Shown here: positions 1 through 42,823 of the stretch, in pieces | Layout: each line of letters starts with the position of its first letter | Numbering within the stretch: the stretch's first letter is position 1 | NCBI GenBank assembly: GCA_011524735.1 | Contig: WTJS01000240.1 | Span: 1-42,823, forward strand | Origin: Alphaproteobacteria bacterium | GTDB lineage: Bacteria > Pseudomonadota > Alphaproteobacteria > Puniceispirillales > Puniceispirillaceae | Reading direction: 5' to 3' | DNA: 42,823 bases | Notes under the pieces: generated by a model | The model's database searches: none | What the model saw: only the letters and a program-made list of their open reading frames with translations | What the model was told of the DNA's origin: nothing | Program-made: the position numbers and the translations under genes

Positions 1-9
1 ATCGCATTC

Positions 10-747
10 ATGTCGTGGTTCCAGTATGGCGGTGGCCAGGAACTGTATGACCGCCTGTGGGACGAGATGGGCATGAACGTCAAAGGCTTCATGCTGCAGC
101 CAGTTGGTCCAGAAGCTCTGGGTTGGTTCAAAGAGCCAATCAACTCAATGGATGATTTCCGTAAGTACCGTTTCCGCACACCTCCAGGCCTGCCAGGCCA
201 GACCTATAAGGATATTGGTGTGGCGTCGGTTGCCATGGGTGGCGGTGACATTCTGCCTGCGCTCGAAAAGGGCACAATTGATGCGGCTGAATGGTGCTGC
301 CCGAAGCCAGACATGGACTTTGGTTTCCACAAGGTTCTGAAGCATTACTATCTTCAGGGTCTGCACCAGGTTGTCGTGAACGCCGATATGTATCTGAACA
401 AGGACGTCTACAACTCCCTTACGGATCATCAGAAGAACGCCTTCGAAGTGGCTGCCAACGCCGCTCTGATGAAGGGTATGTCTGCACGTATCTATGACAA
501 TGGTCAGGCACTGCACGAGCTTACAACCAAGCATGGCGTGATCCTGCAGGATACACCTGCTGATTACTTCCCAGCTTACATGGAAGCAGCGAACAACCTT
601 CTCGAGACCAAGTCGTCTGAGAATGAGTTTTTCGCTCAGGTCTGGCAGTCGCAGAAGGACTTTGCACGCGTTGCAGTTCCATTCTGGTCTGGTGCACAGA
701 GCTCTAATGCCCAGCTGGGTATGGCCTACGCAAACAGCTTGAAATAA
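10..747 (+). CDS. TRAP transporter substrate-binding protein (DctP family), 5' end probably truncated by the window
   Basis: 245 aa ORF with DctP-like text (FRKYRFRTPPGLPGQTYKDIGVASVAMGGGDILPALEKGTIDAAEWCCP); followed by a fused TRAP permease; starts at the window edge. Confidence 0.9.
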   Translation: MSWFQYGGGQELYDRLWDEMGMNVKGFMLQPVGPEALGWFKEPINSMDDFRKYRFRTPPGLPGQTYKDIGVASVAMGGGDILPALEKGTIDAAEWCCPKPDMDFGFHKVLKHYYLQGLHQVVVNADMYLNKDVYNSLTDHQKNAFEVAANAALMKGMSARIYDNGQALHELTTKHGVILQDTPADYFPAYMEAANNLLETKSSENEFFAQVWQSQKDFARVAVPFWSGAQSSNAQLGMAYANSLK

Positions 748-756
748 ATCAAGCTT

Positions 757-788
757 GGCGTGAGCCCCGACAGATCGGGGCTCACGCC
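757..788 (+). terminator. Strong hairpin between binding protein and permease genes (terminator/attenuator)
   Basis: Perfect 14-bp inverted repeat GGCGTGAGCCCCGA-CAGA-TCGGGGCTCACGCC followed by ttatttattgttctcttttt. Confidence 0.8.
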
Positions 789-841
789 TTATTTATTGTT
801 CTCTTTTTCGTTTGAACGAGACCAACTTCGGGGGAATTGGC

Positions 842-3091
842 ATGTCACAGGAACCAGATCTGAATCAGCTGGACACCGCTGACGAGCTTATTGCTGAACG
901 CCGGGCCGGCGAGATTGGTGATACGCCAGAGGACATGCATCCCTGGATGCGGTTTATCGTTGGCAATATCGACATCTTGAACAACTGGGCAGGCCGTCTG
1001 ACCTGTTTGATGCTTGTTCCGATCATCTTTGCCATGATTTACGAGGTCGTGGCGCGCAAGGTTTTCGTCGCACCTACAGATTGGGCCTACGATACCAGCC
1101 GTATGTTCTCCGGCGCCATGTTCATGCTTGGCGCTGGTTATGCGCTTATGCGGGGTGTCCATATCCGCGCTGACTTCCTGTTCAGGAATTTTTCACTCCG
1201 GACACAGGCCTCGATTGATACAACGCTTTACCTGCTGTTCTATTTCCCGGCGATGCTGTTTTTCTTCTGGGTCTCAGCGGAATACACAATCAAGGCATGG
1301 GTGTCCTGGGAACGGTCCATGGATACTGCCCTCATGGCCCCACTGGCGCCGGCCCGATCAGCTATGCCAATCGGTGCGCTGCTCCTGTTGCTACAGGGTG
1401 TGGCCGAGCTGTTTAGAGCCATCCACCAGATGGGTGGAACTCTTGGTCGGCGCGTCCTGCAGTTTCTGCCTGTCTATGTAATTGTTCTGGCGGCGCTGTT
1501 TGGTAATACCTTCTTCCCAGACATTGTTGGCCTCGGCGGTATTCTGGATAGGGATATCAAGGGCGCAGGAGGTCTTTCCCCTGAAATGATTGGGGCGATC
1601 ATGATTGGGGTCATGCTGATCGCCATATTTGTCGGCTTTCCGATATCCTTCACGCTGATCTTCCTGGGATTTGCCTTCGGGGCCTGGGGATTTGGTAGCA
1701 AGCTCGTATTTTATCTTCAGACTCTGCAGTTTAATAACGTGATGCTGGAACAGACACTTGCCGCTGTGCCACTGTTTGTTTTCATGGGCATTATGATGGA
1801 ACAGGCTGGGCTGATGGAGCGCCTGTTTACGTCGGTTCAGCTGATGCTGTCGCGGACACGGGGAGCGCTGTACCTTGCGGTGCTGTTTGTCTCCACCATC
1901 TTTGCCGCCGCGACCGGAATTGTTGGTGCGTCTGTCACCATTCTGGGGATCATGGCTGCCAAGACAATGAACCGGTCTGGGTATGACGTGCGTCTGGCAG
2001 CTGGAACAATCACCGCGGGGGGTACGCTTGGTATTCTGATCCCGCCATCGATCATGCTTGTGGTCATGGGACCGGTGCTGGAAGTTCCGGTCACGGATCT
2101 GTTTGCTGCTGCAATCATTCCGGGCATTCTTCTGGCATCCATCTATGCTGCCTATGCGCTCATTCGGTGCTGGCTGAACCCGAATCTGGGGCCTGCCCTT
2201 CCTGAAGATCAGCAACCAGTAACATCCGACTATTACTGGCTGGAAGCGATCCTCGTCATCAGCTCAATCATCATGCTGTTCACGCTGATGATCATGGGAC
2301 TGTCTGGTTCATTTGCCGGCATGTTCCCCGGCTCGTCCCTGATCATCCCGCTTGGCTGGGCCGTGGTTATGTATTTTGCGTCCAGATGGGTGCGGGATAC
2401 CAAGCCGAAGGGGTTCTTCTTTTCTGATCTATGGCACGAGTTCTTCATGGGGTTGGTGCCGCCATCAGCACTTGTTGCCTTTGCTCTTGGCTCGATTCTG
2501 TTTGGTTGGGCGACACCTACAGAAGGTGCCGGCTGTGGTGCGTTTGGCGCACTTCTGCTGTCACTTGCTTATCGTAAGTTCACTATTGGCAAATTCTATG
2601 AGGCGCTGATCAAGACTTTGGAAATCTCTGTCCTGATCCTGTTCCTTGTCGCGGCATCAAACTTCTTTGGTGCTGTTTTCTCGCGACTTGGCACTCCTAT
2701 GATGCTGACAGAGTTCCTGTTGTCCTGGGATATGTCAGCGACGATGATTCTGATTATCATCATGGCGATGATCTTCCTGCTTGGTTGGCCTCTTGAATGG
2801 GTGCCAATCGTTCTTATTATCGTGCCAATCCTTATCCCGGTTCTGATCCAGCTGGATATCAATCTTGTCTGGTTCGGCATTCTGGTTGCAGTCAATCTAC
2901 AGACCGCCTGGCTCAGTCCACCGGTGGCGCTGTCTGCCTACTTCCTCAAGGGCGTCGTTCCGGACTGGGACCTGAAGGATATTTACATCGGCATGATGCA
3001 GTTCATGGTCATTCAACTGATTGGCCTGACCTTGATCTTCATCTTCCCGCAAATTGCCCTGTGGCTGCCAACCCTGATTTATGGAGAGTAA
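842..3091 (+). CDS. TRAP transporter fused small/large permease (DctQ-DctM fusion)
   Basis: Long multi-TM ORF with an N-terminal DctQ-like section and a C-terminal DctM-like section (AGTITAGGTLGILIPPSIMLVVMGPV, GWATPTEGAGCGAFGALLL). ATG at 842 follows cgggggaattggc; the ORF track start is 812. Confidence 0.9.
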   Translation: MSQEPDLNQLDTADELIAERRAGEIGDTPEDMHPWMRFIVGNIDILNNWAGRLTCLMLVPIIFAMIYEVVARKVFVAPTDWAYDTSRMFSGAMFMLGAGYALMRGVHIRADFLFRNFSLRTQASIDTTLYLLFYFPAMLFFFWVSAEYTIKAWVSWERSMDTALMAPLAPARSAMPIGALLLLLQGVAELFRAIHQMGGTLGRRVLQFLPVYVIVLAALFGNTFFPDIVGLGGILDRDIKGAGGLSPEMIGAIMIGVMLIAIFVGFPISFTLIFLGFAFGAWGFGSKLVFYLQTLQFNNVMLEQTLAAVPLFVFMGIMMEQAGLMERLFTSVQLMLSRTRGALYLAVLFVSTIFAAATGIVGASVTILGIMAAKTMNRSGYDVRLAAGTITAGGTLGILIPPSIMLVVMGPVLEVPVTDLFAAAIIPGILLASIYAAYALIRCWLNPNLGPALPEDQQPVTSDYYWLEAILVISSIIMLFTLMIMGLSGSFAGMFPGSSLIIPLGWAVVMYFASRWVRDTKPKGFFFSDLWHEFFMGLVPPSALVAFALGSILFGWATPTEGAGCGAFGALLLSLAYRKFTIGKFYEALIKTLEISVLILFLVAASNFFGAVFSRLGTPMMLTEFLLSWDMSATMILIIIMAMIFLLGWPLEWVPIVLIIVPILIPVLIQLDINLVWFGILVAVNLQTAWLSPPVALSAYFLKGVVPDWDLKDIYIGMMQFMVIQLIGLTLIFIFPQIALWLPTLIYGE

Positions 3092-3095
3092 CTAA

Positions 3096-4391
<1,296 letters not shown>

Positions 4392-4443
4392 CCACCCCAT
4401 TGGTCGCGACAGCCTTTGAACCAAATCAGAAGGACGCAAAAGA

Positions 4444-4941
4444 ATGTCTGTGAATGACGTAATTATGGATGCGCTGGTTGCCAACAATGTTGGTTATGTC
4501 ACCACCGTGCCATGTAAACAGCTTGCCGGTGTGATTGAGAAAATTGAAGCTTCCAGTGACATGATCCATGTGCCTGCGAACCGTGAGGATGAGGGCATGG
4601 GCCTGTGTGCAGGTGCTTTTATGGGCGGCAAGCGCCCTGCCATTATCATGCAGAACACGGCTATTGGCGTGACGATCAACGCACTGGCCACACTGATTCA
4701 GTTCTATCGCATGCCATTGCCTATGCTTATCAGCTATCGTGGTGAGGTTGGTGAGCCCGTCGCTTGTCAGGTTGAGATGGCAGTCCACACCAAGGCTCTG
4801 CTGGCACAGCTGAATATCCCGACCTATCATTTTCACAAGCCTGAGGATGCTGACGAGCTGTCAGATATCCTGAGCTACGCCTATATGGGGCGCAAGCCGG
4901 TTGCCATCCTGATGGATGCCACTTTCTGGAAAGGACAATAA
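4444..4941 (+). CDS. comD: Sulfopyruvate decarboxylase alpha subunit (ComD-like; TPP enzyme Pyr domain)
   Basis: VPCKQLAGVI...NREDEGMGLCAGAFMGGKRPAIIMQNTAIGVTINALATL...PLPMLISYRGEVGEP is typical of ComD/phosphonopyruvate decarboxylase N-terminal domains. Confidence 0.8.
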   Translation: MSVNDVIMDALVANNVGYVTTVPCKQLAGVIEKIEASSDMIHVPANREDEGMGLCAGAFMGGKRPAIIMQNTAIGVTINALATLIQFYRMPLPMLISYRGEVGEPVACQVEMAVHTKALLAQLNIPTYHFHKPEDADELSDILSYAYMGRKPVAILMDATFWKGQ

Positions 4942-4945
4942 GATC

Positions 4946-5500
4946 ATGATCCGTAGTGACGTTCTGAAAACGCTGATCCCGATCATTTCGGACGAGCTTG
5001 TTGTCTGTAACATTGGTCTTCCAAGTCAGGAAATGCATCTGCTGGATGATCAGCCAACCAACTTCTACATGCTTGGTACAATGGGGCTTGCCTCGTCGAT
5101 CGGTCTAGGCTTGGCCATGGCGCAGTCAAAGAAAGTGATTGCCATTGATGGTGACGGTTCAGTTCTGATGAATCTTGGCTCACTGCCGACTATTGCTAAT
5201 AATCAGGTGCCAAACTTCATTCTGCTGATTATCGATAACGGCAGCTATGGCTCGACAGGTGACCAGCCAACCTATGCTGGCATGAAAACCTCGCTGACCG
5301 AAGTTGCCAAGGCGTGTGGCTGTGACAATGTCGTGGAATGTGCGGCTGAAGACACGGCTGATGCCATGCGTGCAGCGCTGGCTGCTGACCAGACGACAAT
5401 CATTGTGTCTAAATGCGAGTCTGGAAATATCAAGGTTCCGGTCATTGAAATGGATCCTGTGACGATCCGTGATCGGTTCATGGGTGCAGTTGCCAGCTAG
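4946..5500 (+). CDS. comE: Sulfopyruvate decarboxylase beta subunit (ComE-like; TPP-binding domain)
   Basis: TPP-binding text GDGSVLMNLGSLPTIANNQVPNFILLIIDNGSYGSTGDQPTYA; immediately follows the alpha subunit. ORF track start is 4916; ATG at 4946 (MIRSDVLKTL) is more likely. Confidence 0.8.
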   Translation: MIRSDVLKTLIPIISDELVVCNIGLPSQEMHLLDDQPTNFYMLGTMGLASSIGLGLAMAQSKKVIAIDGDGSVLMNLGSLPTIANNQVPNFILLIIDNGSYGSTGDQPTYAGMKTSLTEVAKACGCDNVVECAAEDTADAMRAALAADQTTIIVSKCESGNIKVPVIEMDPVTIRDRFMGAVAS

Positions 5501-5521
5501 CCAGTTCGTGAGGGCGCATCC

Positions 5522-6286
5522 ATGAGTGCCGGTTCCTCGGACATGTTTGACCTTCAAGGCCGCGTTGCCCTGGTGACGGGTGCCAGCGCCGGTCTTGGTC
5601 AGCAGGCAGCCACAGTGCTGGCGGAAGCCGGCGCCAAAGTCGTGGGTGTCGCACGGCGCGCGGATGCGCTTGCCGAGTGGGCCGCGAAGGACAACACCTG
5701 CCGATATGGTCTGGCCGGTGACATCTCTTCCATGGAAGGCATCGAAACTGTCTGTAAGGCAGTGTCCAGCCCCTTTGGCCCACCGGAAATTCTTGTACAC
5801 GCTGCTGGCGTCAACTTGCGCCAGCATGCGGATGATGTGACGCCTGAGGACTGGCAGACCACACAGTGGGTGAATTTGACAGCACCGTTCTTCATCTCCC
5901 AGAAGCTGGTGCCGCAGATGAAGGCGAGGGGGTGGGGTCGCATTGTCAACTTCGCCTCCCTGCAGACCCATCGCGCTTTTACCAACGGTATTGCCTATGG
6001 TGCGGCGAAGGCGGGGATTGGCCAGCTGACGCGTGCCATGGCAGAGGCATGGTCGTCGGATGGGATTAATGCAAATGCCATCGGCCCGGGGTTCTTTCCA
6101 ACAGAATTGACTGCGCCGGTCTTTGCCGATGCTGATCGGGCAGCGCGAAATGCGGCCCAGACCTGTATTGGACGCAACGGCAAGCTGGAAGATATAGACG
6201 GTCCGCTGCTGTTTCTATGTTCTGAAGCCAGTGCTTATGTCACCGGACAGGTGTTGATGGTGGATGGAGGGTTCACAGCAAAATGA
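5522..6286 (+). CDS. SDR-family oxidoreductase (candidate DHPS/sulfolactate dehydrogenase, HpsO/HpsP-like role)
   Basis: GRVALVTGASAGLGQQAA nucleotide-binding motif, YGAAKAGIGQLTRAMA catalytic YxxxK, VTGQVLMVDGGFTAK C-terminus; stop overlaps the next ATG (ATGA). Confidence 0.85.
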   Translation: MSAGSSDMFDLQGRVALVTGASAGLGQQAATVLAEAGAKVVGVARRADALAEWAAKDNTCRYGLAGDISSMEGIETVCKAVSSPFGPPEILVHAAGVNLRQHADDVTPEDWQTTQWVNLTAPFFISQKLVPQMKARGWGRIVNFASLQTHRAFTNGIAYGAAKAGIGQLTRAMAEAWSSDGINANAIGPGFFPTELTAPVFADADRAARNAAQTCIGRNGKLEDIDGPLLFLCSEASAYVTGQVLMVDGGFTAK

Positions 6287-7266
6287 AAGCTCTTGTCTAT
6301 ACCGCAACGATGGAAAGTGAAATCCGCGAAGTGGACGCGCCAGTTGCTGTGTCTGGTCAAACAATCGTTCGGCTGGCACTTTGTGGCATCTGTGGGTCGG
6401 ACATGCATGCCTGGCACGGTCATGACGAACGGCGCGTGCCGCCACTGGTTCTAGGGCATGAATCGGTCGGTATTGCAATGAATGGTCCCCACGCCGGGGC
6501 ACGGGTCGCCATCAATCCTCTGATCAGCTGCCATGAATGTGATGTCTGTGAAGGCGGAAACCCACATCTGTGCGCAAAGCGTGAACTTATTGGCATGCGA
6601 ATTCCGGGTGCCTTTGCCGAACAGGTGATGGTGCCAGACAGGAACGTTATCCCTCTGGATGATGCTGTGACGTTTGAGAATGCGACGCTTGCCGAGCCGA
6701 CAGCTGTTGCTGTGCGCACTGTTGTTCTGGCGCGCCGTGGTGGGTCTACGCCAACGGACAAGGTGGTTGTTCTGGGGGGTGGGGCCATCGGCCTGCTCTG
6801 TGCGCAGGTCCTCATTGCTTATGGCTATGCGCCACCGATGGTGGCAGAAACCAACCCGCTTCGCCGCAGGGTGTTAGATGAGCTTGGTATCTGCCAAACC
6901 TATGACCCTCGTGAAACCGCTATTGAGGATGGGTCCGTTGATCTCGTCATCGACGCTGTCGGTATGGGGGCTACGCGTGCGGCATCCACAGCCATGCTGC
7001 GTCCTGGTGGCGTGCTAATCCATGTCGGGTTGCAGGATAATGACGCTGGACTCGATACGCGGCGCATGACGCTTCAGGAAATCACCTTCATCGGTACTTA
7101 CTGTTATACACCGGATGATTTTGCCGAAGCGCTGGCCATGCTGACGGATGGCCGAGTCAGTGGGGCGTGTTGGACTGACCTGCGGCCACTTGATGACGGT
7201 GCCGCGGCCTTCATTGACATTCATGAAGGCCGGGCGGCGCCAAAAATCATCCTATCGATGGAATAG
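6283..7266 (+). CDS. Zinc-dependent MDR alcohol dehydrogenase (HpsO/HpsP-like role likely)
   Basis: CGICGSDMHAWHG, LGHESVG, structural Zn cysteines in NPLISCHECDVCEGGNPHLCAKR, VVLGGGAIGLLCAQV; ATGA overlap with the SDR gene. Confidence 0.85.
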   Translation: MKALVYTATMESEIREVDAPVAVSGQTIVRLALCGICGSDMHAWHGHDERRVPPLVLGHESVGIAMNGPHAGARVAINPLISCHECDVCEGGNPHLCAKRELIGMRIPGAFAEQVMVPDRNVIPLDDAVTFENATLAEPTAVAVRTVVLARRGGSTPTDKVVVLGGGAIGLLCAQVLIAYGYAPPMVAETNPLRRRVLDELGICQTYDPRETAIEDGSVDLVIDAVGMGATRAASTAMLRPGGVLIHVGLQDNDAGLDTRRMTLQEITFIGTYCYTPDDFAEALAMLTDGRVSGACWTDLRPLDDGAAAFIDIHEGRAAPKIILSME

Positions 7267-7269
7267 ACG

Positions 7270-8361
7270 CTAAAGTTTCACAACGCTGCCGGTTGAGGCG
7301 CTTTTCTGTGCAGCAAGCCCGATGGCAACCGCACGGGCTCCATCATTTAAGTTCACCTCAATGGTTCCCTGCCCACGAGCAACATCAGCAAATTTCTGGT
7401 GCTGGTAAAAGGTTGCGCCATTATGGTCGCCTGCCTTCAGCAATTCGGGATCTACTGCGATTTCTTCGCGCCGTGCCTGATTGATGTCACGAGGTGATAT
7501 GACCAGCTCTGCCACTGGCGGTTCACCAGCCGACTGGGGCCAGAACCGAGTGGGGCCGGGGACAAAGGCTTCGACCATACCAGCCGCGCCAATCGCGGAG
7601 ATTTTCTCCTGATGGCGTGACCCTTCGGCAAACATGCACAGCTCCAGCATTGCCCGCTTGCCATTGTCAAAATCAACAATGACATAGCCATGATCCCAGA
7701 TGTCGGGCACCGCGCCGTCATATCGTTCATCAAGGTGATTAACTGCCTGTCCTGCCGAAGCCATGACCTGCACCGCCTCGCCGCCGGTGATCAGGCGCAT
7801 CAGATCAAAGAAATGGCAGCATTTTTCGACAAGAGTGCCGCCGGTGTTGGCATTGAATCTGTTCCAGTCGCCAACCTTTGTCAGGAACGGAAAGCGATGC
7901 TCGCGAATGGTCAACATCTCAACGCCGCCCGTAACCTCTGGAATGGTTTCTATCAGGCGAGTGACAGCAGGCATGTATCGATATTCCATGGCAACCCAAA
8001 TCGGGGCATCGTACGTGGCGCCGATTTCCTGAATGATCGCGGCCTGCGACGGATCAGTATATAGCGGCTTTTCAACCAACAAGGGACGGGCACTGGCTGC
8101 CGCCATCTGAATCTGATCAACATGCATGTGATTGGGTGAGGCGATCACCAGCGCGTCAACATCGGCACGTGATAGCAGCGAGACTATGCTGTCACAGAAT
8201 GTGGCCTCTGGCGCCAGCGGTGCGGCGGCCTCGCGCATGGCGGCGTCGGGCTCAAAGATCGCGCTGACATGGGCGTTGTCAAGCAGAGCGATATTGTTCA
8301 GATGCTCGCGCCCCATCATGCCGCAACCGATTATTCCATATTTCAGATGCTGGTCTGCCAT
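7270..8361 (-). CDS. Gfo/Idh/MocA-family NAD(P)-dependent protein (oxidoreductase or NAD-dependent glycosidase-like)
   Basis: KYGIIGCGMMGREHLNNI Rossmann motif, VEKPLYTD (EKP motif), DWNRFNANTGGTLVEKCCHFFDLMRLI. Start at the M of MADQHLKYG; ORF track start 8379. Confidence 0.85.
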   Translation of the reverse strand: MADQHLKYGIIGCGMMGREHLNNIALLDNAHVSAIFEPDAAMREAAAPLAPEATFCDSIVSLLSRADVDALVIASPNHMHVDQIQMAAASARPLLVEKPLYTDPSQAAIIQEIGATYDAPIWVAMEYRYMPAVTRLIETIPEVTGGVEMLTIREHRFPFLTKVGDWNRFNANTGGTLVEKCCHFFDLMRLITGGEAVQVMASAGQAVNHLDERYDGAVPDIWDHGYVIVDFDNGKRAMLELCMFAEGSRHQEKISAIGAAGMVEAFVPGPTRFWPQSAGEPPVAELVISPRDINQARREEIAVDPELLKAGDHNGATFYQHQKFADVARGQGTIEVNLNDGARAVAIGLAAQKSASTGSVVKL

Positions 8362-8515
8362 GGCTTTAACTTTCATCAAGATCGCGTAGTAATTCCCCCA
8401 TCTTTAGCAGAACAGCCTTGCCATAACACGCTAAACTGTGCGGAAATTAGGGCGCACCATCTTTCAATGGTGAGAGTCAATTGAAGATTACCCAAAGGCC
8501 GTTGGACGTCCAGAT

Positions 8516-9673
8516 ATGACTGTTGTTCCTGTTACTTCACCTGAAATTGACGCGGCGGAATATGCTTGGTTTGCGGCGCTATGCTCAGACGATTACCGCC
8601 ATCTTGGGGTGCCGGAGGGCGACCTGAGGTCGTCTTGGGCGCATTGTTCATCGATTGTAAAGACTGCTGAGGCGCAGGGCTTCGGGAATATCCTGTGCCC
8701 ATCCTCCTACCAGGTCGGTCAGGACACCTTATCGTTTGTTGCTGGCTGTGCACCCCTGACAAGCCGGATGAATCTTCTGGCGGCAGTGCGATGCGGAGAA
8801 ATGCAACCGATCATGCTAGCCCGAACGCTGGCCACGCTTGATCACATGCTGGAAGGCCGTCTGACGGTTAATATCATTTCATCAGATTTTCCTGGGCAAA
8901 CTGAAGAGAGTGCCTATCGCTACCAGCGGTCGCGCGAAGTTGTTCAAATTCTGAAACAGGCCTGGTCGCAGGATGAGATCAATCATCACGGTGAAATCTA
9001 TGATTTTGAAGGGCTGACCACCGATCCGGCTCGGCCCTATCAACAAAACGGGGGCCCGCTTCTCTATTTCGGTGGGTATTCACCACCTGCACTCGATTTA
9101 TGTGGTGAGTTCTGTGACGTGTATCTGATGTGGCCAGAAACCAAAGAAGATCTGGCCTCACGCATGAAGGCTGTGCACGCGCGGGCCGAAGCCTATGGCC
9201 GAACGCTTGATTATGGGTTGAGGTGTCACGTCATCGTCCGCGATACCGAAGCAGAGGCGCGTGAGTATGCTGCCGAACTTGTTTCCAAGCTTGATGAAGA
9301 TAAAGGGACGGAGATCCGTGACCGAGCGCTCGACAGTACGTCACTCGGTGTGTCCCATCAGGCAAGAAATCGCGAGCTTGCCGATATGGAAGGGTTTATA
9401 GAGGCGCATCTCTGGACCGGAGTTGGACGCGCCCGGTCCGGATGCGGCGCGGCCTTGGTGGGATCGGCAGATCAGATTCTGTCCGAGCTGGAAGAATATC
9501 GCAAAATGGGCATGCGGGCCTTTATCTTCTCGGGTTACCCCCATATTGATGAATGTGAACATTTTGGCAGGCTGGTGATGCCGCATCTTGAAACCTGCTC
9601 GCTACCGCATGTTTATGGACGGGTGCCTTCGACGGTGCCGGCAACACCTCTTGGTGCAGGAGAAAGACGATGA
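8516..9673 (+). CDS. LLM-class FMNH2-dependent monooxygenase, alkanesulfonate monooxygenase (SsuD)-like
   Basis: SsuD-like blocks: LLYFGGYSPPALDLCGEFCDVYLMW, LRCHVIVRDTEAEA, LWTGVGRARSGCGAALVGSADQILSELEEYRKMGMRAFIFSGYPHIDE...HFGRLVMPHLE. Confidence 0.85.
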   Translation: MTVVPVTSPEIDAAEYAWFAALCSDDYRHLGVPEGDLRSSWAHCSSIVKTAEAQGFGNILCPSSYQVGQDTLSFVAGCAPLTSRMNLLAAVRCGEMQPIMLARTLATLDHMLEGRLTVNIISSDFPGQTEESAYRYQRSREVVQILKQAWSQDEINHHGEIYDFEGLTTDPARPYQQNGGPLLYFGGYSPPALDLCGEFCDVYLMWPETKEDLASRMKAVHARAEAYGRTLDYGLRCHVIVRDTEAEAREYAAELVSKLDEDKGTEIRDRALDSTSLGVSHQARNRELADMEGFIEAHLWTGVGRARSGCGAALVGSADQILSELEEYRKMGMRAFIFSGYPHIDECEHFGRLVMPHLETCSLPHVYGRVPSTVPATPLGAGERR

Positions 9674-10563
9674 TGCCCCGGATCAAACTGACGGACAGCC
9701 TGTCTCTGTCGAACATAGTTTATGGAATGTGGCGGCTTGGTGATGATGCCGATACGTCACCAGCCCATATTCAGGCGAAGATTGAATCCTGTCTGGCCCA
9801 AGGCATAACGAGCATGGATCAGGCTGATATTTATGGTGGGTACGAGGCGGAGGAAATTCTTGGCAAGGCTCTGAAGGGAACGGGTCTGCGTGATCAGATC
9901 GAAATCATCACAAAATGCGACATTGTTGCGCCTGTAGGCCGGCATTCAGGGGCGAGGGTGAAATATTACGATACCGGTCGTGAGCATATCACCCAGTCAG
10001 TGGACGACTCCCTTCGTCTGATGGGGATTGAACAAATTGACCTGTTGCTGATTCACCGCCCGGATCCGATGATGGATCATCATGAAACAGGCCGCGCACT
10101 GGATGATCTTGTTGCCTCTGGAAAGGTTGGCAACATAGGAGTTTCAAATTTTCGGCCATGGGACTCCGAACTTCTGCAATCAGCTATGAAAACGCCGATT
10201 GCGACCAACCAGATTGAAATCAGTGTCCTTGAGCATAGCCCATTCACCAATGGTGACATTGCCTGGCTGCAGCAGCGGGGCATTGCGCCGATGGCCTGGT
10301 CGCCGCTTGCCGGGGGCACTCTTTTTCAAGCTGAAAGCAAAGTTCTCCATGATGCTATGGCAGATATTGCGGCGCGCTTTGACGTTGATGTGGGGACGCT
10401 TGCGGTGGCGTGGCTGCTTGCACATCCAGCACGGATCATTCCCGTGATGGGCACCAATAATCTTGATCGCATCGCCACGTTGGGACGGGCAGCCGAGATT
10501 GCCATTGATCGCCAGACATGGTTTGAAATCTATACCGCTGCGCTTGGGCGTGAAGTGGCCTGA
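9670..10563 (+). CDS. Aldo-keto reductase family oxidoreductase
   Basis: SMDQADIYGGYEAEEILGKAL, ITKCDIV, IDLLLIHRPDP, GKVGNIGVSNF, AMKTPIATNQIEIS, APMAWSPLAGG; start overlaps the end of the SsuD-like gene. Confidence 0.88.
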   Translation: MMPRIKLTDSLSLSNIVYGMWRLGDDADTSPAHIQAKIESCLAQGITSMDQADIYGGYEAEEILGKALKGTGLRDQIEIITKCDIVAPVGRHSGARVKYYDTGREHITQSVDDSLRLMGIEQIDLLLIHRPDPMMDHHETGRALDDLVASGKVGNIGVSNFRPWDSELLQSAMKTPIATNQIEISVLEHSPFTNGDIAWLQQRGIAPMAWSPLAGGTLFQAESKVLHDAMADIAARFDVDVGTLAVAWLLAHPARIIPVMGTNNLDRIATLGRAAEIAIDRQTWFEIYTAALGREVA

Positions 10564-10591
10564 GCGATAAAATCGGCTTTCAGGAATGATC

Positions 10592-10768
10592 ATGCAAACT
10601 GAACTAGCCGGTGAAGAAAATTGCGCGGAAGATCTGGAAACAGATACACCGCTGACTGATACGCTTGTTGATCAGTTCGCCAGTTATTATCTGCTGGCAG
10701 TTCTGGCGGTAAAGGCTCTGGAAGCTATGCGTGAGCAGCGTCGGCTTTCAGAGGCGGCCATGGGATAA
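10592..10768 (+). CDS. Small acidic hypothetical protein (58 aa)
   Basis: ORF MQTELAGEENCAEDLETDTPLTDTLVDQFASYYLLAVLAVKALEAMREQRRLSEAAMG, same strand, in the gap between flanking genes, with caggaatgatc before the ATG. No family recognised. Confidence 0.45.
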   Translation: MQTELAGEENCAEDLETDTPLTDTLVDQFASYYLLAVLAVKALEAMREQRRLSEAAMG

Positions 10769-10863
10769 CTTGCAGGTCTTGACTTGGTGAACTGATACCG
10801 AATTCTGCATCGTCAGAGGGATGACATCTGGACAATTGATGTCTTGCACCCCATTTGCCGGAA

Positions 10864-11691
10864 ATGACTGAATTAACGCCACCATCACTTCCACAGCCGA
10901 CAAGCTTCGCCTCCCGTCAGGCGATGATGGATCACATTGCCAAGCTTTCAGGTCAGCAGCCATGCACTCCATCCCCGATAGAAGGCGGACGTGTCGCGGC
11001 AGAAAAAGCACTCACTGCGATCAATCCGGCAGCCTATGCCGCAACGCGCAATTTTCTGGATGGCGCAGTGACCCGGCTGTCACCTTATATCCGTCAGGGA
11101 ATTCTCAGCCTTGATGAAGTGCGCAACCATGCGCTTTCCATCGAGCCTGACCAGAAAAAAGTCGAAAAGTTTGTTCAAGAACTTGCTTGGCGGGATTATT
11201 GGCAACGGGTCTATGTCGCTCATCCTGAGCGCATCTGGAATGATGTAGAAACCTATAAGACAGGTTTCGATGCCAGTGAGTATGAAACGGATCTGCCTGA
11301 CGATATTTCCACCGGGCAGACTGGCGTTGCCTGCATCGATCATTTCATCGGGACAATGCTTGAAACCGGATACCTGCACAATCATGCCCGCATGTATGTG
11401 GCATCCTATGTCGTGCATTGGCGGCGTATTCGCTGGCAGGCAGGTGCCCGCTGGTTCCTGCAGAATCTGCTGGATGGTGACCCGGCCAGCAATAATCTGT
11501 CATGGCAATGGGTTGCCAGCACCTTTTCCAACAAGCCCTACATCTTCAATCTTGAAAATGTCGCGAAATATACTGGGCATGAGGTGAATACGCGTTTCGC
11601 TGACAACCGCGTGCTTGGTTATTCTTATGAACAGCTGAACGAACTGCTGTTCCCAAATCTTGCGCATATGGCGGGAGATCAACATGGCTGA
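10864..11691 (+). CDS. Photolyase/cryptochrome FAD-binding domain as a stand-alone protein
   Basis: Photolyase C-terminal signatures: LSPYIRQGILSLDEV, FVQELAWRDYWQRVY, YLHNHARMYVASYVVHWRRIRWQAGARWFLQNLLDGDPASNNLSWQWVAST, NLENVAKYTGHEVNTRF; no alpha/beta domain in the ORF. ORF track gives a TTG start at 10855. Confidence 0.85.
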   Translation: MTELTPPSLPQPTSFASRQAMMDHIAKLSGQQPCTPSPIEGGRVAAEKALTAINPAAYAATRNFLDGAVTRLSPYIRQGILSLDEVRNHALSIEPDQKKVEKFVQELAWRDYWQRVYVAHPERIWNDVETYKTGFDASEYETDLPDDISTGQTGVACIDHFIGTMLETGYLHNHARMYVASYVVHWRRIRWQAGARWFLQNLLDGDPASNNLSWQWVASTFSNKPYIFNLENVAKYTGHEVNTRFADNRVLGYSYEQLNELLFPNLAHMAGDQHG

Positions 11692-12133
11692 CCTGGTCTG
11701 GCTGCATGAGGATGCGTTGCGCCGAACGCATCCAGTATTTGTCGCGGCTGATTATGAACGTGGTAGCGATACACAGCCGGTTTTCATATGGGATGTGGAT
11801 TACTTTGGCGAAAACGATATTGGTCTGAAGCGCCAGCATTTCATCTACGAAACACTCGTGGAGATGGGGGCTGAAATTCATGCTGGCAGTATGCATGACA
11901 TCTTGCCGCGTCTTGTTGCTGCTCGAGGCGTGACGCGGGTTCTGGTTCCTGCCACGCCCAATCCGAATATGCTGCGCCGTTATGGGCAGATTCGCCGGGC
12001 TCTGTCCGATATTGCTTTTGACATGGTTGATGACACGCCCTTCGCGACCCTTTCCAAGCCAGCTGATCTTGGCCGATTCTTTCGGTACTGGAATAAGGCC
12101 CGTAAGAGCGCCATGCGCCCGCATGGTGGATAG
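11684..12133 (+). CDS. Photolyase N-terminal alpha/beta (antenna-binding) domain as a stand-alone protein
   Basis: DLVWLHEDALRRTHPVF start, QPVFIWDVDYF, KRQHFIYETLVEMGAEIHAGSMHDILPRLVAARGVTRVLVPA, ending in a linker-like FFRYWNKARKSAM. ATG overlaps the preceding stop (ATGGCTGA). Confidence 0.75.
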   Translation: MADLVWLHEDALRRTHPVFVAADYERGSDTQPVFIWDVDYFGENDIGLKRQHFIYETLVEMGAEIHAGSMHDILPRLVAARGVTRVLVPATPNPNMLRRYGQIRRALSDIAFDMVDDTPFATLSKPADLGRFFRYWNKARKSAMRPHGG

Positions 12134-12229
12134 AACGACCTGCGTCATACTGTCTGAAATACGTTGATTGGCCGTGCCGCTTTCCGATAAGGTGGCGACA
12201 TTGTCAGTTGGTATTTTCAGGAACATTTC

Positions 12230-13762
12230 ATGACGGATATTCTTGCCGAACTTGAGGCAAAACGCGTCAAAGCAAGGCTTGGCGGCGGCCAGCGACGGAT
12301 CGATACCCAACATGCGAAAGGCAAGCTGACAGCACGTGAAAGACTGTTGCTGTTGCTTGACGAAGGGTCCTTTGAAGAATGGGACATGTTTGTCGAGCAT
12401 CGGTGTCACGATTTCGGCATGGACAATGCCAAGGTGCCGGGCGATGGAGTCGTAACAGGATATGGCGCTATTTCTGGTCGCCCAGTTTTCGTTTACTCAC
12501 AAGATTTCACCGTTTTGGGAGGCTCTCTTTCTGAAACGCATGCTGCCAAGATCTGTAAGATCATGGATCAAGCTATCAAGACCGGCATCCCGCTTATTGG
12601 TCTGAATGACTCCGGTGGTGCACGGATTCAAGAAGGTGTGGCGTCACTTGGCGGTTATGCCGAAGTGTTCCAGCGCAATGTTCTGGCATCTGGCGTTATT
12701 CCTCAGATTTCTCTGATCATGGGACCCTGTGCTGGTGGTGCCGTTTACTCGCCAGCGATCACTGACTTCATCTTCATGGTTGAAGGGTCGAGCTATATGT
12801 TCGTAACCGGCCCGGATGTGGTGAAAACGGTGACCCATGAAGACCTGACAGCTGAAGAGCTTGGTGGTGCCAAGATGCATAGCCGTCAGTCTGGTGTGGC
12901 GCATGGTGCCTTTGCGAATGACATTGACATGCTGATGCAGACGCGTGAGCTGATGTCATATCTGCCGCTATCCAACCGGGAAGACGCACCGATTGTGCCA
13001 TGTCATGATCCAATCGATCGGCCGTCAGCAGTTCTTGACCAGATCATCCCTGATAATGCGAATATGCCTTATGACATGCGCAAGGTGGTGACGCAGATCG
13101 TCGATAATGGTGAATTTTTTGAAATTCACGAAAACTATGCCGCCAATATCCTCTGCGGTTTTGGCCGTATTGACGGGCGTACGGTTGGGATTGTTGGCAA
13201 CCAGCCCATGGTTCTGGCGGGCTGTCTTGACATTAATGCATCACGCAAGGCGGCGCGCTTCGTGCGGTTCTGCGATGCCTTCAATATCCCGCTTGTCACA
13301 CTTGTTGATGTCCCTGGTTTCATGCCGGGTCTGGCGCAGGAAACAGGTGGCATTATTTCAAATGGCGCAAAACTTCTGTTTGCCTATGCCGAGGCAACTG
13401 TGCCGAAGGTTACGCTGATTACCCGCAAGGCTTATGGCGGAGCCTATGATGTTATGGCCTCGAAACACCTCCGTGGTGATGTAAATTATGCTTGGCCTAG
13501 CGCGGAAATTGCGGTGATGGGCCCGGAGGGCGCTGCGCGGATTATTTTCCGTGAGGATGCAGCTGATCCAGACAAGCTCGCAGCCAAGACTGACGAATAT
13601 CGTGAAAAATTTGCGAACCCCTTTGTCGCCGCTGGTCGAGGATATCTTGATGACATCATTATGCCACGAAACTCACGCCGCCGGATTGCGCGGGCGCTGG
13701 CAATGCTGTCTGACAAGCAGCTGGAAAACCCACCGCGTAAGCATGACAACCTGCCACTTTAG
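12230..13762 (+). CDS. pccB: Acyl-CoA carboxylase carboxyltransferase subunit (propionyl-CoA carboxylase beta)
   Basis: [116 protein letters not shown]. Confidence 0.93.
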
Positions 13763-13806
13763 ATTTTCCGGTCAGGCGTCTGCCTCGACCATGCGGAGTA
13801 AAATTC

Positions 13807-15783
13807 ATGTTCAGTAAAATTCTGATCGCCAACCGAGGGGAAATCGCCTGCCGGATCATGCGCACGGCAAAGCGGATGGGCATCAGCACAGTTGCCGTCT
13901 ATTCCGATGCAGATGCTGGAACCCCGCATGTGACGATGGCTGATGAGGCGGTGAATATCGGGCCAGCGCCCTCAGCGCAGAGCTATCTGCGTGGTGACGC
14001 GATTATCGAAGCCGCAAAATCAACTGGTGCTGAAGCCATTCATCCTGGTTTCGGCTTTCTGTCTGAGAACGCTGAATTCGTAGCTGCCGTAGAGGCTGCT
14101 GGCCTTGCCTTTATTGGGCCAGGCACCGAAGCCATCCGCGTGATGGGCGATAAAATTGAATCCAAGGCGCTCGCAAAAAAGGCAGGAGTTTCAACCGTTC
14201 CGGGGACAGAAGGCGAAGTTGCAGACGTTGATGTGGCGTTGAAGGCCGCTGCTGATATTGGCTATCCAGTGATGGTGAAGGCATCCGCTGGTGGCGGTGG
14301 TAAGGGCATGCGTGTTATTGAAAGCGCAGACGATCTTGCTGATGGGATGCGCGCAGCCATGAGCGAGGCGCAGACAGCCTTTGGTGACTCGCGGGTCTTC
14401 ATTGAAAAATTCGTAGTCCAGCCGCGCCATATTGAAATTCAGCTGATCGCTGATCAGCATGGCAATATCGTCTATGTTGGTGAACGTGAATGTTCAATCC
14501 AGCGACGCCATCAAAAGGTGATTGAAGAGGCGCCAAGCCCGTTCATTTCAGCTGAGACACGGGCCGCTATGGGTCAGCAGGCTGTAGAGCTGGCGCGTGC
14601 GGTGAATTACCGGTCCGCCGGTACGGTTGAATTCATCGTTGGTGCCGATCAGGATTTTTACTTCCTTGAAATGAACACACGCCTTCAGGTGGAACATCCT
14701 GTCACTGAAATGGTGTATGGTCTGGATCTGGTTGAAAAAATGATCCGTGTGGCTGCTGGTGAAGAGCTTGGTCTGACGCAGGATGACATTGTAGCCAAGG
14801 GATGGGCGATCGAAGCGCGAGTCTATGCCGAAGATCCGTCACGTGGTTTTCTGCCTTCCATCGGACAACTTGTACGCTACCGTGAACCAGCCGGCGAAGG
14901 TGTTCGCGTCGACTCCGGTGTTGAAGAGGGCGGCGAGATTTCCATGTATTACGATCCGATGATTGCAAAGCTTGTGGCTTATGCACCGGATCGAGACGCC
15001 GCTATCGACAGACTCCATCTTGCCCTGGATCACTATGAAATTGATGGCATAGCCTGTAACCGCCAGTTCCTTTCGGCGGTCCTGGAGAATGAAGCCTTCC
15101 GATCAGGCAAGCTTACTACGGGCTTTATCGCCGAGGAATTTGACGGAGACTTTGTGGCAGAGGCGCCAGCTGCCGATGATGCTGTTGGGTTGATCGCTTT
15201 GGGAACCGCCGTTGTGGCTCTGCAGATGGAAGAGCGGCATAGCGGTGATCCGGACACCGCGTTTGTGGCGGTCGATCAGACGGGTAATCGGCTGTTGGTC
15301 TCTGTCAAAGGGATTGCCAACCAGTCGGCACAGCTTGAGGTTGATGGAAAGTCCGTAAATCTTGCTGGTGAGTTGCGCAGTCCAATCTATCTGTTTGATG
15401 GAACGATCAATGAGGTTCCGGCAGCCATTCAAATTCGACGGAACGGTTATCGTGTCAGCCTGACACGCGGAGCGTCACGTCTTGATCTGACCGTGCTTCC
15501 TGCACGTTACGACCTGATGCTTGATCACATGCCTGCCGTGGCTGAAGGTGCGGGTGCAGATGAAATCTGTGCACCAATGCCCGGTCAGATCACAAAGCTG
15601 CTCGTTGAAGTTGGTGACGAAGTTCAGAAGGGTCAGGATGTCGCCATCATTGAAGCCATGAAAATGGAAAACATTCTGCAGTCTGAAGCGCAAGGAACCG
15701 TCAAATCGATCGATGTCAGCATTGGCGACAATCTGAATGTTGATGACCTGATCATGGCACTTGATCTGGCAGACGAAGCCTAG
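13807..15783 (+). CDS. pccA: Acyl/propionyl-CoA carboxylase biotin carboxylase + BCCP subunit
   Basis: FSKILIANRGEIACRIMRTAKRMGI, biotin carboxylase ATP-grasp (VMVKASAGGGGKGMRV, ECSIQRRHQKVIEEAPSP, FLEMNTRLQVEHPVTEM), C-terminal biotinylation motif EAMKMEN. Confidence 0.93.
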   Translation: MFSKILIANRGEIACRIMRTAKRMGISTVAVYSDADAGTPHVTMADEAVNIGPAPSAQSYLRGDAIIEAAKSTGAEAIHPGFGFLSENAEFVAAVEAAGLAFIGPGTEAIRVMGDKIESKALAKKAGVSTVPGTEGEVADVDVALKAAADIGYPVMVKASAGGGGKGMRVIESADDLADGMRAAMSEAQTAFGDSRVFIEKFVVQPRHIEIQLIADQHGNIVYVGERECSIQRRHQKVIEEAPSPFISAETRAAMGQQAVELARAVNYRSAGTVEFIVGADQDFYFLEMNTRLQVEHPVTEMVYGLDLVEKMIRVAAGEELGLTQDDIVAKGWAIEARVYAEDPSRGFLPSIGQLVRYREPAGEGVRVDSGVEEGGEISMYYDPMIAKLVAYAPDRDAAIDRLHLALDHYEIDGIACNRQFLSAVLENEAFRSGKLTTGFIAEEFDGDFVAEAPAADDAVGLIALGTAVVALQMEERHSGDPDTAFVAVDQTGNRLLVSVKGIANQSAQLEVDGKSVNLAGELRSPIYLFDGTINEVPAAIQIRRNGYRVSLTRGASRLDLTVLPARYDLMLDHMPAVAEGAGADEICAPMPGQITKLLVEVGDEVQKGQDVAIIEAMKMENILQSEAQGTVKSIDVSIGDNLNVDDLIMALDLADEA

Positions 15784-15797
15784 TTTTTGATTGCGGT

Positions 15798-16988
15798 TTA
15801 AAGTTTGGCTTGGTCGGCCGCCGGTGGCAGCATTTGCTGAGCCAGCGTGCTGATCCATGCTGCACCGCGGCCTAGAATACCGTCATTGAAGTCATAGTCG
15901 CTGGCATGTAGTGGCTGGCCAGCATTGCCTTCAGTGCCATTTCCGATCAGCATGAAACACGCTGGCACGGCCCGCGCCATATGGGCAAAATCTTCGGAAA
16001 ATAGTTTTGGGTCACATGCTGGATTGACCCGCTCTGCACCGGCAACAGCCTGTGCCGCCGTTACGGCTGCGTCGACCGCAGCGTGATTGTTATGCAGGGC
16101 TGGAAACACGGTGTCATAGGTGACCGAAATATCGACATCATGGGTGGCCGCCATACCCGAACAGATGCGCCGCATGGCAGCTTCAATGTCGGCATTAGTG
16201 TCATCTCCAAGAGCGCGTGCATCCCCTTTCAGAGTGGCTGATCCAGCCAGCACATTGCGCCGTCCATCCGTTATGAATTCCGTTATGGACACCACGCCAT
16301 TCCGCGCTGGATCAAGATTGCGCGATACAATCCCCTGAAGGGCTGTAACAAGCTGTGCGCCGACCAGAATGGCATCGACCCCCATATGGGGTAGGGCGGC
16401 ATGCCCACCCTGTGCGTGAATGGTGATCTCAAACAGACTTTCACTGGCGGTGATGGCACCACTCCGTGTTGCAAAATGACCGGCTGGCATTCCGGGGATA
16501 TTGTGCATCGCAAAGACGTGATGTGTTTCAAATCTGGTAAAAAGCCCGTCCTTGATCATGGCTGCTGCACCATGCCCATGTTCTTCATTCGGCTGGAAGA
16601 TGAAAATGACCCGGCCGTTGAAGTTGCCATGACGTGCCAGATGTGCTGCTGCCCCCAGCAGCATGCTGCTATGACCGTCATGACCACAAGCATGCATGGC
16701 TCCACAAGTCTGCGAGCGCCACACTACATCGCCAGTTTCGGTGATGGGCAATGCATCCATATCGGCGCGAAAGGCAATGCTGCCGGTGCCATTGCCGCGC
16801 TGCAGGACCCCAACGACACCAGTGCCGCCAATTCCTGTATGTGTTTCTATGCCAAAGCTCTGCAGAAGGTCTGCAATACGGGCTGAAGTCCTATGCTCTT
16901 CAAATCCCAGTTCGGGATGCTGGTGGAAGTCATGCCGCCAGCTTACCATGTCATCAAGGATGTCCGGTGTGATCAATCCTGTCGTCAT
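15798..16988 (-). CDS. M20-family metallopeptidase/amidohydrolase (hippurate hydrolase-like)
   Basis: [77 protein letters not shown]. Confidence 0.9.
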
Positions 16989-18622
16989 GCAGCATCCTCA
17001 CGGATCAGGTCGGCCCCTTTCTCGGCAATCATGATGGTCGGGGCATTTGTATTGCCAGAAACCAGCTCCGGCATGATTGAGGCATCCACAACGCGCAGCC
17101 TGTCGATCCCATGGACCCGCAGCCTTGCATCAACCACGTCTCCCTGATCAGGCGATGGGCCCATCCGGCAGGTTGAAACCGGATGATATAATGTGACACC
17201 CGTCGCACGAGCATAGGCCAGAAGGTCTTCGTCACTTTCAGCATCAGCACCCGGCTTCATTTCATGGTCAACATGAGGTGCCATCACATCGCTGGTCATG
17301 ATCTGCCGGGCAATGCGCATGCCGGCAATATGGACGCGGCAATCTTCATCTGTGCCAAGATAATTGGGTCGAATGAGCGGCGCAGCTAACGGGTCATCGC
17401 TGTTGATATGGATTGAACCCCGGCTTTCAGGGCGAAGCTGGCAGGGGCCGAATGTCATTCCTGGAAAGGTGTCGAAAATGCGTTTCTCCGGATTTGCGAA
17501 ACTGGCATGGGCGATATGATATTGGATGTCAGGCCCAGACAATCCTTCACGGCTCCTGACAAAGCCGGCAAGCATGCCTGCTGGCATGGTCAGCACACCC
17601 CGACGGGTCAGGGCAAATTTCAGAATCTCAGAGACCAGCCCAAGGCCTCGCGCCTTGCTGTTGATAGATATGTTGCTCTTCAACCTCCAGGAGAGGCGGG
17701 AGATGTAATGGTCAGAAAAATTCTCACCAACGCCTCTTAAAACGTGACGTGATACAATGCCATGCTGTGACAGGAGATTTGGGTCGCCAATGCCTGACAG
17801 CTCTAAAAGCTGGGGTGACTGGATGGCACCTGCACTCAGAATGACCTCACGGTTTGCGGTAACAGTGCGTTCGGCTCCATGTTGTTGAAAACGGACACCA
17901 GATGCTTGTGGTCTGCCGTCTGCTGCCTGTCCAAGGATAAGGCTGGTGGCGTGAGCCCTAGTGATAACGCGCAGGTTTGGTCTGTGCATGGCCGGCTTCA
18001 GATAGGCTTTCTTGGCCGAGAAACGCAGACCGTCTTTCTGCGTGACCTGATAGGGGGCGAAACCGTCCTGGCTTGCACCGTTATAGTCGGGGTTCCGCGG
18101 GTGGCCGCAGCTTTCCGCGGCATCCATTAACACATCCAATGTTTTGTAGTGGGTTCTCAGATTGGCAACGTTGAGCGGGCCACCACGGGCATGAAATTCA
18201 TCTTTGTCGTCAGCAAACTCGGCGTTCTCGGCGCGACGGAAATAGGGAAGGACGTCCTGATAGCTCCATCCGGCATTGCCGCGCTGGGCCCATCCGTCAT
18301 AGTCAGCCGCCTGACCGCGAACATACAGCATGGCATTGATGGCGCTGGAGCCACCAAGAACCTTGCCGCGGGGCTGTTTGATCCGCCGGTTACCAGAACT
18401 TGTTTCGGGCTCTGTTTCAAACATCCAGTTGATTGCTGGGTTCACCATCGTGCGGATATAACCTGCTGGAATATGTATCAACGGGTTTGTGTCCTCACCG
18501 CCGGCCTCAAGGAGGACGACTGTGACATCTCGATCCTCGCTAAGGCGTGCCGCCAAAACACACCCAGCCGACCCGCCGCCAATAATGACGTAGTCCGCGC
18601 TAAGATCGTGTCCACTCATCAT
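16985..18622 (-). CDS. GMC-family FAD oxidoreductase (choline/alcohol dehydrogenase-like)
   Basis: [101 protein letters not shown]-type overlap with the downstream M20 gene. Confidence 0.93.
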
Positions 18623-18754
18623 TAACCCTCATCCCAATTTGCAGACATGGTGCCTGTTTCGCCGTGGTCCGGCAACTAATGTAATCTAGGCAGGATGACA
18701 TCTACCCTGTTTCGTCTTAGTCTTTGATCTCGTTTTGAGTCAGGCCTGCATTTC

Positions 18755-19492
18755 ATGGATATGGTCATTATCTGTCTGATCGCTGGTGGTTTTGCCGGTG
18801 GCTTTGTAAATGGGCTGGCCGGATTTGGCACAGCTCTTTTCGCGCTTGGCTGGTTCCTGCAGGTGTTGCCGCCGCGCGAAGCCGTCGGTGTGGTCCTGGT
18901 CTGCACATTGGTTACAGGGCTTGGCGGCATGTGGCAGGTGCGACATAGCATTCATCTTCGTCGTCTTGCTCGGTTTCTTGTGCCGGGGCTGATTGGTACG
19001 CCGTTCGGGTTAATGGCCCTTGCTCTGGTGGATGCCAGTTCATTATCGCTGATTGTCGGTATGATGCTTTTGGCCTATGGCGGTTACTTCAGCTTTCGGC
19101 GAAGCATTCCTGAAATAACTGGCAGTTGGAAGGTTCTGGAATCTGGTATTGGGTTCGCTGGCGGTGTGTTGGGTGGCATGGCTGGACTTTGTGGAGCGTT
19201 GCCGTCGATGTGGCTGGCGCTCCGTCCTTGGGCAAAAGGTGAGCGTCGCGGCGTCCTGCAACCTTATAATATGGTAATCCTGACTGTGGCCGCTGGTCTT
19301 CTTGCCTATGATGGTGGCTTTACGCTGCCTGTGCTGAGCAGTCTTGGTGTGGCGCTTCCCGCTAGCATTGTCGGCTCGGTTGCGGGGCTGATGCTGTTCA
19401 GACGGATCAGCGATGCAGTCTACCAGCGTCTTCTGATTATTCTGATATTGCTTTCAGGAATATCCTTGCTGGTCAGAACACTGCTGTTATAG
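18755..19492 (+). CDS. TauE/SafE-family permease (sulfite exporter family)
   Basis: Multi-TM ORF: GGFAGGFVNGLAGFGTALFALGWFLQVLPPREAVGVVLVCTLVTGLGG..., TauE/SafE-like two-fold repeat. Confidence 0.8.
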   Translation: MDMVIICLIAGGFAGGFVNGLAGFGTALFALGWFLQVLPPREAVGVVLVCTLVTGLGGMWQVRHSIHLRRLARFLVPGLIGTPFGLMALALVDASSLSLIVGMMLLAYGGYFSFRRSIPEITGSWKVLESGIGFAGGVLGGMAGLCGALPSMWLALRPWAKGERRGVLQPYNMVILTVAAGLLAYDGGFTLPVLSSLGVALPASIVGSVAGLMLFRRISDAVYQRLLIILILLSGISLLVRTLLL

Positions 19493-19532
19493 GCCTTAAT
19501 CTGCTGACATCACTCGTTTAGGGATGCAAACC

Positions 19533-20132
19533 ATGTCTGAGCAAACCAACCTGCCAGATGGACGTGTCAGATGTTTTGGAGGGCGACCGGGACAGGACAT
19601 ACTTGCCGCGTATCATGATAATGAATGGGGCGTGCCTGTTCATGATGATCGACATTTGTTTGAAATGCTGACCTTGGAAGGTGCGCAAGCCGGCCTGAGC
19701 TGGGAAGTCGTTCTGCGTAAACGAGAGGGGTACCGTGCAGCGTTTCACAATTTTGATGTTGGTGCTGTGGCCCGCTTGACTGACGACGCGCTCGAATCGC
19801 TTCGTGCCGATCCAGCTATTGTTCGAAACCGTCTTAAGATCTTCAGCACGCGCGCAAATGCACGCGCCATCCTTGCTCTACAGGACTCACATGGCAGCTT
19901 TTCGAATTATCTATGGGCGTTTGTTGATGAAACGCCGGTAATCAATCATTTTGCCAGCCATGCCGAGGTGCCAGCCTCCACACCGCTAAGTGATCAGTTA
20001 TCGAAAGATCTGAAAAAGCGGGGGTTTGGGTTTGTGGGCACGACGATTGTCTATGCGTTTATGCAGGGGATAGGCATGGTCAATGACCATATTGCGTCCT
20101 GCTGGTGCTATCACAGGTCGCCAAGGGTCTGA
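19533..20132 (+). CDS. tag: DNA-3-methyladenine glycosylase I
   Basis: YHDNEWGVPVHDDRHLFEMLTLEGAQAGLSWEVVLRKREGYRAAFHNFD, SKDLKKRGFGFVGTTIVYAFMQGIGMVNDHIASCWCY. Confidence 0.93.
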   Translation: MSEQTNLPDGRVRCFGGRPGQDILAAYHDNEWGVPVHDDRHLFEMLTLEGAQAGLSWEVVLRKREGYRAAFHNFDVGAVARLTDDALESLRADPAIVRNRLKIFSTRANARAILALQDSHGSFSNYLWAFVDETPVINHFASHAEVPASTPLSDQLSKDLKKRGFGFVGTTIVYAFMQGIGMVNDHIASCWCYHRSPRV

Positions 20133-20153
20133 GGTTGTGTTGGTGGTCAGGTG

Positions 20154-21035
20154 CTAAAGCAGGCCGTAAGTCCTGTCCCGAAGATGCTGAATGACATCCT
20201 TGCGATTGCCAAACTCTTTCAATTCGTCCGCGTGAAGGGGCTGCCGCATTGTAAGAGACACGGTCGTTCCCATCAGTTTGCAGATTTCACGGAACATCAG
20301 TGAGTAAGCCAATGTCAGGCTGATATGGCGTGCAGCCTGAAAGAGTAAGGAATTCTGGCCATCAAAAAGAAATGGCACCGTGACTGTGTCCGTCTGCATC
20401 GCCAGTTTGGCAGCGAAGGTCTTCCATTCCTTGTCATAGGCATCGCCGATCAGCTTGGGGGCCAGCGAAATGGCACCTGCTGGGAAAATGATCACGGCCC
20501 CTCCCTGTTTCAGGTAGGCGGCAGCTTCCTGTCTTGTTTCAATGTTGGTGGCCAGTGCGGCTTCCGTTTCGTCGAAATCAATGGGAAGGATCTTGTCCAT
20601 TGTCGCTGGCGCCTGACGCAGGACGCGGTGAGTGATGATCTTATAGTCCGATCGAACCTGCGCCATCAAAGAGCACAGCACCAGCCCGTCAATGACGCCA
20701 TAGGGATGGTTCGCAACAACCAATGTGGGGCCAGACTTTGGAATAGCTGCTCCTGATTCAGCTGTTAGGTTCACCGAAATGTTCAGTTTCTCAAGTGCGT
20801 CTGTCCAGAAATTGGCATAAGGACGGTTCTCTTCAACATAGTCAAAATACAGCCGCCGAATCTTTGGCTGCCCGCTCAGGCGCTCTATCGAACGGATGAG
20901 AGCGCCGGCTATTGGCCCAAGCTCGCCATCAGCGAACGAAAATATGGGGTGGGCGGCTTGCGTTGTTTGCATTCCAACTAATCTCGCAGTCATCACACAG
21001 GCGGAACAGCCTGCACTATACGATAAATATGCCAA
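20154..21035 (-). CDS. 1-acyl-glycerol-3-phosphate acyltransferase (PlsC)-family / OlsA-like protein
   Basis: GPTLVVANHPYGVIDGLVL (NHx4D-like), VIIFPAGAISLAPK. The start could be an internal Met (M10 or M22). Confidence 0.75.
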   Translation of the reverse strand: MAYLSYSAGCSACVMTARLVGMQTTQAAHPIFSFADGELGPIAGALIRSIERLSGQPKIRRLYFDYVEENRPYANFWTDALEKLNISVNLTAESGAAIPKSGPTLVVANHPYGVIDGLVLCSLMAQVRSDYKIITHRVLRQAPATMDKILPIDFDETEAALATNIETRQEAAAYLKQGGAVIIFPAGAISLAPKLIGDAYDKEWKTFAAKLAMQTDTVTVPFLFDGQNSLLFQAARHISLTLAYSLMFREICKLMGTTVSLTMRQPLHADELKEFGNRKDVIQHLRDRTYGLL

Positions 21036-21220
21036 GGCATCAGCCCTGAATCAGGGCAGGAATAGGGTAATCTTGTGACCGAAGCCCCTATAGCGGCGCC
21101 ACAGCGTTGGATTTGTGAGGGGGCTGCTGCAATGTGGCGGGTGAGGCGGCGCCGTAGATGAAGGTTTTGACCTGGAAAATTGTGTAATAAGTGATTTTAA
21201 AATTAAAAACACAACCAATT

Positions 21221-21364
21221 AGTGCAAAGAGTGTTTTTGCACTCGATAAAGAAGCATATATGTTAAACTGTTGAAAAAAAACAAAAAAAATTGATATTTC
21301 ACTTTTCAAGATGGTTAATCTTGCTGAAATGTTAAAACTGTTTTTCTTCTTATAATGCATTGTA
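21221..21364 (+). promoter_or_regulatory. AT-rich putative promoter/upstream element of the proteorhodopsin gene
   Basis: Two A8 tracts (21274-21281, 21283-21290), hairpins AGTGCAAA-GAGTGTT-TTTGCACT (21221-21243) and CAAGAT-GGTTA-ATCTTG (21307-21323), and a consensus TATAAT at 21351-21356. Confidence 0.45.
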
Positions 21365-21529
21365 TTTAAACGAAAAAAACTGGTTTTGAGGCGGCTACGC
21401 CAAAATGGGCCTGATTGCAATTGCGTGGTTGCCGGATGTCTCAATACAGTTATGGCGTTACGGGTGGGTCATATTGTCGCGAAGTATCGCGGCGGCGCGT
21501 CCGTACCTTTTCGTTAACGGAGGTAAAAA

Positions 21530-22315
21530 ATGAAACTCTTCAAGGGTAAGGCCATGAAAGCGGCGCTGATGACAGCGGCGTTGGCTGTAACTCCTACTGT
21601 TGCGTTTGCTGATGCCAATCTGGCTTCCGACGATTACGTCGGAATTTCATTCTGGCTGATCTCGATGGCGCTGGTCGCTTCGACTGCGTTTTTCTTCATT
21701 GAGACACAGCGTGTTGAAGGTAAGTGGAAGACTTCGCTTACCGTGTCCGGTCTGGTAACTCTGGTTGCAGCGGTACACTACTTCTACATGCGCGACGTGT
21801 GGGTAGCGACTGGCGATACACCAACTGTGTATCGTTACATTGACTGGCTCATCACAGTTCCACTGCTGATGATCGAGTTCTATCTGATCCTGCGCGCCAT
21901 TGCGAACGTGTCCTCGGGCATTTTCTGGCGTCTGACCATCGGTACACTGATCATGCTGATCGGTGGTTACGCTGGTGAAGTTGGTTACATGAATGTGTGG
22001 CTCGGCTTCGTCATCGGTATGGCCGGTTGGTTCTACATTCTGTATGAGATCTTCGCTGGTGAAGCCGGCAAGCTTTCTGCAGAGCAGGCACCAGATTCGG
22101 TTAAGTCGGCATTCGCGACCATGCGCTGGATTGTGACCATCGGCTGGGCGATTTATCCGCTTGGTTACTTCTATGGTTACCTGGCAACTGGCGACCCAGC
22201 ATCGGCTGCTGCATCGCTCAACGTGATCTACAACCTGGCTGACGTACTGAACAAAATTGCGTTCGGTGTGATCATCTGGAACGTGGCTGTCACCGAGACC
22301 GAAGCAAAGGCCTAA
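21530..22315 (+). CDS. Proteorhodopsin, green-absorbing-type proton pump
   Basis: RYIDWLITVPLLMIEFYLIL carries D-T-E pump residues with L at the spectral tuning position (codon 21866-21868); VHYFYMR histidine; Schiff-base lysine in NLADVLNKIAFGVIIW; N-terminal signal peptide; SD ggaggt. Confidence 0.97.
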   Translation: MKLFKGKAMKAALMTAALAVTPTVAFADANLASDDYVGISFWLISMALVASTAFFFIETQRVEGKWKTSLTVSGLVTLVAAVHYFYMRDVWVATGDTPTVYRYIDWLITVPLLMIEFYLILRAIANVSSGIFWRLTIGTLIMLIGGYAGEVGYMNVWLGFVIGMAGWFYILYEIFAGEAGKLSAEQAPDSVKSAFATMRWIVTIGWAIYPLGYFYGYLATGDPASAAASLNVIYNLADVLNKIAFGVIIWNVAVTETEAKA

Positions 22316-22331
22316 TTGGCTGCTTGACTTC

Positions 22332-22360
22332 GAAGGGGCAGCGCCTGTCGTTGCCCCTTC
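22332..22360 (+). terminator. Hairpin between proteorhodopsin and crtE (terminator/attenuator)
   Basis: GAAGGGGCA-(11 nt)-TGCCCCTTC perfect 9-bp stem 17 nt after the proteorhodopsin stop; T-run only about 18 nt later. Confidence 0.55.
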
Positions 22361-22415
22361 ACCCAGATTGCTTAGTCCTTTTTAAATTCATGGAAGACCA
22401 GGGAAAGCAGTAATC

Positions 22416-23438
22416 ATGACTGACCTATCGACCCAGGCCAAAGAGCTTCTTTTTGAGGCTGGCGGCAACGGCGTCTCCCCGTCTCCCTCAGAAATTCTTC
22501 ACGCTTTCATCACTGATAGACTGCCAGCGGCTGGTGAGCCGCTTGCAGAAGCCGCAGCCCATCATTTTGCGGCGCCCGGCAAGATGCTGCGGGCCAAGAT
22601 GGCGCTGCGGGCAGCCGACTTGCTGAATGTTGATCAACGTGCAGCGCTGCATTGGGCAGCTGCCATAGAAGTTCTGCACAACGCGTCCCTGATCCACGAC
22701 GACATTTGCGACGGTGACAAGCTCCGCCGTGGACGTCCAGCAGTTTGGTCTGTTTATGGGCGTGACGTCGCCTTAACGCTTGGCGACTGGATGATCGCGT
22801 TGGCGTTTGAGCTGGCAGCGGAAGCGGCGCAGCGGTCTCAGACGACTCTGCTGATGAAGATTCTTGCAACACACATGAAGACGACGACGCTTGGCGAGGC
22901 GCGAGAGTTCGATATTCGTCCAGTGACAGACTGGCATCAGTATTTGAAGGGTGCTGGAGACAAGACAGCCCCGCTGTTGACAGCGCCGCTGGAAGGTGTG
23001 GCTGCCATGGCCCTCCATGGTAGTGCCGCAGCAACGATTGGTGATTGCTTTCGGGCGCTTGGCAATGCGTACCAGATTGCCAACGACATCCTTAATTTTT
23101 CAGGGGATGATGGTGCAAACACCTGCGGATCTGATCTGGGGCGCCGCGCACCGAATGGTGTTGTGGTGCTGTTCCGCCAAGGGCTGACGGGAGATGAGTT
23201 GTTCAGATTTGACAGCTGGTACGCCTCCGGCGAAGTTGGCGGCCTTGAGGCATGGGTTAAGTCCCTTCGCAACTCACCAGCGCCGGCTCTTGCAGCAGAC
23301 CGTATGAATGCGCTTCTTGATGATGCCACCTGTTCGGCGGCAAAACTTCCCGCAGAATTGAACGCCGTGATCACACCTATACAGCAGCTTCTTCAGCAGG
23401 TATGCCTGAAGTCAGTCGCGTCGCTGAAAAAGGTGTGA
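22416..23438 (+). CDS. crtE: Polyprenyl (geranylgeranyl) diphosphate synthase
   Basis: First Asp-rich motif HDDICDGDKLRRGRPAVW; position 5' of crtI/crtB; degenerate second motif YQIANDILNFSGDD. Confidence 0.85.
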   Translation: MTDLSTQAKELLFEAGGNGVSPSPSEILHAFITDRLPAAGEPLAEAAAHHFAAPGKMLRAKMALRAADLLNVDQRAALHWAAAIEVLHNASLIHDDICDGDKLRRGRPAVWSVYGRDVALTLGDWMIALAFELAAEAAQRSQTTLLMKILATHMKTTTLGEAREFDIRPVTDWHQYLKGAGDKTAPLLTAPLEGVAAMALHGSAAATIGDCFRALGNAYQIANDILNFSGDDGANTCGSDLGRRAPNGVVVLFRQGLTGDELFRFDSWYASGEVGGLEAWVKSLRNSPAPALAADRMNALLDDATCSAAKLPAELNAVITPIQQLLQQVCLKSVASLKKV

Positions 23439-23449
23439 ATGCCATCACT

Positions 23450-25012
23450 ATGACCACTGAAAGTGAAAGCAGTCTTGCCGGCACAGAACAGGTGTCAGCA
23501 AACAATCACACGTCGTCTGATGTTCTTGTAATTGGGGCTGGATTTGGCGGTATCGCTGCTGCTCTTCGGATGCGCGCGCGTGGATATTCTGTCACGCTTG
23601 TTGATCGCCTGAACGCCATTGGGGGTCGAGCTCAGGTCTTTGAACGAGGTGGATTCCGTCACGATGCTGGGCCAACAGTCATTACCGCACCATTTCTATT
23701 TGATGAACTTTTTGAATTGTTTGGCGAGCGGCGTGAGGATCATCTGGAATTTCGTCCGTTGGACCCGTGGTACCGGTTCTATTTTGACGGGGGCGAGCAA
23801 TTTGACTACCGCGCCACTGTTGAAGACACCAATCGGGAAATTGAACGGTTTTCGCCTCGCGATGTGAAAGGCTATGCAGGCCTTCTGGAAACATCCCGTC
23901 AGATTTTTGAGGTTGGATTCGAGAAACTGGCGGATCGTCCCTTCACGAAATTTTTCTCAATGATGGCGCAGGTTCCGGCACTATTGCGGCTTCGTAGCTA
24001 CCGGACAGTTGCCGGGCTTGTAAACAGCCATATCAAGCACCCGCTACTTCGCCAGGCCTTTTCCATTCATCCCCTGCTGGTTGGCGGAAACCCGTTCACC
24101 ACCACGTCAATCTACGCCCTGATTCATTATCTCGAGCGCCGCTGGGGTGTGTTTTTCTGCATGGGGGGGACTGGCAAGCTCGTTGAGGAGCTTCACAGGC
24201 TGCTAGAACGTGCAGGTGTTAAGGTTGAGCTTGGCGTGGATATCGATCAGATCACCATGAAGGGCAACCGCGCGACGGGTGCAATTGCCATGGATGGCCG
24301 TAGCTTTGCTGCTGATCGTGTGATTTGCAATGGTGATCCGCCGACCATTTACCGCCAGATGATGCCAGGGGAAGCCCGTCGCAAGCGGGCCCTACCAGAT
24401 TCCTTGACCCAATATTCGATGGGCCTTTATGTGCTGTTTTTTGGCACAAAGAAAAAATTCGATGATGTAGCGCATCACACAATCTGGATGGGTCCGAGAT
24501 ATAAAGAGCTTCTGGCAGACATTTTTGATCGCAAGATACTCGCCGATGACTTCTCGCTTTATCTTCATCGACCGACCGCAACGGATGAGAGTTTTGCGCC
24601 AGACGGCTGTGACAGCTTCTACGTTCTCTGCCCGGTCCCCAACCTTCTGGGCGATGTAGATTGGGTCACTGAGGGACCGGCGCTTCGCGACCGCATTGTT
24701 GCCGCTCTTGAGAAGACCATTATGCCTGGCATTACAGACAGCATCAGTGATGATTTCTGGATGACTCCAGAGGATTTCAAGACTGATTATCGTTCGATGC
24801 ATGGGGCTGGCTTCTCGATTGCTCCGATCTTCATCCAATCGGCCTGGTTCCGCTATCACAACCGTGACCCGCATATTCCAAACCTGTATTTTGCGGCAGC
24901 TGGTGCACACCCCGGCGCGGGGATGCCAGGCGTGTTGTGTTCTGCTAAGGTTGTAGAGACGCTGATTGACGAGGAAGAGCAGGCTGCCCCGCGCATGGCA
25001 CAGCCTGCCTGA
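23450..25012 (+). CDS. crtI: Phytoene desaturase
   Basis: VLVIGAGFGGIAAALRMRARGYSVTLVDRLNAIGGRAQVFERGGFRHDAGPTVITAP; C-terminal NLYFAAAGAHPGAGMPGVLCSAKV. ORF track start 23402 overlaps crtE; M at 23450 is an alternative. Confidence 0.95.
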   Translation: MTTESESSLAGTEQVSANNHTSSDVLVIGAGFGGIAAALRMRARGYSVTLVDRLNAIGGRAQVFERGGFRHDAGPTVITAPFLFDELFELFGERREDHLEFRPLDPWYRFYFDGGEQFDYRATVEDTNREIERFSPRDVKGYAGLLETSRQIFEVGFEKLADRPFTKFFSMMAQVPALLRLRSYRTVAGLVNSHIKHPLLRQAFSIHPLLVGGNPFTTTSIYALIHYLERRWGVFFCMGGTGKLVEELHRLLERAGVKVELGVDIDQITMKGNRATGAIAMDGRSFAADRVICNGDPPTIYRQMMPGEARRKRALPDSLTQYSMGLYVLFFGTKKKFDDVAHHTIWMGPRYKELLADIFDRKILADDFSLYLHRPTATDESFAPDGCDSFYVLCPVPNLLGDVDWVTEGPALRDRIVAALEKTIMPGITDSISDDFWMTPEDFKTDYRSMHGAGFSIAPIFIQSAWFRYHNRDPHIPNLYFAAAGAHPGAGMPGVLCSAKVVETLIDEEEQAAPRMAQPA

Positions 25013-25030
25013 AGGCAGAGGCTGGCACGC

Positions 25031-25945
25031 ATGTCAAACGAGACTCTGACATCTGAAGACTCGCTAGCTGCGAATGGTAAGAGTTTTCACTGGGCACGAC
25101 GATTCCTTGGCGAACGTATGGGGGCAGACGCAGCGCGGCTCTATGCCTTCTGCCGTATACTCGATGACATGGCTGATGGCGATATTGAAAATGGTCCGAG
25201 CCGGTTAGCTGTTATCCGCGCTGATCTCGAAGCGGGACGCACAAGTTCGGATCCTGCCCTCGCATCTTTCCAGCCTTTTATGGCCAGCCAGTCTTTCCCC
25301 GGTGATGTCATGATTGCCTTGATTGATGGGTTGCTGGATGACCAGAAAGATGAAGTGGCATTGGCTAGTGAAGCCGATTTGCTGCGGTATGCCTACCGGG
25401 TGGCCGGCACAGTGGGGCTGCTGATGTGTCATGTGCTGGATTGTGACGACTCCGAGGCGCATGCGCATGCGATTGATCTTGGAATTGCCATGCAATTGAC
25501 CAACATCGCGCGAGATGTGCTGGAAGATGCCAGAATGAACCGCAGATATATTCCGGCTGACTGGGTGTCAGGGGCAACACCTGCAGATATTCGTACGGCG
25601 TCTGGCCGTCCGGATAGTCCCGTTGGCCGTGAGGTTACAATGGCGGTATCCCGGCTGCTGGACCTTGCTGAAACATTCTATTCCAGTGGGGCGCGTGGGT
25701 ACCGATATCTGCCATTTCGGGCTCATCTCGCCATTTCAATCGCGGCGCGAGTCTATCGCCAGATTGGTGTGCAACTCCGGGACGCAGACTGTGCCTGGCA
25801 TGAAGGACGTCAGGTGACCAGCAAGGCGACCAAGGTGCGCTGCTCGGTCATGGCCTTGGCAAGCCTGACGGTCCGCTGGCGGCGGCGGGATCTGCATGAT
25901 CGCAGGCTTCACGCCGATCTTCAGGGGCTACCCTATGTGTGCTGA
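25031..25945 (+). CDS. crtB: Phytoene synthase
   Basis: ARLYAFCRILDDMADG, LGIAMQLTNIARDVLEDARMNRRYIPADW. Confidence 0.95.
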   Translation: MSNETLTSEDSLAANGKSFHWARRFLGERMGADAARLYAFCRILDDMADGDIENGPSRLAVIRADLEAGRTSSDPALASFQPFMASQSFPGDVMIALIDGLLDDQKDEVALASEADLLRYAYRVAGTVGLLMCHVLDCDDSEAHAHAIDLGIAMQLTNIARDVLEDARMNRRYIPADWVSGATPADIRTASGRPDSPVGREVTMAVSRLLDLAETFYSSGARGYRYLPFRAHLAISIAARVYRQIGVQLRDADCAWHEGRQVTSKATKVRCSVMALASLTVRWRRRDLHDRRLHADLQGLPYVC

Positions 25946-27053
25946 TCCCGTATCGCCGGCAGAGCCGTCGAATAAACTGGTCATTCTAGGGGATGGGTGC
26001 GCTGCGCTGTCTTTAGCTCAACATGCAGATCAACTTTCTGAATACCAGATTACGGTTGTCCGGCCCGAGGGGGCCCCGCCAGAGAGAGACCACATTTGGG
26101 GTCTCTGGAAAATACCGGGTGCGGATCATACAGCAGGGCTGGAACGGGCAAGCTGGCATCGCTGGTCAATCGTCACGAACAGTGGTGAGGCGATCCTGCA
26201 ATCCGATGCAAGGCCCTACATGGCCCTGAATCGGCTGTCCTGGACAGGCGCCTGCAGAGACATCGCTGCAAGGGCTGGCGTTGCCATCACAAGCACGATG
26301 CCTGATCGTGAGGCTGGTTACTGGCTGGACACTCGGCCAGCAGCTGTTCCAGAAGGTATGATGTTGCAGCATTTTATTGGTCAGGAAATTGTCTGTGATG
26401 ATCCGGTGTTTGACCCTGGCACAGCGATCTTGATGGATTTCCGAACCGATCAGTCACAAGGGATGCATTTCATATATCTGCTTCCATTTTCAGAGTACGA
26501 AGCTCTCGTTGAATCAACCCTGTTCAGTCCAACAAGATGTGGGGACGACTTCTATCGAACGGCAATTGACACCTATCTGCGCAACATCATTGGCGTTAGT
26601 CACTATCAGGTGTCGCGTGAAGAAAGAGGCACAATCCCGCTTGGCATACTGCCGCGGCGTGACCCGTCAATAACAGGTCTTGGTGGTAATGGCGGGGCTA
26701 TCAGGCCATCCAGTGGATATGCCTTTGTCTTTATCCAGAAACAGGTCAAGGCACTTGTCGCGTCGCTGCGTCAGGGGAGGGTGGAAGTCACCGTCCCCCA
26801 TCGTGCTGTCGATCTGTGGATGGACGCTGTTCTACTGTCCGTACTTCGGCACTGGCCAGAGCAAGCACCCCAGCTTTTTCTGGCGATGGCGCGCGCCCTT
26901 AGCGGCGATGAATTTGCGCGATTCCTGAGTGGAGAAGCGAGCTGGAGATTGCGGGCCAAAGTCGTCATGGCCATGCCAAAACTACCATTCATTCGCGGCC
27001 TGTTGAGGCTTATGGTGCGCAGTCATGCGGCGAAGCCGGCGGAGGTGATGTGA
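25935..27053 (+). CDS. crtY: Lycopene beta-cyclase
   Basis: NKLVILGDGCAALSLAQHA, RDHIWGLWK, FRTDQSQGMHFIYLLPFSEYEALVESTLFS; overlaps crtB end. ORF track start 25896. Confidence 0.9.
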   Translation: MCADPVSPAEPSNKLVILGDGCAALSLAQHADQLSEYQITVVRPEGAPPERDHIWGLWKIPGADHTAGLERASWHRWSIVTNSGEAILQSDARPYMALNRLSWTGACRDIAARAGVAITSTMPDREAGYWLDTRPAAVPEGMMLQHFIGQEIVCDDPVFDPGTAILMDFRTDQSQGMHFIYLLPFSEYEALVESTLFSPTRCGDDFYRTAIDTYLRNIIGVSHYQVSREERGTIPLGILPRRDPSITGLGGNGGAIRPSSGYAFVFIQKQVKALVASLRQGRVEVTVPHRAVDLWMDAVLLSVLRHWPEQAPQLFLAMARALSGDEFARFLSGEASWRLRAKVVMAMPKLPFIRGLLRLMVRSHAAKPAEVM

Positions 27054-27910
27054 TGTTGGACCCACATATGCTGACCATGTTGACCCCGCTTGATCTGGTG
27101 GCGTTGCTGGCAGTGGTTGTGATCGGGCTTCCACACGGGGCTCTGGATGGGGCAGTGGCAATGCATCTTGGGTTCACCCATAAAATCCTGCATTTCATCA
27201 GATTTCTGGGTCTTTATGTGGCTGTTGCCAGTGCTGTAGTTGCGGCATGGCTGTTTGCGCCAGTATTGACGCTGATTGCATTCCTGGTGATCAGTATTTT
27301 TCACTTTGGCAGTGGCGATGCGCGGTCTGAGAGAGGGTGGAGGCGACGCTTTGAGATCATCGCCCATGGTGGTCTGGTTGTTGTTGGCATCAGCCAGATG
27401 CACCACGTAGATGTTGATGTGATCTTTGCCTATCTTGTTGGTCAGGATACGGCTCTTGTCTGGCAGGCGCTTGATGTGATGACGGTGTTTGTGGGTGCGG
27501 CACTGATTGTGTGTCTCTTTCAAGCTCTGTGGCACCGTACGCTGCGCTGGACGGCAATTGAACTTCTGGGGCTGACGGTACTGTTTGCCTATGCCCCACC
27601 ACTTGTCGGGTTTGCGGTCTATTTCTGCTGTGTTCATTCAGCCCGACACGTTGTAAGCATCCTGCGAAGTCTTCGTCAGGATATGCCTGCTGGTGCCATG
27701 TTGATGAATGCGGCGGGTCTTACTGTGGCCAGCTGGGCTGCCGGCGCTGCTGCATTGTGGTGGTTTGCTGATGCGGGAAGTGTGGAGCCTGTGCTCCTAC
27801 GTGTTGTTTTCATCGGACTGGCAGCGCTGACCGTACCACACATGATCCTGATCGATGGGTTTTACAGGCAGGCAAAGCCGTCTCTCAGCAATGCCTATGG
27901 GACGAGGTAA
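27053..27910 (+). CDS. blh: Beta-carotene 15,15'-dioxygenase, Brp/Blh family (retinal formation)
   Basis: GLPHGALDGAVAMHLGF, ISIFHFGSGDAR, VHSARHVVSIL, LTVPHMILIDGFYR; TGATG overlap with crtY. Confidence 0.92.
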   Translation: MLDPHMLTMLTPLDLVALLAVVVIGLPHGALDGAVAMHLGFTHKILHFIRFLGLYVAVASAVVAAWLFAPVLTLIAFLVISIFHFGSGDARSERGWRRRFEIIAHGGLVVVGISQMHHVDVDVIFAYLVGQDTALVWQALDVMTVFVGAALIVCLFQALWHRTLRWTAIELLGLTVLFAYAPPLVGFAVYFCCVHSARHVVSILRSLRQDMPAGAMLMNAAGLTVASWAAGAAALWWFADAGSVEPVLLRVVFIGLAALTVPHMILIDGFYRQAKPSLSNAYGTR

Positions 27911-27915
27911 GCGAT

Positions 27916-28974
27916 ATGGCGAGTTCTTCTTCCAACACCCCGGCCAGCCCAAGTGACACCAGCGAGCGCAAAGATGCCCATCTTGCATTGGCTGCTGACC
28001 CGCTGGCCATGTCACAGGTTCCTTCAGGCTTTGATGCGGTGCGGCTGACGCATTGTGCGCTGCCAGAATGCAGCCTTGAAGAGGTTGATATATCCACTAG
28101 CTGTCTTGGTCACTCTGTAAGCGCGCCCTTTTTTATTGGATCCATGACGGGCGGAACGGCACATGCAACAGCAATCAATCTGGCGCTTGCGGAGGTTGCT
28201 GAGTCTGCTGGTATAGGATTGGCAGTTGGCTCACAGCGCGCCAGCCTTGAGGCTGGTCAGTCGCAGCGCGATCTCAGGCGAGCGGCCCCGTCAATTCCCT
28301 TATTTGGGAATCTTGGCGGTCTTCAGCTTGCCGCGCCTGGTGGTCTGGATCTGGCGGCGCGCGCTGTTGATGACCTGCAAGCTGATGCCCTGTTCATCCA
28401 TGTGAATCCGCTTCAAGAAGCCGTTCAACCTGAAGGTGAGACCGACTGGCGCGGCGTCATAGAAGCGATTGAAGCGGCGGTAACGTTTCTTAACGTTCCT
28501 GTTTTGGTGAAAGAGGTGGGAGCGGGGATTGGCGCAAATGTGGCCCGTCGACTGTTTGACATTGGTGTACATGCGGTCGATATCGCGGGACTTGGTGGTA
28601 CCAACTGGACCCGAATTGAAGCTGCGCGCCGTGATGATGCTGAGCTGTTCGCGCCATTTCTAGATTGGGGCATTCCGACCGTTGATGCGCTTCGGGACGC
28701 TCGTTCCGCCTGTCCTGAAGGACGGCTGATTGCCTCGGGTGGAATTCGCCATGGACTTGATGCCGCCAAGGCATTGTGGCTTGGGGCAACCATGACCTCG
28801 ATGGCAGGTCCTGTTCTCAAGGCGATGACGGGTGATGGCACGTCACCCCCCGATGCGGTAGCGGCGATCAAGGTGATTGAGATGTGGAAAGCTCAGCTTC
28901 GTCTTGCTGTATTCCTGACCGGTGCCTGTGATCTGGCAGCGTTTGCTGGTGTCGAAGGGCGGATCAGCAGGTAG
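27916..28974 (+). CDS. fni: Type 2 isopentenyl-diphosphate delta-isomerase
   Basis: FFIGSMTGGTAHATAINLALAEVAESAGIGLAVGSQRASLE, FIHVNPLQEAVQPEGETDWRG, VLVKEVGAGI, DIAGLGGTNWTRIE. Confidence 0.93.
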   Translation: MASSSSNTPASPSDTSERKDAHLALAADPLAMSQVPSGFDAVRLTHCALPECSLEEVDISTSCLGHSVSAPFFIGSMTGGTAHATAINLALAEVAESAGIGLAVGSQRASLEAGQSQRDLRRAAPSIPLFGNLGGLQLAAPGGLDLAARAVDDLQADALFIHVNPLQEAVQPEGETDWRGVIEAIEAAVTFLNVPVLVKEVGAGIGANVARRLFDIGVHAVDIAGLGGTNWTRIEAARRDDAELFAPFLDWGIPTVDALRDARSACPEGRLIASGGIRHGLDAAKALWLGATMTSMAGPVLKAMTGDGTSPPDAVAAIKVIEMWKAQLRLAVFLTGACDLAAFAGVEGRISR

Positions 28975-28996
28975 CGGTCAAGCCAACTTACGCATG

Positions 28997-29749
28997 CTAA
29001 AAACTGTCCTTGCGCCGGCGAATTTCGGCGAAGACGGCAGCGTCGCTGTCAGCCGCCATGCCGAGATGTGCCCTGATGGCCGGATCGCTGGCCCGCAGAA
29101 ACGGGTTTGTGGCTTTTTCCAATGCCATGATGGTCGGCACGGTTGGCTTACCGGCTGCCCGTAGGTCAGTGACGGCTTCAGCACGGCGATGTAGCGCTTC
29201 GTTATGCGGGTCCACACTTATGGCAAATGCAGCATTTGCAGCTGTATATTCATGAGCACAATAGATGATGGTTTCATCGTCCAGCGCCATAAGCTTGCTA
29301 AGGCTTGCCCACATCATGTCAGCATTGCCTTCGAATAGCCTGCCACATCCCATCGCGAACAGGGTGTCGCCAGTAAAGGCAAGCTGCTCTGACGCGATAT
29401 GAAAGTTCAGCATATCTAACGTGTGCCCAGGTGTCGCCAACACGCTTACTGGTCTCCCGGCAAAGGTAAATTCATCGCCGTCATCCAGCACGTCAGATAC
29501 ACCAGATATGCCTGCTGGTCCGTAGACCTTAGCCCCTGTGCTGGCGATAATGTCGCCCAGTCCTGCCGTATGGTCACCGTGATGATGCGTAATCCATATC
29601 TGTGTCAGCTGCCAGCCAGTCTCGGCAAGTGCGGCAAGCGCTCTGGATGCATCACCTGCATCGACCATTGCTGTTTCACCGCTGGCTTCATCGTGCAGCA
29701 GCACACCGTAATTATCAGAACCATAGCCGAATTGGTGGATATCGAGCAT
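28997..29749 (-). CDS. gloB: Hydroxyacylglutathione hydrolase (glyoxalase II, MBL fold)
   Basis: ITHHHGDHTAGLGDI MBL motif, LATPGHTLDMLNFH, FTGDTLFAMGCGRLFEGNADMMWASL, CAHEYTAANAAFA; TAATG overlap with upstream gloA. Confidence 0.92.
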   Translation of the reverse strand: MLDIHQFGYGSDNYGVLLHDEASGETAMVDAGDASRALAALAETGWQLTQIWITHHHGDHTAGLGDIIASTGAKVYGPAGISGVSDVLDDGDEFTFAGRPVSVLATPGHTLDMLNFHIASEQLAFTGDTLFAMGCGRLFEGNADMMWASLSKLMALDDETIIYCAHEYTAANAAFAISVDPHNEALHRRAEAVTDLRAAGKPTVPTIMALEKATNPFLRASDPAIRAHLGMAADSDAAVFAEIRRRKDSF

Positions 29750-30189
29750 TACCAGCTTCCCGTGTTTTCCATAGATGCCCATGGCTCTGCAGGTGCCTGC
29801 GCCGCGCCTTCCTGAAGAAGTTCAATCGAGATGCCGTCTGGCGAGCGGACAAAGGCCATGCGGCCGTCACGTGGTGGCCGGTTGATCGTAACACCACCAT
29901 CCATAAGCGCCTGACAGGTCGCGTAAATGTCATCCACATAATAGGCAAGGTGACCAAAGTTGCGGCCGCCAGTGTATTCTTCTGGATCCCAGTTATAGGT
30001 CAATTCCAGCTCTGGACAGCGAGTTGCTTTGGCAGTGTCTAGGTTCTTTGGCGCTGCCAGAAACACAAGCGTAAATCGACCGGCTTCATGCTCTGTGCGG
30101 TTGGTCTCAATAAGCCCAAGCTTGTTGCAGTAGAAGTCGAGCGACTCTTCAAGGTCGCGCACCCGGACCATGGTATGAATATAGCGCAT
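29749..30189 (-). CDS. gloA: Lactoylglutathione lyase (glyoxalase I, VOC family)
   Basis: [73 protein letters not shown]. Confidence 0.92.
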
Positions 30190-30315
30190 CTGTGAGACCC
30201 TCGTCAGGTAATGGTGATTATTGACTTTATAGATCAAGAATAGGTCAGCGTAGCCCTGGGCGTCCAGATGATGTGATCGATTTCCTCGATCAGACGTGCA
30301 GATCACCTGTGGCGG

Positions 30316-31173
30316 TCAGAAAGCCACACCGCTCAGAATGTTGAGCGCACTCAACAGAAGGAAAAACCCGAAGGCTCGGCGGAGCCCTTTGGGGTTCAGC
30401 GCATGCGCAATACGGCTACCAAGGGGGACGGTGAACAGGCTTGTCGAGAAAATGATCAGAGCGGCAGGAATATTCACAAACCCGAAAGAGAAAGGTAGCC
30501 GACCATCAACATCCAGCCCTGCCCAGACAAAGCCGAGCGCTCCTGGTACAGCAATCAGAAAGCCAAATGCGGCCGCTGTTCCAACGGCGCGGTGCACGGG
30601 TAGGGCAAGGGCGCTCAATACAGGCACAGCGATGCTACCGCCTCCAATGCCCATCAGGGCCGAGGCACCGCCGATGACACCGGCAATGGCCTTGCCGCTG
30701 GTCCCGCGTCCCAAGGGGGCAATTTCTGCTTCGCCAGGCGCCGCATCAGAGGCAGATGCCTTGCCGCGGATCATGCTCAGCGACACATAGATGGCAATGC
30801 CGCCAAACAGCAGCTGGAGATAGCTTGAATCAAGCCCGCCAGAGGCCGCACCGGCAACTCCCGCCCCAATCAGCATAGGGGGTGTCCAGTTGCGAAAAAC
30901 GGACATGTCAACCGCACCCCGGCCGTAATGTGACCGTGCCGACGAAACGGAAATGGGAATGATCGTCGCCAGTGAGGTGGCTACCGCCATATGCATGATG
31001 ATGGCATCTGGCACATCAAGATAGGTGAACAGCAGGAACAGCACCGGCACAATGACGATCCCCCCCCCAACACCTAGAAGCCCCGCCAACAGGCCTGCAA
31101 TAATACCGGTGAGAAGCAGCCCTGTAGTCATCAGGATCAACACATCCGAACTGTGCGATGCAGCAATGTCCAA
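30316..31173 (-). CDS. TauE/SafE-family permease (second copy in window)
   Basis: GIIAGLLAGLLGVGGGIVIVPVLFLLFTYL and second repeat GGASALMGIGGGSIAVPVLSAL, typical of TauE/SafE. Confidence 0.9.
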   Translation of the reverse strand: MDIAASHSSDVLILMTTGLLLTGIIAGLLAGLLGVGGGIVIVPVLFLLFTYLDVPDAIIMHMAVATSLATIIPISVSSARSHYGRGAVDMSVFRNWTPPMLIGAGVAGAASGGLDSSYLQLLFGGIAIYVSLSMIRGKASASDAAPGEAEIAPLGRGTSGKAIAGVIGGASALMGIGGGSIAVPVLSALALPVHRAVGTAAAFGFLIAVPGALGFVWAGLDVDGRLPFSFGFVNIPAALIIFSTSLFTVPLGSRIAHALNPKGLRRAFGFFLLLSALNILSGVAF

Positions 31174-31326
31174 AATTCTGATCCTGACGCAATGGTAAAA
31201 TGAAACCCGGGCGGGCTTGCATATCGTTGTAACTGCTGCTCACAAGATCGTCCAGCATAGCCCCTTTGACATGCTGTAGACCCCGTAAATCAACTTCACG
31301 CCTTTGTCATTTTCAGGCACATCTTA

Positions 31327-31884
31327 ATGGCCCGCATCGTAATTGTGACAGAATGGTGGTGGTCATTCGCCAACAGCAAGCGTCAACTGCAGACAAAGGT
31401 TCAAGGCCCCAACATGAGCGTAGACCCGCGTGACAACAGCCTGTTTCTGGACAAACAGATGGGCACCGATCTGACAACAGGATTTGCGCTCATCTCTCAC
31501 GCCGGGATGTTGGCAAAATGGTGGGGGCCGCGTGGTATCACGCTTGGCAGTCATCAGCTTGACCTTGGAAATCCGGGGCCTTGGCATTCCGTGATGATTG
31601 GTGAAGATGGAGGCTGGCACAAGGTGTCTGGCAAGGTGCTGCGGGTAAAGGATAGTCCAGGATGCAAGACAATTGAGTTCAGTTGGGCCTGGCATGACCG
31701 TGTGAGTGAGGAGCGAGGTCATGAAAGCCATGTCCAGCTAGAGGTGCGTCAGGACAAGGCTGGCCCCGTCCTCCTGACATTGCGTCAGACAGGGCTGGCC
31801 GACCTTGCGTCCGCAAGGCTGCATGCTGAAGGCTGGGAATCCTCCCTTTCCCGCATTGATGACGTTCTTGCCAGCTGCGTGTAG
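31327..31884 (+). CDS. SRPBCC/AHSA1 (START-like) domain protein
   Basis: AKWWGPRGITLGSHQLDLGNPGPWHSVMIGEDGGWHKVSGKVLRV resembles AHSA1 proteins. Start uncertain (31327 or MSVDP at 31414). Confidence 0.65.
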   Translation: MARIVIVTEWWWSFANSKRQLQTKVQGPNMSVDPRDNSLFLDKQMGTDLTTGFALISHAGMLAKWWGPRGITLGSHQLDLGNPGPWHSVMIGEDGGWHKVSGKVLRVKDSPGCKTIEFSWAWHDRVSEERGHESHVQLEVRQDKAGPVLLTLRQTGLADLASARLHAEGWESSLSRIDDVLASCV

Positions 31885-31941
31885 GCGAGTGCTACCTGCT
31901 ACCGTTCCTGTCGCTCTTGCAATCAGACAGTGGGGAGCAAC

Positions 31942-32274
31942 ATGCCTCATTTCATCTTCGCCTATCACGGCGGCAAGCGGCCAGAAAATGATGCTGAAAT
32001 AGCGGCTGAAATGGCCCGGTGGGAAAGCTGGTTTGACAGTATCGGTGGGTCAGTCATTGATCCTGGCAATCCTGTAGGACTTTCAAAGACTGTTTCGGCT
32101 GATGGGGTGGTGGACCATGGTGGTGCCAATCCGATTTCTGGTTACACCATCATCTACGCTCCCGATATGGATGGTGCCATCGAAGTGGCGCGAGCCTGTC
32201 CGATCATGGGAAGTGGCACCATAGAGGTGGCAGAAATTCATGCATTTCCATCTGGCGATGACCAGCGCGATTGA
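31942..32274 (+). CDS. YCII-related domain protein
   Basis: MPHFIFAYHGGKRPEN...MARWESWFDSIGGSVIDPGNPVG...GYTIIYAPDMDGAIEVARACPIMGSGTIEVAEIH. Confidence 0.75.
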   Translation: MPHFIFAYHGGKRPENDAEIAAEMARWESWFDSIGGSVIDPGNPVGLSKTVSADGVVDHGGANPISGYTIIYAPDMDGAIEVARACPIMGSGTIEVAEIHAFPSGDDQRD

Positions 32275-32386
32275 ATTGTTTCAAGCGGTCGCTTGGCTGA
32301 AATTGGCCATTCCGTGATTTCATCTTGCCCCATCTTGTTTGCTGCGGAAAACTCAGCAGATTGTTTTATCGTTCGAAGGTGTCCAG

Positions 32387-33331
32387 ATGAAAATCATGGT
32401 TGTTGGGGTGGGGGCGCTCGGGTCGCTATTCGGCGGCGGACTCAGTGCGGCTGGTCATGATGTCACATTGCTGATCCGTAATCTGGCGCACCGCGAAGCC
32501 ATTCGATCTGATGGGTTAACGCTTTATCTAGATGACAGGGTGGTGAAAGCCAGACCACATGTTGTCAATTCTGAAAGTGCGTCTGAAGCTGGTGTCGCTG
32601 ATCTGATCCTTGTCTTTACCAAGACCGGTTCAACCCGTGCGGCGTTGGCGGCTACCAGACACGTGATTGGTCCACAAACCCGCCTTGTCAGTCTGCAAAA
32701 TGGTCTTGGCAATGCAGATGTTTTGGCTGAATTTGTGCCCATTGAACGCGTTATCTACGGAACCACCATCGCGCCGGCTGATCTGACCGAACCTGGCGCT
32801 GTCACATCCCATGGCAAGAGGCTGTCTCAATTCCGCGCTGCTGGGGACGACGCCGTGACAGCGGATATGGCTGATCACCTTGCTGACATGCTGAATACGG
32901 CTGGCCTTGAGGCAGTCGTGAACCCTGACGTTGATGCTGTAATCTGGGGCAAGGTGGCATTCAACTGTGCGATGAACAGCCTTTGTGCCCTTCTACACCT
33001 GACGCCTGGGCCTTTGCTGGATTCAGCAGAGCTGTTCAGCCTGGTGATCGATGTCACCGACGAGGTGGCCGACGTGGCTGCTGCCTGCGGTGTTGTCGTT
33101 GATCGGGAGGCGCTGCGGCAGACACTCGACATGGTGCATCGCCAGCATCGCGATCACCGCCCTTCAATGCTGGTGGATGTGATGGCTGGCCGCAGAACTG
33201 AGATTGATTCACTGAACGGCGCTGTTGCGGCGCTGGGTCAGCAGCGCGGTGTGCTGACGCCCCGAACGCAGACGCTGCTTGCGCTGGTGCATGCCTACGA
33301 GTCAAACTACCTCGGTCGCGAAGGAGGCTAG
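32387..33331 (+). CDS. Ketopantoate reductase-family oxidoreductase (2-dehydropantoate 2-reductase-like)
   Basis: MKIMVVGVGALGSLFGGGLSAAGHDVTLLIRN, KTGSTRAAL, LQNGLGNADVLAEFVP, VIWGKVAFNCAMNSLCALLHLTPG. Start M17 of the ORF track entry. Confidence 0.88.
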   Translation: MKIMVVGVGALGSLFGGGLSAAGHDVTLLIRNLAHREAIRSDGLTLYLDDRVVKARPHVVNSESASEAGVADLILVFTKTGSTRAALAATRHVIGPQTRLVSLQNGLGNADVLAEFVPIERVIYGTTIAPADLTEPGAVTSHGKRLSQFRAAGDDAVTADMADHLADMLNTAGLEAVVNPDVDAVIWGKVAFNCAMNSLCALLHLTPGPLLDSAELFSLVIDVTDEVADVAAACGVVVDREALRQTLDMVHRQHRDHRPSMLVDVMAGRRTEIDSLNGAVAALGQQRGVLTPRTQTLLALVHAYESNYLGREGG

Positions 33332-33332
33332 T

Positions 33333-34136
33333 ATGAGTGACGGTTCGACTCCAATTCCGCTTGATATAACCTATCCAGACACGCCAACGGGCATGAGTGA
33401 TGCCGAATGGCATGCGCGGGTTGATCTGGCGGCCGCTTACCGGCTGACCCATCATTATGGCTGGACCAGCGTCGTGTATAACCACATCACGCTTCGGGTG
33501 CCTGGGACAGACACATTTTTGATTAACCCCTTTGGTCTGACCTATGATGAGATAACCGCATCCAACCTGACCTGTGTCGATCTGGACGGCAACAAGGTGT
33601 CTGATGACAATTGGCCGGTGAACCGCGCAGGATATGTGATCCATGCGGCCATTCATCGGGCGCGGCCAAATGACCTGCATTGTGTGATGCATACCCATGA
33701 ACCGTTCAGCCAGTCTCTGGCGGCGCTGAATGTTGAGGTCGTGCCAATGATGCAGGAAGGCTGCCAGCTATTTGAGCGTATTGGCTATCATGATTTCAAC
33801 GGCATCGTCCTTGATGAAGCCGAACAGGAGGCGCTAACCTCTGCCATTGGCGAGGACAAGCATACGCTGTTGCTGAAAAACCACGGTCTTCTGACAGCCG
33901 GACCGAATGTCGCCTGGGCGTTTGTGCGTCATCAACTGTTCATCCGCAATGCCGAGATCATGCTTCGTACCATGTCGTCTGGGGCGCAGATCAGCTATAT
34001 CCCTGATGAAATCATGCGTCATACACGTCAACAGTTTGAAGGTGGTGATGCCCAGGCAGGCGCCACTGTCCGGCATCCAGAATGGCCAGCATTCTGGCGC
34101 ATGCTGGACAGGATCGATCCGAGCTGGAAGACCTGA
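33333..34136 (+). CDS. Class II aldolase/adducin-family protein
   Basis: RVDLAAAYRLTHHYGWTSVVYNHITLRVPGTDTFLINPFGLTYDEITASNL, HCVMHTHEPFSQSLAAL, LLKNHGLLTAG. Confidence 0.92.
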   Translation: MSDGSTPIPLDITYPDTPTGMSDAEWHARVDLAAAYRLTHHYGWTSVVYNHITLRVPGTDTFLINPFGLTYDEITASNLTCVDLDGNKVSDDNWPVNRAGYVIHAAIHRARPNDLHCVMHTHEPFSQSLAALNVEVVPMMQEGCQLFERIGYHDFNGIVLDEAEQEALTSAIGEDKHTLLLKNHGLLTAGPNVAWAFVRHQLFIRNAEIMLRTMSSGAQISYIPDEIMRHTRQQFEGGDAQAGATVRHPEWPAFWRMLDRIDPSWKT

Positions 34137-34162
34137 TTTTAGCCTGAAAAGGGGGTGTGGTG

Positions 34163-35320
34163 TCAGAGCGCTGCCAGCCTGTCCGGCAATTCAGCAATGA
34201 CATCGCGTCCGGCATTGGCAAAAGCAAATCGAAGGAAGTTTTCTTGACCGTCGCCGAAAAAAGTTCCGGGAATGGTCAACACACCTGCATCACGCGCCAG
34301 CCGCATGGCGACATCACGTGACCCTTCGCCTGCAAAGGGGTGCCGGACATAACCGAAATAGGCGCCGCTGCTCAGTAGTTCCCATCCGGCAAGGCCAGCC
34401 ATGATGTCCTCAAATAGTGAGGCACGGGCGGCAATGCGTTCACGATTGGCCTGACGCCATTCCGTAAGATGGTCCAGCATCGGGGCTACGGCTACCTGTG
34501 CTGATCTGGGTGCACAGATCTGAATGTTGTCGATAATTTTGGCAAGTTCGGCGACCATGGCTTCGCCAGCTGTCACAGCACCAAGCCGGTGGCCAGGCAT
34601 ACAGTATGATTTTGAAAAACTGTAAAGCTGGACAAGCGTATTCTGCCAGCCCTCACGCGCCAGCAACCCATGCGGGCGGTCTGCATCAAGCGGCATGAAG
34701 TCACGGTAGGTTTCATCCAGGATCAGCCAGATGCCCCGGTCAGCGCAGAGTGTAAACAGCGCGTCGAGCAGGTCCGGCGGATAGATGGCCCCGCAGGGGT
34801 TGTTCGGCGATACAATGGCGATGGCGCGAGTGCGGGGGCCGATGGCCGCTGCCAGATCGTCGATCAGCGGCAACATGCCATTCTCAGCATGACAATCAAC
34901 ATAGCGAATGCCAATCCCCAGCATGCCAAGTGCAGATTCATGATTGAAGTAACAGGGGCGCGTCATGAGGATGTCATCCCCATGTCCGGCGATGGCCAGT
35001 GATGCTGCCACAAAAGCCTGATTGCACCCGGAAGTGATGTGGGTTTCCTCAGAGGCTACGCTGGCACCATAGATTTCACCCAGATGCGTTGCATAGGCAC
35101 TGCGAAGGGTGGCATCCCCCTCAACCCTGCCATATTTGGCGGTCCCGGTGTCGGCAGCTGCCGCCTGCAATGCCGCTGTCATATCGGCATGGGCGTCATA
35201 GCCTGGCACAGCCTGGCTCATGTCAATCAGAGGCCCGAGCTGGCCAGCATATGAGGCACGCCAATCTTGAACAACGGATACGGGCGGCGCGGTTAGGGCG
35301 GTAATAGCAGGATTGAACAT
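34163..35320 (-). CDS. PLP-dependent aminotransferase, class I/II
   Basis: ITSGCNQAFVAASLAI, AIVSPNNPCGAIYPPDLL, LILDETYRDF, YSFSKSYCMPGHRLGAV. Confidence 0.92.
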   Translation of the reverse strand: MFNPAITALTAPPVSVVQDWRASYAGQLGPLIDMSQAVPGYDAHADMTAALQAAAADTGTAKYGRVEGDATLRSAYATHLGEIYGASVASEETHITSGCNQAFVAASLAIAGHGDDILMTRPCYFNHESALGMLGIGIRYVDCHAENGMLPLIDDLAAAIGPRTRAIAIVSPNNPCGAIYPPDLLDALFTLCADRGIWLILDETYRDFMPLDADRPHGLLAREGWQNTLVQLYSFSKSYCMPGHRLGAVTAGEAMVAELAKIIDNIQICAPRSAQVAVAPMLDHLTEWRQANRERIAARASLFEDIMAGLAGWELLSSGAYFGYVRHPFAGEGSRDVAMRLARDAGVLTIPGTFFGDGQENFLRFAFANAGRDVIAELPDRLAAL

Positions 35321-35416
35321 GAAATTCCCTGGAGGGCAAAAGCAAGTGGAACAGAATGGTTTCAGAGCCTAACAGACTAGCCAGCGCATCAAAAGCCGGC
35401 AGCAGCGCATTTGAAA

Positions 35417-36319
35417 TCAGCTGTTGTCTGAACACAGGCTGCGAAGAAAGGAAATAAAGGCCCTGGATTTTTTGGGTAGCAGCCTGTGGCCCGGATATAG
35501 GAGTGAAAGGCTGGATTCATGGTTTATCGGCATCGACGGGTAGGGCTGAACCAATGTGCCATTTGCCAAGGCCTCCTTGCAGTAAAGCTCTGGAGCAAAC
35601 GACAGGCCGTTCCCCGCTGCAACAAGGTCACGGACAACCAGCGGGTCATTCACCTGAATGATCCGTTTTGGGTCAAACATAATGCTGGTGAGCTCATTAT
35701 CGGTCGCTGTCATCGGCAATTTCATGTTGCAGTAGCGTGTCTCTGCAACTTGTATCCATTCCTGTAGAATGGTGGCATCCGGATATTCTGGCAGCCGTAC
35801 AGCTACCTGAGGGCTGGCAATCCAGATGAGCGGCGTTTCAATCAGTCGTTGCTGGATCAGGTCGGAATTCTCCATGCTGCCGACGACGACCGCCACATCA
35901 ATGGCATTGCGAAGAAGATCAGGGCGGCCGCTGGAAATCCGAATATCCAGTTGAATGTCTGGAAAATCACTTTGGAAACTGGCCAGATGCGGCCCAACAA
36001 TTTCGCGGCCAAATGCCATTGGTAAAGCTACGCTCAGTTTTCCTTGAGGCGTCTCGCTCAGGCCGGCCAACTCTGCACTGGCCATATGAACCTGCTCAAG
36101 TATACGGACAGCATGTTGATAGAACTGCGACCCATCATGAGTTAACCGCAGATCGCGTGACGCCCGCACAAATAGTTGCAGGCCAACATCTTCCTCGAGT
36201 CGCGCTATGGTGCGACTGACACTGGATTTCGGCAAATTCAGCATACGGGCTGCCGCGGAGATGCCGCCATGATCGGCAACCGCTACAAAAGCTGGCAAAT
36301 GATCGACGTTCCATTTCAT
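35417..36319 (-). CDS. LysR-family transcriptional regulator
   Basis: N-terminal wHTH LPAFVAVADHGGISAAARMLNLPKSSVSRTIARLEEDVGLQLFVRASRDLRLT; divergent from ligA-like gene. Confidence 0.95.
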   Translation of the reverse strand: MKWNVDHLPAFVAVADHGGISAAARMLNLPKSSVSRTIARLEEDVGLQLFVRASRDLRLTHDGSQFYQHAVRILEQVHMASAELAGLSETPQGKLSVALPMAFGREIVGPHLASFQSDFPDIQLDIRISSGRPDLLRNAIDVAVVVGSMENSDLIQQRLIETPLIWIASPQVAVRLPEYPDATILQEWIQVAETRYCNMKLPMTATDNELTSIMFDPKRIIQVNDPLVVRDLVAAGNGLSFAPELYCKEALANGTLVQPYPSMPINHESSLSLLYPGHRLLPKKSRAFISFLRSLCSDNS

Positions 36320-36344
36320 GAACGATATGTCCCGAATTAATCTC

Positions 36345-36357
36345 TTTGTCCCACAAA
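36345..36357. promoter_or_regulatory. Candidate LysR operator in the divergent intergenic region
   Basis: Inverted repeat TTTGT-CCC-ACAAA in the 36320-36434 LysR/ligA intergenic region. Confidence 0.25.
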
Positions 36358-36434
36358 TGGTATCAGCTACGCTTCAAGTAGACAAATCATGCTGGGGCTC
36401 ACCTATGTCGCCAGCCCGATGCAGGAGTGAAGAC

Positions 36435-36833
36435 ATGACCAGTCGCGATTATGATGATGTGCCAGGAACCTATGTCCTGGACAGCCGCAGCTACCGCAAG
36501 GGCTACCATCTGAACATGTTCTGCATGTCGCTGAACAAAGCTGAATGCCGCGAGGAATTCGCTGCCGATGAGATGGCCTATTTGCAGAAATTTCCGATGA
36601 CGGACGAACAGCGTCAGGCAGTTCTCGACCGTGATTACATCAGGCTTCTGCAGCTTGGTGCAAATGTCTATTACACATTCAAGATTGTGTCACATGACCG
36701 CCACCCGCCACAGGTGATGTATGGCAAGATGTCTGTGCCACCGATGAGTTTTGAAGAGTTTCAGGAAATGATGATCAATGGCGGGCGGCCTATCGATGGC
36801 AACCGTTCAAAGAAGGAGGCCGATAATGGCTAA
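36435..36833 (+). CDS. ligA: Protocatechuate 4,5-dioxygenase alpha subunit (LigA-like)
   Basis: DVPGTYVLDSRSYRKGYHLNMFCMSLNKAECREEFAADEMAYLQKFPMTDEQRQAVLDRDYIRLLQLGANVYYTFKI...MSFEEFQEMMINGGR. Confidence 0.9.
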   Translation: MTSRDYDDVPGTYVLDSRSYRKGYHLNMFCMSLNKAECREEFAADEMAYLQKFPMTDEQRQAVLDRDYIRLLQLGANVYYTFKIVSHDRHPPQVMYGKMSVPPMSFEEFQEMMINGGRPIDGNRSKKEADNG

Positions 36834-37668
36834 GCTGATTGCAGGTATGGGCACATCGCATGTGCCTGGCGTTGGTGCTGCCATGGATAATGGCAAGACA
36901 CATGAAGATTACTGGGTTGAGTTGTTCAAAGGCTTTGCTCCAATCCGTGACTGGCACGCCAAGAACGTTCCAGACGTCAACATTATCGTTTTCAATGACC
37001 ATGCAACCTCCATGGCACTGAACCACTACTCCACATTCATGATGGGGGTGGCTGAAAGCTTCAAGCCAGCTGATGAAGGGTGGGGTCCGCGCAAGGTGCC
37101 TGTCGTTGAAGGACATCCCGAACTGGCCTGGCATCTTGTTGAGAATCTGATTTTTGATGAATTCGATATGGCGGTAACCGCTGATTTTGACGTTGATCAC
37201 GGACTGACAGTGCCGCTTTCAATTGCCTATGATCAGCCTGCGGCCTGGCCAACCAAGGTCATTCCGCTCTGCGTCAATGTTATTCAGTACCCGCAGCCTA
37301 CGCCGTTACGCTGCTACAAGCTTGGCCAGGCCATTCGTCGCGCCGTTGACTCATTTCCTGAAGATATCACCGTAGGGATCTGGGGCACGGGCGGTCTTTC
37401 GCATCAGCTTGGCGGCGAGCGAGCTGGCGTCGTGAACCCGGAATTTGACAAGATGTTCCTTGATAATCTGGTGAATGACCCAATGGCCAATACCCGCCTC
37501 ACTCATACGGATTTCATTCGTGAAGCTGGGGCGGAAGGCATTGAGATGATCATGTGGAACGTCATGCGCGGGGCACTGGATGAGAAAGTGCGTGAGGTGC
37601 ACAGGCTCTATCACATTCCCGTTTCGGCAACGGCTTATGGCGCCATCATTCTGGAGAACGACGCATGA
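36826..37668 (+). CDS. ligB: Protocatechuate 4,5-dioxygenase/gallate-type dioxygenase beta subunit (LigB-like)
   Basis: [86 protein letters not shown]. Confidence 0.9.
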
Positions 37669-38390
37669 AGACCGTTGCTGTCCGTAACATAAAGCGCACA
37701 GATATGGCGCTTGCCGAACGCCTGGGTGCGGCTGGTGCATCAACTGTTCATGAGGCGCAGGGTCGAACTGGCCTGATGGACCCCGTGATCCGGCCAATTT
37801 ATTCAGGTGCGCGCGTTGGTGGCACGGCAGTTACCATCTTGGCAGCCCCGGGTGACAACTGGATGGTGCATGTGGCGATTGAACTGTGCCAGCCTGGTGA
37901 CATCCTTGTGCTAGCCACGACCTCGGCAAACACGGATGGGTATTTTGGTGATTTGCTGGCAACTTCGGCGCAGGCGCGTGGCGTCAAGGCGCTGATCAGT
38001 GATGCTGGCGTGCGTGACGTAGCGGATCTTCAGGAAATGAATTTTCCTGTGTGGTCTCGGGCTGTCTCGTCAATGGGTACGGTTAAGAACACGCTTGGGG
38101 CGGTGAATGTTCCGGTGATCTGCGCCGGCCAGCTGGTCTTCCCCGGGGACGTGATCAGTGCCGATGATGACGGTGTTGTGGTCACGGCTCGCGCAAATGC
38201 GGAATCGGTGATGGAAAAGGCACAGACACGGCTTGATGCCGAAGAGGCCAAACGCCAGCGTCTTGCGTCCGGTGAATTCGGGCTCGACATTTACAACATG
38301 CGGGGACGTCTGGCCGACAGCGGTTTGGTCTATGTTGACAACCTTGATGAATTGGGTGAATTCAACGGTATCGACTGCCGGAACCGATAG
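37665..38390 (+). CDS. ligK: 4-carboxy-4-hydroxy-2-oxoadipate aldolase/oxaloacetate decarboxylase (LigK/RraA-like)
   Basis: [86 protein letters not shown] overlap with ligB. Confidence 0.88.
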
Positions 38391-38437
38391 CATTACCGCG
38401 AGTGTGGCATGCCCCATTCAGGGCAAAACTTAGCCGA

Positions 38438-38743
38438 TCAGATACGTTTGCACTGAAATTCGGACTGGCATCTGACCTTTTGACCATCAACCTTGATGAC
38501 CACGTCTTTACCGCCTGACTGACGCTGATAGATGCAATTTGTGCCCCCATCAATATAGTCGCGCTTCTTGAGCCGACACAGCTCGAAGAGAATACGGTCG
38601 TCTTCTTGCTGGGGCTTGTAAGTTCTGCCAGCGGCGTCAACAGCTGTTGCGGGTCCAAATATCAACAGAGCACAGAGGCATGACGTGGCAAATGTGAGGC
38701 CAAGCAAGCGTGTTCCGCTATTCGGTGACTGCAGCTTGCGCAT
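38438..38743 (-). CDS. Small hypothetical secreted protein
   Basis: N-terminal hydrophobic signal-like segment (LLGLTFATSCLCALLIFGPATAVDA), mature part with 3 cysteines; part of a tight minus-strand gene run. Confidence 0.6.
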   Translation of the reverse strand: MRKLQSPNSGTRLLGLTFATSCLCALLIFGPATAVDAAGRTYKPQQEDDRILFELCRLKKRDYIDGGTNCIYQRQSGGKDVVIKVDGQKVRCQSEFQCKRI

Positions 38744-38933
38744 CTATGTCATCCTCTGATCCTGGGAGATAGGCTTTTCCTTGAATGGCGCGTGCACCAA
38801 GCGATTCAACCAATACCGGGTTGGACGCAGCAACTTGCCGTAGAAGCTCATCGACCTGGGCTTCCGCAGCCTCGAGGCTCTCCGCTTCCAATTCGGCAAC
38901 GCCGTCAATAATCCAGTGAACCTTAACCTGCAT
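38718..38933 (-). CDS. Hypothetical protein (~71 aa)
   Basis: MQVKVHWIIDGVAELEAESLEAAEAQVDELLRQVAASNPVLVESLGARAIQGKAYLPGSEDDIDAQAAVTE; overlaps the start of the next gene. ORF track start 38987. Confidence 0.6.
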   Translation of the reverse strand: MQVKVHWIIDGVAELEAESLEAAEAQVDELLRQVAASNPVLVESLGARAIQGKAYLPGSEDDIDAQAAVTE

Positions 38934-38979
38934 AACAGTCTCCCAGACACTTAGGCCGGCAGACGCGGTGCCGGCGCAA

Positions 38980-39630
38980 TCAATCAAGCTTAATGTTTAG
39001 CTTTTCATAAATCGTGCCAGCCTCACGCTGAAGCGCCACAATTTTTTCATCTTCTACATTATCTCGCGCGTCGTCCCTGGCAGCAAGGGCGCCGTCGAGA
39101 CCAAGTGCGGCAGAAATTGAAAACCAAACATATGCTGTCTCGAAGTCTGGCTCTTCAAGCATGGTCAGATGGAATGTCGCAAATTGTGTGAGTGCCGCTG
39201 CATCACCATTTTCGATCCGTGTCTCAAGACGTGATCTAACAGCCTTACGTACAGTTTCAATGGCATCGTCAGGCAGCAGGGCAGCAAGCTCTTCAGACAG
39301 CTCCTCGGCAGCCTCTATGCCGCCAAGCTGGGCTGACTGTGCCCAGATCATTGCGCTCAGAAAATCCTGAGGCGCACCCTTACCAGATTGCAACAGCAGC
39401 GCCAGGTTGAACTGTGCGTCATGCTGGTCACTCTCAGCCTGCATTTTGAAGAGTTTTACCGCATGGCGGTAATTCTTATCCTTCACCGCCTGGACCGCCT
39501 CATTAAAGGTGGCGTCGCTTGAATTGATCTGCGCGGCGACTGGCACGACAGCGAGGGTCATTGCCACAGCAAAAAGAGCGGCAATCATGGAGAAAATGGA
39601 CTTCGCAGGTCGAAAAAGCTGGCGACGCAT
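38980..39630 (-). CDS. Secreted/periplasmic Sel1-like repeat (TPR-like) protein
   Basis: Signal-like N-terminus; SLR-like blocks KNYRHAVKLFKMQAESDQHDAQFNLALLLQSGKGAPQDFLSAMIWAQSAQLGGIEAAEEL and AYVWFSISAALG. Confidence 0.75.
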   Translation of the reverse strand: MRRQLFRPAKSIFSMIAALFAVAMTLAVVPVAAQINSSDATFNEAVQAVKDKNYRHAVKLFKMQAESDQHDAQFNLALLLQSGKGAPQDFLSAMIWAQSAQLGGIEAAEELSEELAALLPDDAIETVRKAVRSRLETRIENGDAAALTQFATFHLTMLEEPDFETAYVWFSISAALGLDGALAARDDARDNVEDEKIVALQREAGTIYEKLNIKLD

Positions 39631-40016
39631 TAACGTCCTGCCATCATCACAAGCTGGAGATACAGAACACGAAGTTTAAAATTCGAATTCGGGCGCTTTT
39701 CATAAACAACAATACGGGGGCGATCTGTGCCGGGCTTCTGGAACTCGATGGCCATGTTCTCAGGAAGGAAAATACCTTCTGCTTCCAGTACAGCCTGCGG
39801 GTCGCGGGAGAAAAGATCAGCAAATTCCCGATCAATCCAAATCATAGCAAGGGCCTTGCCTAGAATGTCTGGCAGACGGTCGCGTACGTCTTCTCTACTC
39901 TCGAAACGCACATCTTCGGTAACAAGGTTATATCGGCCAACCGGACCTTGCTTGCGAATAGCAGGAGCCGGGGGAGAGGTTACAGGAACCAGTGCTGTTT
40001 CAGACGAACGATACAT
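39630..40016 (-). CDS. Hypothetical protein with NHLP/nitrile-hydratase-alpha-like segment
   Basis: DILGKALAMIWIDREFADLFSRDPQAVLEAEGIFLPENMAIEFQKPGTDRPRIVVYEKRP; TAATG overlap with the downstream SLR gene. Confidence 0.6.
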   Translation of the reverse strand: MYRSSETALVPVTSPPAPAIRKQGPVGRYNLVTEDVRFESREDVRDRLPDILGKALAMIWIDREFADLFSRDPQAVLEAEGIFLPENMAIEFQKPGTDRPRIVVYEKRPNSNFKLRVLYLQLVMMAGR

Positions 40017-40183
40017 AATTTGGTTTAAAAAACTATATAGCTGGGATCAGTTTCCGACCACACCAAGCGCGGTGTCGACTATCAACGATGATGCCATCTT
40101 GCTGTGAAAGGGCAACAGGATTGAGGCGATTCATACCCAAATCACCGTGAATCTGAGAGATTCAATGTCTGACCACCAGATTC

Positions 40184-40199
40184 TGGCATGGAAATTGAA
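40184..40199 (+). promoter_or_regulatory. Candidate sigma-54 (-24/-12) promoter upstream of flgF
   Basis: TGGCATG-GAAA-TTGAA, GG and G at canonical spacing but with TTGA instead of TTGC at -12; 33 nt before the flgF ATG. Confidence 0.4.
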
Positions 40200-40232
40200 C
40201 CGACTGGGTACATTTTCATGTGAGAGCCAACG

Positions 40233-41009
40233 ATGATACCTACGATTCGCAATGCCCTTCAAATGGCGTCTAACAACATTTCGTTGATCAGCAACAACTT
40301 GGCAAACGCTTCGACCACAGCCTTTAAGCGCAGCGAGGGCGAATTTCTTCATTCCTATGCGGAGGACATTCCCCGTGAAGGGTTGAATGTCGGCTATGGG
40401 GCGATCAGTGAAGGCGCTCGTCGCCAGTTTGATCAGGGATCCTTGAAGGTGACCAATGGTTCATTAGATGTCGCTGTCAACGGTTTAGGAATGTTCCAGA
40501 CGGTCAGCGAAGTTGATGGCGACGTTACCTATACGCGAGATGGGTCGTTTATTATGGACACTGTCGGCTTTCTGAAGACAACAGATGGTCGTCGTGTTCT
40601 GGATGTGAATGGCGATCCGCTCGTCATTCCGCCGCGTCGCATTTATCAGAACGGCAGTGAGGCGATCCTGGACACTATCCAGATCTCCAGTAAGGGGCAG
40701 ATACAGGCTACTTATGGGGATGGGACTATCATGGAGCTGGGTACGTTTGGCCTAGCAAGGTTTGGCAACCTCACGGCACTGAAAGCCATTGGCAATGGCC
40801 ATTATGTGGCCAGTGAGCGGTCAGGCCCCGCGATCATTGGCGGAGCCATGACATCGAACTTTGGACAGTTGATAAACGGCCATCTCGAGGCGTCAAACAC
40901 GAATGTCACAGATGAACTTGCCAAGCTCATGAAGGCGCAACAAGCCTATTCGGGATCATCTCGTATGCTGCAGACCGCTGCCGATATCACAAAACGACTG
41001 ATTGGTTAG
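40233..41009 (+). CDS. flgF: Flagellar basal-body rod protein FlgF (FlgF/FlgG family)
   Basis: ALQMASNNISLISNNLANASTTAFKRSEGEF, GSLDVAVNGLGMFQT, YTRDGSFIMDTVGFLKTTDGRRVLDVNG, C-terminal GHLEASNTNVTDELAKLMKAQQAYSGSSRMLQTAADITKRLI. Confidence 0.92.
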   Translation: MIPTIRNALQMASNNISLISNNLANASTTAFKRSEGEFLHSYAEDIPREGLNVGYGAISEGARRQFDQGSLKVTNGSLDVAVNGLGMFQTVSEVDGDVTYTRDGSFIMDTVGFLKTTDGRRVLDVNGDPLVIPPRRIYQNGSEAILDTIQISSKGQIQATYGDGTIMELGTFGLARFGNLTALKAIGNGHYVASERSGPAIIGGAMTSNFGQLINGHLEASNTNVTDELAKLMKAQQAYSGSSRMLQTAADITKRLIG

Positions 41010-41043
41010 GCCCTTACTTCTGGTCGTGGCAGCCGATTTTTCG

Positions 41044-41454
41044 TCATTTCAACGGAATGGTAACGGCCAGATCGGTAATGGTCATACTGGTTTCTGAGTT
41101 GATCCTCAGGTCACCTTCAATACTGACCGCCAGCTGGCCTTCAACTTTCATCGTGATGGCGATTGGGCGTGGGGGTGTATTTGTAAGACGTTGGCAAAGT
41201 GTCTCATAGAGTTTGCTCGGAATAGAGGCATTGGCACGCATCACGGGTCGATCCACCTCAATGACAAGTGCGCCAATATCATTCTTTTTGTTTGTCTGGC
41301 TTTCGCAAAGGTCTAGCTGGCAATGCCCACGGGCGATGTTCATCAAGCTGCAGGACAGCCGCAAATGAGGCGGCATGGCGACACCGTCATGCCGAATTTC
41401 TGCGGTCTGGACAGCCATCACAATTTGGTCTGTCTGATGCCAGTTTTCCGTCAT
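41044..41454 (-). CDS. Hypothetical protein in flagellar neighbourhood
   Basis: 136 aa ORF filling the gap directly downstream of fliA on the same strand; no family recognised. Confidence 0.6.
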   Translation of the reverse strand: MTENWHQTDQIVMAVQTAEIRHDGVAMPPHLRLSCSLMNIARGHCQLDLCESQTNKKNDIGALVIEVDRPVMRANASIPSKLYETLCQRLTNTPPRPIAITMKVEGQLAVSIEGDLRINSETSMTITDLAVTIPLK

Positions 41455-41463
41455 GACGCCTTC

Positions 41464-42192
41464 CTATTCGGCGATGGCCAGCGCTTCACGCTCTCTTAGA
41501 AAATTGCGCAATTTAGCAATTGCAGCCTTTTTGATCTGGGATACACGTCCAGTTGTCACATCAAGAATCTCGGCGATTTCATACACGTTCAGCTCTTCGA
41601 CATAATAAAGCTGGATCACCAGGGCTTCGCGTTCTGGGAGGGTGCGAAGCGCATCCTTCAACTGGTCCCGAAGTTCCTCTTCGTTAATATTGTCTTCGGG
41701 GGTGTTTTCAGTCGATTCGAACCAGATCGAAAATTCGTCATAAACACTGTCTAGCGACTGATGTGTGTTGGCTTGAAAGGCCTGCTGCCAGCTAAGCATT
41801 TCTTCTTCAGGTATATTGAGCTTTGCTGCGATTTCGCTTGTCGTCGGGGTACGGCCAAGCTGTGCCTGAAGCTCACGCTCTGCATTGTTTGACTTCTTCT
41901 GCATTTCGATTGTGGTACGGCACAAGTTCGAACTCTTGCGAAGATGATCAACGATAGCACCACGAATGCGGATGCCTGCATAGCTTGCGAAGGTTGCGCC
42001 TTCCCGAAGACTGTAATTCTGCGCTGCCATAACCAGACCGTAATAGCCGATCTGAATCAGGTCCTCGATTTCCGTTGAAGCGTGAACGCGCCCGCGCATA
42101 TGCCAGGCGATCTGGCGCACCAGTTCCATATGGCTGGTGATCAGCTCTTCTACGTCCGGTTTCTGTTCCAGATACTGGTTACGCATCATCAA
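41464..42192 (-). CDS. fliA: RNA polymerase sigma factor FliA (sigma-28 family)
   Basis: HVHASTEIEDLIQIGYYGLVMAAQNYSLREGATFASYAGIRIRGAIVDHLRKSS, LRTLPEREALVIQLYYVEELNVYEIAEILDVTTGRVSQIKKAAIAKLR. Confidence 0.94.
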   Translation of the reverse strand: MMMRNQYLEQKPDVEELITSHMELVRQIAWHMRGRVHASTEIEDLIQIGYYGLVMAAQNYSLREGATFASYAGIRIRGAIVDHLRKSSNLCRTTIEMQKKSNNAERELQAQLGRTPTTSEIAAKLNIPEEEMLSWQQAFQANTHQSLDSVYDEFSIWFESTENTPEDNINEEELRDQLKDALRTLPEREALVIQLYYVEELNVYEIAEILDVTTGRVSQIKKAAIAKLRNFLREREALAIAE

Positions 42193-42815
42193 CGGCTGGC
42201 TTCCGCAAGCTCCCCTTCATTGAAGAACCTGATGCCAGAATGTGTGTTTGTCTGGCTGGCCAGCACAGATTTTGAAATCTGCATCAGGGCCTGGTTCTCT
42301 GGTAGATCGATCGATTCCAGTCCGATGGGTCGGCGCGTCACAACGGCTCGCCGCATGCGTTCGGACAGAGGTAGATGACCGGCAAAATTGAGTGATACGT
42401 CAAGAAATCGTGTCGCTGTCGCATTGAACTTTTCAAAATGCGCCCGTGCCTCAGCAGCATTCCGCGCCATATTCACAACAATGTTAAAGTGACGCACGCC
42501 AGCTTCCAGATTGGCAGCCTTAATGAGTGAGTAGGCGTCCAGGAAACTGGTGGGCTCGCCTACCAGCACAACAACAACCCGGTCGGCGGCTGCGACGAAA
42601 GCAATTGAGCTGTCGGAGGCACCAGCAGGGGCATCGGCAACAAGAATTTCTGTCTGATCGCGAAGCTCGTCAACCATACGGATAGCCTGATATCTCGTTG
42701 TTTTTTCTAGATTAAGCATCTCCAGAAGTCCGCTGCCACCTGACATAAATTTCATTCCGTGGGGGGCGTCGCACAAGATATCACTCATGCTAACGCTGCC
42801 GTTCAGCGCATCCAT
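42189..42815 (-). CDS. flhG: FlhG/MinD-like ATPase (flagellar number regulator), N-terminus truncated by window edge
   Basis: EILVADAPAGASDSSIAFVAAADRVVVVLVGEPTSFLDAYSLIKAAN (ParA/MinD deviant Walker B region); ATGA overlap with fliA. Confidence 0.8.
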   Translation of the reverse strand: MDALNGSVSMSDILCDAPHGMKFMSGGSGLLEMLNLEKTTRYQAIRMVDELRDQTEILVADAPAGASDSSIAFVAAADRVVVVLVGEPTSFLDAYSLIKAANLEAGVRHFNIVVNMARNAAEARAHFEKFNATATRFLDVSLNFAGHLPLSERMRRAVVTRRPIGLESIDLPENQALMQISKSVLASQTNTHSGIRFFNEGELAEASR

Positions 42816-42823
42816 GATATGGG

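Follow-up and report, generated by a model that had tools for sequence, protein, structure and literature searches.

A FAD-first gene pair in a marine alphaproteobacterial genome, predicted to encode a two-polypeptide CPD photolyase

Two adjacent genes in a 42,823-nt stretch of alphaproteobacterial DNA (hereafter, the window) probably encode a photolyase for cyclobutane pyrimidine dimers (CPDs) made of two polypeptides, one of them a separate cap/antenna subunit; this predicted function is the best reading of the comparisons described below. ORF1 would be the catalytic subunit, predicted to bind FAD, to be photoreduced via conserved tryptophans, and to split CPDs, perhaps in single-stranded DNA. 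ORF2 would correspond to the alpha/beta half of an ordinary photolyase, made as a separate chain through coupled translation. This chain probably binds to ORF1, perhaps with its conserved C-terminal helix as the contact, and would thereby close the FAD domain off on that side; it may also carry an antenna pigment.

Domains, fold, and active site of the two gene products

The two genes lie on the same strand and overlap (Table 1). The Pfam scan assigned FAD_binding_7 (PF03441, E 4e-27) to ORF1 (275 aa, with an alternative TTG start at 10855) and found no alpha/beta domain in it; a weak match to MqsR (E 0.11) fell under the cut-off. DNA_photolyase (PF00875, E 3e-8) was the sole domain match of ORF2 (149 aa) and exceeded the gathering score. 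The preliminary description of a gene for the FAD part alone, followed by an adjacent, overlapping gene for the alpha/beta part, was borne out by the coordinates and the Pfam results, and the motifs that it quoted for ORF1 and ORF2 were found in the translations. One of these, FFRYWNKARK at the end of ORF2, is the conserved C-terminal helix of the family. Upstream of the pair, a 60-aa ORF at 10586-10768 had no Pfam match, and a stretch 56% identical to it is likewise upstream of the pair in locus L100. Downstream, propionyl/acetyl-CoA carboxylase beta and alpha genes occupy 12230-15783.

Table 1. Features of the gene pair and its surroundings in the window
Feature	Position	Strand	Evidence
ORF1, FAD-domain (predicted catalytic) subunit, Phr4/SPL-like, without Fe-S cysteines; ATG start	10864..11691	+	PF03441, active-site residues, cysteines
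ORF2, alpha/beta-domain subunit, Phr5-like; ATG start	11684..12133	+	PF00875, AlphaFold pLDDT 92.9, Foldseek
8-nt overlap ATGGCTGA between the ORF1 stop and the ORF2 start	11684..11691	+	Sequence
GGGAG, Shine-Dalgarno-like, 5' of the ORF2 ATG and within the end of ORF1	11671..11675	+	Sequence; putative function
pccB-like gene, conserved downstream neighbour, outside the enzyme	12230..13762	+	Synteny in 13/13 loci of genera g1 and g4

ORF2 was too diverged in sequence for a firm PDB match, reaching E 0.001 when searched as a profile. Its AlphaFold model was confident (pLDDT 92.9, pTM 0.84), and the best 50 PDB matches of the model (Foldseek, E ≤ 0.001) were all photolyases or cryptochromes, with the Anacystis photolyase 1QNF at the top (TM 0.69). 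According to the model, ORF2 has the photolyase alpha/beta fold; together with PF00875, these matches uphold the assignment made in the preliminary description, which had allowed that ORF2 might not adopt this fold.

ORF1 matched the FAD, CPD-contact, and electron-transfer positions of class I CPD photolyases at E106, W109, R110, N173, R176, M177, W191, D204, D206, N210, W214, and W216. The roles of these sites were assigned from alignments to 1TEZ and 1OWL and from what we take to be the contacts in known structures. In A. nidulans numbering, the CPD contacts are presumably E283, W286, N349, M353, and W392, all of which are present in ORF1. N173 and M177 occupy what we take to be the sites of two histidines in (6-4) enzymes, and this replacement suggests from sequence that CPD repair is likelier than (6-4) repair. 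Of the electron-transfer triad, two of the three tryptophans (W191 and W214) are kept; at the site equivalent to E. coli W306, ORF1 has Ala, and its group, in which Trp is absent from this site, usually has Ala, Pro, or Ser.

A search of the source genome, which is 86% complete, gave no match to CofG/CofH (FO-synthase, 8-HDF) at E ≤ 0.001, and thus a cell-made 8-HDF antenna is unlikely. The same genome holds two more full-length photolyase/cryptochrome genes (G000:C123 and G000:C150, loci L001 and L002) with open frames 503 and 482 aa long, which makes the pair its third member of the family.

Conservation and spread of the pair

The gene pair is real and conserved. A scan of the genome collection found 238 relatives of ORF1, of which 80 loci were retained; these belong to Proteobacteria, Acidobacteria, Chloroflexota, Cyanobacteria, Planctomycetes, and others. 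One of them, L019, is a metagenome-assembled genome titled Klebsiella pneumoniae that groups with other environmental bacteria, and its title is probably a mislabel. A relative of ORF2 follows ORF1 directly in nearly all of the 80 loci, and no true orphan ORF1 was found among those with enough sequence. Within the order to which the window belongs, ORF1 (at least 265 bits) was detected in 28 of 136 genomes, and the identical 28 have ORF2; a genome with either gene alone was not found among the 136. The prospect, raised at the outset, that the pair might be absent from all relatives is therefore dismissed by these genomes and by its presence in several phyla.

The order ORF1-ORF2-pccB is kept in all 13 loci of two related genera (g1 and g4). 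Both genes are under purifying selection (dN/dS 0.05-0.28), and their distance matrices are correlated (r = 0.79 over 93 pairs, permutation maximum 0.07), to which the shared ancestry of the hosts contributes.

The junction between the two genes is variable. Among 93 non-redundant pairs, its length is -4 nt in 29, -8 in 20, and -1 in nine, while 24 pairs are separated by 1-30 nt, seven by 31-500 nt, and four by more than 500 nt. It reaches 410 nt in filamentous cyanobacteria, and the ORF2 homologue is 1.1-1.6 kb downstream of ORF1 in Roseiflexus-like genomes (L049, L064, and L066); L049 and L064 also have another photolyase-like frame immediately upstream of ORF1. Chlorogloeopsis fritschii and a Coleofasciculus genome carry the ORF2 partner at another site, away from the ORF1 locus; the cyanobacterial loci with unlinked ORF2 are L061 and L082, with partners in L154 and L155. 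Natural fusions, with the FAD domain first, occur in five loci. The model of one of them, L067 (pLDDT 88, pTM 0.90), places both domains together with confidence; a Foldseek search with the fused model, which preserves chain order, apparently matched the FAD half alone. This range, from overlap to unlinked genes and fusions, points to two polypeptides that must meet and argues against a required frameshift. As practically no ORF1 is without its alpha/beta partner, unlinked cases included, the so-called short photolyases are probably two-subunit enzymes.

Published relatives and alternation with NewPHL

The preliminary description had presented the arrangement as unprecedented, which it is not. 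Adjacent genes of Synechococcus WH7803 (SynWH7803_0266/0267), each encoding one photolyase domain, were reported in 2012, and a heterodimeric photolyase was proposed (PMC3441193). In 2022, the Synechococcus pair was named phr4/phr5, its reversed order was noted, and the genes were disrupted and expressed; a fused form, phr6, was found in Cyanobium (PMC9426592). Loss of phr4 in Synechococcus RS9916 lowered survival after UV-C, and phr4/phr5 raised the UV-C survival of E. coli, with no significant difference between the gains in light and dark (PMC9426592). In our analysis, a Cyanobium pair (L060) and a Cyanobium fusion (L080) were placed in the same family as the genes of the window by the tree and by an ORF2 profile search. 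Our literature search found nothing on point on photolyases in SAR116 or Puniceispirillum.

The layout has thus been known since 2012, and the pair in the window is a relative without the Fe-S cysteines. Like Phr4/Phr5, a proposed heterodimer, and the fused Phr6, it joins a FAD gene to an alpha/beta gene, FAD first. All published Phr4 and Phr6 proteins carry four Fe-S cysteines (PMC9426592), whereas ORF1 retains the first of them (C157) and is without the other three in the alignment; it was accordingly classed with the Fe-S-less relatives and not with Phr4 in the narrow sense. The published junction of Phr4/Phr5 has seven G-C pairs between the ORFs, and that of the window is an overlap. The four cysteines are present in at least 42 of 84 alignment rows, chiefly from Cyanobacteria, Chloroflexota, and Acidobacteria, while most proteobacterial relatives have the first only, as does ORF1. 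On the tree, sequences of the Fe-S-less kind make up a single, moderately supported group (61 rows, SH-aLRT 88), apart from three Chloroflexota that fall outside it. Three Acidobacteria (L045, L063, and L068) have all four cysteines in the alignment, and their Fe-S labels on the tree are wrong.

ORF1 shares FAD-site and CPD-contact residues with the class I CPD photolyases of Anacystis nidulans and E. coli, which in contrast are single chains with the alpha/beta domain first and have the third tryptophan of the triad. The prokaryotic (6-4) enzymes FeS-BCP/PhrB share the photolyase fold, and comparable cysteines occur in those relatives of ORF1 that are of the Fe-S type; FeS-BCP/PhrB, however, are single chains with the alpha/beta domain first and an Fe-S cluster, whereas three of the four cysteines are absent from ORF1. 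ORF1 also agrees with the SPL class in having a FAD domain without an alpha/beta domain on the same chain, but in the window the next gene encodes the alpha/beta part. SPL proteins (Xu et al. 2021, through PMC9649867 and PMC9178010) are portrayed as enzymes of short length from which the photolyase family may have descended.

NewPHL/Phr7 (Emmerich et al. 2020, through PMC9426592 and PMC13274461) resembles ORF1 in having the FAD domain first and no Fe-S cluster, and it is reported to repair CPDs in single-stranded DNA. It differs in being a single chain with a C-terminal domain that has no detectable homology to ORF2. This C-terminal (Z) domain is absent from ORF1, whose chain ends after the FAD domain. 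A NewPHL-like photolyase was found in 63 of the 136 genomes of the order; the set has the FAD domain first and is mostly 360-450 aa long, and partial matches account for three of the 63. From this architecture, the proteins can be inferred to be NewPHL/Phr7. They form a group separate from ORF1 on the tree (SH-aLRT 99), and PF00875 did not match the C-terminal part of the two that were scanned. The idea that this part is a degenerate ORF2, suggested by the FF..K endings by eye, was rejected (hhalign probability 0.7%).

No genome has both the pair and the NewPHL-like protein, where 13 would be expected by chance; the hypergeometric probability is 1e-9 by genome and 0.005 by genus, neither of which accounts for kinship. 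Within the order, the genomes with the pair fall at three distinct positions on the ORF1 tree (genera g1/g4/g5, genus g8, and family f4), and the exclusion is therefore hardly a single inherited event. The same alternation of a fourth photolyase was described in picocyanobacteria (PMC9426592). The mutual exclusion suggests an overlapping role of the pair and the NewPHL-like protein.

Alternative readings and implications

That the pair is a pseudogene, a frameshift, or an assembly rearrangement of an ordinary photolyase could be entertained for a draft genome of 288 contigs (86% complete), and the last two were a concern of the preliminary description; given the conserved synteny, the purifying selection, and the recurrence in many phyla, its probability is negligible. 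Programmed +1 frameshifting at the ORF1 TGA could instead yield a single fused chain, as put forward for phr4/phr5 (PMC9426592): skipping one base at TGAC leads into the ORF2 frame, GGGAG lies upstream, and natural fusions exist. The junctions of relatives nevertheless vary from -8, -4, and -1 nt up to 410 nt, over 1 kb, and no linkage at all in two cyanobacteria, and ORF2 comes with an ATG and a Shine-Dalgarno-like site of its own, so that we judged this mechanism very unlikely. A less remote reading, to which we still give little weight, is that ORF1 is active alone as a short photolyase and ORF2 is a dispensable accessory or has another role. It is in line with the description of SPL proteins in PMC9649867 as FAD-domain-only proteins with CPD activity, but fits poorly with the near-constant retention of ORF2 alongside ORF1, even where the two are unlinked, and with their correlated evolution.

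The remaining readings concern the substrate and the function. The same two-subunit photolyase might repair (6-4) photoproducts, as proposed for Synechococcus Phr4/Phr5; this activity was predicted for the Fe-S form on two grounds, the Fe-S cysteines and effects that were stronger with UV-C than with UV-B (PMC9426592), and Phr4/Phr5-type sequences belong to the family of the window. ORF1, however, is without three of the four cysteines underlying that prediction and keeps the CPD-type N173 and M177, which makes (6-4) repair an unlikely substrate assignment here. The preliminary description also offered a light sensor with a dissociable antenna subunit, next to a rhodopsin-phototrophy region, which would amount to a cryptochrome-like protein linked to rhodopsin phototrophy. 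A light sensor would share the flavoprotein fold, and a proteorhodopsin gene cluster is indeed in the window. At 21530-28974, a proteorhodopsin-like gene (21530-22315) is followed by carotenoid/retinal genes (crtE-, crtI-, crtB-, crtY-, and blh-like) and an IPP isomerase-like gene, all named from their translations. The claimed proximity is limited to this co-occurrence, as the proteorhodopsin-like gene starts about 9.4 kb downstream of the pair, and it is pccB that is the constant neighbour. The repair-site residues are conserved in ORF1, Pfam found no signalling domain in the pair, and the family also occurs in Acidobacteria, Chloroflexota, and others; the sensor idea gained no specific support and is highly improbable. 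Of the two-subunit flavoprotein first envisaged, the split domains and their co-evolution stand, with a photolyase as the likeliest product, while ORF2 as a dissociable antenna gained no support.

The putative two-polypeptide CPD photolyase adds to the published work an Fe-S-less branch, a near-universal alpha/beta partner, and the mutual exclusion of the pair and NewPHL-like proteins, with SPL and NewPHL compared through the descriptions in the citing papers. As a tentative generalization, which we regard as plausible but short of probable, the family may be a widespread bacterial class of obligately two-subunit photolyases with Fe-S and Fe-S-less branches, in which SPL proteins would be halves of heterodimers whose alpha/beta subunit was overlooked, and the marine alphaproteobacterial Fe-S-less form would fill the niche of NewPHL as a single-strand CPD photolyase. 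The alternation with NewPHL leads to a concrete substrate prediction in marine bacteria, namely CPDs, perhaps in single-stranded DNA. If the enzyme is an obligate heterodimer, removal of one subunit could reveal whether the alpha/beta domain serves as antenna, as cap, or for stability, a question that single-chain enzymes make difficult to address, and the case for short photolyases as the primordial one-domain enzyme would be weakened.
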